From Myxococcota bacterium (GTDB lineage Bacteria > Myxococcota_C > UBA6777), in contig JAKLKB010000004.1 of assembly GCA_023150835.1 (NCBI GenBank), positions 93,301 through 157,300 on the forward strand: 64,000 bases of DNA, written 5' to 3'. A program made the translations under genes and the position numbers. This document shows positions 1-64,000 of the stretch, piece after piece (within the stretch, counting starts at the first letter, position 1; each line of letters starts with the position of its first letter). A model generated the notes under the pieces. It had not been told where the DNA came from. It made no database searches and was given only the letters and a program-made list of their open reading frames with translations.

Positions 1-1424
1 CGCGCCAAACAAGGCAACAGCCGCCGCCAATGCAACAAGCGGCGATAACACCACAGCAACGAATTCGGATCTTTGCGCTGCGCTTCGACGTTGACGCGCC
101 GAAAGTTCGGATGCACAGGAAGCCACGTCTTTTCTTTCGTACCAGAAAAGCCCGCGTGATGGCCATCTTCCCATTGCATCGGACTACGGCAGACGTCGCG
201 ATGGACAAACAATCCCATCCGCTTCATCCAAGGCCACAACAGATCAGGCACCCAGCCATAATGATGCGCCAGCGGATCGAGCGAAGACGAAAACGGCGTA
301 TCCAGCGATGTCATCCCGATCTCTTCGCCGTAGTAAAGAAACGGCACACCACGCGCCGTCAACTGCACAAAGGCCAATAGCGCCGCCCGACGGGGATCTC
401 CGTCAAGTCGATCGATCGATCGTGCGCGATCATGGTTCCCAAACACCCATGTCGGCAACAGCGGCGGCGCAAAGTGTTGTTCGTACTCCGCAATCAACGC
501 TCGAAACGCTTCTGCTCGAAACGCCGTTCGCATCGCTCGAAACAAAAAGACCAGATGCAAACCATCGGCATGTTCGCCACAATAACGCTTGAGCGCTTCG
601 GGAGAGCCAAAGACTTCGCCGACCAAAAAGCGCGAAGGATGGCTGTAGCTATCTAACACAGCCCGAAGCTCTTTGGAAAAAGCCAAGGTATCGGGATGAT
701 CGATGGTGTGCAGCGGTCGTTGGAAAAATCCTTCGGGGCTGTCTTCGCTTGGAAAAGGTCGCCAAGATCGCGGATTATCCGCAAAAGAAGCATCTTTGAA
801 GATCGCATTAAAGATATCCAACCTGAAACCATCGACGCCTTGATCCAACCAAAAACGCACATGATCCAACATGGCCCGTTTGACTACAGGATTCCGATAA
901 TTCAGATCAGGCTGAAAAGGTAAAAAAGTGGCCCAATACCACTGCTCGGTTTGTTCTTCGTAATGCCATCCACTGCCGCCGATCATCGAACGCCAGTTGT
1001 TGGGGGGCTTTTTCCCGTCTTTCCCGCGCCCATCGCGCCACAAATACCAATCGCGCTTGGGATCATCGCGGTGACTGCGTGATGCCTCAAACCAAGCAGA
1101 ATCCGAGGATGTGTGGTTCATCACCATGTCCATCACCAAACGCATCCCTTGTGCATGAACGGCCTCGATCAGCCGCTTCATCGACTCCATCGTCCCATAT
1201 TCGGGCGCGATCGCTCGATAGTCGCTGATATCATAACCAAAGTCGCGTTGTGGACTCGCATACACGGGCGACAACCACAGCGTCTCGACTCCCAACCACT
1301 TGAGATATCCCAGACGCTGCAAGATCCCTTCGATATCCCCGATGCCATCGCCATCTGCATCCATAAACGAACGCGGGTAGATCTGATACACCGTCGTGGC
1401 TTTCCAGTCCTCACGCACTTCCAT
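1..1424 (-). CDS. GH13 alpha-glucosidase / oligo-1,6-glucosidase, 3' end outside window
   Basis: This is a glycoside hydrolase family 13 enzyme that hydrolyses short alpha-glucosides, probably alpha-1,6 or alpha-1,4 links, in the cytoplasm. No signal peptide is seen. The frame is open from the ATG at 1424 to the window edge (474 codons), so the C-terminal beta domain is missing here. The start reads MEVREDWKATTVYQIYPRSF, the classic family opening, followed by DADGDGIGD. The three GH13 carboxylates are in place: GFRLDIF (nucleophile D203), VGEVFG (acid/base E270) and GNHDRAR (D332), with MVMNHTS upstream. These spacings match oligo-1,6-glucosidases and trehalose synthase-like enzymes. It is divergent from the rRNA methyltransferase gene, with about 60 bp between starts. 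The exact substrate cannot be told from sequence. Confidence 0.9.
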   Translation of the reverse strand, partial: MEVREDWKATTVYQIYPRSFMDADGDGIGDIEGILQRLGYLKWLGVETLWLSPVYASPQRDFGYDISDYRAIAPEYGTMESMKRLIEAVHAQGMRLVMDMVMNHTSSDSAWFEASRSHRDDPKRDWYLWRDGRGKDGKKPPNNWRSMIGGSGWHYEEQTEQWYWATFLPFQPDLNYRNPVVKRAMLDHVRFWLDQGVDGFRLDIFNAIFKDASFADNPRSWRPFPSEDSPEGFFQRPLHTIDHPDTLAFSKELRAVLDSYSHPSRFLVGEVFGSPEALKRYCGEHADGLHLVFLFRAMRTAFRAEAFRALIAEYEQHFAPPLLPTWVFGNHDRARSIDRLDGDPRRAALLAFVQLTARGVPFLYYGEEIGMTSLDTPFSSSLDPLAHHYGWVPDLLWPWMKRMGLFVHRDVCRSPMQWEDGHHAGFSGTKEKTWLPVHPNFRRVNVEAQRKDPNSLLWCYRRLLHWRRLLPCLA

Positions 1425-1483
1425 GCTCGCACCTTTCCTTCTGTGTGCTACAATACCGCCTTGAAAGAAGGAGATCTCTCAAA

Positions 1484-2824
1484 ATGGCCCAGACCTACTT
1501 TGCTACCACGCTACCCGGCTTAGAAGAAGCCCTCCAACTCGAACTGCGCGCCATGCGCTGCAAACATACGCAGATCGTCTTGGGCGGTGTCGAGTTTGAA
1601 GCCACCCGAAAGGGCCTCTACACCGCCCTTTACACCACACGTTGCGCGCATCGGATACTGCTGCGCCTTGATGATTTTCGCGCAGGCGACCTCTTCACCC
1701 TCCATCGCAAAACCCAACGCATCGAATGGTCGCGTTATCTCCCGCCCCATGCGCCTTTGCAACTGCACATCACCAGCCACCGTTCCCGCCTCCACAGCCG
1801 CGATGCCATCGAACGCACCCTGATCGACGCCCTCCAAGACGCCCTCCCCAAAGCCCCGCCGATCCCGTCTCGTTCTTTGGAGGACGACGCATCGCCTCAT
1901 CTCTCTTCGGACGAAGCCAATCTATCGGACACAACAAACCCTTCGCGCTCCTTGCAAAACGCCGACGCATCGCCTCATCCACGCTCCTTGCAAAACGCCG
2001 ACGCATCGCCTCATCCACGCTCCTTGCAAAACGCCGACGCATCGCCTCATCCACGCTCCGCCCAACAAGACAGCCCATTCGGTTTGTGGGTTCGTGTCGA
2101 AGAAGACCGCTGCACCTTGAGTTTCGATACAACAGGGCCGTTGCTCTACCAACGCGGTTGGCGCACAGCCACAGGCGAAGCACCCCTGCGCGAATCCATC
2201 GCTTGCGCTTTGTTGTGGCTGCTTGGTTGGACGCCTGCGCAGCCTCTTGTCGACCCTGTCTGCGGCTCGGGAACTTTTCTGATCGAAGCAGCCCGCCTAC
2301 AAGCCGCCCTCCCTCCGCGCTTACCGCGTCCTTATCTTGTCCAGCGTTGGCCTGACTTTGACCCCGCCCTCTGGGAAGAAGTCTTGCGCGCTCCGTTGCT
2401 TCTTCCGCGCTGGAAAGCGCACAACCCACCGCCAACCGAACCCTCGCAACTGTGGGGATTCGACCACGATCCCAACGTCATCGGATACGCCAAGCAAAAC
2501 GCTCTTCGTGCCGAGGTTTCCCCGCTCACCCAGTTCTCGACGCGCTCCCTTGACGCCCTGCTCCCCCCCACCCCAAACGCAGGCTTCCTGATCGCCAACC
2601 CCCCTTACGGAAGACGCCTCTCCCGAAAAACACCACAACAAAAAGGCGCAGAGCAAGTCTTACTTCGACGCTTTGCTGACCACTTCACGGGATGGCGGAT
2701 GGGCTTGCTCTTGCCCCGCGATATCACGCCACAACACCCCGCCCTCCAAGCCCAAGAGATCGCTCGCTTTCGCAACGGTGGTTTCCCCGTGACCTTTTGG
2801 CGGCTCTCTCACCCACCCTCATAA
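1484..2824 (+). CDS. rlmL: RlmL-like THUMP-domain 23S rRNA (guanine-N2) methyltransferase with inserted minisatellite
   Basis: A class I SAM-dependent RNA methyltransferase of the UPF0020/RlmL (YpsC) family, expected to methylate a guanine of 23S rRNA. The start at 1484 is preceded by AGAAGGAG at 1466-1473. Upstream in-frame codons lack such a site. The protein has 446 residues. The N-terminal half is a ferredoxin-like/THUMP region (FATTLPGLEEAL opening). The methyltransferase half carries DPVCGSGTF (SAM motif I) and NPPYGRR (catalytic motif IV). The RlmK half of the E. coli fusion is absent, as in YpsC. Between THUMP and methyltransferase domains, residues about 155-190 are three copies of a 12-residue unit (RSLQNADASPHP, 36-bp DNA unit) not expected in this family. 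The catalytic call is secure. The target base is inferred from the family. Confidence 0.88.
   Translation: MAQTYFATTLPGLEEALQLELRAMRCKHTQIVLGGVEFEATRKGLYTALYTTRCAHRILLRLDDFRAGDLFTLHRKTQRIEWSRYLPPHAPLQLHITSHRSRLHSRDAIERTLIDALQDALPKAPPIPSRSLEDDASPHLSSDEANLSDTTNPSRSLQNADASPHPRSLQNADASPHPRSLQNADASPHPRSAQQDSPFGLWVRVEEDRCTLSFDTTGPLLYQRGWRTATGEAPLRESIACALLWLLGWTPAQPLVDPVCGSGTFLIEAARLQAALPPRLPRPYLVQRWPDFDPALWEEVLRAPLLLPRWKAHNPPPTEPSQLWGFDHDPNVIGYAKQNALRAEVSPLTQFSTRSLDALLPPTPNAGFLIANPPYGRRLSRKTPQQKGAEQVLLRRFADHFTGWRMGLLLPRDITPQHPALQAQEIARFRNGGFPVTFWRLSHPPS
1946..2060 (+). repeat. 36-bp in-frame tandem repeat within rlmL
   Basis: Three complete 36-bp copies start at 1946, 1982 and 2018, with a partial fourth from 2054. 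They encode RSLQNADASPHP repeated in frame and lie in the linker between the THUMP and methyltransferase domains. Confidence 0.9.
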
Positions 2825-2894
2825 GGAGATCGCTGTGTATCGACGCCTATTCTTTCTTTCTCGCTCACTTTTCCGTATCATCCATTCCGATCGT

Positions 2895-3029
2895 ACCCCT
2901 TTTTCTGGGGCGCTGCCCCACACCCCTTTTTCTGGGGCGCTGCCCCACACCCCTTTTTCTGGGGCGCTGCCCCACACCCCTTTTTCTGGGGCGCTGCCCC
3001 ACACCCCTTTTTCTGGGGCGCTGCCCCAT
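2895..3029 (-). repeat. 27-bp minisatellite (5 copies) made from the end of a family B element
   Basis: Five copies of a 27-bp unit (core CTGGGGCGCTGCCCCA) run head to tail from 2895. The unit equals the terminal GGGGCAGCGCCCC hairpin of family B elements, which continues in reverse orientation to about 3066 (CGCAAGGGAGCGCGGCTCCC, then the GACCCCGT core). The copy is therefore a minus-strand B element whose 3' end has been amplified. Confidence 0.85.
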
Positions 3030-3061
3030 TCCCCGCAAGGGAGCGCGGCTCCCTTGACCCC

Positions 3062-3736
3062 GTGCATGGCTTTTTTTATTTATTACTTCAAGTCTGTTAT
3101 TTCATAAGATTTTTTCTTGTATTATTCTTTTTCCTGCCTCCAACCGCCGTCTCTGCAAAAGGTCTATTGGCCGACTGCCTCAAACGCTGCACAGACCGAC
3201 AACAACAACGCTATCTCCGTTGCTTGCAAGATCAGCCTTCTTCTCCCACCTCCCCATGCCTTCGACCTTCCGAAGCTCTCTGCCACTCACGCTGCCAACA
3301 ATACGTCGCCCACTCCCGCGACCGCGAGCGCCATCTTTGTACGCAACAATACATCCTGCGGATGCGCTTGTGCCAAGATCTCCGCCCCTCCGAACAGCGC
3401 GCCTGTCGGCAATTTGCCATCCAACAAAAACGCCGTTGCCTCAAACCTTGTCTCCCTGCCCCCGCAGAATCCGACGTTTTGCGATGCCTCAGATATTGCA
3501 ACCAGTTCCAGTCCAAAAAGCTGCTTCGATGCAAACGCTTGCGCCTCTTGCCCCGCTTGCGCCGCCTCTGCGAACAACGCTACCGCGAAGAATACGACCG
3601 TTGCATCCACCTCTGCAAGCGCCCGTCTGCCCTCACCCCGCCCACTTCCCTTCCCTCCCCCACTTCCCTTCCCTCCCCCACTTCCCTTCCCCTGCGCGCT
3701 CTTCCGTCCTCCCCCACCTCCCGACCTGTGTGGTGA
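3062..3736 (+). CDS. Cysteine-rich secreted protein of unknown function, 5' end altered by a repeat
   Basis: Not recognised as a known family. The 224-residue reading starts at a GTG (3062) that lies in the edge of the family B repeat. A hydrophobic stretch (FLVLFFFLPPTAVSA) ending in an AxA-like site follows and looks like a signal peptide. The mature part is rich in Arg and Cys, with repeated CxxxC pairs such as CLKRC, CHSRC and CLKPC, and ends in a tandem PTSLPS repeat. A good AAGGAG site (2823-2828) sits 6 nt before a GTG at 2835, 230 bp upstream in another frame, with the B element in between. The original start may have been there and lost when the repeat inserted. The gene ends 3 nt before the next start, so the pair is probably co-transcribed. 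Confidence 0.5.
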   Translation: MHGFFYLLLQVCYFIRFFLVLFFFLPPTAVSAKGLLADCLKRCTDRQQQRYLRCLQDQPSSPTSPCLRPSEALCHSRCQQYVAHSRDRERHLCTQQYILRMRLCQDLRPSEQRACRQFAIQQKRRCLKPCLPAPAESDVLRCLRYCNQFQSKKLLRCKRLRLLPRLRRLCEQRYREEYDRCIHLCKRPSALTPPTSLPSPTSLPSPTSLPLRALPSSPTSRPVW

Positions 3737-3739
3737 TCC

Positions 3740-5245
3740 ATGAAAACAAAGCTTACCTTCGTCCTGTTGCTAAGCGTGTGTTTGTTCCATTGCAGCGAAC
3801 ATCTCCCCGTTTGTCGGTCTTCGATGGACTGCCACGCGGGCTTTGTTTGCGCAGAGGCCCAAGGTTCGACGCGGTTGCTTTGCGTGAGACTGCCCGCCCC
3901 CTCCGTATCGTCTCACAACCCTCCCGCTACCTCCCACAATCGCCGCCGCTCACAAATGCCCAACCCACCGCCCAGATCAGCTACATCTCCACCATCTCGC
4001 CAAACCGCCCCTCTGCCGTCTCCCCCAAATCAAACCGCCCCTCTGCCCTCCGCTTCTCCCAACGCGCTTTCGCCTGTGTCTCTCGCAGAAGACGCCCCGC
4101 CTTCCAACGCAAACGCTGCGGTCGATTGCTTGCCCTCACCCTACCTCCCCCCACAAGAGGCCGAAAACGGCGGCCGCACCGTCCACATCGACGCGCAAGA
4201 TCAAGCGTTGTTTCGCACCTTGCGCTTGCTTTATCACGTCGGCCAACGTTGCAGCGCGAAGATCTGGTCCGAGAGCTTTCGCATCGACCGCATCCCGAGC
4301 TACTTCGTCAACATCGGAGCCTCTTCTCCCGAGCAACAACGGCCCCTTCGAGGCTTTTTGATCAACCATCCCAACCCCCCTTCGGACGCGATCCTCGTCG
4401 ACTCACGCCAAGCCCAAGGTCTCACCAACGTGTACCTTTACAACACCCAAAAAAGGCAGATCCCCGCCCCCGGGTTCACTTTTCAGCTTCGGATCCACGA
4501 GATACCAAGCTACGCCATGCTTTATGGCGCACAAAAAAGCCTGCGCGCAGAAAGCCACTCTTTCAAACGCCTGTTGGTTCACGAGATCTTCCACCGCGCA
4601 CAGATCATCGAAAAAGCGTGGAGATACCCACACGGCATCCAAAACCGATCAGGCTATGCCTTTGACTCCCAAAGCATCGCGCTGGCTCTTTTGGAAAACC
4701 GCCTCCTTGCACGAGGACTCCAAAGCCCCCAACCTGAGCGCTTTCTGTTGCTTTTTTATGCGGTGCGTTCTTCGCGGATCATGCGAAATCCTGACCGACA
4801 AAATCGCATCGAAGACTACGACAATTATCAAGAATGGCTGGAAGGTACCGCCATGTTTGTGGAGCATCAATTCTCTCTTTATGCGGGCTTCCCATTCCAA
4901 CACAACGATCTAGAAAGCATCTCCCAACGCCTCTTGATCTTTGAACAAAACCATCGCGACCTCGACTCTAGTTTCGTGCGCGAAGGTCTTTTTGCGCGAT
5001 TTTATGGAACAGGCGCAGCCATCGGTCTTTTGCTTGATCGGTTGGGCGACACACGCTGGCGTCATGCTTGCCGCGAAGGGCGCACACTCTATCAACATCT
5101 GCAAGCTCGGTGGGGCCGTCTCTCCACCCAAAAACAGCGCGCCCTCCTTCGAGAAGCGCAACATCAACACGGAATGACCGAACTTCAACACATCGCCCAA
5201 AGCTTTTCAAAGAGGCTGCGAAGCCGTCACACCGACAACGAGTGA
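3740..5245 (+). CDS. Lipoprotein with gluzincin-like HEIFH zinc-peptidase motif
   Basis: A 501-residue predicted lipoprotein: MKTKLTFVLLLSVCLFHC is a short signal ending in a Cys. A short Cys-containing region (CRSSMDCHAGFVC) and a long Pro/Ser/Ala linker follow (residues about 55-130). The C-terminal domain has H281-E-I-F-H285, the HExxH zinc motif, inside LLVHEIFHRAQ. About 83 residues later comes a helix LEGTAMFVEH (E368/E375) that could supply the third ligand. The arrangement resembles peptidase MA-like (gluzincin) domains of M1/M61 type. A later GTGAAIGLLLDRLGD segment also fits that fold. Activity is a prediction: the third ligand is not certain. It follows the Cys-rich gene by 3 nt. 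Confidence 0.6.
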   Translation: MKTKLTFVLLLSVCLFHCSEHLPVCRSSMDCHAGFVCAEAQGSTRLLCVRLPAPSVSSHNPPATSHNRRRSQMPNPPPRSATSPPSRQTAPLPSPPNQTAPLPSASPNALSPVSLAEDAPPSNANAAVDCLPSPYLPPQEAENGGRTVHIDAQDQALFRTLRLLYHVGQRCSAKIWSESFRIDRIPSYFVNIGASSPEQQRPLRGFLINHPNPPSDAILVDSRQAQGLTNVYLYNTQKRQIPAPGFTFQLRIHEIPSYAMLYGAQKSLRAESHSFKRLLVHEIFHRAQIIEKAWRYPHGIQNRSGYAFDSQSIALALLENRLLARGLQSPQPERFLLLFYAVRSSRIMRNPDRQNRIEDYDNYQEWLEGTAMFVEHQFSLYAGFPFQHNDLESISQRLLIFEQNHRDLDSSFVREGLFARFYGTGAAIGLLLDRLGDTRWRHACREGRTLYQHLQARWGRLSTQKQRALLREAQHQHGMTELQHIAQSFSKRLRSRHTDNE

Positions 5246-5345
5246 CGTCGTCGACAAAAAAACCCCATGCTCGCGCCCGTTGCGAGCGACAAAGTTGTGG
5301 GTGTGAAAGACCCGTGATCTTTTCACCCCACAAACACGATCCAAC
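5246..5345 (+). repeat. Degenerate family B element
   Basis: The stretch after the HEIFH lipoprotein gene has recognisable pieces of family B (CGCTCGCG, GCGACAAAGTTGT, GTGAAAGACCCGTGATCTTTTC, CCCCACAAA) but lacks the ends and the central hairpin. It is a decayed copy. Confidence 0.5.
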
Positions 5346-5377
5346 CCTTCGCGTGCAAGAATCATAAGGAGAAGAAA

Positions 5378-8323
5378 ATGATCCGATGGAAACGACACCT
5401 TGGGCTGCTTGGCCCCTTGGTGCTGTGGTGGTGGATGGCCGCTTGTGGCTCTCCCATCGGCACTTGCCAACAAGACAGCGAATGTAGCGGCGGCCAAAAG
5501 TGCCTCGAAAAGCTCTGCCGTTGTCCCGATGCTTCCGCTCGTTGCGCAAATACTTGTGTTTCTTTGCTCAACGACAACGCCCATTGCGGCGCTTGCACCT
5601 GCAAGTCGGGCGAAAAGTGTGCGGCAGGTCGTTGTGTCGTCGCCTGTCCTGCCCTCACTCCCGACGCTTGCGGCGATGCCTGTATCTCCCTTCAAACCAA
5701 CGTCAACCATTGCGGCTCTTGCAACAAAGCCTGTTCTGCCGGTCAAACCTGTCAAAATGGTCAATGCCTTTGTCCTTCGGGCCAGCGCGATTGTGGCGGT
5801 GCTTGCGTCGATGTCGTGCTTTCGCCCAAACATTGCGGCGCTTGCAACAACGCCTGTCCAAGCGGCCAATCCTGCGCGATCGGCGAATGTGTTCAACAAT
5901 GCCCCGCATCGACTCCCACGCTTTGCCTTGGAAGCTGCGTCGATATGACCCGTGATGCCGCCCATTGCGGCGCGTGTGGAAGCGCCTGTCCTACGGGTCA
6001 ACGCTGCCAAGAAGGGCGCTGCACATGCCCCGATGGAAGCACCCTATGCGCGGGACGTTGCGTCGATCTACAAAGCAGCGGCCAGCATTGCGGTGTGTGC
6101 GACAATCCCTGCGCAAGCGGCAGCGTTTGCGCCGAAGGTCTGTGCATCCCGTCCTGTCCGAGTGCGACCTCCGCTTCTTGTTTTGGTGGATGCGTCTCGA
6201 CGCAGACCAACGCCGATCATTGCGGTGGATGCGGGAAAGCTTGCAAAGAAGGAGAAGTCTGCAACAGCGGAAGCTGCGCTTGTCCGAGCGGTATGCTGTC
6301 GTGCGATGGAGCCTGCCTCGATCCAAAAGTCAATCGCCTACACTGCGGGGCGTGCAACAGCCTGTGCAAAGCAGGAGAAGTCTGTGCAGGCGGTAGTTGC
6401 GTGCAATCGTGTCCTACCGTCACCAACACCGCCTGTTATGGAGGATGTTTCGACATCCAACAAGACGCCCGTCATTGCGGCAAATGCGGCATCGCTTGTC
6501 GCGTCGGCCTTGTTTGCAAGGCGGGTGTGTGTACTTGTCCAAACGAACAAGCCTCTTGTCGTGGCCGTTGCACCGATCTCCAAACCGACAACCAAAACTG
6601 CGGTGGGTGCGGCAAGATCTGCCGTTCCACCGAGTCTTGCGACAAAGGCCAATGCGTCTTACGTTGCACCTCTCCGACCCAAGCCTGCAACGGCGCTTGT
6701 GTCGATACCAAAACCAACAACCAACACTGCGGAAGTTGCGGGAATGGCTGTGCGAGTACCCAACAATGCAAAGATGGAAAATGCGTTTGTGGCGAAGGGC
6801 GCGCAGATTGTGGCGATGGGCGATGTGTCGATACACTCTATAATGCCCGTCACTGCGGAGCTTGCAACAATGCTTGCCAAAGTGATCAGACCTGTGCGCA
6901 AGGCAAATGCTTGTGCCGCCCAGACGGCTGTCACTTTGCGCTGCACAGCCCGGGCAGCGATCCCATGAGCGAAGCGCGTATCGTGCAGATGGCCGATGGT
7001 CGCAACAAAGAAGTCATCTATGCCTTTTCGTATCGAGGCGGAGCTTTTACCTTCGCAGGAAAAACCTTCCCTGCCTCCCCGAGCGCACAATCTTTTGCGA
7101 TCGCCGCGCTCGACGAAAACAACAAGCTCCTCTGGAGCCAAGACGTCGCTGGAAAAGGCAACCAAGGAGCCAAAACCACCGATCTCTTCGTCGCTCCCAA
7201 CGGAGATATCTTCGTCTTCGGCCAATTCACCAGCGAGCTTACCCTCGGTGCGCAAACGCTCAAACCTACAGACTCCTCCGTACAGCCGTACGACCTCTTG
7301 GGATTCATCGCCAAACTCAACGCCCAAGGGCAATGGCAAGGCGCACAGATCCTTGAGATATCACGGCTCCCCTCGTTGGAAAGCCCCTTTGTTGAACTCC
7401 ATTCGATAGCCCGCGCAAGCAACGGGGATCTGTACCTGAGTGGTTCTTATCAAGGAAAACTGCGCTTTCTGACCTCTTCTATCGATAATCTCGCACGCCA
7501 AGCCTTTGTCTTGCGCATCAACAGCCAACTCCAAAGCCCGCTTTTTGCGCGAACAATATCTGGTGCAACCCCCAGCACCGTCGACTACACCAGCCTTGTC
7601 ATCGACGAAAACGACAAAACCTACCTCCTCGGCCAAGCCAACGGAGAAGTGGTGTTTGGCACACACAAACTCACCCCCAGCAGCACCAAAGCTCCAACTG
7701 GCTTTTTGGTGCGCTTCGATCTCCAAGTCGCCGATCCTTGGGTGGTCGCTCCTTATGCTTTGCCGCCGTGGCCTTTTTCAAACAACCATGCCAACGTGGC
7801 GACGGCAGCGACGGGCGGCGGTGTGGTGTGGGCCGGCTCCTACACAAAAGCTTTCCAGATCAGCAACATCAGACGCCCTGATCCCCCACGCTCCACCGCA
7901 TACATCGCCTCCATCGACGGCAGCGGCACCATGCGCTGGCTAAAAGAATCGACCGGCCCCTCCGACACAGAAAGCTCTTTCGTTCGCCGCTCCCCCACCA
8001 AGGAACTCCAATGGGTCGTTCAAGCCAACGATGCCATACAATTCGGTCGATCCACCCACCCCTATCCGTACCAAGGAGGCGACGCCCCCCATCATGTCGC
8101 TTTTTTCCTCAACGAGAACGGCGATCTCCAAGCCTCAAAAACCCTGTGGCTCGGTGAATTATTACTCTCTGGCCTCCGTATCGGGATCCGCTCCGTCCTC
8201 TTGCGCTCCGAAAGTGCTTTGATCGGCGGCTCCATCCAAGGCAGCGGCTTCACTCTCTACGGCAAAACATACCAACCTACCGGAACAGAAGACGTTTTTC
8301 TTTTCCGAAGCTTCTACCGCTAA
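5378..8323 (+). CDS. Large lipoprotein with 11 HCGxC (Stig1-like) modules and a C-terminal propeller-like region
   Basis: A 981-residue predicted outer-surface lipoprotein. AAGGAG precedes the ATG at 5378. The signal ends WWWMAAC, a lipobox. Residues about 25-525 are about 11 tandem modules of roughly 42 residues with the pattern (H/N)CG-x-C-x3-C-x4-C-x4-CxC-x-G-x4-C-x-G-x-C-V-D. This is the disulfide-rich repeat widespread in myxobacterial exported proteins. The last 450 residues have no cysteines. They consist of repeated blade-like units (APNGDIFVFGQF, DGSGTMRW, NENGDLQAS) typical of SBBP/PQQ-like propellers. Function unknown; a surface scaffold or adhesin is a guess. Two other genes here (19,659-21,257 and 60,222-61,362) use the same module. 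Confidence 0.75.
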   Translation: MIRWKRHLGLLGPLVLWWWMAACGSPIGTCQQDSECSGGQKCLEKLCRCPDASARCANTCVSLLNDNAHCGACTCKSGEKCAAGRCVVACPALTPDACGDACISLQTNVNHCGSCNKACSAGQTCQNGQCLCPSGQRDCGGACVDVVLSPKHCGACNNACPSGQSCAIGECVQQCPASTPTLCLGSCVDMTRDAAHCGACGSACPTGQRCQEGRCTCPDGSTLCAGRCVDLQSSGQHCGVCDNPCASGSVCAEGLCIPSCPSATSASCFGGCVSTQTNADHCGGCGKACKEGEVCNSGSCACPSGMLSCDGACLDPKVNRLHCGACNSLCKAGEVCAGGSCVQSCPTVTNTACYGGCFDIQQDARHCGKCGIACRVGLVCKAGVCTCPNEQASCRGRCTDLQTDNQNCGGCGKICRSTESCDKGQCVLRCTSPTQACNGACVDTKTNNQHCGSCGNGCASTQQCKDGKCVCGEGRADCGDGRCVDTLYNARHCGACNNACQSDQTCAQGKCLCRPDGCHFALHSPGSDPMSEARIVQMADGRNKEVIYAFSYRGGAFTFAGKTFPASPSAQSFAIAALDENNKLLWSQDVAGKGNQGAKTTDLFVAPNGDIFVFGQFTSELTLGAQTLKPTDSSVQPYDLLGFIAKLNAQGQWQGAQILEISRLPSLESPFVELHSIARASNGDLYLSGSYQGKLRFLTSSIDNLARQAFVLRINSQLQSPLFARTISGATPSTVDYTSLVIDENDKTYLLGQANGEVVFGTHKLTPSSTKAPTGFLVRFDLQVADPWVVAPYALPPWPFSNNHANVATAATGGGVVWAGSYTKAFQISNIRRPDPPRSTAYIASIDGSGTMRWLKESTGPSDTESSFVRRSPTKELQWVVQANDAIQFGRSTHPYPYQGGDAPHHVAFFLNENGDLQASKTLWLGELLLSGLRIGIRSVLLRSESALIGGSIQGSGFTLYGKTYQPTGTEDVFLFRSFYR

Positions 8324-8367
8324 TCCTCGGCTACTTCGATCTCCCTCTCCTTTTGTCTCCCTTAGAT

Positions 8368-11300
8368 ATGGCAGCTTTCTATTCTTGCAATCGGTTCATG
8401 CCTCGCCTACAATCACGAAGATCCACCGCGCAAAAGTCTCCGCCCGCAAGCGCACCCAAACACAACACTCGACAAGGAGCTGATCTTCTCTTGCTCGATC
8501 AAAGCCGCCTCCCTCAGTCATTCCCAACACGCCTACCGCAAACGCGGTGTGTCGGACTCTTCTGCGCTTGCCTTTCGGCTTGCTTGCTTTGGCTTGCTTG
8601 GTCGATCTGCCCCCACGATGCCTTGTCTTCTCCGTTGCCTCAACCTTTTTCTTCCGCACTGACCCAAAAAGACCGCCCCTCTAAGGAGATCCTCCTTGAT
8701 GCTCGTGCACCCTTCGTTTCGCTCGGTCGCCAAGTAGAGATCCTTCCCGATACTCTAGGTAAATACACCTTTCAAGAGGTACAACAACCCCCGCTTTTTC
8801 GCGCCTTCCAGCCCTCCACCCAAGATATCGTCAGCTTCGGGCAAACCAAAACAACCTACTGGCTGCGCTTTCGTATCCACCAAACGACCGATACTCCGCG
8901 ACTTTGGTATCTCGTCACTCCGCGTTGGTGGCTTCAACTCGCCCTCCACGACCCCACCCAAAATCGCCCGACACACCTCGCCATCCGCCGCTATGATCGC
9001 CCTTTTCACGAACGCCTGTTCCCTTACTACGGAGCCGTGTTCCCCCTTGAACTCCCTCCCCTCAAAGCCCACCACTTCCGCTCTTTTCCCAACGCTTCCT
9101 CCTCCTTGCCGCATCCGCTTTCTACCACCACCCCTCCTTCTACCACCCGACCCCATCCGCTTTCTACCACCCCCCCTCCTTCTACCACCCGACCCGCTCC
9201 AAGTCCTCCTCCCCTCGCTCTATCGGCCACACACACCTTTTATCTGCGCGCACAAACCGACTTTGGCTCCATGAGCGTACCTCTGGCGCTCTGGCAACCT
9301 CATGCCCTCCGAAGCCAGTTGCTCCTCGAATACGTCCTCTGGGGGCTGTTTTTCGGAACACTTTTTTCCCTTCTTTTCTACAATCTTTTCTTGTATCTCT
9401 CTTTGCACGAACGCCCCTACCTCGACTACGTGATCTATATCGGTGGATTGGCCCTCTACATGGCCTCCAACAATGGCCTTGCCTTCCAATACCTCTGGCC
9501 GAACGCGCCTTGGTGGAACCAACGGGCGGCCTTGTTTTTTGTAGGCTTTGCACTCTTTGGAGCGGTGCGCTTCATCGCAGGATTTTTGGACACCAAACAT
9601 CATCTGCCTCGACACCACCGCTTCTTACAAGCGCTGATGCTTGGCTGCTTGTGTTTGATCGCCTCTTCGCTCGTGGATGCGGGCATCGCCAACCAACTCT
9701 CTACATGGCTTGCGTTGCTCACGGCCCTGTTTGCTCTCACAGCGATCATTCGATGCGCCCACAAACGCCACCGCAGCGCTTACTTTGTCCTCGCAGGATG
9801 GGGCGCGTTGCTTGGTGGAGGAGCCCTGTATGCGTGCGCGATTATGGGATGGCTGCCTTTCTCACCCATCACACAAAACGGCCTACTCTTCGGAGCCGTC
9901 ATCGAAGCGCTGCTGCTTTCCTTTGCGCTCGCCGATCGCGTCCACACGCTCAACCAAACCCTCGACACCCAAAAACACCAACTCTCCAAACAAAACGCCA
10001 CCCTTGCTCGCCTCGACCAACTCAAAGACGAACTGATCGCCAACACTTCTCACGAGCTACGCACTCCCCTCAACGGCATGATCGGCTTGACCGAAGCCCT
10101 GCTCGAAGATTACGCAGAAGCCCTTCCTGCCGATGCCCAACAAGATCTTCAGCTACTCGCTCAAAGCAGCCGACGCCTTGCCGCGCTTGTCAACGATCTC
10201 CTCGATTTCTCCAGCCTCAAACAAAACCACCTAACCCTCCAAACCGCCCCCGTCGATCTTGCCCATGCCGCCGAGACCGTCATCGCCCTCTCCCAACAAG
10301 CAGCCCACAAAAAACAGATCTCTCTCCATAACCAGATCTCTCCAAAAGCACCGCTCGTCGAAGCCGATCCCAACAGACTCCAACAGATCCTCCATAACCT
10401 CGTCCACAACGCGATCAAGTTCACTCCTTGCGGACACATCACCCTCTCCGCACACACACAAAGCGATGCCCTCGCAATATCCGTCGAAGACACAGGCATC
10501 GGCATCAAAGAACAAGATCAGACCCGTATCTTCCGCTCTTTTGAACAAGTCGATGGCTCCCACAAACGCCCCCACGAAGGTCTCGGTCTTGGGCTTGCCA
10601 TCACCAAACAACTTGTCAACCTCCACGGCGGTGAGATATCCGTCCGCTCGATCCTCGGACAAGGCACCCGCTTTACCTTCACCCTCCCGATCGCCCAAAC
10701 CCCAACCGCCCTCTCGCCTGCCACCACTTCTTCTCTCGATATCGCCCCATCTACCTCCTCTCCCGATACCCCCCAAACCACTCCCGCTTATCCCTCCAAC
10801 CAAACCGCTCCTGCTCTCGATATCGCCCCATCCACCTCCTCTCTCGATATCGCCCCATCCACCTCCTCTCTCGATATCGCCCCATCCACCTCCTCTCTCG
10901 ATATCGCCCCATCCACCGAAGAAACTCCTCAAAACAAAATCCGACTCACAACCGATCCTCCCCAAACCACCACACCCGAAAGCGTGTCCACCCCGCTCTC
11001 TCACGAGGACGAACCTATGCGCCAACCTGTGCGCATCCTCGCCGTAGACGACGACCCCATGAATCTCCGCGTGCTCCAAGCCCAACTTCGCCCTCCCGCC
11101 TACCTTCTCACGCTCGTCCAAAGTGGCCCCCAAGCCCTCCAACAGATCGAACAACACGGCCCTTTTGATATCGTTCTCATGGACATCATGATGCCCTATA
11201 TGTCCGGCTATGAAGTCGTTCAAACACTTCGGCAACATCACCCTCCCCACCAACTCCCCATCCTTATGCTCTCCGCCAAAAACCAAGTCAAAGACTTCGC

Positions 11301-11409
11301 GGCTGCTTTTCAAGCAGGAGCCAACGATTACATCGCCAAACCTTACGCAAAGTCCGAACTGATCGCCCGCATCCAACGCCATCTCACCTCTCCCCAAAGC
11401 GACGGATAA
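8368..11409 (+). CDS. Hybrid sensor histidine kinase (7TMR-DISM sensor, HisKA, HATPase, receiver)
   Basis: A membrane two-component kinase of about 1013 residues. After an N-terminal hydrophobic segment comes a 7TMR-DISMED2-like extracellular domain (about 100-290), then seven hydrophobic helices (about 315-510, e.g. LWGLFFGTLFSLLFYNLFLYL). The transmitter follows: H-box NTSHELRTPLNG (H562), N-box HNLVHNAIKF, G1 VEDTGIGI and G2 GLGLGLAIT. The C-terminal receiver has VDDD, LMDIMMP (D939 phospho-acceptor) and AKPY. In-frame repeats occupy two linkers: a 42-bp unit (HPLSTTTPPSTTRP) in the sensor and a 27-bp unit (SLDIAPSTS) between kinase and receiver. No DNA-binding regulator lies nearby. The start is uncertain: TTG 8353, ATG 8368 and ATG 8398 are all in frame and none has a clear ribosome site. 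Confidence 0.88.
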   Translation: MAAFYSCNRFMPRLQSRRSTAQKSPPASAPKHNTRQGADLLLLDQSRLPQSFPTRLPQTRCVGLFCACLSACLLWLAWSICPHDALSSPLPQPFSSALTQKDRPSKEILLDARAPFVSLGRQVEILPDTLGKYTFQEVQQPPLFRAFQPSTQDIVSFGQTKTTYWLRFRIHQTTDTPRLWYLVTPRWWLQLALHDPTQNRPTHLAIRRYDRPFHERLFPYYGAVFPLELPPLKAHHFRSFPNASSSLPHPLSTTTPPSTTRPHPLSTTPPPSTTRPAPSPPPLALSATHTFYLRAQTDFGSMSVPLALWQPHALRSQLLLEYVLWGLFFGTLFSLLFYNLFLYLSLHERPYLDYVIYIGGLALYMASNNGLAFQYLWPNAPWWNQRAALFFVGFALFGAVRFIAGFLDTKHHLPRHHRFLQALMLGCLCLIASSLVDAGIANQLSTWLALLTALFALTAIIRCAHKRHRSAYFVLAGWGALLGGGALYACAIMGWLPFSPITQNGLLFGAVIEALLLSFALADRVHTLNQTLDTQKHQLSKQNATLARLDQLKDELIANTSHELRTPLNGMIGLTEALLEDYAEALPADAQQDLQLLAQSSRRLAALVNDLLDFSSLKQNHLTLQTAPVDLAHAAETVIALSQQAAHKKQISLHNQISPKAPLVEADPNRLQQILHNLVHNAIKFTPCGHITLSAHTQSDALAISVEDTGIGIKEQDQTRIFRSFEQVDGSHKRPHEGLGLGLAITKQLVNLHGGEISVRSILGQGTRFTFTLPIAQTPTALSPATTSSLDIAPSTSSPDTPQTTPAYPSNQTAPALDIAPSTSSLDIAPSTSSLDIAPSTSSLDIAPSTEETPQNKIRLTTDPPQTTTPESVSTPLSHEDEPMRQPVRILAVDDDPMNLRVLQAQLRPPAYLLTLVQSGPQALQQIEQHGPFDIVLMDIMMPYMSGYEVVQTLRQHHPPHQLPILMLSAKNQVKDFAAAFQAGANDYIAKPYAKSELIARIQRHLTSPQSDG
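10816..10918 (+). repeat. 27-bp in-frame tandem repeat in the histidine kinase linker
   Basis: About four copies of CTCGATATCGCCCCATC plus CACCTCCTCT (27 bp, encoding LDIAPSTSS) sit between the ATPase domain and the receiver. A diverged copy lies at 10,736-10,760. Confidence 0.85.
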
Positions 11410-11523
11410 TACGAAATCCGCTCGTTGTGTGATCGTAAAAATGTAGGAGCAGCCTCCTGTGGCTGCCCAAGCACAGGGCGTCTACGCGCTCGCCTTCGAT
11501 CACAGATCACTCGGATATCGTAT
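11409..11523 (+). repeat. Family A element (copy A1)
   Basis: A 115-bp element with ends ATACGAAATCCG and CGGATATCGTAT (11 of 12 inverted matches), containing GTAGGAGCAGCCTCCTGTGG and CACAGGGCGTCTACGCGC. It starts on the last base of the histidine kinase stop codon. Confidence 0.85.
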
Positions 11524-11792
11524 ACGATGCCGCCAATTTGTATTTTTTCCCATACACCTCCCGATCTCAGATATCTGAAAGCCTCCGCCTGTAGAGGAAT
11601 CCCCGCCATTCAAGGACATCTGCATAAACACTTGATTATAAAAACAAAATAAACAATCGTTGTGTTGGCCTATTTTTTGGAGAAAGACTCCACAACAAGA
11701 TCGCAACGCGCCAGCACGCAACCAAACAAGCGTACCGCTGACGCGAACTGTATCCACACAACCAAACCTTCCGAATCCAAAAGGAGTTTCCG
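11524..11792. other. Intergenic region before the first small lipoprotein
   Basis: No gene seen. It holds a 12-bp perfect palindrome TCAGATATCTGA at 11,567-11,578 and an AT-rich stretch (TTGATTATAAAAACAAAATA, about 11,632-11,651) that could include a -10 element. An AAAAGGAG ribosome site lies just before the lipoprotein gene. Confidence 0.4.
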
Positions 11793-12281
11793 ATGAAAAC
11801 CAACACCATCCTGTCTTTGCTGTTTTCCGCCTTGCTGTTCTCGCACCTCACGGCTTGTGGGCCAGACAACCGCGTACAAACCACCGCTCTCCAACAAAGC
11901 GCTTGCCTCTCCAACCAAGCCCAACCCGATCCCGGTAAAGAGCCGCCCAACCCCTACAACACCAAGCCCGAGATCGCCGTCACCAAAGCCACCAGCACGC
12001 TCAACGTGATGTACAAAAATGTACGCTTTCGATGCGAACAAAAAACCTTGATCGAAGCCTTTCTTGACGGACAAATCCTCCGCGTCGTCGCCCGTCCCAT
12101 CGAGATGAACCCAAGCGTTGTCGCTGGCTGCGACTGCATCTACGATCTCGGCGCACAAGTCGGCCCGCTACCCGTTGGAAAATATACCCTCAAAGTTCAG
12201 CGCCAAACCGACAACTACGGTGGAAAAAGTGAAACCTCCGACCTTCACACCCAAGAGATCGAACTCGGCAATCCACGATAA
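11793..12281 (+). CDS. Small lipoprotein, paralogue of the next gene
   Basis: A 162-residue predicted lipoprotein of unknown function. AAAAGGAG precedes the ATG. The signal ends LFSHLTAC (lipobox). The mature part shares an ordered set of motifs with the protein at 12,495-12,956: TALQQSACL, (Y/F)KNV/AxxRCEQK, LDGQIL, RPxEMNP, CDCxYDLG, GPLxxGKYT and DNYG. Four Cys are conserved, including the CDC pair. The similarity over the whole length shows a tandem duplication. The beta-rich pattern suggests a small sandwich domain. No known family recognised. Confidence 0.7.
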   Translation: MKTNTILSLLFSALLFSHLTACGPDNRVQTTALQQSACLSNQAQPDPGKEPPNPYNTKPEIAVTKATSTLNVMYKNVRFRCEQKTLIEAFLDGQILRVVARPIEMNPSVVAGCDCIYDLGAQVGPLPVGKYTLKVQRQTDNYGGKSETSDLHTQEIELGNPR

Positions 12282-12304
12282 CAATCTCTCTCTTTTCTCA
12301 TAAG

Positions 12305-12475
12305 ACTTACGCAGTCGCCAAAAAAAGCCGTGTTCGCGACACTTCAAGCGACAGAGTCGTTGTTTTGAAAAACCGTGATCTGTTCGCCCCTCTCGGGGTC
12401 AAGGGGCGACAGTCTATGGCGGGGCGTGGGGTGACACCCCACAAAATAAGCCCAACTGCGGAACTCCGATCTTAC
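12305..12475 (+). repeat. Family B element between the paralogous lipoprotein genes
   Basis: A nearly complete B copy: left end AAGACTTACGCAGTCGCC, core TTCAAGCGACAGAGTCGTTG, CGGGGTCAAGGGGCGACAG, hairpin GTGGGGTGACACCCCAC, right end CCAACTGCGGAACTCC. The ends are partly decayed relative to the copy at 42,681. Confidence 0.85.
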
Positions 12476-12494
12476 ATAAAAGGAGATTTTCCTA

Positions 12495-12956
12495 ATGAAA
12501 AAGTGTTTTCTACTTCTTGGAAATATCTGGCTATTTTCATTTTTCGCTTGTGCGACTCCGACAGGAACCGCGCTCCAAGCAACCGCTATCCAACAAAGCG
12601 CTTGCTTGCCCAACTCCCAAACCCAAGATCCCGCCAAAACGGACGGAAAAGAAGCCTTTACGGTGGCGGCCAACGGCGACCAAGTGGAGATCAGCTTTAA
12701 AAACGCACATCTTCGCTGCGAACAAAAAGTGACGTGGGAAGCCTCGCTTGATGGACAGATCCTGACTGCTGTGGTGCGCCCCCAAGAGATGAACCCCACC
12801 ACCGTCCCTCGCTGCGACTGCCGCTACGATCTCGGCGTCAAGATCGGTCCGCTCAACAAAGGCAAATACACCGTCAAGATCCAGCAAAAGTCTGATAACT
12901 ACGGCAGCCCCAGCACCACCAAAGACGTACACACCAGCGAAGTCACCATCCCTTAA
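12495..12956 (+). CDS. Small lipoprotein, paralogue of the preceding gene
   Basis: A 153-residue predicted lipoprotein. AAAAGGAG lies 11 nt before the ATG. The signal ends LFSFFAC. It shares TAIQQSACLP, FKNAHLRCEQK, SLDGQIL, RPQEMNP, CDCRYDLG, GPLNKGKYTVK and KSDNYG with the upstream paralogue, including the conserved cysteines. A family B element separates the two genes, so it inserted after the duplication or came along with it. Function unknown. Confidence 0.7.
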   Translation: MKKCFLLLGNIWLFSFFACATPTGTALQATAIQQSACLPNSQTQDPAKTDGKEAFTVAANGDQVEISFKNAHLRCEQKVTWEASLDGQILTAVVRPQEMNPTTVPRCDCRYDLGVKIGPLNKGKYTVKIQQKSDNYGSPSTTKDVHTSEVTIP

Positions 12957-13020
12957 AACTCCCTCTCCCCCATCCACCCCCTCGCCATCTACCTTATCGC
13001 TCGCTCTTGAATCGGGTTAT

Positions 13021-13123
13021 ACGATATCCGAGTGGCGTACACAGCAAAGGAGAATACGTAAGTGCCCGATTATTGGGCAGCTGCTCCTACCTCTTTACGG
13101 TAACGCAACGGGCGGATTTCGTG
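13021..13123 (-). repeat. Family A element (copy A2) ending at the sodN stop codon
   Basis: Starts ATACGATATCCGAG and ends GGGCGGATTTCGTGT, with AGTGCCCGATTATTGGGCAGCT in the middle. The central hairpin is diverged. It directly abuts the stop codon of the Ni superoxide dismutase gene and may act as its transcription end. Confidence 0.75.
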
Positions 13124-13594
13124 TTATTTCTTCGGAGTCCAGTCGCCTGCGATGCCGTCGATGGCTTTGTGAAGTCCTTCTGCTGCGCTCAGGGATGCTT
13201 GTTGTTTGGTGAACATCGCAGCTCGCATCACGGCATGATGGCGCGCCAGCTTCGCAAGATACGCGCTGTGGTCTTTGTGACCGGCTGGAACAGGGGCGAT
13301 CTTTTGGGTCAAGAAATACTCTGCAATCACTTTGATGATATTTGAGGCATGAGCTTCTTTTGTCATCACCCAACGCACCAACTGATTCTTGCTTTGTGCA
13401 TCTGTTTTATCGCTAAGTGCAAGAATATTTTTGATGGCTTTGGTGATGGTTTGGCTGTCTTCATACAAGGCATGAACACGCGCATGATCATCATAAATCC
13501 CGCAAGGTACTTGGCAGTGCGCGTCCACTTTTTGAGAACCGACAGTCGTCATCCCCAACACCAGAAACCAGATCACGCTCCATCGCTTGATCAT
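13124..13594 (-). CDS. sodN: Nickel superoxide dismutase with an export signal
   Basis: Converts superoxide to oxygen and peroxide using nickel. The start ATG at 13,594 follows AAAGGAG. After a 25-residue leader (MIKRWSVIWFLVLGMTTVGS then QKVDA) comes HCQVPCGIYDD, the Ni-hook H1-C2-x2-P-C6-G-x-Y-D that holds the metal. The rest is the expected four-helix subunit (about 131 residues), rich in conserved His and Lys (e.g. KEAHASNIIKVIAEYF). Known NiSODs need their N-terminus trimmed so that His1 is free, often by a dedicated protease, SodX. Here the leader has a basic start, a hydrophobic core and a VDA cleavage site, so signal peptidase could expose His1 during export. No sodX is seen nearby. 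A family A element abuts the stop. Confidence 0.9.
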   Translation of the reverse strand: MIKRWSVIWFLVLGMTTVGSQKVDAHCQVPCGIYDDHARVHALYEDSQTITKAIKNILALSDKTDAQSKNQLVRWVMTKEAHASNIIKVIAEYFLTQKIAPVPAGHKDHSAYLAKLARHHAVMRAAMFTKQQASLSAAEGLHKAIDGIAGDWTPKK

Positions 13595-13744
13595 TTTTTT
13601 CTCCTTTTTCTGTGCTTGCCTGTTTGCCCAGTTGCGCCTGCTCGCTCGGATACTCGGGGGTGCGAGACGGAACACAACGGCGGCATCCTAGGCCCGACGG
13701 TTTTTTCTGTCAAGGCAACCGCTGTGGCGTGTCCCCTAGGCCTT

Positions 13745-13867
13745 ATACGATATCCGAAAGATGTGTGCTCGAAGGGCAGCTGCGATCCGCTGTAACTGCC
13801 CTGTCCTTGGGCAGCCACAGGGGGCTGCCCCTACGTTTTACGATCACACAATGGGCGGATTCCGTAT
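13745..13867 (-). repeat. Family A element (copy A3)
   Basis: Ends ATACGATATCCG and CGGATTCCGTAT. The central hairpin is intact: GGGCAGCC, AC, AGGGGGCTGCCC. It lies between sodN and darT, upstream of both. Confidence 0.85.
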
Positions 13868-14042
13868 TATCCATCCGATGCCACCTCATGCCTCGTGATC
13901 TTCGACCTCTCGCGCCGCCCTCAACGCCTCGCTGCCGCTCGCCTACAAAGCCACCTTTGGCAGAAAAAAAGAACGACGCTACAAAACAGCCCGCCAAATC
14001 AAACGTACTTATCGGGGTTCTTCCACCCAGACGCGAGCTCTC

Positions 14043-14072
14043 TTGACAACGATCATCCTGATGGAATATAAA
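14043..14072 (+). promoter_or_regulatory. Predicted sigma-70 promoter of darTG
   Basis: TTGACA at 14,043-14,048 and TATAAA at 14,067-14,072 with an 18-bp spacer. This would start the transcript near 14,079, which supports a DarT start at 14,139 and not further upstream. Confidence 0.6.
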
Positions 14073-14107
14073 CAACACAGTTCGCACAAACGTTGTATCA
14101 AAGTTCT

Positions 14108-14125
14108 TAATTTCATCAGAAATTA
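14108..14125. promoter_or_regulatory. Perfect inverted repeat in the darT leader, possible operator
   Basis: TAATTTC-ATCA-GAAATTA is a perfect 7+4+7 palindrome between the predicted promoter and the darT start. It could bind a regulator or form a small RNA hairpin. Inference only. Confidence 0.4.
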
Positions 14126-14138
14126 TACTAAAGCGTGT

Positions 14139-14792
14139 ATGCCTACAGTGAACAATATGATTCCAAAAGACTTAAAGATTTACCACATCGTTCATCTGGA
14201 CAGACTGGTGTCGATTATCAGCGAGGGCTGTTTGTGGAGTGATGCGGCAGGTCAAGCAAAAAATTTGGGCGGAACCATGATCGGAATGTCCCATATCAAA
14301 CAGAGGCGTATGACCAACAGCATATCAAGTCACCAAGGATTAACCGTCGGACAATGCGTGCCGTTCTACTTCTGCCCACGTTCTATCATGCTCTACATCA
14401 TTTCACAACAAAGCCATGAGAATATCTCGTATCGAGGTGGGCAACAACCCATTATTCACCTGCAAGCTGATCTGAATCGGGTTATCTGCTGGGCACAGCA
14501 GAACAATAAACGGTGGGCTTTTACAGATTCAAACGCAGGGTCTTTCTACTTCAACGATTATTGCACTTTAGGTGATCTGAAACGAATTGATTGGAACGCG
14601 GTAAATGCCTACTCATGGTCGCGATGTAAAGAACAAAAACAGGCTGAATTTCTACTGGAAGAACAATTCCCGTGGACGCTGATTGAAGCGGTCGGCGTCT
14701 ATTCGCAGACGCAAGATCAGCAAGTCAGAGCTAGATTGAATTCAGCAGGGCATCGACCGCCCATTTCAATTCAGCGCGACTGGTATCACTAA
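14139..14792 (+). CDS. darT: DarT: DNA thymidine ADP-ribosyltransferase toxin (DUF4433)
   Basis: Toxin of the DarTG system. DarT uses NAD+ to ADP-ribosylate thymidine in single-stranded DNA and blocks replication, including that of phages. The protein (217 residues from ATG 14,139) has the family signatures IYHIVHLDRLVSI with WSD after it (NAD pocket), VPFYFCPRSIMLY, and KQAEFLLEEQFPW with the catalytic Glu in QAEFL. The start is uncertain: ATG 14,157 is also possible, and upstream in-frame codons lie before the predicted transcript start. The gene is more AT-rich than its neighbours, which suggests transfer. darG follows after 14 nt. Confidence 0.9.
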   Translation: MPTVNNMIPKDLKIYHIVHLDRLVSIISEGCLWSDAAGQAKNLGGTMIGMSHIKQRRMTNSISSHQGLTVGQCVPFYFCPRSIMLYIISQQSHENISYRGGQQPIIHLQADLNRVICWAQQNNKRWAFTDSNAGSFYFNDYCTLGDLKRIDWNAVNAYSWSRCKEQKQAEFLLEEQFPWTLIEAVGVYSQTQDQQVRARLNSAGHRPPISIQRDWYH

Positions 14793-14806
14793 AGGAGGAC
14801 GCTCAG

Positions 14807-15850
14807 GTGATTACCTACAAAACAGGCGATATTTTTAAAGAAGAAGCAGATGCGATAGTCAACACGGTAAATTGTGTAGGCATCATGGGGCGTGGCATCG
14901 CGTTGCAGTTCAAGAAGTGGTTTCCCGAAAACTTCAAAGTTTACGCGGCTGCCTGCAAACACAAGAAAGTCGTGCCCGGAAGAATGTTTGTGCATGAAAC
15001 AGGCTCCCTGATGGGGCCTAAATACGTCATCAATTTTCCGACCAAACGGCACTGGCGTGGAGCCAGCCGCATGGAAGATATCGAGTCTGGCCTTCAAAAT
15101 TTGGCAGAGGTTATACCGACCCTGAATATCGAATCCATCGCTCTTCCGCCGCTCGGCTGCGGGTTAGGCGGGCTAAACTGGGATGAGGTTCGAGAGCGTA
15201 TCGAAAATACGCTTTCTCATTTGTCAGATACGCGAGTCATCGTTTTTGAACCTCAAGGGGCACCCGAAGCGAAAGAGATGGCAAAGAACCGCAAGGCACC
15301 GAAGATAACCGCCGGCAGAGCTGCGTTGGTCGAATTGGTGCATCGCTACCTTGGCGGTCTACTCGATCCTTTTATTTCTCTGCTTGAGATTCAAAAACTA
15401 CTGTATTTTTTGCAAGAAAGTGGTGAACCTCTCCATTTGAACTATCAGAAAAATATCTATGGTCCTTATGCTGAAAATTTGCGCCATGTATTGAATGCCG
15501 TTGAAAACCACCTGCTTTCTGGCTACGCAGATGGTGGCGACAGACCAGACAAAGAACTCAGGCTGGTTTCGGGAGCCTACGAAGCCGCGTCAAAGTTCAT
15601 GGCGGAGCATCCCCAGACAAAGCAGCGTTTCGATAAAGTTTCTGATCTAGTTGAAGGCTTTGAATCTCCCTTTGGGATGGAGCTACTTGCGACAGTTCAC
15701 TGGGTTGCCACAAAAGAAAGTGCCAAAACGAAAGATCGGGTCGTCTCAGGAGTTCACGGATGGAATGATCGTAAGAAGCAATTTACGCCTCGCCAGATTG
15801 GGTTGGCTTTCGACGTTTTATCAGAAAAAGGCTGGATTGATCAAGATTGA
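14807..15850 (+). CDS. darG: DarG: macrodomain antitoxin that reverses DNA ADP-ribosylation
   Basis: Antitoxin partner of DarT, 347 residues. It starts at GTG 14,807 behind a strong AAAGGAGGA site. Residues 1-150 are a macrodomain with NTVNCVGIMGRGIALQFKK and LPPLGCGLGG loops, which bind and remove ADP-ribose from DNA. Residues about 165-347 are the DarG C-terminal domain (EIQKLLYFLQESG, YGPYAENLRHVL), which binds and neutralises DarT directly. The pair is thus complete, with both the enzymatic and binding modes of neutralisation. Base composition matches darT. Confidence 0.93.
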   Translation: MITYKTGDIFKEEADAIVNTVNCVGIMGRGIALQFKKWFPENFKVYAAACKHKKVVPGRMFVHETGSLMGPKYVINFPTKRHWRGASRMEDIESGLQNLAEVIPTLNIESIALPPLGCGLGGLNWDEVRERIENTLSHLSDTRVIVFEPQGAPEAKEMAKNRKAPKITAGRAALVELVHRYLGGLLDPFISLLEIQKLLYFLQESGEPLHLNYQKNIYGPYAENLRHVLNAVENHLLSGYADGGDRPDKELRLVSGAYEAASKFMAEHPQTKQRFDKVSDLVEGFESPFGMELLATVHWVATKESAKTKDRVVSGVHGWNDRKKQFTPRQIGLAFDVLSEKGWIDQD

Positions 15851-15954
15851 CGTCCTCCCTCCACCAAACCAAGAGACGAAGCTTGCGCAACGTCTCAAAG
15901 GTTGTGGTGGGAGCCTTCCCGCTCGTCTTGGGTAAACGTGGTGTTGGAGGCGTT

Positions 15955-16075
15955 CGTCGCTCGCGGTACTTCAAGCGACAGAGTTGTTGGCGTAAAAAGC
16001 GATGACTTCTTCGCCAACGCGGGGCCAAGGGGACCGTGTCAAGGAATTGGGGCGTGGAGCCGCGCTCCAAACCAT
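15955..16075 (+). repeat. Degenerate family B element
   Basis: Contains CTTCAAGCGACAGAGTTGTTG, GATGACTTCTTCGCCAACGC, GGGGCCAAGGGG and GGGGCGTGGAG but no recognisable ends. The rest of the gap from 15,851 shows nothing. Confidence 0.6.
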
Positions 16076-16149
16076 CCAACAAGCCGATCCTGTACTCTCC
16101 AAACAACAGGAATGCGATCCATTCCCTTCACACGAACAGGAGTTCCACG

Positions 16150-17415
16150 ATGATCGCGATACCCTCATCCACCACGACAAACCGCTCATGGTTCGGTGGC
16201 CTTGCGCTCTCGGTGCTTTGCTTTGCCCTGCTTCCGTGGGCCTACGGAAGCCCACCCACCACCCAGCCCTCACGCCTCACTTCTACAACAGCGCCATCCA
16301 AACAGCCCTCTGTTTCGCGCCGTTCGCTCGCCCCTCAGCCTCTGCCCACGCCGCCACAGGGCTACATCCCCGCCTCCCCTCGCCAACTTACCTCCCAAGG
16401 GGTCAACGGAGAGGCCTATTTTTCACCCGATGGAAAAAAACTGATCTTTCAATCCTACGGAAGAAAAGAACACGCCCATACACAAATCTACATCCTTGAC
16501 CTCCAAAATGGAAAAGAAACGCGCCTTACCAACCATGACGGCGATGATACATGTTCTTATTTCCATCCAAACGGAAAGAGTATCCTTTACGCCTCGACCG
16601 TTGATGAAGTCAGAGAATCTTACCACTTCCGTTTTTTCGCCCCCTCTTGGGTCGCCAAGCACCGCGCACAACGCGAACAAGCTGCCAAGTCCCAAAAATG
16701 GGGCAAAAAAAACCGCGCAAAACACAAACGAACCTACACTTGGGTCTACAAACCCTACGAGATCTATCTTGCGGGGCTTGATGGCAAAAATCCCCGACGC
16801 CTGACCCACGCCAACGGCTATGATGCCGAAGGAACCTACAGCACCGATGGAAAGCATATCATCTTTAGCTCCCACCGCGACGGCGACCAAGAGCTTTACT
16901 TGATGAACGCAGACGGCACAGCCCAACGCCGCCTCACTTGGCGCAAAGGCAACGATGGTGGCCCCTTCCTCTCCCCCAGCGGAAAAGCCGTGACTTGGCG
17001 CTCTTTTGACGTCAAAGGCAATTCCCAGATCTTTGTGGCCGACCTGCAAGACGCAACACTCCGCAATATCCGCCAATTGACCTTCAAATCGGGCATCCAC
17101 TGGGCACCCTTCTGGCATCCCTCCGAAAAATGGGTTCTTTTCAGCGCCAACAGCGACGACCGCAAAAACTTTGAACTCTATCTCGTCAACACCGAAGGAA
17201 CCTGCCTCAAACGCCTGACTTACAGCCACGCTCAAGATGTCTTGCCCGTCTTCTCCCCTGATGGGAAACAGATCGCTTTTACAGCCCGAAAAGGCCGATA
17301 CAGCCAGCTTTACATCATGCCTTTTGTGATGCCCAGCCACTGCGAAGATCCTCGCCTCCACCGCACTCCCCAAAGCCTTCTCCACTTCCCTCCACCCCCA
17401 CCTCAAAAACACTAA
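16150..17415 (+). CDS. Exported TolB-like PD40 beta-propeller protein
   Basis: A 421-residue exported protein. ATG 16,150 follows ACAGGAG. The N-terminus WFGGLALSVLCFALLPWAYG is a signal peptide. About six PD40 blades follow, each with a FSPDG or FHPNG turn: YFSPDGKKLIFQS, YFHPNGKSILYAS, YSTDGKHIIFSS, LSPSGKAVTWRS, FWHPSEKWVLFSA and VFSPDGKQIAFTA. Each is paired with an IYILDLQNGKETRLT-like strand. This is the TolB propeller repeat without the TolB N-terminal domain, and no tol genes are nearby. It probably binds a protein or cell-wall partner in the periplasm. A Lys/Arg-rich insertion (KWGKKNRAKHKR) interrupts one blade. The actual role is unknown. Confidence 0.75.
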   Translation: MIAIPSSTTTNRSWFGGLALSVLCFALLPWAYGSPPTTQPSRLTSTTAPSKQPSVSRRSLAPQPLPTPPQGYIPASPRQLTSQGVNGEAYFSPDGKKLIFQSYGRKEHAHTQIYILDLQNGKETRLTNHDGDDTCSYFHPNGKSILYASTVDEVRESYHFRFFAPSWVAKHRAQREQAAKSQKWGKKNRAKHKRTYTWVYKPYEIYLAGLDGKNPRRLTHANGYDAEGTYSTDGKHIIFSSHRDGDQELYLMNADGTAQRRLTWRKGNDGGPFLSPSGKAVTWRSFDVKGNSQIFVADLQDATLRNIRQLTFKSGIHWAPFWHPSEKWVLFSANSDDRKNFELYLVNTEGTCLKRLTYSHAQDVLPVFSPDGKQIAFTARKGRYSQLYIMPFVMPSHCEDPRLHRTPQSLLHFPPPPPQKH

Positions 17416-17469
17416 ACTCCGCTCCCACACAAACACCCCAACCACGAGACACAAAGAAAGGCAGCCTCC

Positions 17470-19497
17470 ATGCCCAACTCAACACGCACCAACCCCCATC
17501 GTCCCCTCCCCCCCGCGCCCAACACACCTCACCTCTCCAACACCGCTCCCGTCGCCCCCACCCCAAGCCCTGCCTCCACCCGCGATCCACACCGCTTTGA
17601 GCGTCCCGCTCCAAGTCCCACCAACCCGCACACGCCCCCCGCACACACACCCGCCACTCCTGCCGAACGCTACATGCAGCCCCTTGATCACGGCTTTTGG
17701 AAAGATCCCCAAAGCACCGCACCCATCGGCAAGATCAACGGCTACATCGACTTTGCCGTCCAAAACTACGAGTACCACAAAAAGATGGCTGTCGAAGTCC
17801 AAGTCGAGCGCGAAGACGGAAGCACCGAGCGTTACCTCTATCGCCCCCAATACAAAGGCAAACTCCCCGATGGCCGCGAAAAATGGGGCGTCGATCCGAT
17901 CTCCATCTTCCCCGATATCCCGGGCCGATCTGCTGTCAAAGAAGTCCGCTTTTCTTATAAGGTACAAGCCGACGTCGATCACGACGGACAACGCGACCTT
18001 TGCGTCTCCCACAACTTCTACAAGATCGCCGACGCCAACGCGCTGCGGACTCCCTCCACACAACTTGGCTCACCCGCTCCCACCGCTCAAAATCCCGAAG
18101 CCATCGCCCCTCTCGCCGATCCCTCACGCATCCACAACGCCGCAGCTTCCCTCAAAGACACCGTCCCACCCGTCGAAGTCTACTTCGCTCCCTACCAACA
18201 CCCCGAACGCGCTTTGATCGCCGAGATCGACAAAGTCATCCAAGCCAAACGCCTTGACCCACAAAGCCACCACAGCATCCATGCTTCTGTCTTCAACATC
18301 AACGACCCCGAGATCGCAAACAAACTGATCGAAGCCCATCAAACTGGCGTGGAGGTCAAACTGCTCACCGCCGCCCACCAGATGGATCCCAACAAAGCCT
18401 ATCAACTCGAATACAAGCGACTCCAACAAGCCGGTGTCCCCGTCATCGGCATCGCACGCGACGAGATGTTTGCCTCCAATCATACAAAGTTTGCGATCTT
18501 TGACGGACACACCGTGACTACAGGTTCTTACAATTGGGAAAGCCGCTCGAACGACGAAAACAATGAAAATATGATGATCTTGCGTTCTCCTGCCGTCGCG
18601 GCTCTCTACGAAGATATCTTCCGAGGCGTCGCGGGTGAAGCCCAAGTCGACCGCTCCATCCAACCTCTCGACAAAGTCAACGTCCTCTACTCCCAGCAAC
18701 ACAACGTCCCCAAAGCCATCTACGACGAGATCGAAAAAGCCAAAGACAGCATCACCCTCTCGATGTTCACCTTGCGCTCCCTCCAATTCGAGGACGCAGG
18801 ACAGCACAAAGATATCCTTGATGCACTGATCCGCGCTCAACAACGCGGTGTCAAAGTCTCGATCCTTCTTGAGAAAAATATTGCAGATGCGGGTGAATAT
18901 TACGGACGCCTTACAGAAAATGATCCGACCGACGAACGCCTTGCACAACACGGCATCGAGATCGTCAAGATCAAAACCAACTTCAACAACAACCCCTATG
19001 CGGCCATGCACCACAAGTTCGCCGTGTTTGACGGCCAAACCACCATGACGGGAGCCTACAATTGGTACGCAGGGAGCCAAGTGTCCGACGACGACTTGAT
19101 CGTGATCCGCGACACCGATATCGCCCAACGCTACCTCGGCGAAGTCACCAACCTACGCCGACACTACGATCCCGACTTCGATCCAAGCAGCGTCCCCCAC
19201 ACCCAAGTCGCCTTCTCCGTCCAACACCCCCACACCCGACCCGGAGACCAAGTCTACCTCGTCGGCGATATCCCCGAGCTTGGCGGATGGGATCTCGACA
19301 AGGGCATCCGCCTCAACGCAAACGACTGGCCCGACTGGAAGGTCGCTCTCGATATCCCCGCAGGTACGCACTTTGAGTACAAGTTTGTCGTCAAAAACCC
19401 TTGGAGTGGCCGCGTCTGGGAAGCCGGCGCAAACCGCGAACATACCGCCAACTCCAACCAACCCAAGGATGCCCTCTTCGAGCATTTTCGCGGATAG
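17470..19497 (+). CDS. Phospholipase D-like protein with C-terminal CBM20 starch-binding domain
   Basis: A 675-residue protein with two PLD active-site motifs, NHTKFAIFDG...TGSYNW and MHHKFAVFDG...TGAYNW (HxKxxxxD each), about 170 residues apart, so one full two-lobed PLD active site. The last 100 residues (VAFSVQH, YLVGDIPELGGWD, WPDWKVALDIPAG, FEYKFVV) match a CBM20 starch/glycogen-binding fold. A beta domain before the catalytic region (residues about 75-190: INGYIDFAVQNYEYHKKMAVEV, SHNFYKI) resembles a CBM21-like module, less certain. The first 60 residues are Pro/Thr-rich and no signal peptide is visible. The substrate could be a phospholipid, nucleic acid or another phosphodiester held on glycogen. 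A family A element follows the stop by 2 nt. Confidence 0.8.
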   Translation: MPNSTRTNPHRPLPPAPNTPHLSNTAPVAPTPSPASTRDPHRFERPAPSPTNPHTPPAHTPATPAERYMQPLDHGFWKDPQSTAPIGKINGYIDFAVQNYEYHKKMAVEVQVEREDGSTERYLYRPQYKGKLPDGREKWGVDPISIFPDIPGRSAVKEVRFSYKVQADVDHDGQRDLCVSHNFYKIADANALRTPSTQLGSPAPTAQNPEAIAPLADPSRIHNAAASLKDTVPPVEVYFAPYQHPERALIAEIDKVIQAKRLDPQSHHSIHASVFNINDPEIANKLIEAHQTGVEVKLLTAAHQMDPNKAYQLEYKRLQQAGVPVIGIARDEMFASNHTKFAIFDGHTVTTGSYNWESRSNDENNENMMILRSPAVAALYEDIFRGVAGEAQVDRSIQPLDKVNVLYSQQHNVPKAIYDEIEKAKDSITLSMFTLRSLQFEDAGQHKDILDALIRAQQRGVKVSILLEKNIADAGEYYGRLTENDPTDERLAQHGIEIVKIKTNFNNNPYAAMHHKFAVFDGQTTMTGAYNWYAGSQVSDDDLIVIRDTDIAQRYLGEVTNLRRHYDPDFDPSSVPHTQVAFSVQHPHTRPGDQVYLVGDIPELGGWDLDKGIRLNANDWPDWKVALDIPAGTHFEYKFVVKNPWSGRVWEAGANREHTANSNQPKDALFEHFRG

Positions 19498-19499
19498 AT

Positions 19500-19619
19500 T
19501 ATGAAATCCGCCCATCGCGTGCGCCGACACGTAGGGGCAGCCCCCTGTGGCTGCCCAACCATAGGGCGTCTACAGCGGATCACACCTACCCTTCGTGTAC
19601 ACTTCTCTCGGATATCGTA
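19500..19619 (+). repeat. Family A element (copy A4)
   Basis: Starts TTATGAAATCCGCCC, has GTAGGGGCAGCCCCCTGTGG and CTGCCCAACCATAGGGCGTC, and ends CGGATATCGTA. It fills most of the gap between two convergent genes. Confidence 0.85.
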
Positions 19620-19658
19620 AAATATCGCGCCTCACCACAAACAGCCCCTCATCCCCTC

Positions 19659-21257
19659 TCACAACAACGAGCAGATCCCCACAACACAGACTTTGAACAA
19701 GCCCGAACATTTGTTTCCACAACGACCACAGTTGTTCGGATCCGTAAGAAATGTCACACACTTACCGCCGCAGTCACGAGGTTGAAGAAGCGGGCATTCG
19801 CACTTGCCCTTCTCACAGGACTGATTACTGTGACACGCCGCACCGCACCTTCCGCAATGCCGCGTATCATCGCGCAGATTCACACAAGCCTCTCCGCAAC
19901 GTGTGAGTCCCTCTCGGCAAACACACTGCCCTGCTCCACAAACTTCTAGTTTCGAGCAGACTTTGTCACAGGCCCCGCAATGATCGGGATCTTTTTGTAG
20001 ATCGCGGCACGCACCGCCACACGACACATACCCATCCCTGCATCGACAAGCCCCCTGATCACAGATCTGATTTTCCGCGCACTTCGTCGTGCAATCCCCG
20101 CAATGTTGCGGATCGCTTTTCAAATCGACGCATCGCCCATCGCATGAAGACTTGCCCTCTGAACAAGAAAGTACACACTTGCCTTCTTGGCAGCTTTGCT
20201 CGGCCCCACACACCACACCACAACGACCGCAATTCGACGGATCCAACGAGAGATCCGCACAGCGAACTCCGCACAGCGTCCGCCCCACCGCGCAACGGCA
20301 CTCGCTTGGACAAAAAGCCCCTTGACATGCCGAATCGATCGGCAAACAGACCTCTTCGTTTGCACAAAGATTCCCGCACGATCCACAATGCTTTGGCCCC
20401 CATGCCGTCAAGCAGCGCTGCTCACAAACCACCGTGTCACAGCCGCAATCTTCGTCCACCACTCCGTCACAATCGTCGTCCAATCCGTTGCATTTTTCGC
20501 TAGGCAACGGCAAGACTTCGCCTTCGCAAACATCGGACCATTCATTGTTTTCCTTGCAACGCTGCTTGCCTTGTTGGCAGATCCCCACCCCCGCAAACCG
20601 CAGATCTCCCGAATAGCAAGGCCGCTCTTCTCCTGCCTTACAATCGCAGCTTTTGTCTTTCGGGTTGTCGATCTTTCCGTCGCAATCTGTATCCAAACCA
20701 TCGCATTTTTCGGGGCTTGGCAGCACTTGTCCCAAACAGTTCCCCCACCGAAACACCCCATCTTCGGCCACTTCGCAAAGCTGGATCCCTGCGCGACACG
20801 ATCCGACAGGCTCACTCTGCCCCACCAACAAAGGCCCCGCATAACAAGGTCGCTGCGCCCCCAGCGCAAGGCATGTACAAGCGTTGTTTCCGACGTTGTC
20901 GATCTTCCCGTCACAGTCGTTGTCGATCCGATCGCAGATCTCGGCTGTTGGGGTGACTTCACCTTTGCAAACCGACCACACCCCGTCTCTTCCACAAAAC
21001 CGCTCTCCCCACCGACAAGGCGATGTATCGGCGGTTTGTGGAGAGCTGCTGCACCGCTCGATATCACCCGCAACGCACTCCGCCACTTCGCAGGTCTTGT
21101 ATGCGGCATTCGGCAAGTTCAAACAATGCACCGCAGGCGCACTCCCCCTACAGTCTTCGGCTGTTTCGCAAGCTCTCTTCACTTTACCGATGCACCCTCC
21201 CCACAACAACGAGACACTCCACAACACCACACATCCGATCCGCACACCACCACGCAT
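19659..21257 (-). CDS. Cysteine-rich lipoprotein with MopE-like DCDG motifs and HCGxC modules
   Basis: A 532-residue predicted lipoprotein (signal ends SLLWGGC). Residues about 100-260 contain three EKCDGLDxDCDGxIDN-type motifs, the putative metal-binding repeat of MopE/PF11617-like proteins, which are usually predicted to bind Ca or Cu. From residue about 270 the protein is seven to eight HCGxC/NCGxC modules of the kind in the 5378-8323 gene. The combination is typical of myxobacterial surface proteins. It is convergent with the phospholipase D-like gene and divergent from the YgiQ gene. Function unknown. Confidence 0.75.
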   Translation of the reverse strand: MRGGVRIGCVVLWSVSLLWGGCIGKVKRACETAEDCRGSAPAVHCLNLPNAAYKTCEVAECVAGDIERCSSSPQTADTSPCRWGERFCGRDGVWSVCKGEVTPTAEICDRIDNDCDGKIDNVGNNACTCLALGAQRPCYAGPLLVGQSEPVGSCRAGIQLCEVAEDGVFRWGNCLGQVLPSPEKCDGLDTDCDGKIDNPKDKSCDCKAGEERPCYSGDLRFAGVGICQQGKQRCKENNEWSDVCEGEVLPLPSEKCNGLDDDCDGVVDEDCGCDTVVCEQRCLTAWGPKHCGSCGNLCANEEVCLPIDSACQGAFCPSECRCAVGRTLCGVRCADLSLDPSNCGRCGVVCGAEQSCQEGKCVLSCSEGKSSCDGRCVDLKSDPQHCGDCTTKCAENQICDQGACRCRDGYVSCGGACRDLQKDPDHCGACDKVCSKLEVCGAGQCVCREGLTRCGEACVNLRDDTRHCGRCGAACHSNQSCEKGKCECPLLQPRDCGGKCVTFLTDPNNCGRCGNKCSGLFKVCVVGICSLL

Positions 21258-21603
21258 CCATCACCTCGCTCCACACTCGCCTCACAAACAAACCATGCCA
21301 CCACACACCCCAAGCATCCGCGATCTTCGACCACTTGCACCTTTACCACATCGCTCACAAACAAGCCAAGCCGTCACACACCAAGCATCCCCCAAAAAAC
21401 ACCTCTTCACAAGGCTTTACAAAAAACAGGCGCGATCGCACACTCCAGCCCGCAGGAAAGGTCTGTACAACACCGCACACGCCCCCCCACAAGACCAAAG
21501 ACCACAAGACCAGACCCTCTGCACACCACCCATGCCCGCAAACAAGGCCCGTCCTCTTCACAGCGACGCGCTCCTGCGCGGCTTTTGCAAACGAGAAAAA
21601 AAC

Positions 21604-23640
21604 ATGTCCGCCCCACGCACACGTTCTTTAACCGACTGGCTTCCCACCACCCCCAAAGAGGCCCAACTTCGCGGCTGGGATGAACTCGATGTGATCTTGG
21701 TTTCGGGTGATGCCTATATCGATCACCCCGCGTTTGGCACCGCTGTGATCGGTCGCCTCATCGAAAGTATGGGCCTGCGTATCGCTCTCGTCTGCCAACC
21801 CAACTGGAAAGACGATCTGCGCGACTTCAAAAAGTTTGGCCCACCTCGCCTTTTCTTCGGTGTCACCGCTGGCTGCATGGACTCCATGGTCAACAAATAC
21901 ACCGCAGGCAAACGCCTTCGCTCCAACGACGCCTACACACCAAGCGGTGAATCGGGCTTTCGCCCTGACTACGCAGCCACCGCCTACTCCCGCATCCTCA
22001 AACAACTCTACCCCGAAACACCCGTACTGATCGGCGGGATCGAAGCCTCCCTTCGGCGCGTCACTCACTACGACTATTGGTCCGATCAAGTCAAACCCTC
22101 CATCCTGATCGACAGCAACGCCGACCTCCTTGTCTACGGCATGGGCGAACAACCCCTCCGCGAGATCGTCCGCCTCCTCCAAAAAGGCGTCCCCTTTGAA
22201 AGCCTCAAAACCATCCCCCAAACCGCTTTCGCTCAACCTCGCCAAGAAGCCCTCCCCAAACACAAACAATGGCAAAGCTTCGCCCTCGCAAGCCACGAAG
22301 ATTGCCTCAACAACAAAAAAGTGTACGCCCGTAACTTTAAATACGTCGAGCAAGAATCCAATAAACAATTTGCTCGACGTCTGACACAAGATTGCGGTGA
22401 GTCGACGGTGGTGATCAACCCACCCTTTCAAACCATGACCGAAAAAGAGATCGATACCTCTTTCGATCTGCCTTATACCCGACTCCCTCACCCCAAATAC
22501 GCCAAACGCGGGCCGATCCCTGCCTACGAGATGATCAAGTTTTCCGTCAATATGCACCGTGGATGCTTCGGTGGCTGTAGCTTTTGCACCATATCTGCCC
22601 ACCAAGGCAAGTTTATCGCCAGCCGCTCGAAAGAATCGATCCTTAAAGAAGTCGATGCCATCACCAAGATGGAGGACTTTCGCGGATACATCAGCGATCT
22701 CGGCGGTCCTTCCGCCAATATGTACAAGATGAAAGGAAAAGTCCAAGAGATCTGCGACCGCTGCGTCAGCCCTTCTTGTATCTTCCCTGTCGTCTGCCAC
22801 AACCTCGACACCAACCACCGACCCATGCTCGAAGTCTATCGCGCAGTCGCTCAACACCCCGATGTCAAAAAAGCCATCGTATCAAGCGGTATCCGATACG
22901 ATCTGTTCATCGACAAAGACCCCGAAGAAGACGCCCAAAACGGCTATACCGCCTACCTCGAACAACTCGTCACCCAACACGTCTCAGGCCGCCTCAAGGT
23001 CGCCCCCGAACATACCTCCGACAACGTCCTCAAGATGATGAGAAAACCTTCGTTCCAGCTTTTCCACAAGTTCAAAGCCCGATTCGACGCCATCTGTGAA
23101 CGCGAACAGATCAACCAACAACTCATCCCCTATTTCATCTCCAGCCACCCCGGCTGCGACCTCAAGGATATGGCCCACCTTGCCGCTGAAACCAAAGAAC
23201 TCGGCTTCCAACTCGAACAAGTCCAAGACTTTACGCCCACCCCCATGACCGTCGCCACCGAGATCTATTACTCTGGTTATCATCCTTACACGCTCAAGGA
23301 GATCAGTACGGCACGCACACACCAACAAAAGACACTTCAACGCCGCTTTTTCTTTTGGCATGAGAAAGAAAATCACTCATGGATCCGCCAAGCCCTCCAA
23401 GAGATCAAGATGGAAAGTCTCGCCAAAAAACTGCTTGATGAACCCTCCCCAACGGCTCCCACTACTTCTGCGATCTCCCGCCCCGCCCACCGCAGCCAAG
23501 AGTCCCCTCCAACAACGCCGCCCAAAGATCGCCCCGCCTCGACCTCCCGCCAAGTCCCCTACCGCGCCCCTCACCCCAAGGCCAAACATCGCGCCCTCCA
23601 AAGTCATCGCTCTCCCCGTCCTCACGGCCCAGAAAGATAA
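21604..23640 (+). CDS. ygiQ: YgiQ-family radical SAM protein (UPF0313)
   Basis: A radical SAM enzyme of unknown reaction. The 678-residue protein begins MSAPRTRSLTDWLP and carries the N-terminal cobalamin-like/UPF0313 region (DVILVSGDAYIDHPAFG, GIEASLRRVTHYDYWSD). The radical SAM cluster motif is CFGGCSFC (CxxxCxxC), followed by SGIRYDL and APEHTSDNVLKMM. The C-terminal 70 residues are a low-complexity Pro/Arg tail. A start further upstream is open in frame but low complexity, so ATG 21,604, where similarity begins, is preferred. The ribosome site is weak. The 3' end overlaps the convergent gene by 19 bp. Confidence 0.9.
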   Translation: MSAPRTRSLTDWLPTTPKEAQLRGWDELDVILVSGDAYIDHPAFGTAVIGRLIESMGLRIALVCQPNWKDDLRDFKKFGPPRLFFGVTAGCMDSMVNKYTAGKRLRSNDAYTPSGESGFRPDYAATAYSRILKQLYPETPVLIGGIEASLRRVTHYDYWSDQVKPSILIDSNADLLVYGMGEQPLREIVRLLQKGVPFESLKTIPQTAFAQPRQEALPKHKQWQSFALASHEDCLNNKKVYARNFKYVEQESNKQFARRLTQDCGESTVVINPPFQTMTEKEIDTSFDLPYTRLPHPKYAKRGPIPAYEMIKFSVNMHRGCFGGCSFCTISAHQGKFIASRSKESILKEVDAITKMEDFRGYISDLGGPSANMYKMKGKVQEICDRCVSPSCIFPVVCHNLDTNHRPMLEVYRAVAQHPDVKKAIVSSGIRYDLFIDKDPEEDAQNGYTAYLEQLVTQHVSGRLKVAPEHTSDNVLKMMRKPSFQLFHKFKARFDAICEREQINQQLIPYFISSHPGCDLKDMAHLAAETKELGFQLEQVQDFTPTPMTVATEIYYSGYHPYTLKEISTARTHQQKTLQRRFFFWHEKENHSWIRQALQEIKMESLAKKLLDEPSPTAPTTSAISRPAHRSQESPPTTPPKDRPASTSRQVPYRAPHPKAKHRALQSHRSPRPHGPER

Positions 23641-26600
23641 ACGTACACCAAAAAGATCAACAGCAAAAACACCGCACCCAACCCCAACGCTTTGATTCCA
23701 CCACTAATCTCAGGCCCCGAAGCCGCAGGATTTCGGGCTTTTTCAGCGGCGAGGCTGCGTTTTTCGCCTGTTTTGCTCGGCGTCGTGGGATGGCCTGCGC
23801 TTGGCCTTGAAGGAGAGGCCAAAGACGCAGACGGCGGAGGCGGCGTACCCGCGACAACAGGCGATCGCCCCCCTGCTGACGCAGCAGGGCGGCCTGCGGC
23901 GGCAGGCGAAGTCTGAGCGGACGAGCGGGGCGCGATCTTTTGCGCTTCTTGCGTATAAGCACCGGGCGGCATCGGCTGAAACAGCGGGATCTTGGACAAA
24001 ACTTCGACAGGTGCAAGCAAGATCTCATCAGGCGGCAAGATCCCACCACCCGCAGGTTTGTGCTGTGGAGCGTGCTGTTGCAGCAAAGCTTGTGCAACAA
24101 ACCGAATCATCGGGCTTTCATCCGCCAGTAGCTTTTGCATCATGGTGCGCCGCCAAACGCCATGCCCGCGTTGCCACAAGGTGTACATCAATTGAAAGCG
24201 CAGCTTTTCGCCAAGCATCGAAGCAGCGGGCGAAAACAGAGCTTCTTCAAACAGCGCACGCCCTTCTTCGGGAGGCAAACAACCGATCATCCAAACCGCG
24301 TGGTGGCGTTGGGCAGCAGGGCGATTGGCATGAAAGATCTCCGAACGCAAAAACCCCGAGGCATCGAATCCTTGCGTTCTCGCCCATGCGGAAAAGACCA
24401 TCTCTTCGATGAACGGGATAAAAGCGAGAGCGCGCTGCCGCAAGCACTGATCCAGCCACCACTGCAAACGCGGCGAAGGATGCAACAACGCTTGGGTCAC
24501 CCACAGATGAAAACTGCGCGGAGATTGCTCGTATTGGAGGTGATCGAGGATCATCGACTCAAGGATATCGGGCGCACAACTCCGCGCAAGATCACAAAAG
24601 ATCTGCCACATCTCCAAAGAAGGCGGATGGTGGTCAAAATACTCAAAGATGATGTGAAACGCCGAAGCAACGCGGGCTTTGTCTGCACGCAATGCGACTT
24701 GGGCAAAGATCTCGGCTTGTTGTTCGCGCAAAGGACCTTCTGGACTCTTGATCAAAAAGCGCGCACACAACGGCAACGACTCAGGAGCCAACTCCGCCAA
24801 CAAGGCCCGCGCCTCTTCTCCGTGTGGGTGCATCCCTTCACGCAAGATATGCGTCATGCGGTGGCGGGTCTTGAGATGGCCGAGCATCTCACGCAGACTC
24901 AACTGGATACGACGCGAGGGATTTTCTTGCGCAATCTTCTCTAAAAAAGAAACCATTTGGCGAACGGATCTCCAATCCGTTGTCTGAAGCTGTGCATCGA
25001 CGATGTCTTTGGAAAGAGAAAGGGCGCTTTCCAAAAGTTCGCGGTTGGGGCTGTCTTGGATCTTGGTGATCAGATCGCGCTGGACGTGTTGAATCGTATC
25101 GGGAGACAACACACGCAACAAACCGCGCCGAACGGCCTTTCCAAACGCATCGGAAGACGAGGCTTGCAACCAATACTGCGCGATCAACGACTCATCCAAC
25201 GCAGCGATCTGTTGGAGGACGCCCAAGACAAATTGCTTGCGCAGAGCATCTTCTTGGATCTGGCCGACCGCTTCGCCAAAACGGGAGAGATCTTCTTGGA
25301 TGGTCTGTTGAGTGACGGGCGCGACAAGATGTTTTGGATCGCGCTGCGACGCTGCGTAAGTCTGCAAACCACGCAATGAGGCTTGCACATAACGCGGAAA
25401 GTTCGGCTGCTGCATCAATTCGCCGAAACGCTGCGAGCGAACGATCTCTTCGATACGCAAAGACTTGGGCCACCGATCGAGCGGAACGTTCGCGGCTTGG
25501 TTCCAATCGATATCGTCGAACGACGGCAACGGCGCAGCGTAGCCCGAAGCATGAGCCTCCACCACAAGCCCCTGCCCTGTCGGGGTCGCCCCACGCGACT
25601 CCACCATTGAGCGCGCATCGCTCGCGCTAAGGTGATCTAACGAAGCCGTCACATCGACAAATCCGCCAAAGTCTTGTTGCGATCCGCTGACGTCGACGCC
25701 TGCGATCGACATACTTTCTTCGCCCTGTCGGGTGACATCAAACATCTCGACCGAATGCGTCGAGGCATCCACCCGATGCCCCGTGATCTGCAACGGATCT
25801 GCCGTTTCCGCAGATCCACTACGAGCCGCAACATCCGATGCAGCGGGAGCCACAACAACCGACGGAACGCCTCCTGAGCGATCCAAAGATCGGCTGTTCT
25901 GGCCTTGTTGTGCGGGTTGAGGTTGCGCGGTACGCAACGCTTGCGCCAACTGCTCTTGCCATGTCAACAAACGGGCGAGTGCTTCGGCGGCTTCGACGCT
26001 CATCTCTTGTTCTTGAGCAGCGCGAGTGTCTCGTTCCGCAGCCGCCAAAAGCTCCGAAAGAGACGGAAGCTGTAGCGGTTCCCCCACTCCACCGATCCCT
26101 TGGGGGCCTTTTGCGGAAAACAGATCTTGGCGTTGCGCCATCGCGTTGGACAACGCATCCAACATGGGATCCGCAGCGGCAGATTCTTCGGCTGCAAACC
26201 CCGATTCGGCTTGCGCGGGTGGGATGTCGGCGAACAATTCGTTGGGCAAAAACTGCGATGGATCGAGGGGTATCGGAACGCTGGTCACGCCTTGCGTATG
26301 CAACACTCCACCCGCTTTGGCGGGCATCTCACCCTGCCAAGGGAGCGGTGCGCCCGAGCCTTCAAAAAAGGGCTGGAGCGGCGCGGGAGCCGCCGCTTCT
26401 TTTTCCATCGTGCGCTTGTTCTGTGGCCCTGCGATCCCCTCCGAAAGCACCTCCAACAACCCACGCGATCCAGATCGCGGCAGAGAGATATCCTCCGAAA
26501 CAGGCATCCCTTCGAGAACTTCAAGCCCCTTCGGAGGAGCCTGCATCCCGCTTCCACTTGAGAATGGCCTTGCACTCGGGGCTTGCCCTTGACTTCCAGA

Positions 26601-27560
26601 AAAACCTGTTGTCGGCCCTTGGCTTCCAGAAAAGCCCGCCATCTGTCCTTGACTGGTCGAAAGAGCTGCCATCTGCCCTTGACTTGCAGAAAGAGCAGCA
26701 CGGCTTGGCACCGTCGAGAGGCGAGCAGAAGTCCCCGCAGCGTGAGAGGCTCCGGCTTTTGTTTGGCGCAACGCCCGTTCTCGGCGATAACGCGTGTCTC
26801 GTTTGATCAAGGTGAAAGCGAAAAGTCCCGAACGAACGGCATCTTCGAGATGCTGTTCTTGTTTGGCGACGTTTGGATCAACCGATCCCTGCATCGCTTC
26901 TGACGGTGCTTCGGGCGACTGTGCGTTCGGCTGTTCGAGCGCTTCCAAAAATTCGGGGGCCAGTTGCTCATCTTCAAGCCCCAGTTCTTTCAACAACGAA
27001 TCGCGATCCATCGATGCCATGATCTCGCGCACAGACAGCTTGTCGCGCACCTGCTCGCTGGCGTGTCGAGTGACGACTTGCCGATTCAACTGAAGGTGCG
27101 GAAAATGCGACTGTTGCAGATCGACACGAAAGGAAGCATCGTCGTCTTCGACATCTTGGCGGCTGATAAAACGCAACCACTCGGCAAATTCTTGAACCTG
27201 TGTCGTTCGATCGTACACCACCGTCTTGACACCACGCGCAACAAAGATCTTGGCGAGTTCTTGTGCAAGCCGAGACTCGGCGACGTTGCGCGGAACAGGC
27301 TCGCCGTTGAATTCGATGTTGTCCGATGCAAAGTTCAAGACCAATTGCCCAAGCGAGTCACACAACGCCCCCATCCCACGCGCAAAACGTTCGACGCTGC
27401 GCTGGATCATCTGGTTTCCGGGCGGGTACATCCGAAACGCATTGATCACGGCGCGCAACAGTCGCACTAGCTCGATAGAGTCCGCAATACGGGGCTTTGC
27501 GAGGTCTTGAAGATGGATGACTTGTGCGTCGACTTGGAGCAGGCCCTGTTGCGTACTCAT
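23622..27560 (-). CDS. Large tail-anchored helical-repeat protein of unknown function
   Basis: A 1312-residue protein, second in an operon with the pseudokinase: its ATG overlaps that gene's TGA in ATGA (27,557-27,560). The N-terminal 150 residues (LLRAVINAFRMYPPGNQMIQRSVERF, then LVLNFASDNIEFNGEPV) resemble the start of myxobacterial HEAT-repeat proteins. A long low-complexity Ser/Gln/Ala region (about 240-560, with repeats like SASQGQMA and GFSGSQG) follows. Then comes a long alpha-helical part (about 680-1180) compatible with HEAT-type repeats. A Pro/Ala linker leads to one C-terminal membrane helix (LGLGAVFLLLIFLVYVYL), so most of the protein faces the cytoplasm. No catalytic motif seen. 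Confidence 0.65.
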   Translation of the reverse strand: MSTQQGLLQVDAQVIHLQDLAKPRIADSIELVRLLRAVINAFRMYPPGNQMIQRSVERFARGMGALCDSLGQLVLNFASDNIEFNGEPVPRNVAESRLAQELAKIFVARGVKTVVYDRTTQVQEFAEWLRFISRQDVEDDDASFRVDLQQSHFPHLQLNRQVVTRHASEQVRDKLSVREIMASMDRDSLLKELGLEDEQLAPEFLEALEQPNAQSPEAPSEAMQGSVDPNVAKQEQHLEDAVRSGLFAFTLIKRDTRYRRERALRQTKAGASHAAGTSARLSTVPSRAALSASQGQMAALSTSQGQMAGFSGSQGPTTGFSGSQGQAPSARPFSSGSGMQAPPKGLEVLEGMPVSEDISLPRSGSRGLLEVLSEGIAGPQNKRTMEKEAAAPAPLQPFFEGSGAPLPWQGEMPAKAGGVLHTQGVTSVPIPLDPSQFLPNELFADIPPAQAESGFAAEESAAADPMLDALSNAMAQRQDLFSAKGPQGIGGVGEPLQLPSLSELLAAAERDTRAAQEQEMSVEAAEALARLLTWQEQLAQALRTAQPQPAQQGQNSRSLDRSGGVPSVVVAPAASDVAARSGSAETADPLQITGHRVDASTHSVEMFDVTRQGEESMSIAGVDVSGSQQDFGGFVDVTASLDHLSASDARSMVESRGATPTGQGLVVEAHASGYAAPLPSFDDIDWNQAANVPLDRWPKSLRIEEIVRSQRFGELMQQPNFPRYVQASLRGLQTYAASQRDPKHLVAPVTQQTIQEDLSRFGEAVGQIQEDALRKQFVLGVLQQIAALDESLIAQYWLQASSSDAFGKAVRRGLLRVLSPDTIQHVQRDLITKIQDSPNRELLESALSLSKDIVDAQLQTTDWRSVRQMVSFLEKIAQENPSRRIQLSLREMLGHLKTRHRMTHILREGMHPHGEEARALLAELAPESLPLCARFLIKSPEGPLREQQAEIFAQVALRADKARVASAFHIIFEYFDHHPPSLEMWQIFCDLARSCAPDILESMILDHLQYEQSPRSFHLWVTQALLHPSPRLQWWLDQCLRQRALAFIPFIEEMVFSAWARTQGFDASGFLRSEIFHANRPAAQRHHAVWMIGCLPPEEGRALFEEALFSPAASMLGEKLRFQLMYTLWQRGHGVWRRTMMQKLLADESPMIRFVAQALLQQHAPQHKPAGGGILPPDEILLAPVEVLSKIPLFQPMPPGAYTQEAQKIAPRSSAQTSPAAAGRPAASAGGRSPVVAGTPPPPSASLASPSRPSAGHPTTPSKTGEKRSLAAEKARNPAASGPEISGGIKALGLGAVFLLLIFLVYVYLSGP

Positions 27561-29644
27561 CGCCCCTCCTTCTTTTGGTGCGACTTGCCTTTCTTGCGGC
27601 GAATTTTGTTCGGACGCTTTCGGCTTTTTGGACGGCGTTTTTTGGCCCGCGAACGGGGAAAAGAAGAACGGCGCTTGAGTCGACGGCGTATCGGCTTTTT
27701 TCGCCTTTTTGCGGACTCAACCGCAGGTTCGTTTGCGTCATTCGTGGAATCACGCTCCCGACTAGGCAAAGCTCGGTTCTCTGTAGGCTCATCGCGTCGG
27801 GCCGGCGCTTCGCCTGGTGGCAAAGGACGAGCTGCCGAAGGTACGATCGCTTTATTCGTCCGCATATCGGGTGGAATCAAACGCCGACGCGGTACAGCAA
27901 CAGATTCATCTGTCGTACCCGAGCGCAGATACCAGCCGATCAAAGCCGTCAGTCCAAGCAACACCACCAAAAGGCCAACGATGGCCCGCCACGCCCTTCT
28001 TTTTGTAGAAGCTCTCTTCTCAGAAATCGCGTTCATCTCGATATCATCGAGATCTTGTGACCTCGGCGAAGCATGATGCAAAGAAGCATCAGGGGGAGAA
28101 AGCTTGCGCCCCTTTTCTTCGGGGCCTTGCTGGATCTGTGCAAGGCCGGGCAGTCGGGCCTCTAATTCGGAAAGAGACAAGATCTCCTTGGCTGCCAACG
28201 CCTGCACACTTTGACTCTTGTTGCCCGCCCCTTTCTCCGCCATCTCTTGCGTTAAAGCGCGGAAACGACCCGTACGCTGTGCCCCTGAAGCCTCGCCTAA
28301 CCGCCCAAGACGCGCCATCGCTTGACGCGCACGCTGCGCATCGGGGATCTGCTCGACCAACCCACGCGACAACGCCGAGGAGCCGCTGCGCTGCATGTGA
28401 AACGACAACAGATCCACCCATGCCCCTTCTTCTCGTAGCTTTTTCTGACTCGCCTCCGAGATCGCCCCCTCCCCAAAAGTCCCCAACGCACCTCGATCGA
28501 TCCAACCATCCAACTGCGCACGCAACGATGCCGGAACATAGGGCAATATCAACTGCCACGCTTCGAGATGATCCGCCATCCCGAACAGTCCCAAACGCCC
28601 GCCCCCCACAGCGTGCGCCCTGTCTGGAGGCAACTCACGCGGGATCTCCACAGGGATCTCCGCAACGATCGGCGGCGTCCACAACGCAACCGCCTCTTGC
28701 CAACGCTCCAACACCTCTTGCATCGACGCGGGCCGATGAATCGGGTCTTTTTGCAACATCTGCTCAACCAATGTTTCCAACGCCTCAGGAAACGAGATCT
28801 GCGGCGCGATCTGCGACAGACGCGGAGGCTTCATCACCTCATGACGCTCACGCCAATCCAAATGCGGCTGCCGCTCCCGCTCTCGTTCCCCCCCCACCAT
28901 CGGCACATCCAAAGGATGTTGGCCTGTCAACATCTCAAACAACAACAGCCCCGATGTGTAGATATCGCTCCGATGATCCGATGGTTCCGCACCACGCACT
29001 TGCTCTGGAGACCGATACTTCAAGCCAAACGAACCGCTACAACAAGCGATCATCTCCGCCGTCTCACGCCCAATCCAACGCGGCACACCAAACCAACCCA
29101 CCCGCACCTCAGACCAACCCCGACCCGACGGCCACCACAGCGCAGACGGACTCAAATAACCATGCGCAAGCCCCTTGCGATGCGAAAAATGCAACGCCTC
29201 ACAAAAAGACGGCCACAGCTTCACGATCTGCTCCCGCGACAAGGCCCCCCAACTCCCCATCATCGACCGCAAACTATGCCCCAAACAAGCCTCAGACACC
29301 ACAAAACTACCCAACCCCTCTTCTTTTCCAACATGCAGCAGCGACAAGATGTGCGGATGTTGCAACGTCGCAGCAACCCGAATCTCTCGCTCGAAACGCT
29401 CTTCCACTTCGCTGTCGGTACTGACTTGATAAGGATACAAACGCACCCACACGCGCTGATGACGCGCACGATCCACCGCCCCATACACCAACCCCAACGC
29501 CTCTTCAGCGATCCACTTCTCTAAATAAAATCGCCCCTCCAACAACCGCCCCGCATGGACGCCACGTTGGGCCTCGTCTTCTCCGACGGCCCGCCCTTCC
29601 CGTCCTTTCTCCTGAGAAAAAGAACCCTGTTGCAATACACTCAT
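27557..29644 (-). CDS. Membrane-anchored Ser/Thr pseudokinase
   Basis: A 695-residue protein with an STPK fold but lost catalytic residues. The VAIK lysine strand reads VWVRLYPY, the HRD loop reads LAHGYLSPSALWW (HGY in place of HRD, no KxxN), and DFG reads WFG. Structural motifs survive: QHPHILSLLHVG, KYRSPEQVRG (APE region), SDIYTSGLLLFEMLTGQHP and DPIHRPASMQEVL. A middle helical region follows, then one membrane helix (AIVGLLVVLLGLTALIGWYL), an extracellular linker and a very basic tail (repeated KKR/RKR). It probably acts as a binding scaffold. Start uncertain: ATG 29,644 is chosen; ATG 29,704 and TTG 29,791 are open alternatives. Translation is coupled to the following large gene. Confidence 0.75.
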   Translation of the reverse strand: MSVLQQGSFSQEKGREGRAVGEDEAQRGVHAGRLLEGRFYLEKWIAEEALGLVYGAVDRARHQRVWVRLYPYQVSTDSEVEERFEREIRVAATLQHPHILSLLHVGKEEGLGSFVVSEACLGHSLRSMMGSWGALSREQIVKLWPSFCEALHFSHRKGLAHGYLSPSALWWPSGRGWSEVRVGWFGVPRWIGRETAEMIACCSGSFGLKYRSPEQVRGAEPSDHRSDIYTSGLLLFEMLTGQHPLDVPMVGGERERERQPHLDWRERHEVMKPPRLSQIAPQISFPEALETLVEQMLQKDPIHRPASMQEVLERWQEAVALWTPPIVAEIPVEIPRELPPDRAHAVGGGRLGLFGMADHLEAWQLILPYVPASLRAQLDGWIDRGALGTFGEGAISEASQKKLREEGAWVDLLSFHMQRSGSSALSRGLVEQIPDAQRARQAMARLGRLGEASGAQRTGRFRALTQEMAEKGAGNKSQSVQALAAKEILSLSELEARLPGLAQIQQGPEEKGRKLSPPDASLHHASPRSQDLDDIEMNAISEKRASTKRRAWRAIVGLLVVLLGLTALIGWYLRSGTTDESVAVPRRRLIPPDMRTNKAIVPSAARPLPPGEAPARRDEPTENRALPSRERDSTNDANEPAVESAKRRKKPIRRRLKRRSSFPRSRAKKRRPKSRKRPNKIRRKKGKSHQKKEGR

Positions 29645-29885
29645 ACCGAACGTCCCGTGAAGGTGGGCCACTTCGCCTTCTCTCTCTCGTATGCCCCAAC
29701 GCATCGAAACGTAGCCCTTGCTTCGCTGCGGCGCGGCATCCTCTCCGCATCCAGATCTTCCAAGCAAACCACAGGTCAACCACCAAAGCAAGGTTTCCTT
29801 TCTCTCCCCCTTGTCACGCTATCCCCTCCCGCACTAGCATCACTCTCTCTTGCGTTATTTCACCTTCCACCTTGTGAGCGACACC

Positions 29886-31079
29886 ATGCCATCTTCCGAT
29901 CTCGAAGCACTTCCTGCCTCTCTCTCCGAAGCCATCCATGCCGTCGCCAAAGACCCCGCTTCTCTCGATGAACGCACGGCCCTCGCCGCCCTCCTCCAAT
30001 CCAAGGCCCACCCCCAAGCCAACGCGGCTTGGGAAGCCGTCGCTTTTCTTGCCGCTGCTCGCGGCGAGTTCTTCCACAGCCTTTTGCTCACCCGCCTACA
30101 CCTCGACGACGAACAGCAGCGCCGCGTCCTTCAAACCATCCTCCCTTACTTTCTCGCCCCCCCTTCCGACAACACCGCCCCTTGGAATCCTCAACTCCCC
30201 CCCCTCTCTCTCCAGATCCCTCCCTCTCCCTCCGCTCAACTCGCTCTCGCCTTTCAACTGATCCGCGACCTCAAAGGCGTCAAACTCACCGCAGCCCTCC
30301 CCAAACCTGCCTTGGCGATCTTTAGCGACCTCCCCGAAAAACTCCTGCTCCATCTCCTCCGAAAAATGGAAGCCGTCCCTCTCCTCGAAGGCGATCACCT
30401 CCTTCAACAGGGCCAAAATGAACAAGCCTGCTACCTCCTCACTCACGGACGGGTTCGCCTCTTTCAGCGCCGAAACAACGGCCAAGAGATCCCTCTCTCT
30501 CGCCTCCGCGCACCCGCCTTACTCGGAGCCGCCTCTCTGCTCACCACTTCTCCCCACCGTATCACTCTCTCCGCCGACGAACCCTCGATCGCATGGCGCA
30601 TCGACCTCGCTCTGTTCACCTCCCTCGCACAACGACACCAAGTCCTCGTTCATAAACTTCGCAGCTTTGTCCGCGAATATCTCCAAACACTTCTTCTTCG
30701 CTTTTACCCACAACTCATGTCTTTGTCTGAACCCGAACGAGATCTGTTATTACAAACCTTTTTGCTTCAATCCATCGAACCCAACGGAACCATCCTCCAA
30801 CAAGGAGCCCCCTCTCCCGGCCTCTTTATCCCCGCCTACGGCGAAGCTCTGGTCTTTACCTCCCAAGGCGGGGCCATGCAAGTCTGGGTGGCCGAACTCC
30901 CCGAAGGCGATATCTGCGGCGCACGCGCCTTTTGGCAACAAACCCCCTCCCCCTACACCATCCTCATGCCCGAAGGTGGCTTTGTCTTTCACCTCGGCTC
31001 CCGCGAACTTCAACTCCTCCAACAACAAGCCCCCAACCTCTTCCACAAACTCTCCGAACTCCGACAACTCCCCTACTGA
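29886..31079 (+). CDS. Protein with two cyclic-nucleotide-binding-like domains
   Basis: A 397-residue cytoplasmic protein. Residues 1-140 are helical. Residues about 150-275 form a cNMP-binding/CRP-like beta roll (LLRKMEAVPLLEGDHLLQQGQNEQACYLL then THGRVRLFQ). Residues about 290-395 form a second one (FLLQSIEPNGTILQQGAPSPGLF, ELPEGDICGARAFW). No helix-turn-helix follows, so it is not a simple CRP regulator. It is divergent from the pseudokinase gene, so the two may belong to one signalling unit. The 3' end (last 23 bp with the stop codon) is repeated at 31,180-31,202. Confidence 0.7.
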   Translation: MPSSDLEALPASLSEAIHAVAKDPASLDERTALAALLQSKAHPQANAAWEAVAFLAAARGEFFHSLLLTRLHLDDEQQRRVLQTILPYFLAPPSDNTAPWNPQLPPLSLQIPPSPSAQLALAFQLIRDLKGVKLTAALPKPALAIFSDLPEKLLLHLLRKMEAVPLLEGDHLLQQGQNEQACYLLTHGRVRLFQRRNNGQEIPLSRLRAPALLGAASLLTTSPHRITLSADEPSIAWRIDLALFTSLAQRHQVLVHKLRSFVREYLQTLLLRFYPQLMSLSEPERDLLLQTFLLQSIEPNGTILQQGAPSPGLFIPAYGEALVFTSQGGAMQVWVAELPEGDICGARAFWQQTPSPYTILMPEGGFVFHLGSRELQLLQQQAPNLFHKLSELRQLPY

Positions 31080-31202
31080 GAGGACTTACGCAGTTCGATA
31101 CGAAAAAGGCCCATGTTCGGGCGCGGGCGGTTCGCGAACCGCCCCTACAACGGGTTGATTCTTCACGCTTTCCCTTTTCAACTCCGACAACTCCCCTACT
31201 GA
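31057..31202. repeat. 23-bp direct duplication of a gene end flanking a family B-like fragment
   Basis: The last 23 bp of the preceding gene (AACTCCGACAACTCCCC plus TACTGA) at 31,057-31,079 recur exactly at 31,180-31,202. Between them lies AGGACTTACGCAGTTCG, the left end of family B, followed by a different interior with GGGCGGTTCGCGAACCGCCC, a perfect 8-bp-arm hairpin. Confidence 0.8.
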
Positions 31203-31315
31203 TACGGGATCCGAAAGATCTGCGATCGTCGGATCGTGCGTAAACGCCCTGCTATCGGGCAGCCACTTGTGGCTGCACCTACCTCTTTACGATCACACAA
31301 CGGGCGGATTTTGTA
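31202..31315 (-). repeat. Family A element (copy A5), diverged
   Basis: ATACGGGATCCG to CGGATTTTGTA with GGGCAGCCACTTGTGGCTGC in the middle. It lies between convergent genes. Confidence 0.75.
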
Positions 31316-31340
31316 GAACGCACCCTACACCTCCAAAGCT

Positions 31341-32285
31341 TCAGTCCGATGTATCCTGCTCCTGCAATGAAGTATCCGAATCTCCCGTCTCTTCGGACTT
31401 TAACAAACGGTGCAGACTCAGATCCAAGCGGCTGCGGATCATCTCCATCAAGCTGTCGAATTCTTCTTGCGGCAGTTTTAGCCGCGCCAACAGCGCATCG
31501 CGTGTGCGTGCAAGCAAGACCTCTCGCGCACGAGCGATCCGACGTGCAGCTGTCGCCCGATGGATGTGATAGATCGCCCCGATCTGATCGATCGAAAGAC
31601 CTGCGATCAGGTTTTGCCGCAGCAGATTCCGCTCGCCGCTGCTCAACGATCGCATCGCCTCCTCGAAAGCTTCTTTGAACTGGTTTCGATACTCACGCTT
31701 CAAAAAGTCCAACTCGACATCGGTTTGCAGGTCAGGAGCGTTCATCAACCGATCATCGTCCGCCCCATGCTCGCGTTTTTGCTGCGCACCGCTACGCACA
31801 CAATCCAAAAAAGTCCGCGTGGCGGTCACCCGCAACCAACTGTGAAACGGCCCTTGTCCCGCATAATGCCGAATCCGCGCATCTCGCTGCGGTGTATCCA
31901 CAAATAACTTTTCGCGCAAGATCTGGAGCAGATCTTCTTCGGGATGTGCTTGACTCGCAAAACGCCTTGCGATCTGACGCACCATCGAAGCGTGTTGGCG
32001 CTCCAACATCTCGATGGCTTCGGCGTCTTGTTGGGTACAAGCAAAGGCAAGATACAGATCCGAAGCATACAACCGAGAAAACCACGCATCCAAGGGCATA
32101 TTCGACGCATGGCTCACATAACTCTGCGCCAAATGCCTCACAAACGCCGAAGAATCCATAAGGATCGTTGGCCAACATTGCTGCGCTTGCTGCATATGCC
32201 CTTGCAGGCGCGCTTCGAGATCAAAGATGGCTTGGGCTTGCTTGCCTAAGGTAGGACCGAGAGCTTGCACAAAGATTTCTTGCAT
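31341..32285 (-). CDS. Sigma-70 family RNA polymerase sigma factor
   Basis: A 314-residue sigma factor, longer than a plain ECF sigma because of a helical N-terminal region (about 1-110). Region 2 reads EEDLLQILREKLFV, RIRHYAGQGPFHSWLRVTATRTFLDCVR (DNA-melting and -10 contact). Region 4 reads LSSGERNLLRQNLIAGLSIDQIGAIY then HIHRATAARRIARARE (-35 helix-turn-helix). CGGAG precedes the ATG at 32,285; a GTG at 32,324 is open in frame. It is divergent from a Ser/Thr kinase that carries a zinc-finger anti-sigma-like segment. Such sigma/kinase pairs are common in Myxococcota and Planctomycetes, and the kinase may control this sigma. Confidence 0.85.
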   Translation of the reverse strand: MQEIFVQALGPTLGKQAQAIFDLEARLQGHMQQAQQCWPTILMDSSAFVRHLAQSYVSHASNMPLDAWFSRLYASDLYLAFACTQQDAEAIEMLERQHASMVRQIARRFASQAHPEEDLLQILREKLFVDTPQRDARIRHYAGQGPFHSWLRVTATRTFLDCVRSGAQQKREHGADDDRLMNAPDLQTDVELDFLKREYRNQFKEAFEEAMRSLSSGERNLLRQNLIAGLSIDQIGAIYHIHRATAARRIARAREVLLARTRDALLARLKLPQEEFDSLMEMIRSRLDLSLHRLLKSEETGDSDTSLQEQDTSD

Positions 32286-32336
32286 CCAATACTCCGAGAG
32301 ATCCGCGCAATACAAAACAACCACACCAAAACAGTC

Positions 32337-32450
32337 ATACGCGATCCGAGTGATGTGTACACAAAGGAGAGTACCTAGACGCCCGATTATAGGGCATCCC
32401 CCTGTGGCTACCCCTGCCTTTCACGATCGCACAACGGGCGGATCTCGTAT
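32337..32450 (-). repeat. Family A element (copy A6) in the sigma/kinase divergent region
   Basis: ATACGCGATCCGAG to GGGCGGATCTCGTAT, with CCTAGACGCCCGATTATAGG and ACGATCGCACAACGGGCGG. The element takes up a third of the only promoter region for two divergent regulatory genes. Confidence 0.8.
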
Positions 32451-32629
32451 CACTCGCCAAACGCCGGGCACAGCGTTGCAAAAAAAACAGTCGCTCACGA
32501 AAGATGCGCCAGACGTCGTGTTGCGTTAAGATACCCCAGACCTTGCAGAAGCGAAAGATCGCAGCGCCAAACTCCACACCCTCGACGCTCGAAACGCTCG
32601 TTTCGCAAGATCCACACACGGAGGTCTGT

Positions 32630-34222
32630 ATGCCCGCACCAAAAAAGCCTTCGCTCCGACCTCTCGGACTCGAAAGCACAAACGAAGCCACGACCACACC
32701 ACAAGATCCACCCGCAACGCTCGAAACCACCGCATGGGGTGACTCGACCATGCGCGACGGCGAAACCGCCTCTGTCTTGCCCCCTCGCCAACAAGATCCA
32801 GACCTCACCTCACGAGATGCAGAATCCTCTGCTTCCCTTTGGACCGCAGCCTTGGGCGAACAAACCCTCCGCGAACAAGAAGAAACTTCCCGATCCTCTC
32901 GCCTCAAACGCAACGCAACCGACGCCTTGGGCGAACAAACCCTCCGCGAACAAGAAGAAACCCCATCCTCCCTGCTCTCTTTCTTCGATGCTGTGCCAAG
33001 ATCAGATTTAGCTCATATCTCTCCTTCCTTTAATTCTTTTTTTGATTCTTCTCCTATCCTTCAAATAATACAAGAAAAAAATACGAAATGCTCTTTTACA
33101 GATTGCCCAGACGAAAATCAATTCGTCGCGCTACTCCAAGGACAACTCAGCCCCCAAGAAGTCCAACACCTTGAAGAAGTGATGGATCGTTGCGTCTACT
33201 GCTCCGAACTGATGATCGAGATCGCACACACTCTGCAACCCCAAGAACCCCCTCCCGCACCTGAGCAACGCCCCCGCCAAATCGGGCGCTATCAACTCGA
33301 AAGGCTGCTTGGGGCGGGTGGGATGGGCGTTGTCTATGCCGCACAAGATCAAGAACTCCGACGCAAAGTCGCGATCAAACTCTTGCGCCCCGACGTCACC
33401 GATCCCGAACTACGCGAAGCCCACAAAGCAAGAATGATCCAAGAAGCCCGCCTATTGGCCTCTCTCTCTCACCCCCACATCCTCACCATCTACGAAGTCG
33501 GCACATGGAACGCACAGATCTTTCTCGCGATCCAATACGTCGATGGCGTCAACCTCCGCCAATGGCTCGACGACCACAATCCACCTTGGCACGAAGTCTT
33601 ACGTATGTTTTACGCCGTCGGCGAAGCCTTGATCGCCGCCCACGCCGCCGATATCATCCACCGTGATATCAAACCCGACAACATCCTCGTGTCTCGCAAC
33701 GGTAGCCTCTTCTTAACCGACTTCGGCCTCGCCCGTGTCTCCCAAACTACCCACCACTCGATCAGCGCTCTCCTCACCAAGTACCCCAACCTCGAAGAAC
33801 ACCGACTGACCGCTGTCGGAGACATCCTCGGTACTCCTGCTTATATGTCTCCCGAACATTTTCGTGGGCGCGGTGTAAGCAAACGCTCTGATCAATTTTC
33901 TTTTTGTGTCGCGCTCTACGAGGCATTGTACGGGATGCTTCCTTTTGGCGGTCACAACGTCCAGCAGATCATGGAAGCTGCCGAATCAGGCCGCCTCGAT
34001 ACACCTCGCCACTCCAGCGTCCCCCAAGCGATCTTTCGCGTCTTGCGCCGTGGACTACACCCCCTCCCTCGTGAACGTTTCGGCTCCATGCAAGAGCTAC
34101 TCGACGCCCTCCGCCAAGCCCAACATTCCACGCAGCAGCGCCGAAAGCTCCTTCCCATCGCCCTCATCGCGATCGTCTCCTTGCTCCTCTCCGCTGCTTT
34201 GTTTGCCTTCTTTCAGATCTGA
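32630..34222 (+). CDS. Transmembrane Ser/Thr protein kinase with zinc-finger-like N-terminal segment
   Basis: A 530-residue kinase. GGAGGT lies 4 nt before the ATG. The first 150 residues are low complexity with a duplicated ALGEQTLREQEET segment (copies 75 bp apart). Residues about 155-200 (CPDENQFVALLQGQLSPQE, then CVYC) resemble the anti-sigma zinc finger (zf-HC2) that precedes many such kinases, with the usual His not obvious. The catalytic domain is complete: GAGGMGVVY, VAIKLL (K250), HRDIKPDN (D346), TDFGLA (D364) and TPAYMSPEHF. One membrane helix ends the protein (LLPIALIAIVSLLLSAALFAFF) with almost nothing outside. It is divergent from the sigma factor gene. Its 3' end overlaps the convergent gene by 10 bp. 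Confidence 0.9.
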   Translation: MPAPKKPSLRPLGLESTNEATTTPQDPPATLETTAWGDSTMRDGETASVLPPRQQDPDLTSRDAESSASLWTAALGEQTLREQEETSRSSRLKRNATDALGEQTLREQEETPSSLLSFFDAVPRSDLAHISPSFNSFFDSSPILQIIQEKNTKCSFTDCPDENQFVALLQGQLSPQEVQHLEEVMDRCVYCSELMIEIAHTLQPQEPPPAPEQRPRQIGRYQLERLLGAGGMGVVYAAQDQELRRKVAIKLLRPDVTDPELREAHKARMIQEARLLASLSHPHILTIYEVGTWNAQIFLAIQYVDGVNLRQWLDDHNPPWHEVLRMFYAVGEALIAAHAADIIHRDIKPDNILVSRNGSLFLTDFGLARVSQTTHHSISALLTKYPNLEEHRLTAVGDILGTPAYMSPEHFRGRGVSKRSDQFSFCVALYEALYGMLPFGGHNVQQIMEAAESGRLDTPRHSSVPQAIFRVLRRGLHPLPRERFGSMQELLDALRQAQHSTQQRRKLLPIALIAIVSLLLSAALFAFFQI

Positions 34223-35400
34223 GTTCTTGTCTCGCCCCCCTTGCCGCTCTCTTGCGCCCCGCTCTCCCGCCAGATCCGCACGTCCTCAAACCCTGTCACC
34301 CACCACAACGGTTCTTCTCCGCCCATCGCTTGCGCACTCCCCTCGCGGATCGCTTGCGCACGCGCCGCGCACCACCGCCGATAATGCGCTCGCTGCTCTT
34401 CCCGTTCTGTGGCCTCCAGCGCATACGCAAAACGCAGGCTCACTCCACCCCCACGATGCTCGTCCGCACGACTCCGATACAACACCCGATCCAACGCCGC
34501 TCCCGCCCCCAGATGCAAGCGCAAGATCGCCAACGCTGGCGTACCATCCTCCCGACTGACCGAATGGATCACATACGGGATCATCCCCACAAAACTGGGC
34601 TCGGCCCATGAAAGCGCCGCTCCCGAAGCCCCTCCTTCCCAAAAGCTTTGTGCCTGCTCCACCAACCAAGGCAGCCCCTCCGCCGGTGACAACGTAAACA
34701 CCCTTGCCTCCGAAGAAAGCGCCTGTACCCATGACAACGCCGCTCCCACCAACTGCCGCCCAAGATCCATCCCTCGCGCTGCCTCGCTCACCGTCGCCGC
34801 GATCAGATGCCAAGCCCCGCCCATCGGGCGCGACGACCCCCGCCAATCCCCTCCCTCACAAGATTCCAACAAGTCATCAAAACGCTCCACAGGACGCGCT
34901 GACCACACACCCACGATCGCTCCCAACCATCCCAAATCCCCAACAGTCCGCTCTTTCAGCTCCTTCATCTTTCGCCCACCACCCGACGCCTCCTCTGCAA
35001 CAGCGCCTTCCTCTGCCTCCATCGCTTCCTCTGCAACAGCGCCTTCCTCTGCAACAGCGCCTTCCTCTGCAACAGCGCCTTCCTCCACCTCCGCTTGCGC
35101 CTTCTCTTCGCGTGCCACCAACAAAAACACCGGCCATCCGCCATCCGTTCGCAACAACGAAAACCACCGCGTCACCCCTGCCTCTGCCCAACTGCGATGA
35201 AGCTGCACAAAAGCCCGTCGCTCCGCCCCCTCTGTGTCCATCCTCTCCAACGGAACCTCCGCGATCTGAAGATTCGCCCCTATATTCCTTGCCGAAGCAT
35301 CACGCTGCCTCTGACCGCTTCCTACGGGGCTTTGCACCACATCGACAAAAGCGGGGGTATGTACCTTTTCTGTAGAAGTTGGTTTTGGAATCTTTCGCAT
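34213..35400 (-). CDS. Uncharacterised protein, possibly GNAT-like
   Basis: A 395-residue protein. GGGAGG precedes the ATG at 35,400. Residues about 110-150 are a tandem EEGAVA repeat (18-bp DNA unit, four copies). The segment GGAWHLIAATVSEAARGMDLGRQLVGAALSW (written here only by its positions about 205-235) recalls the GNAT acetyl-CoA loop (RxxGxG/A). LRFAYALEATEREEQRAHYRRW near the C-terminus is helical. No firm family assignment. A stand-alone acetyltransferase-like fold is a weak guess. Confidence 0.5.
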   Translation of the reverse strand: MRKIPKPTSTEKVHTPAFVDVVQSPVGSGQRQRDASARNIGANLQIAEVPLERMDTEGAERRAFVQLHRSWAEAGVTRWFSLLRTDGGWPVFLLVAREEKAQAEVEEGAVAEEGAVAEEGAVAEEAMEAEEGAVAEEASGGGRKMKELKERTVGDLGWLGAIVGVWSARPVERFDDLLESCEGGDWRGSSRPMGGAWHLIAATVSEAARGMDLGRQLVGAALSWVQALSSEARVFTLSPAEGLPWLVEQAQSFWEGGASGAALSWAEPSFVGMIPYVIHSVSREDGTPALAILRLHLGAGAALDRVLYRSRADEHRGGGVSLRFAYALEATEREEQRAHYRRWCAARAQAIREGSAQAMGGEEPLWWVTGFEDVRIWRESGAQESGKGGETRTQI

Positions 35401-35627
35401 CGCGGCCTCCCTTCTTGCTACACAGCGTAGCTGCCCCCACAAAGCTAAGAACCACAAGCACTTAGCGCAAGCTGCTTGCTTGCTCGCGCAACAATGCCCA
35501 CGCTTCCACCGTCCTCACAAAGACGCCCACGGCAGACAAGCACACGGCCCATCCGCACACACCCCAACACCCGCGCTTGACTCGCCGATACGCAGCCCAC
35601 AAATCCCCCCTATACCGAGGAAACAAG

Positions 35628-36734
35628 ATGTCCACGCCTGCCCCTGCTTTTCAAAAAGCCAAACAATGGCTGGGTTATCGAAAGATGCCCTCTCCTCTTG
35701 ACTCCACCGAAGCAATCCTCACCAAACGCCATCCTCTCCTTCATGGCTCTAGCGTCGTCGGCTACGGGGCGCTCTTGTATGCAGCCATCCATGACACAAA
35801 GTACGCCACAGGAGTTCTGCTGCTTCTGCTTTTTATGCTGATCACCTCCGTTCCGATGCTTTTGCGCAATTGGAAGATGCTTCTTTTGATCCTTGGGATC
35901 GTTGCCGTCTCTGCGACCTTTCCACCCCTCGCTCCCGTTTTCCTCATCGTTTTCGTTCTTTTTTATATGCGTAGATTGCTGATGGTTCTTACACATTGGC
36001 GACCTGTCCTCTCGGGTATGTTGCTCTATACGTCGGTGATCTTTGTGCAAGGGATCGCTGTGGTCACCGATTCCTCATCAAGTTCTCTTTTGGCGGACGC
36101 CGCCCGAACCCGCGCTGGTGTGGCCTTGTTTGTCGTCCCTTTCGGCGCTTTTTGCTTCCATCGTCTGCTTCACTGGCTGAACCGCCATCACTACAACACC
36201 CAAACCGCTCTTGCGGTGATGGGCGTCTTTCCCCTTTTGGTGCTGGCCCTTGTCATGCCCCTGTTCAAATTCGACCTTGGTATCGAGGTTCCCGAGATCC
36301 CTGCTGAAACCCCCGCAGGTGGCTTGGTTGCAGAAGGTAGTTTGGTTGCAGAAGGCACGCTCGCAGCACAATCCTCCACAGCAAACGTACTCGAAGCCTC
36401 GACCGCCCAACAAGCCACACTCGCAGCCCAATCCTCCGCCTCAAACGCACTCGAAGCCTCGACCGCCCAACAAGCCACACTCCAAGCCCAAGAAACCACC
36501 GTCCTCACGGGACTCAATAACGCAAAAACCGCCATCGCAACGTCCCATCCTGCCGCCGAAGACACCCATACATCGGTCGAAGACACCGATACATCCGCCA
36601 AAGAATCCGATACGACCGCCAAAGAATCCGATACGACCGCCAAAGAATCCGATACATCCGCCGAAGACACCGCCCTTGAGATCGCCGAAGAAGTCGCCGA
36701 CCAAGCCCTCAAATCCCAACGCCAAGATACTTAG
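35628..36734 (+). CDS. Polytopic membrane protein with repetitive C-terminal tail
   Basis: A 368-residue membrane protein of unknown function. GAGGAA precedes the ATG at 35,628. About six to seven hydrophobic helices occupy residues 45-240 (e.g. GVLLLLLFMLITSVPMLL, LLLILGIVAVSATFPPLAP and AVMGVFPLLVLALVMPLF). The last 120 residues are low complexity and repetitive: a 20-residue unit ending LEASTAQQAT twice, and AKESDTT (21-bp DNA unit) in three copies. The gene ends 4 bp inside the convergent CBS gene. Confidence 0.6.
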   Translation: MSTPAPAFQKAKQWLGYRKMPSPLDSTEAILTKRHPLLHGSSVVGYGALLYAAIHDTKYATGVLLLLLFMLITSVPMLLRNWKMLLLILGIVAVSATFPPLAPVFLIVFVLFYMRRLLMVLTHWRPVLSGMLLYTSVIFVQGIAVVTDSSSSSLLADAARTRAGVALFVVPFGAFCFHRLLHWLNRHHYNTQTALAVMGVFPLLVLALVMPLFKFDLGIEVPEIPAETPAGGLVAEGSLVAEGTLAAQSSTANVLEASTAQQATLAAQSSASNALEASTAQQATLQAQETTVLTGLNNAKTAIATSHPAAEDTHTSVEDTDTSAKESDTTAKESDTTAKESDTSAEDTALEIAEEVADQALKSQRQDT

Positions 36735-37111
36735 GGCATCTCCGCCAACAGACAGCGGAAGATATCAAGATAGCTCACCACTCCCAACAACTGCCGCGCC
36801 TCGTTGACGACAGGGATCGAACTGAGCTTGTTGTCCAACATGATCTGCATCACCTGTTTCAGCGATGCTTCGGGCGAGATCGTCACCGTTTGACCGCGCA
36901 TCAGATCACTCACCCACTCGTCCAGCTTGGCCTCCAGCCCCGCGCCATCGTCGTGGATATCCCGATCGCTCAGATACGCCACCAACTCGCCATCATGCAC
37001 CACAGGGATATGCCGAATCCCCGTTGAAAACATCCAATCCCGCACTTCGCGCAGACGATTGTTCACTTGGGCCGTCACAGGGGACGTCGTCATCACATCT
37101 CTTGCCAACAT
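36731..37111 (-). CDS. Two-CBS-domain protein
   Basis: A 126-residue cytoplasmic protein made only of a CBS pair: ARDVMTTSPVTAQVNNRLREV, GIRHIPVVHDGELVAYLSDRD (first) and TISPEASLKQVMQIML, SSIPVVNEARQLLGVVSYLD (second). CBS pairs bind adenine nucleotides and sense energy state. AAGGAGGTT precedes the ATG at 37,111. The partner protein is unknown. Confidence 0.85.
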   Translation of the reverse strand: MLARDVMTTSPVTAQVNNRLREVRDWMFSTGIRHIPVVHDGELVAYLSDRDIHDDGAGLEAKLDEWVSDLMRGQTVTISPEASLKQVMQIMLDNKLSSIPVVNEARQLLGVVSYLDIFRCLLAEMP

Positions 37112-37388
37112 CGCAACCTCCTTCGCTGGGTATCTTGTGCGCTGTGTTGTTTGCTCCAACACATACAGCGACGCACGATACTTTTATGTTACCGCTTTGC
37201 ACACCAACGCGACGCCTCACCATCAAGGGGGATGCTGATCGATGTCAAGAGAGCAGCCCTGATCCACATCCGGGCCTCTGGACAATCTCGGCTCGCTCCT
37301 CCTACACTCCGCCTGCTCTCGCACAAGCATCGCCTGCCTCGCCACAACACAGGGCAAGACTTTTTCCAAACATAAGGAGCGTGGTTGC

Positions 37389-38042
37389 ATGAAGATCGGG
37401 ATCTTTGGAACAGGAATGGTCGGACAAGCCATCGGTAGCAAACTTGTTTCTCTCGGACACAGCGTCAAGATGGGCAGTCGACAAGCAGGCAACGAAAAAG
37501 CCGTCGCATGGGTTCAACAAGCCGGTGCAGGCGCTTCAGAAGGCAGCTTTGCCGAGGCAGCGGCCTTTGGGGAGATGCTCTTTCACTGTGGACTCGGACA
37601 CGCCGCACTCGATATCCTCCATGCCGCAGGTGCTGACAACCTCAAAGGAAAGATCTTGGTGGATATCACGAACCCACTGGACTTTTCCAAAGGTATGCCA
37701 CCCACGCTCTTCGTCTCGGGCGACGACTCTCTTGGCGAACGCATCCAAGCCGCTTTTCCCCAAACCAAGGTCGTCAAGTCGCTCAATACCATCAGCAATC
37801 CCGTGATGATCGATCCCGCAAGACTCGGAGCGGATCACGATGTCTTTGTCAGCGGCAATGATGCCGATGCCAAGGCCCAAGTCACCGCGTTGCTCAAAAA
37901 CGGCTTCGGTTGGAAAAGCGTGATCGATCTCGGAGATATCACGACCGCACGCGGAACAGAATCTTATCTCTTGCTGTGGATTCGCCTCTGGGGATGCCTT
38001 GGTTCCGCCGATTTCAACATCAAGATCGTCAAACCCTCCTAA
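37389..38042 (+). CDS. NADP-binding oxidoreductase of the F420-dependent NADP reductase-like family
   Basis: A 217-residue protein with an N-terminal dinucleotide fold ([19 protein letters not shown], then KMGSR as the NADP-phosphate contact). The body matches NADPH-dependent F420 reductase-like proteins ([44 protein letters not shown]). AAGGAG lies before the ATG. Whether it uses F420 cannot be told: no F420 biosynthesis genes are here. It probably reduces or isomerises a small substrate with NADPH. Confidence 0.75.
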
Positions 38043-38099
38043 ATCCCCCGTCAAACCCGCCCACACCGCCCCGCACTCACCCACAGAAAGGTCTCCACG

Positions 38100-38933
38100 A
38101 TGTCATCCCACCGCACCGATACGCACTCTCCCTACCATCTCGTCCATCCCACCGCGCCGCTCCGACCGATCCTTGTGAGCGTCCCTCATTGTGGAACCGC
38201 TTTCCCTGACGATCTCCGCGATCTCTACCTGCCACAACACACCCAACATCCCGATGATACCGATTGGTTTGTTCATCAGCTATACGACTTTGCCCCAAGC
38301 ATCGGCATCACGCTACTTTATGCTCGCTACAGCCGCTATGTGATCGATATCAACCGCGACCCCGAAGGCAAGCCTCTTTACAACGATGGCCGCGTGATCA
38401 CAGAGCTTGTTCCCTCGCGCACGTTTGCTGATCAACCCCTCTATCTCGGCCCCCCCCCCGATCAACACGCCATCCAAGATCGAAAGATCCGCTACTTTGA
38501 GCCTTACCACCAACAGATCCGCCTCTTGCTCACACAGCTTCGGCAACAATTCCCTCGCGTCTTGTTGTGGGATGCCCATTCCATCCGCCGATACGTCCCC
38601 ACCATCCGCCCACAACCCTTCCCCGATCTGATCCTCGGTGACCAAGATGGAAAAACTGCAGCACCCGCCTTGATCGATCTCGCCCAAACACACCTCTCCA
38701 ACGGCCCCTACGCTCTCTCTCACAACGACCCCTTCAAAGGCGGCTACATCACCCGCCACTTTGGCCGCCCCGATCAATCTGTTCATGCCCTTCAATTGGA
38801 GATGGCCAAAACACTCTACATGGACGAAGACACCACCACCTACGATCCCACTCGCGCCCAAACCATCCGCCAGATCCTCCAAAACACACTGATCGTACTT
38901 GCCGATCTCCTTGAATCTTCCGTCACCTTGTAA
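38100..38933 (+). CDS. hutG: N-formylglutamate amidohydrolase
   Basis: Hydrolyses N-formyl-L-glutamate to glutamate and formate, the last step of the five-step histidine pathway. The 277-residue protein has the family motifs PILVSVPHCGTAFPD, YSRYVIDINRDPEG, LLWDAHSI and GGYITRHFG. HutF, which makes the substrate, is encoded just downstream in the same direction. A tandem repeat and a family B element lie between them, so it is unclear whether they share a transcript. hutH, hutU and hutI are not in the window. Confidence 0.9.
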   Translation: MSSHRTDTHSPYHLVHPTAPLRPILVSVPHCGTAFPDDLRDLYLPQHTQHPDDTDWFVHQLYDFAPSIGITLLYARYSRYVIDINRDPEGKPLYNDGRVITELVPSRTFADQPLYLGPPPDQHAIQDRKIRYFEPYHQQIRLLLTQLRQQFPRVLLWDAHSIRRYVPTIRPQPFPDLILGDQDGKTAAPALIDLAQTHLSNGPYALSHNDPFKGGYITRHFGRPDQSVHALQLEMAKTLYMDEDTTTYDPTRAQTIRQILQNTLIVLADLLESSVTL

Positions 38934-38947
38934 AGATCTTCTGAATT

Positions 38948-39052
38948 GAGTCTTACGCCACCTTTTCACGATGTTTTGACTTGAGTCTTCCGCCACCTTT
39001 TTACGATGTTTTGACTTGAGTCTTCCACCACCTTTTCGCGATCTTCTCGCGA
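38948..39052 (+). repeat. 35-bp tandem repeat downstream of hutG
   Basis: Three copies of a 35-bp unit (GAGTCTTCCGCCACC then TTTTTACGATGTTTTGACTT) start at 38,948, 38,983 and 39,018, the third diverging after about 20 bp. Not coding. Confidence 0.85.
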
Positions 39053-39079
39053 TCTGTTCGGGATCTTCTCACGCAATCG

Positions 39080-39240
39080 AAGCAAGGCCGTGAACAAATA
39101 CCCCCGTGTTCGCGGCCCTTCAAGCGACAGCGCCGTTTGTTTGAAAAGCAACGCTGTCTTCGCCGATACGGGGTGAAGGGAGCCGCGCTCCCTTCTGGGG
39201 TATGGGCCAACACCCCATCAAACAAACCTCAACGGCATCC
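39080..39240 (+). repeat. Family B element between hutG and hutF
   Basis: Core GTGTTCGCGGCCCTTCAAGC, GACAGCGCCG, CGGGGTGAAGGGAGCCGCGC and hairpin-like TGGGCCAACACCCCA. The ends are decayed. Confidence 0.8.
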
Positions 39241-39272
39241 ATCCTCGGCAAGAAAAATTAATGGAGGTTTTT

Positions 39273-40652
39273 GTGTACTACCGCATCCTTCGTTTTGACG
39301 CCTTGTGGGACACCACTCAATGGATCACACCAGCCTACGTCGCCCTCGATAGCAAGGGCCTGATCGCCGCTGTGTCCACCACACCTGCATACGATCAACC
39401 TGCCGAACGCATCGCAGGTTTCGCATTGCCGGGCTACCACAACGCCCACTCCCATGCTTTCCAATACGCGATGGCCGGCCTTGCAGAGCATCTCCCCACC
39501 CACGCTCTTGAGGACGACTTTTGGACATGGCGTGAAGCCATGTATCGGCTTGCACTGACCGTCTCACCCGATGCGATGGAAGATATCGCCGCGATGCTTT
39601 ACGCGCAGATGGCGGCTTGTGGCTATACTTCGGTCGCAGAGTTCCACTACCTTCACCACGATACCAACGGCCATCCTTACGACAATAAGGCTGAGATGGG
39701 CCAGCGACTGATCGCTGCGGCCTCTCGCGCAGGCATCAAGATCACGCTGATACCGACGTTTTATCAGCGCGGAGGCTTCGGCAAACCCGCTCAACCTCAA
39801 CAACGCCGTTTTGTCTCCGCTTCCGTCGAAGACTTTTTCGATCTGCTTGAAAGCAGCCGAACAGCGGTCTCTTCTGCGGATCATGCACGCCTTGGCGTGG
39901 CTGTTCACTCTCTGCGCGCTGCCACCACCGAAGACACACGAACGATCTTTTCCCAAGCCGATCCGACGTTGATCCGCCACATCCACGCCGCCGAACAACA
40001 AAAAGAAGTCGACGATTGCCTTGCCCATCTCGGCGAAAGGCCCGTCGCTTGGCTACTTCGACATCTGCCTCTGGATGCGCGTTACCACTTGATCCACGCC
40101 ACACACATCCTCGATGATGAAGCCCGTGCGCTCGCCCAAAGCGGCGCTCACGTCGTGCTTTGCCCTTCCACCGAAGGCAACCTCGGGGATGGCTTTTTCC
40201 CACTACGCACCTTCATGGAAGCTGGTGGACGCTGGAGCATCGGCACGGACAGCCACATCGGGATCGATCTGTGCGAAGAACTCCGCTGGATGGATTATGT
40301 GCAGCGCCTTCGCCGCCAAAAACGCAACCGCCTCTGCATCCACGCAGACCAAGACAGCGGCCAGATCGCACTCCAACACGCCATCCAAAACGGACGCGCC
40401 GCCAACGGCCACACCGCACCGCCCTTTGCCATCGGCCAACCTCTCGATGCTGTGGTCTACGATGCCCACCATCCCCTCCTTGCAGCCGCCCCCTCCGAAC
40501 GTCGCCTCTCCACCATCGTTTACGCCTCCGATGCTTGCGCTCGCCTCGGAACGCTCGTCAACGGCCAATGGATCGTCCATCACCGACAGCATCGACACCA
40601 AGACGCCCTTCGCACCGCCTTTTTACGCACACTCCGCTCTCTCCAAGCCTAG
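39273..40652 (+). CDS. hutF: Formimidoylglutamate deiminase
   Basis: Converts N-formimidoylglutamate to N-formylglutamate and ammonia, feeding HutG. It is an amidohydrolase-fold enzyme with metal-binding motifs NAHSHAFQ, AEFHYLHHD, HATHI and GTDSHIG. The length (459) is normal for HutF. Start: an in-frame ATG at 39,261 overlaps GGAGG (39,263-39,267). That site is ideally placed for the GTG at 39,273, which is therefore preferred, removing four residues. Confidence 0.9.
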   Translation: MYYRILRFDALWDTTQWITPAYVALDSKGLIAAVSTTPAYDQPAERIAGFALPGYHNAHSHAFQYAMAGLAEHLPTHALEDDFWTWREAMYRLALTVSPDAMEDIAAMLYAQMAACGYTSVAEFHYLHHDTNGHPYDNKAEMGQRLIAAASRAGIKITLIPTFYQRGGFGKPAQPQQRRFVSASVEDFFDLLESSRTAVSSADHARLGVAVHSLRAATTEDTRTIFSQADPTLIRHIHAAEQQKEVDDCLAHLGERPVAWLLRHLPLDARYHLIHATHILDDEARALAQSGAHVVLCPSTEGNLGDGFFPLRTFMEAGGRWSIGTDSHIGIDLCEELRWMDYVQRLRRQKRNRLCIHADQDSGQIALQHAIQNGRAANGHTAPPFAIGQPLDAVVYDAHHPLLAAAPSERRLSTIVYASDACARLGTLVNGQWIVHHRQHRHQDALRTAFLRTLRSLQA

Positions 40653-40867
40653 CCCCCCCGTCCAGAGAAAACGCCCACAAGCAGAGAGCGCCCGCAACCG
40701 CTTTGAGAAACGAAGGTCTAGACAAAGAGGCCCAAAGTCTGGCACAGATGAACCCCTCTTCAACCAACGGATGTTTTTGCGCAACAAAAGAACACAACGA
40801 CCTCGACGCAGACGCATCTTGGAGAGAGTGGTTTTTGTAAGGTAGGAAGATCGGAGAAAAAGAGCAG
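40653..40867. other. Gap between hutF and glpD
   Basis: No gene, hairpin or dispersed repeat recognised. A GGAG motif before glpD is the only signal seen. Confidence 0.4.
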
Positions 40868-42571
40868 ATGACCAAGTTACGCACCAGCAATATCCGCAAA
40901 CTCGCAGATCGCGTCTTTGATGTGTTGGTGATCGGAGGCGGAATCAACGGAGCCGTTTCGATGTCGGCGTTGTCAGGACAAGGCGCAAGCGTCGCATTGA
41001 TCGACCGAAACGACTTTGCAAGCGCAACCAGCCAAGAGTCCTCCAATCTTGTGTGGGGCGGGATCAAATACCTCGAAGGGATGGAGTTTGGTTTGGTGCG
41101 AAAGCTCTGTAAATCCCGCAACCACCTGATGCGCCACTACCCCTCGTCTGTGAAAGAAGTCCGCTTCTTTACCACGTTGGATCGAGATTTTCGCTACAAC
41201 CGCTCGTTTCTGTTTATGGGCGGCTTGTTGTATTGGACAATGGGCGGCTTTTTCACCGAAGCCCCGCGCCTGCTTTCGGTCAAGGCCATCCGCGAAGAAG
41301 AACCTTGTGTGAACACCGACCACAGCCAAGGTGGATTCGAGTATTCCGACGCCTACCTTGTGGACAACGATGCGCGTTTTGTCTTTGGCTTTGTGCGCGA
41401 AGCGCTCGATCATGGCGGAGTCGCGGCCAACTACGTCGAAGCCCTTGGCTCGAAGCGCATCGACGGGCTTTGGCATACACGAACACGCGACCGTATCAGC
41501 GGACGCGATATCACCGTCCGCTCCAAAGTCCTGCTCAATGCTTGTGGACCCTACGCAGACGCTTACAACCATGCCTCGCAGATCAAGACCCAACACCGCC
41601 ATCTTTTCTCCAAAGGCATCCACTTGATCGTCGATCGCATCACCCCCTCCAAAAAAGTCCTTGCCTTCTTTGCCAACGATGGCCGCTTGTTTTTTGTGAT
41701 CCCGATGGGTCCCAAAACCTGCATCGGAACGACGGATACGCGTGTGGATGAACTTCCTGCCCGTGTCACCGACGAAGATCGAGCGTTTGTCCTCGATAAC
41801 ATCAACCGCTTGCTCAAGCTCGAACATCCCCTCACCAAGGCCGATATCATCGCCGAACGCTGCGGCGTGCGACCGCTCGTCGTCGAACCCAAAAAAGAAG
41901 GCCAAGATCAAGGCGACTGGACCTCTCTTTCACGCAAACACGCCATCGACATCGACGCTACCCAACATTCCATCAGCATCTTCGGTGGAAAACTCACCGA
42001 TTGCCTCAACGTCGGCGAAGAGATCAGCGCCGCTGTCCGCCGCCTTGGTGTGCGCCTGCCCTTCGCGGGCAACAAATGGTACGGCGAACCCAAAGCCATC
42101 CGCCAAGAATTCTTCCACCAAGCCCGTCTGATGCGCCTCGACGATCTCACGCCTCCCACCCTCTCCGAACCTCTGAGCCAGCGCCTGTGGCGACGTTATA
42201 CAACGCGAGCCTTGTACCTCCTCGAAGAGATCCGCCAAGATCCAAGTATGGCGGAGCTTTTGATCGAAGGCACCGAGTACACACGCGCCGAACTCTATCA
42301 CGTCGCACAGCACGAGATGATCATCAAACTCGAAGACTTCTTGCGCCGCCGCTCCAAGATCGCCTTGATCGCTCGCCCTCAAGAGATTATGCGCTCCGCA
42401 GGAATGCGTGAAGCCTGCCGCATCCTCTTTGGTACAGATGCTGATGCTCGTTTTGAAGAATACTTCTCTGCTTTTTCTGAAACGCATCACGAAGCAAACA
42501 ACCCCTCTTTCTTGCCTTCACAAGAATCTCTTCCTGCACTTCCACCGACGCAGCCTGTCCATCATGCCTAA
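40868..42571 (+). CDS. glpD: Aerobic glycerol-3-phosphate dehydrogenase
   Basis: FAD-dependent membrane-associated enzyme that oxidises glycerol-3-phosphate to dihydroxyacetone phosphate and passes electrons to quinone. The 567-residue protein has the FAD fold VLVIGGGINGAVSM, the signature RNDFASATSQESSNLVWGG, then GIKYLE, GPKTCIGTTDTRVDE and GGKLTDCLNVGEE. The C-terminal domain is complete (ARPQEIMRSAGMREACRIL). The last codons run into a 51-bp tandem repeat that supplies the stop codon, so the C-terminal dozen residues (LPALPPTQPVHHA) may be repeat-derived. No glpK or glpF is adjacent. Confidence 0.92.
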   Translation: MTKLRTSNIRKLADRVFDVLVIGGGINGAVSMSALSGQGASVALIDRNDFASATSQESSNLVWGGIKYLEGMEFGLVRKLCKSRNHLMRHYPSSVKEVRFFTTLDRDFRYNRSFLFMGGLLYWTMGGFFTEAPRLLSVKAIREEEPCVNTDHSQGGFEYSDAYLVDNDARFVFGFVREALDHGGVAANYVEALGSKRIDGLWHTRTRDRISGRDITVRSKVLLNACGPYADAYNHASQIKTQHRHLFSKGIHLIVDRITPSKKVLAFFANDGRLFFVIPMGPKTCIGTTDTRVDELPARVTDEDRAFVLDNINRLLKLEHPLTKADIIAERCGVRPLVVEPKKEGQDQGDWTSLSRKHAIDIDATQHSISIFGGKLTDCLNVGEEISAAVRRLGVRLPFAGNKWYGEPKAIRQEFFHQARLMRLDDLTPPTLSEPLSQRLWRRYTTRALYLLEEIRQDPSMAELLIEGTEYTRAELYHVAQHEMIIKLEDFLRRRSKIALIARPQEIMRSAGMREACRILFGTDADARFEEYFSAFSETHHEANNPSFLPSQESLPALPPTQPVHHA

Positions 42572-42680
42572 ATCCGATCACACCCGGCTTGCGCTTCGAC
42601 GCAGCCTGCCCACCATGCCTAAACCCGATCACACCCGACTTGCGCTTCGACGCAGCCTGTGCATCCTGTCCAAACCAGAT
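42546..42680 (+). repeat. 51-bp tandem repeat at the glpD 3' end
   Basis: Two complete copies and one partial copy of a 51-bp unit (ACGCAGCCTGTCCATCATGC, CTAAATCCGATCACACC, GGCTTGCGCTTCG). The first copy provides the glpD stop codon. The third copy (ending AAACCAGATCACAC) is split by the family B element at 42,681. Confidence 0.88.
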
Positions 42681-42849
42681 AGGACTTACGCAGTTGCCAA
42701 AAAAACCCGTGTTCGCGCTGTTTCAAGCGACAGAGTCGTCGATTTGAAAAACCTGCGATCTCTTCGCCCCTTTCGGGGTCAAGGGGGCGGCGACCCCTTG
42801 CGGGGTGTGGGGTGGAACCCCACAAAACCGAACCAACTGCGTAAGTCCT
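42681..42849 (+). mobile_element. Family B element with perfect ends and 7-bp target duplication (reference copy)
   Basis: A 169-bp element with perfect 16-bp inverted ends AGGACTTACGCAGTTG / CAACTGCGTAAGTCCT. It is flanked by ACCAGAT at 42,674-42,680 and again at 42,850-42,856. Removing the element and one ACCAGAT restores AAACCAGATCACAC, which matches AAACCCGATCACAC and AAATCCGATCACAC in the neighbouring 51-bp repeat copies. This is direct evidence of insertion. It has no coding capacity, so it must be mobilised in trans. The interior has TTCAAGCGACAGAGTCG, TTTCGGGGTCAAGGGGG and hairpin GTGGGGTGGAACCCCAC. Confidence 0.95.
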
Positions 42850-42942
42850 ACCAGATCACACAGAGGCGATATCTCGGGGTTTTCGTCTCGCCCTCGCGCC
42901 TTCTGCTCACCGCGCCTCACCCAAACCACAAGGAATCCCTCC

Positions 42943-43821
42943 ATGCCCTTCATCAAGATGGAACGCCACTTTGCCCACAGCAGCGACGGATGCCAGATCG
43001 CTTATTGGACCCACGGCAACGGGCCTCACGCAATGCTTTTGGTTCCCGGTCTCGGCACTCCGCCCGAAGCTTACCACTTTCTCGTACAACACTTTTCCCC
43101 TCGATTCCGTTGCATCACATGGAACTTGCGCGGCACCTTTGATTCCTCCCCTCCCCCCGAAGGCCACCTCGATATCCCTTTTCACGTCGCAGATCTCGAA
43201 GCTGTCGTAGCTGCCGAGGCTTTGACCCAATTTGTCCTCGGTGGTTGGTCGCTCGGCGTCCAGATCGCCCTTGAATACGCACTCCACCACCAAGACCGCA
43301 TCCAAGCCCTTGTCCTGATCAACGGCACCTTCGGCCATCCGATGCGCTTCAACGATCCCTTGCGCAAAGCCTTGCTCTCCGTGACACCGCCTGTCTTACG
43401 CGCCATCGACAAGCCCCTCCAACGCCTGATCCAAGGCAGTTTCCGCCTCCCTTGGCTCTGGCAACAAAGCCTCCGCTTTACCGGCTTTGTCGCCAACAAC
43501 CACGACACCTTCATCGATCTTGCCGCCATCTACACCACCCAGTCCTTCCGCACTCTCCTCGATATCGTCGAAGCTGCCGATCAACACACCATCGAACCTT
43601 TTCTCCATCAGATCGATATCCCTGCCCTTGTCACCGCTGGAACACACGACTGGATGACTCCCCCCGAACGCGCCAAACGCCTCGCTGAACAACTCCCCCA
43701 AGCCACCTACATCGAGATCCCGGGCGGTACGCATTACACCCCCCTCGAATATCCCGAACCCATCAACGCCGCCATCGAATCCCTCCTCCATCCTCTTCTC
43801 TCTGACGAAGGTCTCCGATAG
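42943..43821 (+). CDS. Alpha/beta hydrolase
   Basis: A 292-residue serine hydrolase. The ATG at 42,943 follows AAGGA. The fold motifs are in order: LLVPGLGTPPEAYHFLV (oxyanion region), the nucleophile elbow GGWSLGVQ, the acid in TAGTHDWMTPP and the base in GGTHYTPLE. The triad Ser-Asp-His is complete. The small cap domain resembles general esterases or lactonases. Substrate unknown. Confidence 0.85.
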   Translation: MPFIKMERHFAHSSDGCQIAYWTHGNGPHAMLLVPGLGTPPEAYHFLVQHFSPRFRCITWNLRGTFDSSPPPEGHLDIPFHVADLEAVVAAEALTQFVLGGWSLGVQIALEYALHHQDRIQALVLINGTFGHPMRFNDPLRKALLSVTPPVLRAIDKPLQRLIQGSFRLPWLWQQSLRFTGFVANNHDTFIDLAAIYTTQSFRTLLDIVEAADQHTIEPFLHQIDIPALVTAGTHDWMTPPERAKRLAEQLPQATYIEIPGGTHYTPLEYPEPINAAIESLLHPLLSDEGLR

Positions 43822-43854
43822 ACTCCGTTTTGTTTGGAATGGGTGTCGCTTGTT

Positions 43855-44000
43855 CGTTCAATTTGACCAAACCCGTGCCCGCAGGTATTCACGCGGCACA
43901 GTCGTTGGTTTCAAAGCCAACGGTCTCTCCGCCGATACGGGGTCAAGGGGCGACAGTCTATGGCGGGGTTTGGGGCAGCGCCCCGCAAAACACTTGCTCC
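43855..44000 (+). repeat. Family B element upstream of the formamidase gene
   Basis: CAAGCGAC-type core is diverged (TCACGCGGCACAGTCGTTGG), followed by GATACGGGGTCAAGGGGCGA, CAGTCTATGGCGGGG and hairpin GGGGCAGCGCCCC. It fills the gap and leaves only about 20 bp before the next start. Confidence 0.85.
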
Positions 44001-44022
44001 ACACTTAAAAAGAAAAAAAAGA

Positions 44023-44997
44023 ATGGCAAAACATACACTTTTCCCTACTCTCGATACGCTACATTCTTACTATTCTCCTTCTCTGCATCCTGCATTAACG
44101 ATCCGAAACGGTGATATCGTAGAAGTCCAGACCCTCGATGTCGGCTGGGGGATGGGCCAACACGACCGAATGAACAAGACGCGCCTCAAGCACCCACGCC
44201 CCCAAGGGCACGAAAGCGGCCCCGCTTTGTGCGGTCCCATCGCTATCGAAGGGCTGCGTGCAGGTGAGACGCTGGCGATCCACATCGAATCGATCGAGAC
44301 GGACACATGGGGATGGTCATACAGCGGCGGAAAAGGGTTTCTTAATGCCTCTTGGAACGAAGCGTTGCGAGTACAAGACGAAGAAGTGCTTTTGTTGTGG
44401 ACGCTCGATCCCGCCCAAGGTACGGGCATCAGCGAAGAAGGCCACACGGTTCCGTTGCGCCCTTTTTTAGGGATGTTGGGCCTCTGCCCCGCAGGCGACG
44501 GGCCACACAACGCTTGGCATCCAACCCGCGTGGGTGGAAACACCGATTGCCGCCGTCTGATCGCAGGAACCACGCTGCATCTGCCCGTTGAAGTGGACGG
44601 TGGGTTGTTGTCTTTGGGCGATGGTCATGCTTACCAAAGCGACGGAGAGATGGGAGGAACCGCCATCGAATGCCCCATGCAGCGTGTGATCCTTCGATTG
44701 GAGCGCAGTCCTTACCCCACACAAGGCCCCTTCGCACAAACCCCCGAAGGATGGGCGACACTCGGCTTTGGCTCCACCCTTGACGCAGCCGCACAACAAG
44801 CCGCCAACGGGATACTCGATCAGATCTGCGCACACCTTCCGATCTCACGCGCACGCGCCGTCGCTCTTGCCAGTCTCTACGTCGATCTCCACATCTCTCA
44901 AGTCGCCAACGGTGTCGTCGGTGTCCACGCCTTCCTCTCGAACGACCACAAACAACGCCTCTTTGCCCCCTACGACCACACACCGCTTACCAAATGA
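44023..44997 (+). CDS. Acetamidase/formamidase family protein
   Basis: A 324-residue FmdA/AmdA-type amidase that hydrolyses small amides, such as formamide, to ammonia and the acid. Motifs: ALTIRNGDIVEVQTLDVGWG, GPIAIEGLRAGETLAIHIE, GDGPHNAWHPTRVGGNTDC and LSLGDGHAYQSDGE, the last two being the conserved metal/active-site segments. It begins right after a family B element, so its promoter may lie in or before the repeat. It could link to histidine degradation by handling formamide, but HutG releases formate, so this is only a possibility. Confidence 0.85.
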   Translation: MAKHTLFPTLDTLHSYYSPSLHPALTIRNGDIVEVQTLDVGWGMGQHDRMNKTRLKHPRPQGHESGPALCGPIAIEGLRAGETLAIHIESIETDTWGWSYSGGKGFLNASWNEALRVQDEEVLLLWTLDPAQGTGISEEGHTVPLRPFLGMLGLCPAGDGPHNAWHPTRVGGNTDCRRLIAGTTLHLPVEVDGGLLSLGDGHAYQSDGEMGGTAIECPMQRVILRLERSPYPTQGPFAQTPEGWATLGFGSTLDAAAQQAANGILDQICAHLPISRARAVALASLYVDLHISQVANGVVGVHAFLSNDHKQRLFAPYDHTPLTK

Positions 44998-45067
44998 CGC
45001 TGCTCGGTGGAAGGCATCAAGATTTGGCTGACTTGGAAAACTTGGGCTTGGAGGTGGGAGGTGGAAA

Positions 45068-45265
45068 TTGAAAATCGAACAAATCAAACTCAGGATGAAG
45101 AAAAAGATTGAATTATCCAATGAATTGATCGAACAGAGGCTTGAAGAACTCAAGTTATTGTATGAACTAAGTATGTCGTTGATGACCGCAAAGCCTTATA
45201 AGAGAGAAGAAAAAAAGAGTAATGCTGGTTTTTCATTGCGGCATCGTTATTCGACTTTGGTATGA
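45068..45265 (+). CDS. Possible small coiled-coil protein
   Basis: A 65-residue reading frame rich in Lys/Glu/Leu (IELSNELIEQRLEELKLLYE) with GGAGGT 6 nt before a TTG start. The AT-rich composition differs from its neighbours. It could be a real small gene in an acquired segment or a remnant. The next 150 bp to the amidohydrolase gene show nothing firm. Confidence 0.3.
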   Translation: MKIEQIKLRMKKKIELSNELIEQRLEELKLLYELSMSLMTAKPYKREEKKSNAGFSLRHRYSTLV

Positions 45266-45415
45266 TTCGCAGGAGAAAGACACGACATCGGGACTGTTGT
45301 ATGGTGGTCGAGGCCCTCTCTGCGCCCCGAACTCCCAACGAGCCAAGCAATGTACCGAAGCGATGCACCGAAGCCATCGAACAGTACGCCTTGACGAAGT
45401 GAGAGGGTGTTTGTG

Positions 45416-46288
45416 ATGAGAATCGATATCCATGCCCATACATCGAATCATCCGTTGTGGGGATTGCATACAACGACAGCCAATTTGGAGACCTTAGAAC
45501 GTCATGCGCAGGAATTTGGCATTTCGCAGATCGTGTTGATGGCCACCTATTTTCCGTTCAAACGGTCGGGATTACCCAACCGAGAGTTGGCCCAACGGAT
45601 TCAAGAAAGACCGTTATTTCGTATGTTTGGCAGTTTGGATGTTGTGAATCATCGAGAAGACGGGCTGATCGAACTTCGCGAATTGCTAGAGCAAAAGACC
45701 ATCGTTGGGATCAAGCTCTATCCGGGCTACCAGAAGTTTCGGTTAAGTGATCCGCAAGTGTATCCCGTGTACGCTTTGGCCGAACAATACGGGGTACCGG
45801 TCGCCATCCATACGGGCGAACTCCATGCTTGCTGCTCGAAAACCGCGAATAGTCAAGGCCCGTACCGTTGTGGGGAGATGTTTTGCTGGCTGGAACGCTT
45901 ACAGGATTGGTCACGTCCGCAAGAAGCCGAAGCGCCGATTCGCGACTTTCCCGAAGTAGCGTTTGTCCTAGCGCATCTGGGAAATCCTTACTTTGAAGAA
46001 ACACAAGCCCTCATGGCCCGTTATCCGAACGTCTATACCGACCTCTCCGGTCAATGGGTTTCAGGAAGCGAGGAGGATACACCGGCCTATCACGAACAGA
46101 TCCAGCGGGTATTACACGAGTTTTTGACGATTCCTCACGCCAACGAACGTTTGTTGTTTGCCACCGACTTTCCGATTCAATCGTATGCCGACTCTGTTCG
46201 GATGGTGCAAGACTTACAATTGTCCCCCGAAGACGAGGCCAGAATCTTTTATCAAAATGCCCAAACGCTTCTGAATCCGAGGAGATAA
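45416..46288 (+). CDS. Metal-dependent hydrolase of the amidohydrolase-2 type
   Basis: A 290-residue TIM-barrel hydrolase. It starts MRIDIHAHT (HxH metal ligands) and continues with GIKLYPGYQKF (Lys at the usual bridging position), VPVAIHTGEL (His), VLAHLGNPYF (His) and LLFATDFPI (catalytic Asp). A Cys-rich insertion (ACCSKTANSQ, CGEMFCW) is unusual. GTG 45,407 is an alternative start; GAGGG lies before ATG 45,416. It is followed after 4 nt by a lipoprotein gene, so the two are probably one operon. Substrate unknown. Confidence 0.8.
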   Translation: MRIDIHAHTSNHPLWGLHTTTANLETLERHAQEFGISQIVLMATYFPFKRSGLPNRELAQRIQERPLFRMFGSLDVVNHREDGLIELRELLEQKTIVGIKLYPGYQKFRLSDPQVYPVYALAEQYGVPVAIHTGELHACCSKTANSQGPYRCGEMFCWLERLQDWSRPQEAEAPIRDFPEVAFVLAHLGNPYFEETQALMARYPNVYTDLSGQWVSGSEEDTPAYHEQIQRVLHEFLTIPHANERLLFATDFPIQSYADSVRMVQDLQLSPEDEARIFYQNAQTLLNPRR

Positions 46289-46292
46289 GCGT

Positions 46293-47279
46293 ATGGAAAG
46301 AAATCCGCGCCCACTCTTCTGTCGGTGGATAGGGTATGGTGGATGGCTGTGCCTCTTCGTTCTCGCTTGCCGAACCCCAGATCCGATGGTGCGACGAATT
46401 CAACGACTTCCGCCTCCAGAAGTTTCGCCAAAGCGTCCAGCGGATGTCGGATTAAAGGAGGAAGACGATATCCGAGAGGTGGTGTTTCGGCACTTGTGGC
46501 AGCACAACGAATCTGGTCAACAAAAACAAGCGGGTTTCTATTTTTTGATGGTGGGCGTAGGCGGGGATCCTTCTATCGAGTTATTGCAAAGATTTCAAAA
46601 ACATCAACCTCCTGTCCGTCCAGTTTCCGCCTCACGCGTCGTACGCTACAGTGGTAGCGTGGATCGACAGACAGGACGACGCGGGCTGGTCTTTTTTGTC
46701 AATTTGATTGGGTGGCGTTCTCGGACGGAGGTTTTGCTCGAAGGCGGATATATGGAATCCTCCACCAGTTTTTCGATCCATCACTATAACGTTCAAAAGC
46801 AACAAGGCCGATGGCGGGTCGTTCGCGATATCCTTTATGCTATTTCTCAAAGGCAGTCCAAGGCTACTCACACGATATCCGAGAGATGTATACACGAAGA
46901 GTCGTGCGTAGACGCCCTGTGGTTGGGCAGCCACGGGGGGCTGCCCCTACATCTTTACGATCACACTATGGGCGGATTTCGTATGAGAGGGTGTCTAACA
47001 CGGCGATATCTTTTGGAAGCGTACACATATCGGAGCCATCTGTGGGCAAAAAAAGCCGTGTTCGCAAGCGTTCGAGCGGTCGATCTGTTGGTTTTGAAAA
47101 ACGTTGCTCGCCCCGTCCATACGGGGTCAAGGGAGCCGCGCCTTGGAGGCGGGGCATGGGGCAGCGCTCCGTCAAGTCAAGTAAAACCCAACCCGATCGC
47201 TCCTATCCAGAACGAACCTTTTTTTTGGACACCCTCTCGTCTGATCGTGCGCAGAAAAGAACGGCTTCGCTGCTCATAG
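46293..47279 (+). CDS. Lipoprotein gene whose reading frame is extended through A and B elements
   Basis: A 328-codon frame. The first about 190 residues look native: signal ending LCLFVLAC, then a compact region (DIREVVFRHLW, GFYFLMVGVGGDPS, SRVVRYSGSVDRQTGRRGLVFFV, WRVVRDILYAISQ). From codon about 193 the frame runs into a family A element (46,870-46,984) and then a family B element (47,045-47,180). The C-terminal 135 residues are thus repeat translation and read as low-quality sequence. The original stop was probably removed by the insertion, or the gene is now truncated. Function of the native part unknown. Confidence 0.55.
   Translation: MERNPRPLFCRWIGYGGWLCLFVLACRTPDPMVRRIQRLPPPEVSPKRPADVGLKEEDDIREVVFRHLWQHNESGQQKQAGFYFLMVGVGGDPSIELLQRFQKHQPPVRPVSASRVVRYSGSVDRQTGRRGLVFFVNLIGWRSRTEVLLEGGYMESSTSFSIHHYNVQKQQGRWRVVRDILYAISQRQSKATHTISERCIHEESCVDALWLGSHGGLPLHLYDHTMGGFRMRGCLTRRYLLEAYTYRSHLWAKKAVFASVRAVDLLVLKNVARPVHTGSREPRLGGGAWGSAPSSQVKPNPIAPIQNEPFFWTPSRLIVRRKERLRCS
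46870..46984 (-). repeat. Family A element (copy A7)
   Basis: CACGATATCCGAGAG to GGGCGGATTTCGTAT with hairpin GGGCAGCCACGGGGGGCTGC. It lies within the open frame of the preceding lipoprotein gene. Confidence 0.85.
47045..47180 (+). repeat. Family B element
   Basis: AAAAAAAGCCGTGTTCGC, GATCTGTTGGTTTTGAAAAA, CATACGGGGTCAAGGGAGCC and GGCATGGGGCAGCGCTCC. Ends not conserved. Confidence 0.8.
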
Positions 47280-47371
47280 CACGGGACGATTGAACTGGTG
47301 ATGAAAAGAAGGCCGCAGCATCCGTGATCTTCGAGCTTCGGCTGCTCACCTTTTCAGTCGACCTCTGCTAT
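47276..47371 (+). repeat. Family C element (copy C1)
   Basis: A 96-bp element, ATAGCACGGGACGATTGAAC at one end and GTCGACCTCTGCTAT at the other. Its ends form an imperfect 26-bp inverted repeat (20 matches). An inverted copy with 3 differences lies at 53,806-53,901. Confidence 0.9.
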
Positions 47372-47448
47372 CAAGCAGAACACGCTGAAAAACAGCCCCT
47401 CGTACGCAATCATCTTTGCATCTAGTTGATATCCAAAGTAGAAACACC

Positions 47449-47477
47449 TTGACGTTTTGGTTCTCGCCGACTATACC
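47449..47477 (+). promoter_or_regulatory. Predicted sigma-70 promoter of hicB
   Basis: TTGACG at 47,449-47,454 and TATACC at 47,472-47,477 with exactly 17 bp between. About 100 bp upstream of the hicB start. Confidence 0.55.
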
Positions 47478-47576
47478 TAATCTTTGTGCGGCCATTCATC
47501 GCGAAGCACGACACCCTCGCGTATGTCTGTAAGACAACACCCCCGTTAAGCCACGATCCATTCGAAGGAGAGAGCG

Positions 47577-47795
47577 ATGAAGACGGAATTCACAGCAATT
47601 ATTGAGTCGGCTCCTGAATGCGGATATTGGGCCATTTGCCTAGAAGTCCCCGGCGCAAATGGACAGGGCGAAACCGTAGAAGAAGCAAAAGAGAATTTAC
47701 GCCAAGCAATTGAATTGCTCTTAGAAGATCGAAGAGAAGATATTCTACGGGGCTTACCCGAAGACGCCATTCAGGAAAAGATTATCTTCACATGA
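47577..47795 (+). CDS. hicB: HicB-family antitoxin
   Basis: A 72-residue protein of the HicB (UPF0150) fold: FTAIIESAPECGYWAICLEVPGANGQGETVEEAKENLRQAIEL is its span (residues 5-47), the partial RNase-H-like antitoxin domain. AAGGAG precedes the ATG. It lacks an added DNA-binding domain. Its stop overlaps the start of hicA in ATGA (47,792-47,795), showing translational coupling. The toxin gene is destroyed, so this antitoxin is now alone, though it may still regulate or counter HicA toxins from elsewhere. Confidence 0.85.
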   Translation: MKTEFTAIIESAPECGYWAICLEVPGANGQGETVEEAKENLRQAIELLLEDRREDILRGLPEDAIQEKIIFT

Positions 47796-47998
47796 AGCGC
47801 AAGGATTTATACGAAATCCGCCTATCGTGTGCGCCAAAATGTAGGGGCAGCCCCCTGTGGCTGCCCAAACACAGGGCGTTTACGGCGGATCGCACCTACC
47901 CTTCGCTCACGCATCTCTTGGATATCGTATCGTGTAGACATACAAGCAAAAGGTTTGAGGATTATGGAAATGGTCGGCTATGTTTATGTGCTTTATAA
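47792..47998 (+). pseudogene. hicA: hicA toxin gene cut off by a family A element after six codons
   Basis: The frame starts MKRKDL, a typical HicA opening, in ATGA overlap with hicB. From codon 7 it reads family A sequence (47,809-47,930). No downstream HicA sequence (normally about 60 residues with a GGRH-type motif) is present after the element. The toxin coding region has therefore been replaced or deleted with the insertion. Confidence 0.7.
47809..47930 (+). repeat. Family A element (copy A8) in hicA
   Basis: ATACGAAATCCGCC to TTGGATATCGTAT with GTAGGGGCAGCCCCCTGTGG, CTGCCCAAACACAGGGCG. It interrupts hicA. Confidence 0.9.
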
Positions 47999-48620
47999 CG
48001 ATGAAATTCCTCGCCATATAAAAGTAGGCAAAACAGCTAAAACCCCATCGTTAAGAGCAAAGGAATTAAGTAATGGAACTGGCGTCGTTGGGGATTGGCT
48101 AGTTGCTTATTTTGTTCGTGTTTCGGATTATGATGAAGTAGAAAAAAAAGCTCACGATTTATTACACAATTATCGCTCAAAAAAGAATAGAGAAATATTT
48201 AATACCAGCATTATAACAGGAATAGAGGCTGTAAACAAGGCGGCGATAAGCGTATCTTCTACAATCGATATACCAGGAATCGATGGCGTATCTGCTCAAT
48301 GTAAAACGATCAACGACAAAAGGAGCGAATCGGCCTCTGAGATCCCGCATTCTCCACTTTTCTCTACAATAAATAACCAAAGCGATGAAGAACATGTTTA
48401 TTTAACGTTGCGAAGTCGCTCAAAACGCATAAATTGCACATACTTTACACTCAGCGACGTTATTCGCGCAACGAGAAAGTGTAAAAATGTCACACAGGCT
48501 CAAGAAATGATGCTGTGCTTAAAAGCAAGAGGGTTGGTAGAATATATCGGAGAACGTGTATTAGAAAATCGAAAAAGATCAAATGTCTGGAAGATCTTAG
48601 AAAAAGAGGTCGGCGGTTAA
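47964..48620 (+). CDS. GIY-YIG-type protein with T5orf172/Mug113-like domain
   Basis: A 218-residue protein. ATG 47,964 follows GAGG. The N-terminal 80 residues (GYVYVLYNDEIPRHIKVGKT, then RAKELSNGTGVVG and EKKAHDLLHNYRS) match the T5orf172/Mug113 branch of the GIY-YIG nuclease superfamily, often found in phage and mobile DNA. The C-terminal part (residues about 140-215) has a winged-helix look (YFTLSDVIRATRKCKNVTQAQEMMLCLKARGLVEY). AT-rich composition points to transfer. Its stop overlaps the methyltransferase fragment on the other strand. Confidence 0.75.
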   Translation: MEMVGYVYVLYNDEIPRHIKVGKTAKTPSLRAKELSNGTGVVGDWLVAYFVRVSDYDEVEKKAHDLLHNYRSKKNREIFNTSIITGIEAVNKAAISVSSTIDIPGIDGVSAQCKTINDKRSESASEIPHSPLFSTINNQSDEEHVYLTLRSRSKRINCTYFTLSDVIRATRKCKNVTQAQEMMLCLKARGLVEYIGERVLENRKRSNVWKILEKEVGG

Positions 48621-48838
48621 AAATTTAGGTAATAAGGAGGATCTTGGATCGCTAGAGTTGGTGCGGTGTTTTCGACCAGCGCTACGACGTGCGTTGCGTC
48701 GCTCGCGTTCAAACACCCAACCCTGTGCTTGCCTTTCGGATCTTTCCAGATCTCGCCTGCTTTCAACCGACAGTACGGCAACAGGCGGTTTCGCGATTCA
48801 GGGGAAAGATCCAGACGTGGTAACGGGTTGTTTTTCAT
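48617..48838 (-). pseudogene. N-terminal stub of a DNA methyltransferase ending at DPPY
   Basis: A 73-codon remnant. It reads HRVGCLNASDATHVVALVEN, TAPTLAIQDPPYYLNF then stop. The DPPY motif is catalytic motif IV of N4/N6-adenine or cytosine DNA methyltransferases, and the preceding part fits the start of the beta class. The rest of the enzyme (about 200 residues) is missing: the downstream side is the GIY-YIG gene. The remnant suggests that this spot once held a phage or restriction-modification gene. Confidence 0.65.
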
Positions 48839-48864
48839 CGCAATTCCTGTTGGTATTCTGTAGT

Positions 48865-49006
48865 CTCCAAAAAGACGTGTTTGCGATCGCCCAAGCGGCA
48901 GAGTCGTTGGATTGAAAACGGACGATCACTCCGCCGAGTTGGGGTCAAGGGGCGACAGTCTATGGCGGGGCGTGGGGCAGTACCCCACAAACCATCGAAC
49001 TGCGTC
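48865..49006 (+). repeat. Family B element joined directly to family A
   Basis: GATCGCCCAAGCGGCAGAGT, CGTTGGATTG, GTTGGGGTCAAGGGGCGACA, hairpin GTGGGGCAGTACCCCAC, right end GAACTGCGT, then family A starts at once at 49,007. Confidence 0.85.
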
Positions 49007-49249
49007 ATACGATATCCGCCCATAGTGTGATCGTAAAGATGTAGGGGCAGCCCCCTGTGGCTGCCCTATTACAGGGTGTTTTGTTTATGCCCGACGGAAC
49101 GGATGGGAGGGCAGCCCCCTGTGGCTGCCCTATTACAGGGTGTTTTGTTTATGCCCGACGGAACGGATGGGAGGGCAGCCCCCTGTGGCTGCCCTATTAC
49201 AGGGCGTCTACGCACGCCCCTTCGTGTACGCATCACTCGGATATCGTAT
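49007..49249 (+). repeat. Family A element (copy A9) with internal triplication
   Basis: Starts ATACGATATCCGCCC and ends CGGATATCGTAT. The middle part containing GGGCAGCCCCCTGTGGCTGC and CCTATTACAGGGTGTTTTG is present three times (about 64-bp period), so the copy is 243 bp and not 115. Confidence 0.9.
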
Positions 49250-49313
49250 GAGTCCTATCTGAAACGAAGAGCGTTGGCCTTCTTTGTCAACCTGATCAAA
49301 GGAGGTTTCGCTG

Positions 49314-49940
49314 TTATTCTTCCCGTAGGTAGGGTGCGCCTTCGTGGATCGCCTCCAACAGCGCCTCTTCATCGACCGCACCGTCTTCATCCAAAAAGTC
49401 CGGTAAAAAGTAGTCTTCGCAATCGTCGGGGGTTGCTTCGATCTTACAGCCTTGGATGCAGTCGCCATCGCCGATCACGACTGCCGTGACATCCGACTCA
49501 AAATCCATGTAAAAGTCCGTCGTCGCGATGATCAGCTCGGCTTTGGTTGGACCTTCGACACGCAACAAACCACCGTTGTCACCCTGCCGCCCCAAGATCG
49601 CCCCTCGCACACGCAAAGAGCCGCAGATATGGACATTGGGACAACCATGCAGCGCCACATTGTCGGCCACCACGTTGCCCGTCACAAACAAGAAAGAGCC
49701 GCTCCCCCACTCGTGCCAATCCACCGTCCCACGCACCGTCAGATCGCCATCCACGATAACGTTAAACGGATTCCAGTCCTGCGTACTGTCGCTCCCAAAG
49801 TCGCCCGATATCGTTTGATCGCCATCGTACAATCGGATCTCTTGCTCATCCTCAAAGTCTTGATACGGGTAATCGATCTTCTCCGAGATCCCAAAGCTCT
49901 CTTCTGCGTCCTCTGCCGAGATTAGCTTATACCTCGCCAT
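49314..49940 (-). CDS. Polymer-forming cytoskeletal (bactofilin-like) beta-helix protein
   Basis: A 208-residue cytoplasmic protein. The centre has short beta repeats typical of a right-handed helix: NVIVDGDLTVRGTVDWHEWG, SFLFVTGNVVADNVALHGCP, VHICGSLRVRGAILG and LLRVEGPTKAELIIATTDFY. This matches the proteins annotated as polymer-forming cytoskeletal protein in Myxococcota and relatives, with GDLTV and GNVVA turns. The C-terminus is acidic. The role (scaffold or immunity-like) is unknown. It is transcribed away from the RNA-repair gene's 3' end on the same strand, 185 bp apart. Confidence 0.65.
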   Translation of the reverse strand: MARYKLISAEDAEESFGISEKIDYPYQDFEDEQEIRLYDGDQTISGDFGSDSTQDWNPFNVIVDGDLTVRGTVDWHEWGSGSFLFVTGNVVADNVALHGCPNVHICGSLRVRGAILGRQGDNGGLLRVEGPTKAELIIATTDFYMDFESDVTAVVIGDGDCIQGCKIEATPDDCEDYFLPDFLDEDGAVDEEALLEAIHEGAPYLREE

Positions 49941-50085
49941 CCTTCGTACTCCTGCTGTGTTGGGGCCTATGTCGACGCTTCCTTTGCGAATCCTCGCTCG
50001 TTTCCATCCTTACCCGATCTATCGTCTGTTGGCACAAAAAACTTCGCTCTTTGATAAAAAAAATCACCCCCTCCCCAACTTCGCC

Positions 50086-50156
50086 ATCAATCGGGGCTTT
50101 TCGCCATACCACCCAACTTCGCCATCAATCGGGGCTTTTCGCCATACCACCCAACC
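50086..50156. repeat. Short direct repeat downstream of the RNA-repair gene
   Basis: AACTTCGCCATCAATCGGGG plus CTTTTCGCCATACCACCC occurs twice, about 39 bp apart, spanning the end of the RNA-repair gene and its flank. Confidence 0.7.
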
Positions 50157-53100
50157 AGTCCTCCCAACTTCGCTTGCCTTGTTGGATCTCCTCAAGCTCC
50201 TTCTGTCCACAACGAAACGCTTGACGCAATTGGGCGAAGGTTTCGGGCGTAACCAAGCGTGCGCTGTTGCGCTGTGGCGCAACAGGCGTATAGATCGGCA
50301 TCAACCCTGTCGAAGGATCTTCTTCTGAACGCTTGTCGATGCGCGTGATCCCGATCGGGTGCATCCACGAACAATGCGAAAACGTCGCAAAGAACGCCTC
50401 CAACAACGCCACCCTTTGCGTCTGCTTCTGCGCTGCGGGATGCGTACACAGCCAAGCCACCAACAGCGCCCAACTCATCCCGCCAAGATATCCCTTCGCT
50501 TGTTCGTGAACTTCCGCTTGCACCGCCCAACACTTGATCACCCGCAAGATATCGGAAAACGCAGCGTGACATCCATAACGCGCAAGCACCGCACGCAGGT
50601 ACAACACATCCAACAGCCCCAACAGCGACCGCTGACTGGCGATATCCCACGCTTCCAGCGACAAGGCACGCTCGATATCTACCGAGTGACCGCGCTGCAC
50701 CATCCAAGAAAGATGCCCCAAGTTCTCCTGAAATCCAGCACTTTCGACAGCTTCTGGCATCCGCGCATACAAGATATCCACTTCGAGGCCCGCCGCTCGC
50801 AACTTCAACAACGGCACCCGCGCATCCCAGATCACTCGCGCCTCTTCGATCCCTTCCCATCCCAAAAGACCCGCCATCACAGAAGAATTGAACACCTCAC
50901 GCGACAACTCCGATGGCCCGATACACAAGATATCCGCATCGCTATGTAAGGTCTGCGCACCGTACGCCGCCGCTCCCACGGGCCACCAGACACGCCAAGG
51001 CAACGCACCTTTCGCCTCGACCGAACAGACACGCTCGCAAAGCCCACGCAATGCCTCCAACAACGCAGCCGAGCGCGTCTGTTTTTCCGAAACAGCCGCC
51101 TCCAACCCCTGCAACCAGCTCCGCAAGCCTTCTTCTGCTTTCTCGATATCGGCCTCTTCGGTCGCCTGTGGCGTCGATGTATCCGCCACGTTCGTGTGAG
51201 GAACGGCGCTTTCTTCTGGAGCCTGCTTTTGGCTTGCGACCACCGCTTGCTCTCGCTCTGGGGCGTTCTCTTCTCCCAAATAAATCGTGCGCTTACCGCC
51301 AAAGAAGACGCGCTCTTGTACTTCAAACGGGGCTTCTCCTTTGCGACAGATCAACGCAACGTGATCCACCACAAAACGGACGGGCCGCCACGATAGTTGC
51401 CAACCCTGTAAGGTTTTTTGTAGCTCTCCGCGAGCGTCCCCACGCAACTGACCCAAACTCAAATGGGGCGTATAACCCGAGCGAGAACGATGGCTTTGCT
51501 CATCGCAAAGCGGAAACAGCGCTTGTAAGGCCGATTGAAGACGGTGCAAGTCACGAGATGGTTCCACCGATGGCTCTAACCAGATCGTATCGCTCTTTCC
51601 GTGACGAAAGCTGCGCATCTGCGAAAAGCTCACTTCAAAGGGCTTCACTTGCGCAAGTGCCGCTTGGATGGCCTTGATCGCATCGGGAAAAAGCACCGAT
51701 TCCACAAAGCCGTACACCAAATTAAGATGAGGCATCCAACGCCTATAGCTTTTGTCGTGCTTTTGGCGGATCGCTTGGATCGGCTCCCACAGATCAGGCG
51801 GTGGTATCACGATCAACGCGCTATGATAGGTCGGTTGGGCCTTTGCCAGCCGTTCAAGCAACGGCTCCTCCAACGGATTCACAGCCTTCAAAGCCTTGGC
51901 CGCTTTCGATACCCCGGCCACCGCGACGATTTGGGTGGCTTCGGATGATTCGGCGACTGCGATGGTTTGAGTGGCTTCGAATACCTCGGCGACTGCGATG
52001 GCTTGAGTGGCTTTCGATACCCCGGCCACCGCGACGATTTGGGTGGCTTCGGATGATTCGGCGACTGCGATGGTTTGAGTGGCTTCGGATACCTCGGCGA
52101 CTGCGATGGTTTGGGTGGATTCGGAGGCTTCGTCAGATTCGGACGCATCGGAGGAGTTCTCGCCACGTTTCGCTCCGTCTGAGTTCTCGCCACGTTTCGC
52201 TCCATCCGAGTTCTCGATCTGTTCTTGCTTTTCGGATACGCCGACCAAATCAGAGGGATGTTGTGTTGCTTTGTTTGTCAACAGCGCAGGATCGGGCGAT
52301 TCATCCAAAGGCACAGAGAAAGACACCGCCAAACCGAAGTGATCCGAAGCGTAATCACGTCCAAGCAAGCCCCCCATCGAACGAGCCGAAGGGAAGCCAA
52401 ACATCTCTGCCTGCATCGGCATTACCGCTGCGTCGGGATCAGCCAACCAAACAGCGTCCAAACGCCGCGAGCGCCCCGAAACGCTCAAGGCCGATGCAAG
52501 TGGATTATGAAGCGGATCGAAACTTTCGCAGGGGCGCTCCATCTCCAACATCGGCCAAGTATCGACAAAACCCGCTGCTTCAACCGCATCCCAAAGCAAC
52601 GGGATACGGCTGGTGTCGAGATGAGCGAGTTCTTCGGGGATCTCCATCAAGGGATACCACACAACATCGCGGGGATCTTCGTTGAGGTCGCCAAACAAAA
52701 ACCCCCGCTTTTGTACAAGCGTCCAATCTTGCGCACAGATCGAAAGAATCTCTTCGCGATCAAGTACACGCAAAGACGCGGATGGTTGGGCGCTTTGCCA
52801 TGCCAAGACGCGACACAAGCTATGAAGCTGCAACGACCGAAGGAACCGACCCATCCGCGCAAAGTCACTGCTGAGATGAACGCACGCTGCAAAACTTAGC
52901 TTCCCACCGAGCGCAAACTGCGCGATCAGCGCGTGCTTTTCCCCTGAAAAACGCAGATCTTGAAGCAAAAAAGGCCGTCGCATCAACAGCAATTGTCCAA
53001 CGCCCTCGCCCAACCCCTGTGCGGTTTCCTCTTCGGACACCCAATAATGCGAGCGCACCGACGAGTTACGCAACAACATCCGCACCATCGCAGGTTCCAC

Positions 53101-53706
53101 TTCTTGCAGCCCGATCAGATCCGCATCACAGGCCGACAAGATCTCGATGGCTTGAGCATAACGCTTCTGGGTCTGATCGCCGCCTGCCGCGTAGCGGCCC
53201 GCAAGAACATTCCACGTCACAACGCGAAAGCTTGGAGATTCGGGGATGGGCTGGATCTCCCCCTCCCAAGGCATCCAGCGACCGAGTGTTGAAACAAACC
53301 GATAGCATCGGCGTGTACGCAACGACAAGCCTTTGAGATGTTGCCGCGCTAACGTGATCCACAGCGATTCTTCTGTCATACTCGACGGAAGAGCGACGAT
53401 CTCTGCGGGAGGCTCGCTCCCCTGCCCAACAACATCTGCCAAACGGTCGATCCGCGCAGCACGATCCCACACCACTTCACCGTTGTATTCGAATCGCTCG
53501 ATCCGATGCCAAGGCACTTCTTCTGGATCAAAACCGTCAAACGGGACGCGCTTGCTGCCCATAAACCGCTCTTGCATCTCGATCCAACAAGCTGCTGTGT
53601 CAAAACGCCGATCCCATCGGATCTGATCGTAGATCTGACGGCCCGTCCGAAATGGACCTTCCACGAGACTCTGGGTTTCTTGCGTTTTTGGGGGTAATTT
53701 TCGCAT
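50125..53706 (-). CDS. Four-domain predicted RNA end-repair protein (MJ1316-EEP-2H phosphoesterase-poly(A) polymerase)
   Basis: A 1193-residue protein; GGAGG lies 8 nt before the ATG at 53,706. Domain 1 (about 20-90) is the MJ1316/DUF504 RNA-binding domain: IYDQIRWDRRFD, EVPWHRIERFEYNGEVVWDR, ARID. Domain 2 (about 160-460) is an endonuclease/exonuclease/phosphatase: TWNVLAG, QEVEP, HLSSD, GDLNEDP and SDHFGL. A repetitive linker (about 500-610, SEATQTIAVAE units) follows. Domain 3 (about 640-800) is a LigT-like 2H phosphoesterase with two H-x-S/N-x motifs, MPHLNLVYG and YTPHLSLGQ. Domain 4 (about 890-1190) is a eukaryote-type poly(A) polymerase: VGAAAYGAQTLHSDADI, EVDILYAR (three Asp), IKCWAVQ, YLGGMSWALLVA. 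Together these could trim, open cyclic phosphates and re-extend damaged RNA ends. The role is inferred. Confidence 0.8.
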   Translation of the reverse strand: MRKLPPKTQETQSLVEGPFRTGRQIYDQIRWDRRFDTAACWIEMQERFMGSKRVPFDGFDPEEVPWHRIERFEYNGEVVWDRAARIDRLADVVGQGSEPPAEIVALPSSMTEESLWITLARQHLKGLSLRTRRCYRFVSTLGRWMPWEGEIQPIPESPSFRVVTWNVLAGRYAAGGDQTQKRYAQAIEILSACDADLIGLQEVEPAMVRMLLRNSSVRSHYWVSEEETAQGLGEGVGQLLLMRRPFLLQDLRFSGEKHALIAQFALGGKLSFAACVHLSSDFARMGRFLRSLQLHSLCRVLAWQSAQPSASLRVLDREEILSICAQDWTLVQKRGFLFGDLNEDPRDVVWYPLMEIPEELAHLDTSRIPLLWDAVEAAGFVDTWPMLEMERPCESFDPLHNPLASALSVSGRSRRLDAVWLADPDAAVMPMQAEMFGFPSARSMGGLLGRDYASDHFGLAVSFSVPLDESPDPALLTNKATQHPSDLVGVSEKQEQIENSDGAKRGENSDGAKRGENSSDASESDEASESTQTIAVAEVSEATQTIAVAESSEATQIVAVAGVSKATQAIAVAEVFEATQTIAVAESSEATQIVAVAGVSKAAKALKAVNPLEEPLLERLAKAQPTYHSALIVIPPPDLWEPIQAIRQKHDKSYRRWMPHLNLVYGFVESVLFPDAIKAIQAALAQVKPFEVSFSQMRSFRHGKSDTIWLEPSVEPSRDLHRLQSALQALFPLCDEQSHRSRSGYTPHLSLGQLRGDARGELQKTLQGWQLSWRPVRFVVDHVALICRKGEAPFEVQERVFFGGKRTIYLGEENAPEREQAVVASQKQAPEESAVPHTNVADTSTPQATEEADIEKAEEGLRSWLQGLEAAVSEKQTRSAALLEALRGLCERVCSVEAKGALPWRVWWPVGAAAYGAQTLHSDADILCIGPSELSREVFNSSVMAGLLGWEGIEEARVIWDARVPLLKLRAAGLEVDILYARMPEAVESAGFQENLGHLSWMVQRGHSVDIERALSLEAWDIASQRSLLGLLDVLYLRAVLARYGCHAAFSDILRVIKCWAVQAEVHEQAKGYLGGMSWALLVAWLCTHPAAQKQTQRVALLEAFFATFSHCSWMHPIGITRIDKRSEEDPSTGLMPIYTPVAPQRNSARLVTPETFAQLRQAFRCGQKELEEIQQGKRSWEDWLGGMAKSPD
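51880..52210 (-). repeat. 36-bp-type in-frame repeats in the RNA-repair linker
   Basis: About eight alternating 36-bp units encode variants of SEATQTIAVAEV, SSEATQIVAVAGV and SKATQAIAVAEV. A second block (NSDGAKRGE, 27 bp) is duplicated beside it. The whole lies between the EEP and 2H domains. Confidence 0.85.
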
Positions 53707-53805
53707 CTTCGTTGCCTCCGTGTTTGCGGCAACAAACGATCTCCCCCCTCCCAAAGTTCAAACCAACCCACAAAGGCCCTCTTTCTCTACAGCATCGGGT
53801 GTTTT

Positions 53806-53901
53806 ATAGCAGAGGTCGATTGAAAAGGTGAGCAGTCGAAGCTTGAAGATCACGGATGCTGCGGCCTTCTTTTCATCACCAGTTCAATCGTCCCGTGCTA
53901 T
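53806..53901 (-). repeat. Family C element (copy C2), inverted to C1
   Basis: The reverse complement of 47,276-47,371 with 3 differences in 96 bp. Starts ATAGCAGAGGTCGATTGAAA, ends CAATCGTCCCGTGCTAT. Confidence 0.9.
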
Positions 53902-53939
53902 TAGAGTTTGATATGGGTAGTTGCACCACACGCGCCATT

Positions 53940-54216
53940 ATACGAGATCCGCCCGCTGTGTAATCGGTAAAGATGTAGGGGCAGCCCCCTGTGGCTGCCC
54001 AATCGTAGGGCGTCTAGCGCCATTATACGAGATCCGCCCGCTGTGTAATCGGTAAAGATGTAGGGGCAGCCCCCTGTGGCTGCCCAATCGTAGGGCGTCT
54101 AGCGCCATTATACGAGATCCGCCCGCTGTGTAATCGGTAAAGATGTAGGGGCAGCCTGCCCAATCGTAGGGCGTCTACATACTCTCCTTTGTGTACGCAT
54201 CTCTCGGGTATCGCAT
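53940..54216 (+). repeat. Family A element (copy A10) with tandem 85-bp copies
   Basis: ATACGAGATCCGCCCGCTGT with GTAGGGGCAGCCCCCTGTGG and CAATCGTAGGGCGTCTAGCG is repeated at 85-bp spacing. Three copies occur, the third with a short deletion (GGGGCAGCCTGCCC). Only the last reaches a right end (CGGGTATCGCAT). Confidence 0.9.
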
Positions 54217-54221
54217 TAGGC

Positions 54222-54385
54222 AGAGGCAACGCCGTAAAACCCCCGTGTTCGCACCCGTCCAAGCGACAGGGTCGTCTGTGTGAAAAACGATGATCTCCTC
54301 ACCAAACAAGGGGTCAAGGGGCGAACGTCCCTTGCGGGGCGTGGGGCAGAACCCCACAACACCTACCCAACGGCGGAATTCTTAT
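54222..54385 (+). repeat. Family B element
   Basis: GTGTTCGCACCCGTCCAAGC, GACAGGGTCG, AAGGGGTCAAGGGGCGAACG, TCCCTTGCGG and hairpin GTGGGGCAGAACCCCAC. It follows family A after a few bases. Confidence 0.85.
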
Positions 54386-54527
54386 CCTATCAAAAGAAAA
54401 AAGCGCAGTCATGCGGATCTTGTGGGTCTAAGAGGCCCACCTTGCGCAATCCCCCGAGCCTTCTGCGCATCCTCCGTGTTTCTCGTTCAGATCACGCAAC
54501 GTACACTCGATCACACGACCACGCCTG

Positions 54528-54761
54528 TCAACCCCTGCGTCCGTCGCGCCGCCACGCATCCTTGATCGCGCTGCGAGCGACTTGATAGATCCATGCGTTC
54601 ATGCGTTCTTCATCGCGAACATCGCCCAATCCACGCCATATCCGCAACAATGCCTCTTGCAAGACATCTTCTACATCCGACGCAGAGACTCGCTTGGCCA
54701 CGAATTGACGCAATCGTTCGCGCCATGCCCGCCACACCACTTGCCGATCTCCTTGTTCCAT
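54528..54761 (-). pseudogene. Truncated sigma factor with region 2 only
   Basis: 77 residues: RERLRQFVAKRVSASDVEDVLQEALLRIW, then RMNAWIYQVARSAIKDAWRR, which is a good sigma-70 region 2 (span 15-75). An ECF sigma should continue about 100 residues with region 4, but the frame stops and no region 4 was found downstream in other frames. The gene starts right next to a family A array (A11). It is most likely a remnant. A functional region-2-only protein cannot be excluded. Confidence 0.6.
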
Positions 54762-54776
54762 CCGCTCTCTCCCGTT

Positions 54777-55047
54777 ATACGATATCCGAGTAGGTACACA
54801 AAGAAGAGTACGTAGACGCCCTATGATCGGGCAGACACTGCCCCTACATCCTTACGATCACACAACGGGCGGATCAAAGAAGAGTACGTAGACGCCCTAT
54901 GATCGGGCAGACACAGGGGTCTGCCCCTACATCCTTACGATCACACAACGGGCGGATCAAAGAAGAGTACGTAGACGCCCTATGATTGGGCAGACACAGG
55001 GGTCTGCCCCTACATCCTTACGATCACACAACGGGCGGATCTCGTAT
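54777..55047 (-). repeat. Family A element (copy A11) with tandem 76/83-bp copies
   Basis: Begins ATACGATATCCGAG and ends GGGCGGATCTCGTAT. The segment AAAGAAGAGTACGTAGACGC to ACAACGGGCGGATC occurs three times, starting at 54,800, 54,876 and 54,959. The first lacks 7 bp (AGGGGTC) of the hairpin arm. Confidence 0.9.
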
Positions 55048-55437
55048 CATCTCTGCGTTACGTCGTTCCCAACCTGTTTTGGGCACTTTCGTACCTTCTA
55101 CACCACAAGACGCCACCCTCCACAAAAGGACGCAAGCCCACACCACGATTTTTCTTCCTCAACCACCCCAACGATGTGCAAAGCCTGCGCGTTCCGCACA
55201 AATCAACATTGAAACACGTTCACAAAATTTTCTCCGCGACCTTGCGCGACCCTTTTTTTGTGTACTCGTCTCCTCAGCCAACAGGATCGCTCCTTGACGC
55301 AACGGGCGAGATCGAGCAAGCCCAAAAAAGCACCGCTCTTTCCGCCTGCGTCATCACGCCTCATTGGAGCCCATTCTAGTTGACCGAAGCGATGACGCTC
55401 TGCTCTCTTCACCCCACTTTCTTTGGAGGATATTGTC
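55048..55437. other. Intergenic region with nothing recognised
   Basis: No convincing gene, dispersed repeat or terminator seen in these 390 bp, apart from GGAGGA before the following start. Confidence 0.4.
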
Positions 55438-56058
55438 ATGCGAATCCGCTCTCTTTTCTTGGCCGTCGCTGCTTGCTTTATGCTAAGCGGCTTCCTCTCT
55501 CAAAACGCAAACGCCCAGACGATCTATGGTCTGTGGCGTTCGACCACAGGAAACGTCTTTGAGATCCCTTATGCTCCCGGCAATTCTTTTGACATGGTGG
55601 TGACTTACACCAACGGACAACGCGCTGTCGTCCGTGGTGCTTGGATCCGTGGGATGCGTGGCAGCCAGTTTTTCTACGTCGCTGGTCAGTCCCGTTGCAC
55701 AGGCACGTTCTCGGCGATGCGCTCCAACGTCGTACGAGTCGATTGTAACGGGCGAGTCAGTTGGTGGCAGCGCTCTCGCTCACGCAAAAGCCGCAGTGTC
55801 GCCTACGCTGGAACATGGCAATCCACATCAGGTTCGCGCTTCACTGTCCCTGCGAGTCGTGGGCCGTTTAACATCATCGCCACGTTTCGTAATGGACAAA
55901 AAGCCGTCTATCGGGCTTATTGGGTCCCCGGCATGGTCGGAATCCAGTTCCGCTACGGCAACCCCGCTGTCACGGTGACCTACAACCCAAGCAATCCGGG
56001 CGTCTTGCGCGTTGTCGATGCCCGTGGTGGGGTCTTCTGGTGGCGTCGTCTCTACTAA
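55438..56058 (+). CDS. Small secreted protein with two internal repeats
   Basis: A 206-residue exported protein. GGAGGA precedes the ATG at 55,438, and the signal peptide ends NANA. The mature part consists of two copies of a roughly 75-residue unit sharing (L/T)W(R/Q)STxG, (F/T)V(F/P)xxP..GPF, xTxxNGQ(R/K)AVxR, (A/W)WxxGMxGxQFxYxxG and VxRVVxxxGxxxWW. An Arg/Ser linker joins them (RSRSRKSRS). The beta-rich pattern resembles a small barrel. Family unknown. Confidence 0.65.
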   Translation: MRIRSLFLAVAACFMLSGFLSQNANAQTIYGLWRSTTGNVFEIPYAPGNSFDMVVTYTNGQRAVVRGAWIRGMRGSQFFYVAGQSRCTGTFSAMRSNVVRVDCNGRVSWWQRSRSRKSRSVAYAGTWQSTSGSRFTVPASRGPFNIIATFRNGQKAVYRAYWVPGMVGIQFRYGNPAVTVTYNPSNPGVLRVVDARGGVFWWRRLY

Positions 56059-56069
56059 AAACCTTCCTC

Positions 56070-58064
56070 CTACCAACGCTTGCGGCGTTCTTCTCGCCGT
56101 TTTTTTCGTTCTTCCCGCCACCGCGCAAACAGTCCTTTGGGCTTGTCTTTGGGGATCAAGCCAGCGTTGCGTTGAATGCCTTTCTGAAAAGGTCGCAGTA
56201 TCGGGTGTTTTTCAATCAAGGCATCTAAAAACCCACGAAGAAACCGACGAGACAACATCTGCATCAGGCGGGGATTCATATCCGCAAGCAGATGACTATC
56301 GACGGAAAATCCCGTTTGAAGGGCGTATCCATTCGGGAGTTTTCGCACGTGCTGGTTGACGATGCCTGACAAGATGCCGAACAACGCTTTTTTGAAGACC
56401 TGTTTGTTTTGTTTCACCACCCCCACATCAAGCTGATGTACTCGAAATTGGGCTTGGATGCGCGTGCGTTCGTTGGAACGAGGCGAAAGATCGAGACGTG
56501 CGGTGATCAGACCTTTGTTGATTTGAAGGGGGGTTTTTTGCTGATCGATAAAACGGTTGAGCAGCGTGGAAGGGATGCGATGAACGATCAGGCGATGGTT
56601 GTGTTCCGCTTGTTTTTGTGAAGAGAAGCGCACCCCGCCATGCCCCAAGACCCACGCTGATCCTTCGGCAGAAAAAGGACGAGCCAGCAGATAACGGATA
56701 TCGAGATCACGAACATCTGCTTGCACGCGATTCATTTGGATCTGTACACGGCGCGGGGGTTTGGAAGGATCTTTGCGATCGCGCAAGGTGAAGTGCAAAC
56801 GGACTTCGCCTTCTTGGACTTTGGCATGGCGCATCTGCAACCACGGCGGTTTGCGATGATGACGAGGCGGGTGAGTGCGTTTCTTGAGAAAATGCAGCGT
56901 AAAGATCGGCTTTTGCGCCACAACATCGTCAAGAGCGATGATGCCATACAACAACGGCCACATCTGGATCGTCGCATCGGCTTGCGGGATCTCCAAACGC
57001 ATCTGTTGATGGGGTTCTTGGCTTTTTAAGACAAATCCGCGCAGGCGCACAGAGCCTTGCAGATCTTTCAGATCCGCTTGGAGATGGCTGATCTGGAGAT
57101 CGCGCTCGCGCCCCACTTCAAGCCGATGCTGCATCGAAAAGCGCCCGCCCTCGATCACCAACGAAGACAGGCGCGGCGACAACAGCGTAAGCGTTTGGCG
57201 CAACGCTACGGGATCTCGCGGAGGATCGGGGGGACCGCTTCGCACCAGCCGCACCGCCGGTCCGATCAGCCGAACGCGTTCCAACGCAGGAGACGGAGCC
57301 AACAGCGCATCCACATCCAAAGCCAACTCCCCTTCGGGTATTTGGACGGACAAGGTTTGCTTCTTCATACTTACGGATGCTTCGGCTTGTTTTATCTTCA
57401 CACGACCTTGCATCCTCGCTAACGTCGCCTCCACCGAACCCACACGCACCACGATCTTTTGGGGCTGATGTTGCTCAAACAACATCCGACCTTCCGCGAT
57501 CTCCAGCCGCTCGATCACCAACAAACGCGACCGAAACTTCTTCATCGCTTCTTGCATACGCTTGACTTGCGCCCGAACACCCGATGCTCCGCCCTGTTTG
57601 AAAGAGGCGCTACCGCCCGATGCTTCGCCCTGTTTGAAAGAGGCGCTACCGCCCGACGCACCGACGTCTTGAGAGGACTGGAGCGTGATGTCCTGCGTAG
57701 AGACGCCCCGCAAGATACGGATCTGGGGTTGCTTGACTTGGACGGAGGCAAGCCGCCGACTTCCGAGCAACACCCGCCAGATCGGCAGGCGAACGGCTCC
57801 CTCGGAGGCTTGCAAGGAAAACGAGGTCTCGCGCTGCACCCGCAACAACCGAAAAGATCGCACACGCAAGACTCCCGAAAAGATATCCGCTTCGACCACT
57901 TTTCCTGAAACACCATGCTCTTTTAGCCGATCCAACGCCATCTGCGCCAACGCGATCGGAAACAACAACCCCACCCCGACAGCGCCCAACCCAAGCAACA
58001 AGCCCCCCCCAACAAGCCATCGCAACCATCGAAAGGATCGCTTTTTTTCTTTGTTTTCACTCAT
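56070..58064 (-). CDS. AsmA-like / DUF748-type membrane-anchored protein
   Basis: A 664-residue protein with one N-terminal helix (LRWLVGGGLLLGLGAVGVGLLF), then a large periplasmic beta-rich region of the AsmA/TamB/DUF748 type (VEADIFSGVLRVRSFRLLRV, VQVKQPQIRILRG, SSLVIEGGRFSMQHRL, NGYALQTGFSVDSHLLADM). Such proteins are bridge-like lipid carriers or envelope assembly factors. The C-terminus is strongly basic (REERKKRREERRKRW). An in-frame 36-bp repeat (GGSASFKQGEAS) lies at residues about 120-145. The start at 58,064 overlaps the glycosyltransferase stop in ATGA, so the two are translationally coupled. Confidence 0.7.
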   Translation of the reverse strand: MSENKEKKRSFRWLRWLVGGGLLLGLGAVGVGLLFPIALAQMALDRLKEHGVSGKVVEADIFSGVLRVRSFRLLRVQRETSFSLQASEGAVRLPIWRVLLGSRRLASVQVKQPQIRILRGVSTQDITLQSSQDVGASGGSASFKQGEASGGSASFKQGGASGVRAQVKRMQEAMKKFRSRLLVIERLEIAEGRMLFEQHQPQKIVVRVGSVEATLARMQGRVKIKQAEASVSMKKQTLSVQIPEGELALDVDALLAPSPALERVRLIGPAVRLVRSGPPDPPRDPVALRQTLTLLSPRLSSLVIEGGRFSMQHRLEVGRERDLQISHLQADLKDLQGSVRLRGFVLKSQEPHQQMRLEIPQADATIQMWPLLYGIIALDDVVAQKPIFTLHFLKKRTHPPRHHRKPPWLQMRHAKVQEGEVRLHFTLRDRKDPSKPPRRVQIQMNRVQADVRDLDIRYLLARPFSAEGSAWVLGHGGVRFSSQKQAEHNHRLIVHRIPSTLLNRFIDQQKTPLQINKGLITARLDLSPRSNERTRIQAQFRVHQLDVGVVKQNKQVFKKALFGILSGIVNQHVRKLPNGYALQTGFSVDSHLLADMNPRLMQMLSRRFLRGFLDALIEKHPILRPFQKGIQRNAGLIPKDKPKGLFARWREERKKRREERRKRW

Positions 58065-58837
58065 GCCCCTCTCCGCTCTGTTCGTGCCATCCACGCAAGA
58101 TGCCCCATCTCCCACAACGCTTGCGAAAGATGCTGCCCAAATAACCCCGAATATCCTTGCGCTTCCCAACGACGCAACGGATACTCCACCGTTCTTCGGT
58201 TGGTCTCTTCCACTTGAACCTGCAACCGCAGCAGCACCTCCGATTGCCACAACAGCCTACACGCAAAGGGCTTTTCTAAAGCCCGCAACACGGCTGCTGA
58301 GGGCAAAAAAGCTTGCGTAAAACACAACGTATCATACGTCGCGATATCCAGCGCAAGACTAATCCCCGTCGCCAAGATCCGCTCATAATAAAGCTGCACC
58401 AACGAACGCTTGATATCCCGTCCCAACAAGCGCAACCGCACAGCCATCACATGATCCACGCCCCGCGTTCCCCGCAAAACGCCGAGCATCCCGTCGAGAT
58501 CGGCGACATCCACTTCGCCCTCTGCATCCCAAAAACAGCCTGCCACCGCACCTTCCGAAAAACTCCACAACAACCCCTCGCGCACAGCCTCGATCATCTC
58601 CGCAGAACGCACCACAAACGCTGCCTTCGCACGATAAATCCCGTGTATACGCCCCTTTCCCACTTCGGCCAGCCGCTCACCGATCTGCCCAAACTCCCCC
58701 TCCAACAACCCCACCACCACCACATCCACCAACGGCATCGACACCAACGCTTTTTCCATCCAACGCATCTTGCGATCCCAACGCTCTCGACCCGCAAAAG
58801 GCACCACCAACGCGATCCGATCTGCCAAACGACCCAT
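58061..58837 (-). CDS. Glycosyltransferase family 2-like protein
   Basis: A protein of about 258 residues with features of dolichyl-phosphate mannosyltransferase-like GT2 enzymes: IALVVPFAGRERWDRKM at the start, AGCFWDAEGEVDVADLDGML where the metal/nucleotide aspartates (D-x-E/D) should be, then MAVRLRLLGRDIKRSL and SLALDIATYDTLCFTQAF, resembling the GT2 acceptor region. No membrane helices. It lies upstream of the AsmA-like gene in an operon and downstream of a methyltransferase gene, so the group may modify a surface glycolipid. The start is uncertain: ATG 58,837 or TTG 58,879. Confidence 0.6.
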   Translation of the reverse strand: MGRLADRIALVVPFAGRERWDRKMRWMEKALVSMPLVDVVVVGLLEGEFGQIGERLAEVGKGRIHGIYRAKAAFVVRSAEMIEAVREGLLWSFSEGAVAGCFWDAEGEVDVADLDGMLGVLRGTRGVDHVMAVRLRLLGRDIKRSLVQLYYERILATGISLALDIATYDTLCFTQAFLPSAAVLRALEKPFACRLLWQSEVLLRLQVQVEETNRRTVEYPLRRWEAQGYSGLFGQHLSQALWEMGHLAWMARTERRGA

Positions 58838-58902
58838 CCATCCGACCTTTCTTTCTTCGACTTCGCCCAATCCACCCAATATCTCTTCTCAACACCGAAC
58901 GT

Positions 58903-59017
58903 ATACGATATCCAAGTGATCTGTGATCGAAGGAGAGCGCGTAGACGCCCTCTGCTCGGACAGCAACAGGGGGCTGCCCCTACATTCTTACGATCACACA
59001 ACGGGCGGATTTCGTAT
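58903..59017 (-). repeat. Family A element (copy A12)
   Basis: ATACGATATCCAAG to GGGCGGATTTCGTAT, with GCGTAGACGCCCTCTGC and CAACAGGGGGCTGCCCCTAC. Immediately followed by a B element. Confidence 0.88.
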
Positions 59018-59019
59018 GA

Positions 59020-59178
59020 TGCAGTGGTCAAAAAAAGCCGTGTCACGAACGCCCAAGCGACAGAGTCGTTGTCTTGAAAGATCTGCGATCTCTTCGCCAA
59101 CACGGGGTCAAGGGGCGACAGTTCACGGCGGAGTCTGGTACCTCGCCCCACAAAATAAGCCCAGCTGCGCCAGTCCTA
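59020..59178 (+). repeat. Family B element joined to A12
   Basis: Left end ATGCAGTGGTC, GCCCAAGCGACAGAGTCGTT, GTCTTGAAAG, ACACGGGGTCAAGGGGCGAC, right end CAGCTGCGCCAGTCCTATC, a recognisable but decayed copy of CAACTGCGTAAGTCCTA. Confidence 0.88.
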
Positions 59179-59181
59179 TCA

Positions 59182-59952
59182 TCAAAGAGCTTTGCGGCGG
59201 CACAACGCCCACACACTTAGCCCCGGCAAACGCACTCCCTTTCGCTCCATCCATAACAACAAACGATTCTCCATTGTCAAACCATCGGATATCACTTCCG
59301 TCAACCCATCTCCGCCGCTCCAAGCCCCGATCCCACCGCCTGAAACGGACTTCCCTACAAGCTGACGCAGCTTCTCCAACAACACCGAGACTCCACGCGC
59401 TGGCAACAACGAAGCAAACAGATATCCCCAACGCACAGGCTCCAACCCCGCCCCCACCAACACAGGCTCCAGCGTCTCCCATCGATACCGCCGATAATGC
59501 GCCAAAAAACGATCGTGCTGCGCAAACAACAACTGAAACGCTGGAACCGTCACCAACACGTACCCATCCGCACGCAAACCATGCTCTACATAACGGCGCA
59601 ACAAACCAAGATCATCAGGAATATGCTCTAACACATCCAACAACAGCAACAACCCAAACCCCCTAGCCTCCACTTCTTCCACATCCCGCACAAAACGCGC
59701 CCTCGGATACTCCCGCAACAACGCGCTGATCTCTCCATCCGTAAGCGCAGGATCGACCCCCACCCAACGCGCTTCTCCGCGCAATCCTCGACACACCTCT
59801 GCCGCCGTAAACCCATCTCCACACCCCACATCCAACACCTGCAAACCCGCCGCAAGCGGCACATCCGCCACGATCTCCGCCAAAGTCCGTGCCCGCGCAA
59901 TCTCCCACGGATGACGCCTCTTCCCCTCCAATCTCGCCTCTTTCAGATCCAT
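59182..59952 (-). CDS. SAM-dependent methyltransferase
   Basis: A 256-residue class I methyltransferase. AGGAG precedes the ATG. VLDVGCGDGFTAAEV is the SAM-binding motif I; VGVDPAL follows as motif II; LLLLDVLEHIPDD is motif IV. The region FLAHYRRYRWETLEPVLVGA (substrate-binding lid) and a C-terminal FASLLPARGVSVLL are as in sugar or lipid methyltransferases found in glycan clusters. It lies upstream of the glycosyltransferase-like gene; A and B elements separate them. Confidence 0.82.
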   Translation of the reverse strand: MDLKEARLEGKRRHPWEIARARTLAEIVADVPLAAGLQVLDVGCGDGFTAAEVCRGLRGEARWVGVDPALTDGEISALLREYPRARFVRDVEEVEARGFGLLLLLDVLEHIPDDLGLLRRYVEHGLRADGYVLVTVPAFQLLFAQHDRFLAHYRRYRWETLEPVLVGAGLEPVRWGYLFASLLPARGVSVLLEKLRQLVGKSVSGGGIGAWSGGDGLTEVISDGLTMENRLLLWMERKGVRLPGLSVWALCRRKAL

Positions 59953-59999
59953 TCACGCTCCTGCTTTCTTTTTTCTCTTGTCTTCTCGTAAGATTTATG

Positions 60000-60145
60000 C
60001 CAGCGAATTTTTTGGTGGGGCGCTGCCACACACCCCGCAAGGGACGTTCGCCCCTTGACCCCGTATCGGCGAACAGATCACTGTTTTTCAAACCAACAAC
60101 TCCGTCGCTTGAAGCATCACAAACACGGGGGGTTCCATCAGCCCA
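60000..60145 (-). repeat. Family B element (reverse orientation)
   Basis: GGTGGGGCGCTGCCACACACC, CGCAAGGGACGTTCGCCCC, TTGACCCCGTATCGGCGAAC, ACTCCGTCGCTTGAAGC: the reverse complement of the family B core. Confidence 0.85.
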
Positions 60146-60162
60146 TTTCTACCGTCCATCAT

Positions 60163-60245
60163 CTTTGCGCCGGCCCGCTATCTTTACACCTGCTCGCTAT
60201 CTTTGCGCCGGCCCGCTATCTTTACACCTGCTCGCTATCTTTGCG
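60163..60245. repeat. 38-bp tandem repeat at the end of the cysteine-rich gene
   Basis: CTATCTTTACACCTGCTCG and CTATCTTTGCGCCGGCCCG alternate, giving two copies of a 38-bp unit plus part. The second half overlaps the last codons of the cysteine-rich gene. Confidence 0.85.
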
Positions 60246-61362
60246 CCTTGGTGTGCTTCTACCGCGCTTTCTTCGATACAACAAAAATACCCAAAACCCA
60301 AGCCCCCACATAGACATCCCTTCCGCGCCAACCCATCCACACAAGCATCCCGAAGCGCGCACCACAAACCCCGAATCTCTCGTTTCTTCCGATCTTTCCA
60401 CCTCCATCGCTGTTTCTCCTGCCCCTTCCACCGCTGTTTCCCCCTCCGCCTCGCCCGCGTCCCCCACGATCGTCTCTGTAGGCTCGACACAACGCCCGCC
60501 CAAACACGGCCATCCTTCGCTACATCGCTGATCGCACCCCCCACAATGCCAATCATCAAACATCAAATCGACACAACCTCCCCCACAACGCTGCGAACCC
60601 GGCGGACACACCGAAAGAATCTCACAACGACCTTTGATGCAGTCCTCTCCCAAACCACACGCCCGACCGCACGCCCCACAATGCAGCCGATCGCTCATCC
60701 CATCGACGCACTGCCCCCCACAGATCTGCTCACCTGCTGCGCAACGCCCCTTACATCGGCCACCTTCGCAGATCTCATCCTCGCCACAATCCTGCCCGCA
60801 CGCCCCACAATTCGCCGCACTTTTCTGTAGATCCACACAAACGCTCTCGCACAAGGTCTCGCTTCCCCCACAACCTTGACCCACACAAACGCCTTTCTCG
60901 CAACGTCCGCCTGCTTGGCACGCCTTCCCACAAGCCCCACAATGCGACGCTTCCATTTGAAGATCCGCACACACTGCACCACAACGCACCCAACCTGCCC
61001 GACAATCTTCGATGCACACACCTTGCGTACACGTCTGCCCCGCAGCACAGGCCCGATCACATCCTCCGCAATGGATCGGGTGGGTCTGTAGATCCACACA
61101 GAGCGCACCACACAAGCCTTGCCCCGCCGAGCATTGGGCGCTGCTCGTGTAGCGGATCTCCACCGCAAAAGCATCCACCCAAGCGTCGCTATCGCGCTTT
61201 CCGCCCGGATGACGGTCCTGTCTCGCTGTACCCGGGATCTCCATCATCAACGATCTTTTCCCACGCGCTTTGCGCCTGCGCCTCCCCACAACCCCACGCC
61301 CACACCAACACAAAGACCACCCCCATAAACCAGAACTTCGTCGCTTGTATCGTCTCGGCCAT
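60222..61362 (-). CDS. Cysteine-rich surface protein with MYXO-CTERM-like tail and an apparent frameshift
   Basis: AAGGAG precedes an ATG at 61,362 whose frame gives a lipoprotein-like signal (MGVVFVLVWAWGC) and AWEKIVDDGDPGYSETG, then stops at 61,189. The cysteine-rich body continues in another frame, open upstream to 61,472 but without a sensible start. One extra base near 61,190-61,235 would join the two (GRKAR to SDAWVDAF). The body has six HCGxC/NCGxC modules. An acidic linker follows, then SGCLCGWVGAEGM, a hydrophobic helix and YRRKR. The pattern C-x-C, helix, Arg cluster is that of MYXO-CTERM anchors. GDPGYSETG resembles the start of golvesin-type domains. The gene may be broken, or this base may be a sequencing error. 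Confidence 0.6.
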
Positions 61363-61462
61363 CGTTCGATATCTCCTTGACAGCGCGGATCATCACCGCC
61401 AACCTCACACCACCCCATCCTCCCAAACATCCATAACCCACACCAAACTGCAAGGTATTTTG

Positions 61463-62176
61463 ATGACCACAACCCAACAGCCTACCACTCCACCTCCGAC
61501 ATTTCCCAAAGCCGTTCTTCGCGTCGCGCTCATGACCCTGTTTGTGGGGGTCCTTCTCTTCGGTGCATCGGGTGATATCTATTGGCTCGGCGCTTGGATC
61601 GTCTTTGGTCTGATGATCCTTAACGTCGTCTCGAACATTGCGATCATGGCATTCCTCCATCCCGACCTGATGCTTGAGCGGATGCGTTGGAAAGAACACG
61701 CCAACGCCAAAGCATGGGACAAAAAGATCATGCCGCTGATGGCGGTGTTTGGCTCGCTTTCCATCCTCTTGGTCAGCGCACTTCAGCACCGCTTTGCGCC
61801 TTCTCTGACTGCTCCTTGGCAATTACTTGTAGGAACGAGCCTCATGTTGCTCGGACAGATGTTTGGGACATGGGCGGTGGCCTCCAATCGCTTTTTCTCA
61901 GCCATCGTACGCATCCAAACCGACCGAGGCCACGTGGTGATCGATCATGGCCCCTACGCGATCGTCCGTCACCCCGGATATGCTGGAGCCTTTCTGGTTT
62001 ATGTCGGCCTCCCTTTGCTCTTGGGGGCTTGGTGGGCTTTTGTGCCTTCGGCCTTTGCGCTCGGTTTGCTGTTCTACCGAACTGCCCGCGAAGATCAAAC
62101 GCTGTGCGAAGAACTCGACGGATACGCTGCTTACACTCAACGCGTCCGATCTCGCCTATTCCCCGGCCTTTGGTGA
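61463..62176 (+). CDS. ICMT-like membrane methyltransferase
   Basis: A 237-residue polytopic membrane protein of the isoprenylcysteine carboxyl methyltransferase/PEMT family. Four to five helices are followed by the signature DHGPYAIVRHPGYAGAFLVY (RHPxYxG, SAM and substrate site) and RTAREDQTLCEELDGYAAY near the end (E-E-x-x-L). Bacterial members methylate lipids or other small substrates and rarely prenyl proteins. Divergent from the cysteine-rich gene. Confidence 0.85.
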   Translation: MTTTQQPTTPPPTFPKAVLRVALMTLFVGVLLFGASGDIYWLGAWIVFGLMILNVVSNIAIMAFLHPDLMLERMRWKEHANAKAWDKKIMPLMAVFGSLSILLVSALQHRFAPSLTAPWQLLVGTSLMLLGQMFGTWAVASNRFFSAIVRIQTDRGHVVIDHGPYAIVRHPGYAGAFLVYVGLPLLLGAWWAFVPSAFALGLLFYRTAREDQTLCEELDGYAAYTQRVRSRLFPGLW

Positions 62177-62218
62177 CAGAAAGAAATCCATCGCCCCACC
62201 CGCAAAGCCCCGCGCACC

Positions 62219-63100
62219 CTACTTTTGCAGCTTTTTCGACAGACTCGGCTCGCGCATCATCGACCGAATCGACTGGATCTCCTGACGCAGACGCTGGATC
62301 TCCTTGGCTTGCGCCTCCACAAGCCGCTTTTGTGCCTCAACAGCCCGCGATTGCGCCTCCATTACCTGCTTTTGTGCCTCAACAGCCCGCGATTGCGCCT
62401 CCATCACCTGCCGTTGCGATGCAAAGGCCCGCGCTTGCGCTTGCATCGAAGCCACCACCATGCTCGTGTATTGATACAGATCCACCATGCTGCGTTTCGC
62501 ATCCACTGCCGGACTTTCGGGTTGATCTTCAAGAATAAATCCGAGATGCTTTTTGCTCTTGCTTGGATCAAAGGTGTAGCGATAGGTCGCAAGCCGAAAG
62601 CCCATCAACGTACGGTAGATAGCTTCTTGCTCGTGCGTTTCAAGATAACGGATATCGCGCTTCAAGCGGCGCGTCGAGATCGGGCACCCGCCCACTTGTT
62701 TCTTTGGGTCGGTCTTGCTGCACAAAAACAGTTGATTGCACGAATTGATCGGATCGCACTTCTCTCCCTCGCTTGTACACGTCGTCCCTTCTTTTTGGCT
62801 GGTACAAGCGCTCACCCCTTGTTGCGGGCGATGCCCACCACACGCGGGATCTCCGCAGGTCGTGTACCACTTCAATTCCCCAGCCTCATCGCTCACAACA
62901 CCATCGCTCACAACACCATCCGCAATGCCATCGCTCACAACACCATCCGCAACGCCATCCGCAATGCCATCATTCACACCACCATCCGCCGTCTTTTCGC
63001 TCTGCACTTTTTCCTGATCCACAGGACTTACACAAGCTTGGCTGCCCAACCACAGCAGCAGTCCCGCGCACACAAACAACACGCTCTGCAAACGCGCCAT
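62219..63100 (-). CDS. Lipoprotein with an S74 (tail-spike chaperone) domain and coiled coil
   Basis: A 293-residue predicted lipoprotein: GGGAGG before the ATG; signal ends WLGSQAC. Residues about 30-70 are a DGIADGVVSDG repeat. A Cys-rich part follows (CGDPACGG, CTSQKEGTTC). Residues about 150-225 match a peptidase S74/intramolecular chaperone domain: STRRLKRDIRYLE (catalytic Ser-Lys spacing), YRYTFDP, KKHLGFILEDQ, VDLYQYTSMVV. The C-terminus is a long coiled coil with a 42-bp in-frame repeat (AVEAQKQVMEAQSR). The S74 domain normally helps trimeric phage fibres to fold and then cuts itself off. Here it is on a bacterial lipoprotein. Confidence 0.75.
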   Translation of the reverse strand: MARLQSVLFVCAGLLLWLGSQACVSPVDQEKVQSEKTADGGVNDGIADGVADGVVSDGIADGVVSDGVVSDEAGELKWYTTCGDPACGGHRPQQGVSACTSQKEGTTCTSEGEKCDPINSCNQLFLCSKTDPKKQVGGCPISTRRLKRDIRYLETHEQEAIYRTLMGFRLATYRYTFDPSKSKKHLGFILEDQPESPAVDAKRSMVDLYQYTSMVVASMQAQARAFASQRQVMEAQSRAVEAQKQVMEAQSRAVEAQKRLVEAQAKEIQRLRQEIQSIRSMMREPSLSKKLQK

Positions 63101-63302
63101 CAAACACCTCCCTTCATTTCTTAGAAGAACCGCGCTCTCCCGCGCAAGCCTTGCTCTCTTTCTTCACGATATCGCACCTAAAAAAGTATAGGCAGCCAAA
63201 AGAAAAACTGATAGAAGAAGATTTGCTCTTCTTTTTTGCTTGTTTTCTGTATTTTTCCTCTTTTTTCACCACAAAATCATGTAAAAATAGAAGTAATCTA
63301 GT

Positions 63303-63440
63303 TGCAAAAAACTCGCGCTCGCGGAAGGTCTAGCGGCAGCGCTGTTAGCCTGAAAAACACCTGTTTGCTCCGCCAATACAGGGTCAAGAGAGCCGCGCTC
63401 CCTTGCGGGGTCTGGGGCAGCGCCCCATAAAAACCATCCA
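63303..63440 (+). repeat. Family B element
   Basis: GCTCGCGGAAGGTCTAGCGG, CAGCGCTGTTAGCC, AATACAGGGTCAAGAGAGCC and hairpin GGGGCAGCGCCCC. Confidence 0.85.
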
Positions 63441-63588
63441 ACTCGCGAGCATCCGCAGCGATCTCTTCAAACAGATCGCTAACAAACTCACGCAAACCCT
63501 GATCGAAGCAGAACAAAAACTGCTCCAACAACTCGAAGAACTGGCTCGAAACGAACTCAACGCTCTCTCTGAAATCAACCAAATTTAA
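63441..63588 (+). pseudogene. Possible gene-end remnant next to a B element
   Basis: The last about 48 codons of a frame starting inside the B element read IRSDLFKQIANKLTQTLIEA then EQKLLQQLEELARNEL, a coiled-coil-like sequence. It may be the 3' end of a gene whose start was removed, or chance. Low confidence. Confidence 0.2.
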
Positions 63589-63697
63589 TTTTTTTCACCT
63601 TCTGCAACGTTTTTTTTCCACCCCTAAGGCAATCTCGTTTGGGAGACATCACCCGCAACGCGATCCGCACGATCGTTTTTGCCGAAGGGAACACAAC

Positions 63698-64000
63698 ATG
63701 GGAAAAGAACACACCTCTCCACAAATCCCCACCCTCGATCCCAGCGAACAAGCCGCCGTTATCATCGAGACCTACCTACGCAAGCACTACAACGACAGCC
63801 TCGCCGAAGAAGCCTCCGCTCTTTGGAAAGCCTTTCACCACGAACAGCCCCTGCGCTTCCGCAAAGCCCTTTCTCACGCCGCTGCTTTTCTTTGCGCGTT
63901 CTTGCGCCTGCGCCTGACCTATCCCCCCCAACAACAGGCCATCCTCAAAGAGCTACAGATCTCCACCCACGCCGTCGCTCGCTTAATTTCCCGCTACCAC
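63698..64000 (+). CDS. Hypothetical protein, 3' end outside window
   Basis: GAAGGGA lies before an ATG at 63,698. The frame stays open to the window edge (101 codons). It reads IETYLRKHYNDSLAEEASAL, LRFRKALSHAAAFLCAFLRLR and ISTHAVARLISRYH: helical, basic, Ala/Leu-rich. No family recognised. Confidence 0.5.
   Translation, partial: MGKEHTSPQIPTLDPSEQAAVIIETYLRKHYNDSLAEEASALWKAFHHEQPLRFRKALSHAAAFLCAFLRLRLTYPPQQQAILKELQISTHAVARLISRYH

What the first reader, a model, noticed from the sequence alone, without database searches (positions are those of the whole stretch)
50125..53706. A single protein that combines MJ1316, EEP nuclease, 2H phosphoesterase and eukaryote-type poly(A) polymerase
Four RNA end-handling modules lie on one 1193-residue chain, each with its catalytic motifs visible (TWNVLAG/GDLNEDP/SDHFGL; two H-x-S/N-x motifs; GA-x-SDAD and EVDILYAR). 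MJ1316-type domains and 2H enzymes are tied to cyclic-phosphate RNA ends, EEP enzymes to phosphate removal or trimming, and poly(A) polymerase to re-adding nucleotides. The order suggests a self-contained repair machine for RNAs cut by toxins or stress (for example tRNA ends). It sits beside a HicB antitoxin, a nuclease-like protein and a methyltransferase stub, a typical conflict neighbourhood. The domain set may already be known from comparative genomics; I cannot check.
Basis: partly seen in the sequence, partly recalled or inferred. Interest (0 to 1): 0.8.

Follow-up and report, generated by a model that had tools for sequence, protein, structure and literature searches.

The report
Four-in-one RNA end-repair protein
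One bacterial gene encodes a single protein with four RNA-end modules that is predicted to clean the damaged 3' ends of cut RNAs and would then add fresh nucleotides; the same fusion occurs in other bacteria, so this is a new member of a known kind.

The parts
50125..53706 (-). Complete CDS, 1193 aa (MJ1316 - EEP - 2H - PAP)
   Evidence: 87% identical ORF in the same-genus genome
53715..53719 (-). GGAGG ribosome-binding motif, 8 nt before the ATG
   Evidence: sequence printed
53461..53649 (-). MJ1316 domain (residues 20-82)
   Evidence: Pfam E 5e-14; 8.5e-15 in the whole-genome search; W31, D32, P65, R68, W80, D81, R82 kept in 54 or 55 of 55 aligned proteins
53257..53373 (-). Helix plus beta-strands between MJ1316 and EEP (residues 112-150), confidently folded, no Pfam hit
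   Evidence: mean block pLDDT 90; R132 and W144 invariant in 13 sequences
52306..53244 (-). EEP domain (residues 155-467), TDP2-like; N166, E202, H277, D340, N342, D417, D455, H456
51904..52272 (-). Low-confidence, repeat-built linker (residues 479-601)
   Evidence: mean block pLDDT about 30; 36/108-bp and 27-bp tandem repeats within 51902-52216
51337..51804 (-). 2H phosphoesterase domain (residues 635-790): H660-x-N662 and H748-x-S750
   Evidence: Pfam 2_5_RNA_ligase2 E 2e-38; both His in 52 of 55
50146..51159 (-). Eukaryote-type poly(A) polymerase core (residues 850-1187): G911-A912, D923, D925, D977
50125..50145 (-). End of the protein; the roughly 110-residue PAP RNA-binding domain of other members is absent here
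   Evidence: tail after W1181 is 12-18 aa in P0001-P0004 against 83-142 aa in the other 62 of 66; no clear remnant in the DNA at 48501-50600 (best tblastn E 0.75)

Best explanation
This gene encodes one 1193-residue protein that joins an MJ1316 domain, a TDP2-like EEP domain, a 2H domain and a eukaryote-type poly(A) polymerase core, and it is predicted to act as an RNA 3'-end healing and tailing enzyme that would turn the blocked ends of cleaved RNAs into extendable 3'-OH ends and then extend them. Proposed order, all inferred: MJ1316 docks on the 2',3'-cyclic phosphate left by a metal-independent ribonuclease; the 2H domain opens the ring to a phosphomonoester; the EEP domain removes that phosphate to give a 3'-OH; the PAP core adds nucleotides, probably A, restoring lost bases or marking the RNA. 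Shown here: the domains, their order, the conserved motifs, predicted folds for EEP and PAP, and co-occurrence with RlaP in related bacteria. Not shown: any activity, the substrate, the order of steps, or whether the product is repaired or degraded.
Against: By profile and fold the EEP domain is nearer TDP2 than CCR4-type enzymes, and TDP2 works on 5' tyrosyl ends (recalled), so a 3'-phosphatase role is only an analogy. The 2H domain is far below the cut-off of NCBI's 'RNA 2',3'-cyclic phosphodiesterase' model (21.9 bits against 65.7), and its first motif is H-x-N, not H-x-S/T. The window copy has G-A instead of G-S in the PAP signature and lacks the RNA-binding domain, so tailing may be weak. 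In the window genome RlaP and RtcB lie on other contigs, so linkage is not general; all 24 cases within 10 kb come from one genus. Fourteen genomes keep MJ1316 with no PAP_central match, so the four steps are not always needed together. No RNA ligase family turned up among the 10 neighbouring window ORFs scanned; ATP-dependent RNA ligases were not searched for in the genome.
Confidence: 0.55

Rival explanations
1. Tail-for-decay: the protein cleans cut RNA ends and adds a tail so that 3'-5' exonucleases can degrade the fragments, rather than repairing them.
For: The polymerase domain resembles a poly(A) tailing enzyme, not a CCA-adding enzyme. In bacteria poly(A) usually promotes decay (established knowledge, recalled). 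No RNA ligase family was found among the 10 neighbouring window ORFs scanned.
Against: Co-occurrence and linkage with RlaP, a family predicted to restore bases before ligation. The genome also encodes RtcB.
Confidence: 0.2
2. The EEP domain acts at the 5' end, removing a tyrosyl or other adduct as TDP2 does, so the protein treats both ends of a broken or protein-linked nucleic acid.
Against: MJ1316, 2H and PAP all point to 3' ends; the shared EEP fold does not fix the substrate.
Confidence: 0.12
3. The window clade is a degenerate or repurposed version: PAP lost its RNA-binding domain and signature Ser, and the protein only heals ends without tailing.
For: Tail of 12-18 aa in 4 of 66 proteins against 83-142 aa in the rest; G-A in P0001-P0003. 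Other members show domain loss: lone MJ1316 in 14 genomes, degenerate PAP motif in dinoflagellate P0014.
Against: All three PAP aspartates are kept in P0001-P0004; PAP_central is strong (E 3e-20).
Confidence: 0.1
4. A nucleotide-signal device: the PAP core makes oligonucleotides (OAS or CD-NTase like) that the 2H and EEP domains degrade.
For: Weak hits to CBASS cyclases (NCBIfam E 1.5e-4, far below cut-off; PADLOC E 0.0022; CdnC E 3e-4). 2H and EEP members such as AKAP7 and PDE12 cleave 2-5A (recalled).
Confidence: 0.03

Closest known systems
Bacterial proteins in public records named 'RNA repair domain-containing protein' or 'poly(A) polymerase' (Kitasatospora, Streptomyces, Actinosynnema, Saccharothrix, Coleofasciculus), and dinoflagellate 'Leng9'
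   Same: Same Pfam domains; same order in the bacterial ones aligned; same catalytic residues in nearly all
   Different: The window clade lacks the C-terminal PAP RNA-binding domain, has a 59-157 residue EEP-2H linker (4-55 elsewhere) and, in 3 of 4, G-A for G-S. Dinoflagellate P0014 has 2H at its N-terminus and lacks the PAP aspartates
Canonical eukaryotic poly(A) polymerase (human PAP gamma 4lt6, mammalian 1f5a, yeast Pap1)
   Different: Fused to three other modules; the RNA-binding domain is missing in the window protein
TDP2 (EEP superfamily)
   Different: About 20% identity; lies in an RNA-end protein; substrate unknown
ANGEL2 followed by mitochondrial poly(A) polymerase
   Same: An EEP phosphatase that makes RNA 3' ends ready for polyadenylation (PMC9525292 passages)
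   Different: Separate proteins in mitochondria, and a CCR4-family EEP; similarity in how it would work, not membership
RlaP RNA-repair polymerases (PF10127)
   Same: Pol-beta superfamily (stated for RlaP) and RNA-repair setting; co-occurs, and is linked in one genus
   Different: Different family and separate genes; on another contig in the window genome

Membership tests
Four-domain bacterial MJ1316-EEP-2H-PAP family | All four domains on one chain in this order | tested here: met
Four-domain bacterial MJ1316-EEP-2H-PAP family | Catalytic residues of EEP, 2H and PAP kept | tested here: met
   the exception is G-A for G-S beside the PAP Asp triad
Four-domain bacterial MJ1316-EEP-2H-PAP family | C-terminal PAP RNA-binding domain (long tail in 62 of 66 aligned proteins; fold checked only in P0009) | tested here: not met
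   common but not defining, read as a clade-specific loss because P0002-P0004 share it
Four-domain bacterial MJ1316-EEP-2H-PAP family | RNA end-healing and tailing activity | not testable with these tools
   needs purified protein
Canonical (eukaryote-type) poly(A) polymerase | NTase and central domains with Asp triad | tested here: met
   PAP_NTPase 0.1 bit under cut-off, PAP_central far over
Canonical (eukaryote-type) poly(A) polymerase | RNA-binding domain | tested here: not met
MJ1316 RNA cyclic group end recognition domain (PF04457) | Pfam profile above cut-off | tested here: met
   53.2 bits against 26.3
MJ1316 RNA cyclic group end recognition domain (PF04457) | Binds RNA 2',3'-cyclic phosphate ends | not testable with these tools
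   stated in PMC6514570 passages; not tested here
2H phosphoesterase | Two H-x-[S/T] motifs | tested here: inconclusive
   both His present; first motif H-x-N in the window and 46 of 55, H-x-T in 8; second H-x-S in the window
RNA 2',3'-cyclic phosphodiesterase (NCBI equivalog TIGR02258) | Score above the equivalog cut-off | tested here: not met
   21.9 bits against 65.7; so called a 2H domain, not this enzyme
TDP2 | EEP fold and EEP catalytic residues | tested here: met
TDP2 | 5'-tyrosyl phosphodiesterase activity | not testable with these tools
   not testable from sequence, so not filed as TDP2
CCR4/ANGEL-type EEP | Closest relative within the EEP superfamily | tested here: inconclusive
   TDP2 ranks above CNOT6L and nocturnin; ANGEL2 is not among the rows listed
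HicAB toxin-antitoxin neighbourhood | HicB match above cut-off next to the gene | tested here: not met
   18.4 bits against 27, about 2.3 kb away
CBASS / OAS-type cyclase | Cyclase family model above cut-off | tested here: not met
   NCBIfam 21 bits against 200

The most novel reading that the evidence does not exclude
Probability: 0.3. Interest if true: 0.6.

Novelty: new member of a known kind. Interest (0 to 1): 0.42.

Why it matters
If the predicted steps hold, one polypeptide would do in bacteria what eukaryotes split over several proteins: recognise a ribonuclease-cut end, remove its phosphate and re-tail it. It would give template-free, eukaryote-type polyadenylation a damage-response role in bacteria. 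The natural series found here (full protein, protein without the PAP RNA-binding domain, lone MJ1316 near RlaP) shows which modules can be separated and makes the role of MJ1316 directly testable.

Tried and rejected
Toxin-antitoxin or conflict-island reading: rejected as unsupported. HicB is below cut-off, flanking gene order is shared with the sister genome, PADLOC gives one weak hit for the window protein and none for P0005 and P0012, and tblastn of P0005 (not of the window protein) against the phage collection found no match.

Plasmid origin: tblastn of P0005 hit 7 plasmid records. One is a clear plasmid (Calothrix, conjugative, 55% identity). The Nonomuraea record (11.9 Mb) and the Embleya record H2 (3.1 Mb) show no annotation in the stretch and look chromosome-sized; Embleya H4 was not opened; the two Streptomyces hits and the Planktothrix hit cover only 18-25% of the query. 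I draw nothing from those six.

Nucleotide second messenger: considered and ranked low.

Missing RNA-binding domain as a frameshift or assembly artefact: rejected; tblastn of three C-terminal tails against window 48501-50600 gave no hit better than E 0.75, and P0002-P0004 end alike.

No useful result: the EEP region alone and residues 1-150 alone found nothing in the PDB by phmmer; the 2H region alone gave only BSU11850 at E 0.039 plus unrelated rows. The structure comparisons barely tested MJ1316 and 2H, so no fold match for those two is claimed; ANGEL2 did not appear among the rows shown.

Literature: Burroughs and Aravind 2016 (10.1093/nar/gkw722) is not held; I saw only its entry in another paper's reference list and recall that it treats MJ1316 fusions. 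Searches for 'DUF504', 'MJ1316' and 'RNA repair domain-containing protein' gave 0, 2 and 0 papers. I make no claim that the architecture is unpublished.

Rows dropped: the tail count used 66 proteins, leaving out P0044, P0047, P0049 and P0053 as short or partial. L002, L006 and L039 are the same 12,639-base contig and are counted once. P0056-P0065 came after the conservation counts and are not in them.
Full report
OBSERVATION. The gene is at window 50125-53706 on the minus strand, 1193 codons from an ATG preceded by GGAGG. Pfam finds MJ1316, Exo_endo_phos, 2_5_RNA_ligase2, PAP_NTPase (0.1 bit under cut-off) and PAP_central in that order. phmmer against the PDB finds poly(A) polymerases, best human PAP gamma at E 9e-24.

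ORGANISM. The nearest named relative is a 'Myxococcota bacterium' metagenome-assembled genome with an 87%-identical copy. In the genome collection the window's phylum holds only five genomes; MJ1316 is present in 4 of 5. The copies in the same-family genomes G003 and G004 are only about 27-30% identical to the window protein in local alignments and fall outside its clade in a FastTree tree, which suggests transfer or ancient duplication; the deep branches are long.

CONSERVATION. In 55 proteins (window included) the ten EEP residues checked are identical in 55 of 55, the two 2H histidines in 52 of 55 and the PAP aspartates in 51 of 55; two of the four PAP exceptions are partial sequences, the others are dinoflagellate P0014 and divergent P0055. 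P0014 also counts as a 2H miss because its 2H domain lies at the N-terminus. The first 2H motif is H-x-N in 46 and H-x-T in 8. In the 66-protein set with myxobacteria-like members the third PAP aspartate also aligns as Glu in L037 and L045.

DISTRIBUTION. One search lists 46 proteins (window included), 33 with all four precomputed Pfam families; both of these protein searches scored only the roughly 8,000 candidates sharing most words, so these are lower bounds. Where sources give names they are mainly Kitasatospora and Streptomyces, with other actinomycetes, Coleofasciculus and Myxococcota metagenome-assembled genomes. Two dinoflagellate proteins named 'Leng9' carry all four Pfam families; other dinoflagellate relatives carry two or three. 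A copy lies on a conjugative Calothrix plasmid. In the class around G032 (genome sizes and gene content myxobacteria-like; names not given), MJ1316 occurs in 63 of 147 genomes, all in one family. Of the 20 neighbourhoods fetched, 15 hold a full-length ORF: 3 of 3 from the window's phylum and 12 of 17 from the G032 class; the other 5 hold a lone MJ1316.

GENOMIC CONTEXT. RlaP (PF10127) occurs in 79 of 147 genomes of that class: 62 of 63 MJ1316 genomes (all but G128) and 17 of 84 others. By genus it is 8 of 8 against 11 of 40, Fisher p 2e-4. Of 63 MJ1316 loci in RlaP genomes, 38 share a contig with RlaP and 24 lie within 10 kb; all 24 are in genus g90, so this is one lineage, not 24 independent events, and on complete chromosomes of other genera the two can be megabases apart. 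In L045 two RlaP genes run in tandem, one gene away from the four-domain gene. RlaP is described as an RNA-ligase-associated polymerase predicted to restore lost nucleotides (PMC7824862, passages). In the window's phylum RlaP is in the same 4 of 5 genomes as MJ1316 (G002 lacks both), but not near it; RtcB is in 4 of 5, nearest about 126 kb away in G004.

LONE MJ1316. Fourteen genomes in three genera have an MJ1316 frame under 400 aa (predicted proteins of 83-114 aa in the 12 examined) and no PAP_central match at E 1e-3; the two full-length controls were positive, and a fifteenth short-frame genome, G195, has PAP_central on another contig. In four locus pairs compared, flanking genes match those of the full-length gene, and in the three pairs where the lone gene was called it is 78-83% identical to the full-length protein's MJ1316 part, so these look like clean losses of EEP-2H-PAP. 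dN/dS over nine pairs is 0.24-0.63, consistent with purifying selection on MJ1316. 'Three times' is an inference from three genera, not from a tree of events.

NEIGHBOURHOOD IN THE WINDOW. Sister-genome alignment shows shared order at about 90% identity from 49302 to 60961, with gaps. The HicB-like ORF at 47577-47795 is below cut-off. The T5orf172 protein at 47829-48620 is real, but its link to this gene is unproven. The methyltransferase at 59182-59952 is a 256-aa ORF with a good Methyltransf_23 match, not obviously a stub.

MECHANISM. I commit to RNA 3'-end healing followed by tailing (confidence 0.55). MJ1316 is described as reading cyclic-phosphate ends (PMC6514570, passages); 2H enzymes open them (family knowledge, recalled); an EEP enzyme removing 3' phosphates so that a poly(A) polymerase can act has a mitochondrial precedent, ANGEL2 (PMC9525292, abstract and passages). 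The weakest step is the EEP: it is TDP2-like, so a 5' role is open. Whether the tailed product is repaired or degraded cannot be decided here.

NOVELTY. The fusion is known to databases, and I recall it (unread here) from Burroughs and Aravind 2016. The window protein is a new member with a clade-specific loss. The RlaP association and the repeated reduction to lone MJ1316 are, to my knowledge, new observations, limited by the papers I could search; in those searches I saw listings, plus passages of three papers.

Noticed in passing
L041, L044, L048, L049, L050 and 14 genomes: Stand-alone MJ1316 genes of about 100 aa at sites where relatives have the four-domain gene (synteny compared for L041, L044, L050), in genus g90 near a tandem RlaP pair; no PAP_central match in those 14 genomes.
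   Followed up: partly
L045:5457-6377, L046:5922-6842, L056:13159-14079: A 306-aa gene without a Pfam match (tested for L045) lies directly downstream of the four-domain gene on the same strand in three genomes; possible partner.
   Followed up: no
window 54528-54761: A sigma-70 region 2 fragment (77 aa); the sister contig has about 290 extra bases here and a 216-aa ORF, so the window copy appears shortened.
   Followed up: partly
window 47047-47170, 48876-48994, 54236-54359, 59028-59155, 60011-60130: A dispersed repeat of about 120 bp, 71-83% alike to copies in the sister contig, sits between genes and makes spurious ORFs.
   Followed up: no
window 50074-50155: A perfect 38-bp direct repeat (2.2 copies) overlaps the stop codon and 3' end of the four-domain gene.
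   Followed up: no
window 47577-47998: A weak HicB-like ORF is followed by a short ORF whose start looks like HicA to me (by eye) but runs into repeat-derived sequence.
   Followed up: partly
P0014 (Symbiodinium): Dinoflagellate 'Leng9' protein with 2H at the N-terminus and MJ1316-EEP-PAP at the C-terminus; the PAP aspartates are missing while EEP is intact.
   Followed up: partly
L070:11995-14970 (AP018209.1, Calothrix brevissima plasmid2): A four-domain relative on a conjugative plasmid, annotated 'RNA 2',3'-cyclic phosphodiesterase'.
   Followed up: partly
window 49314-49940: A 208-aa gene of no Pfam family follows the four-domain gene on the same strand, 97% identical in the sister genome; looks bactofilin-like by eye only.
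   Followed up: partly
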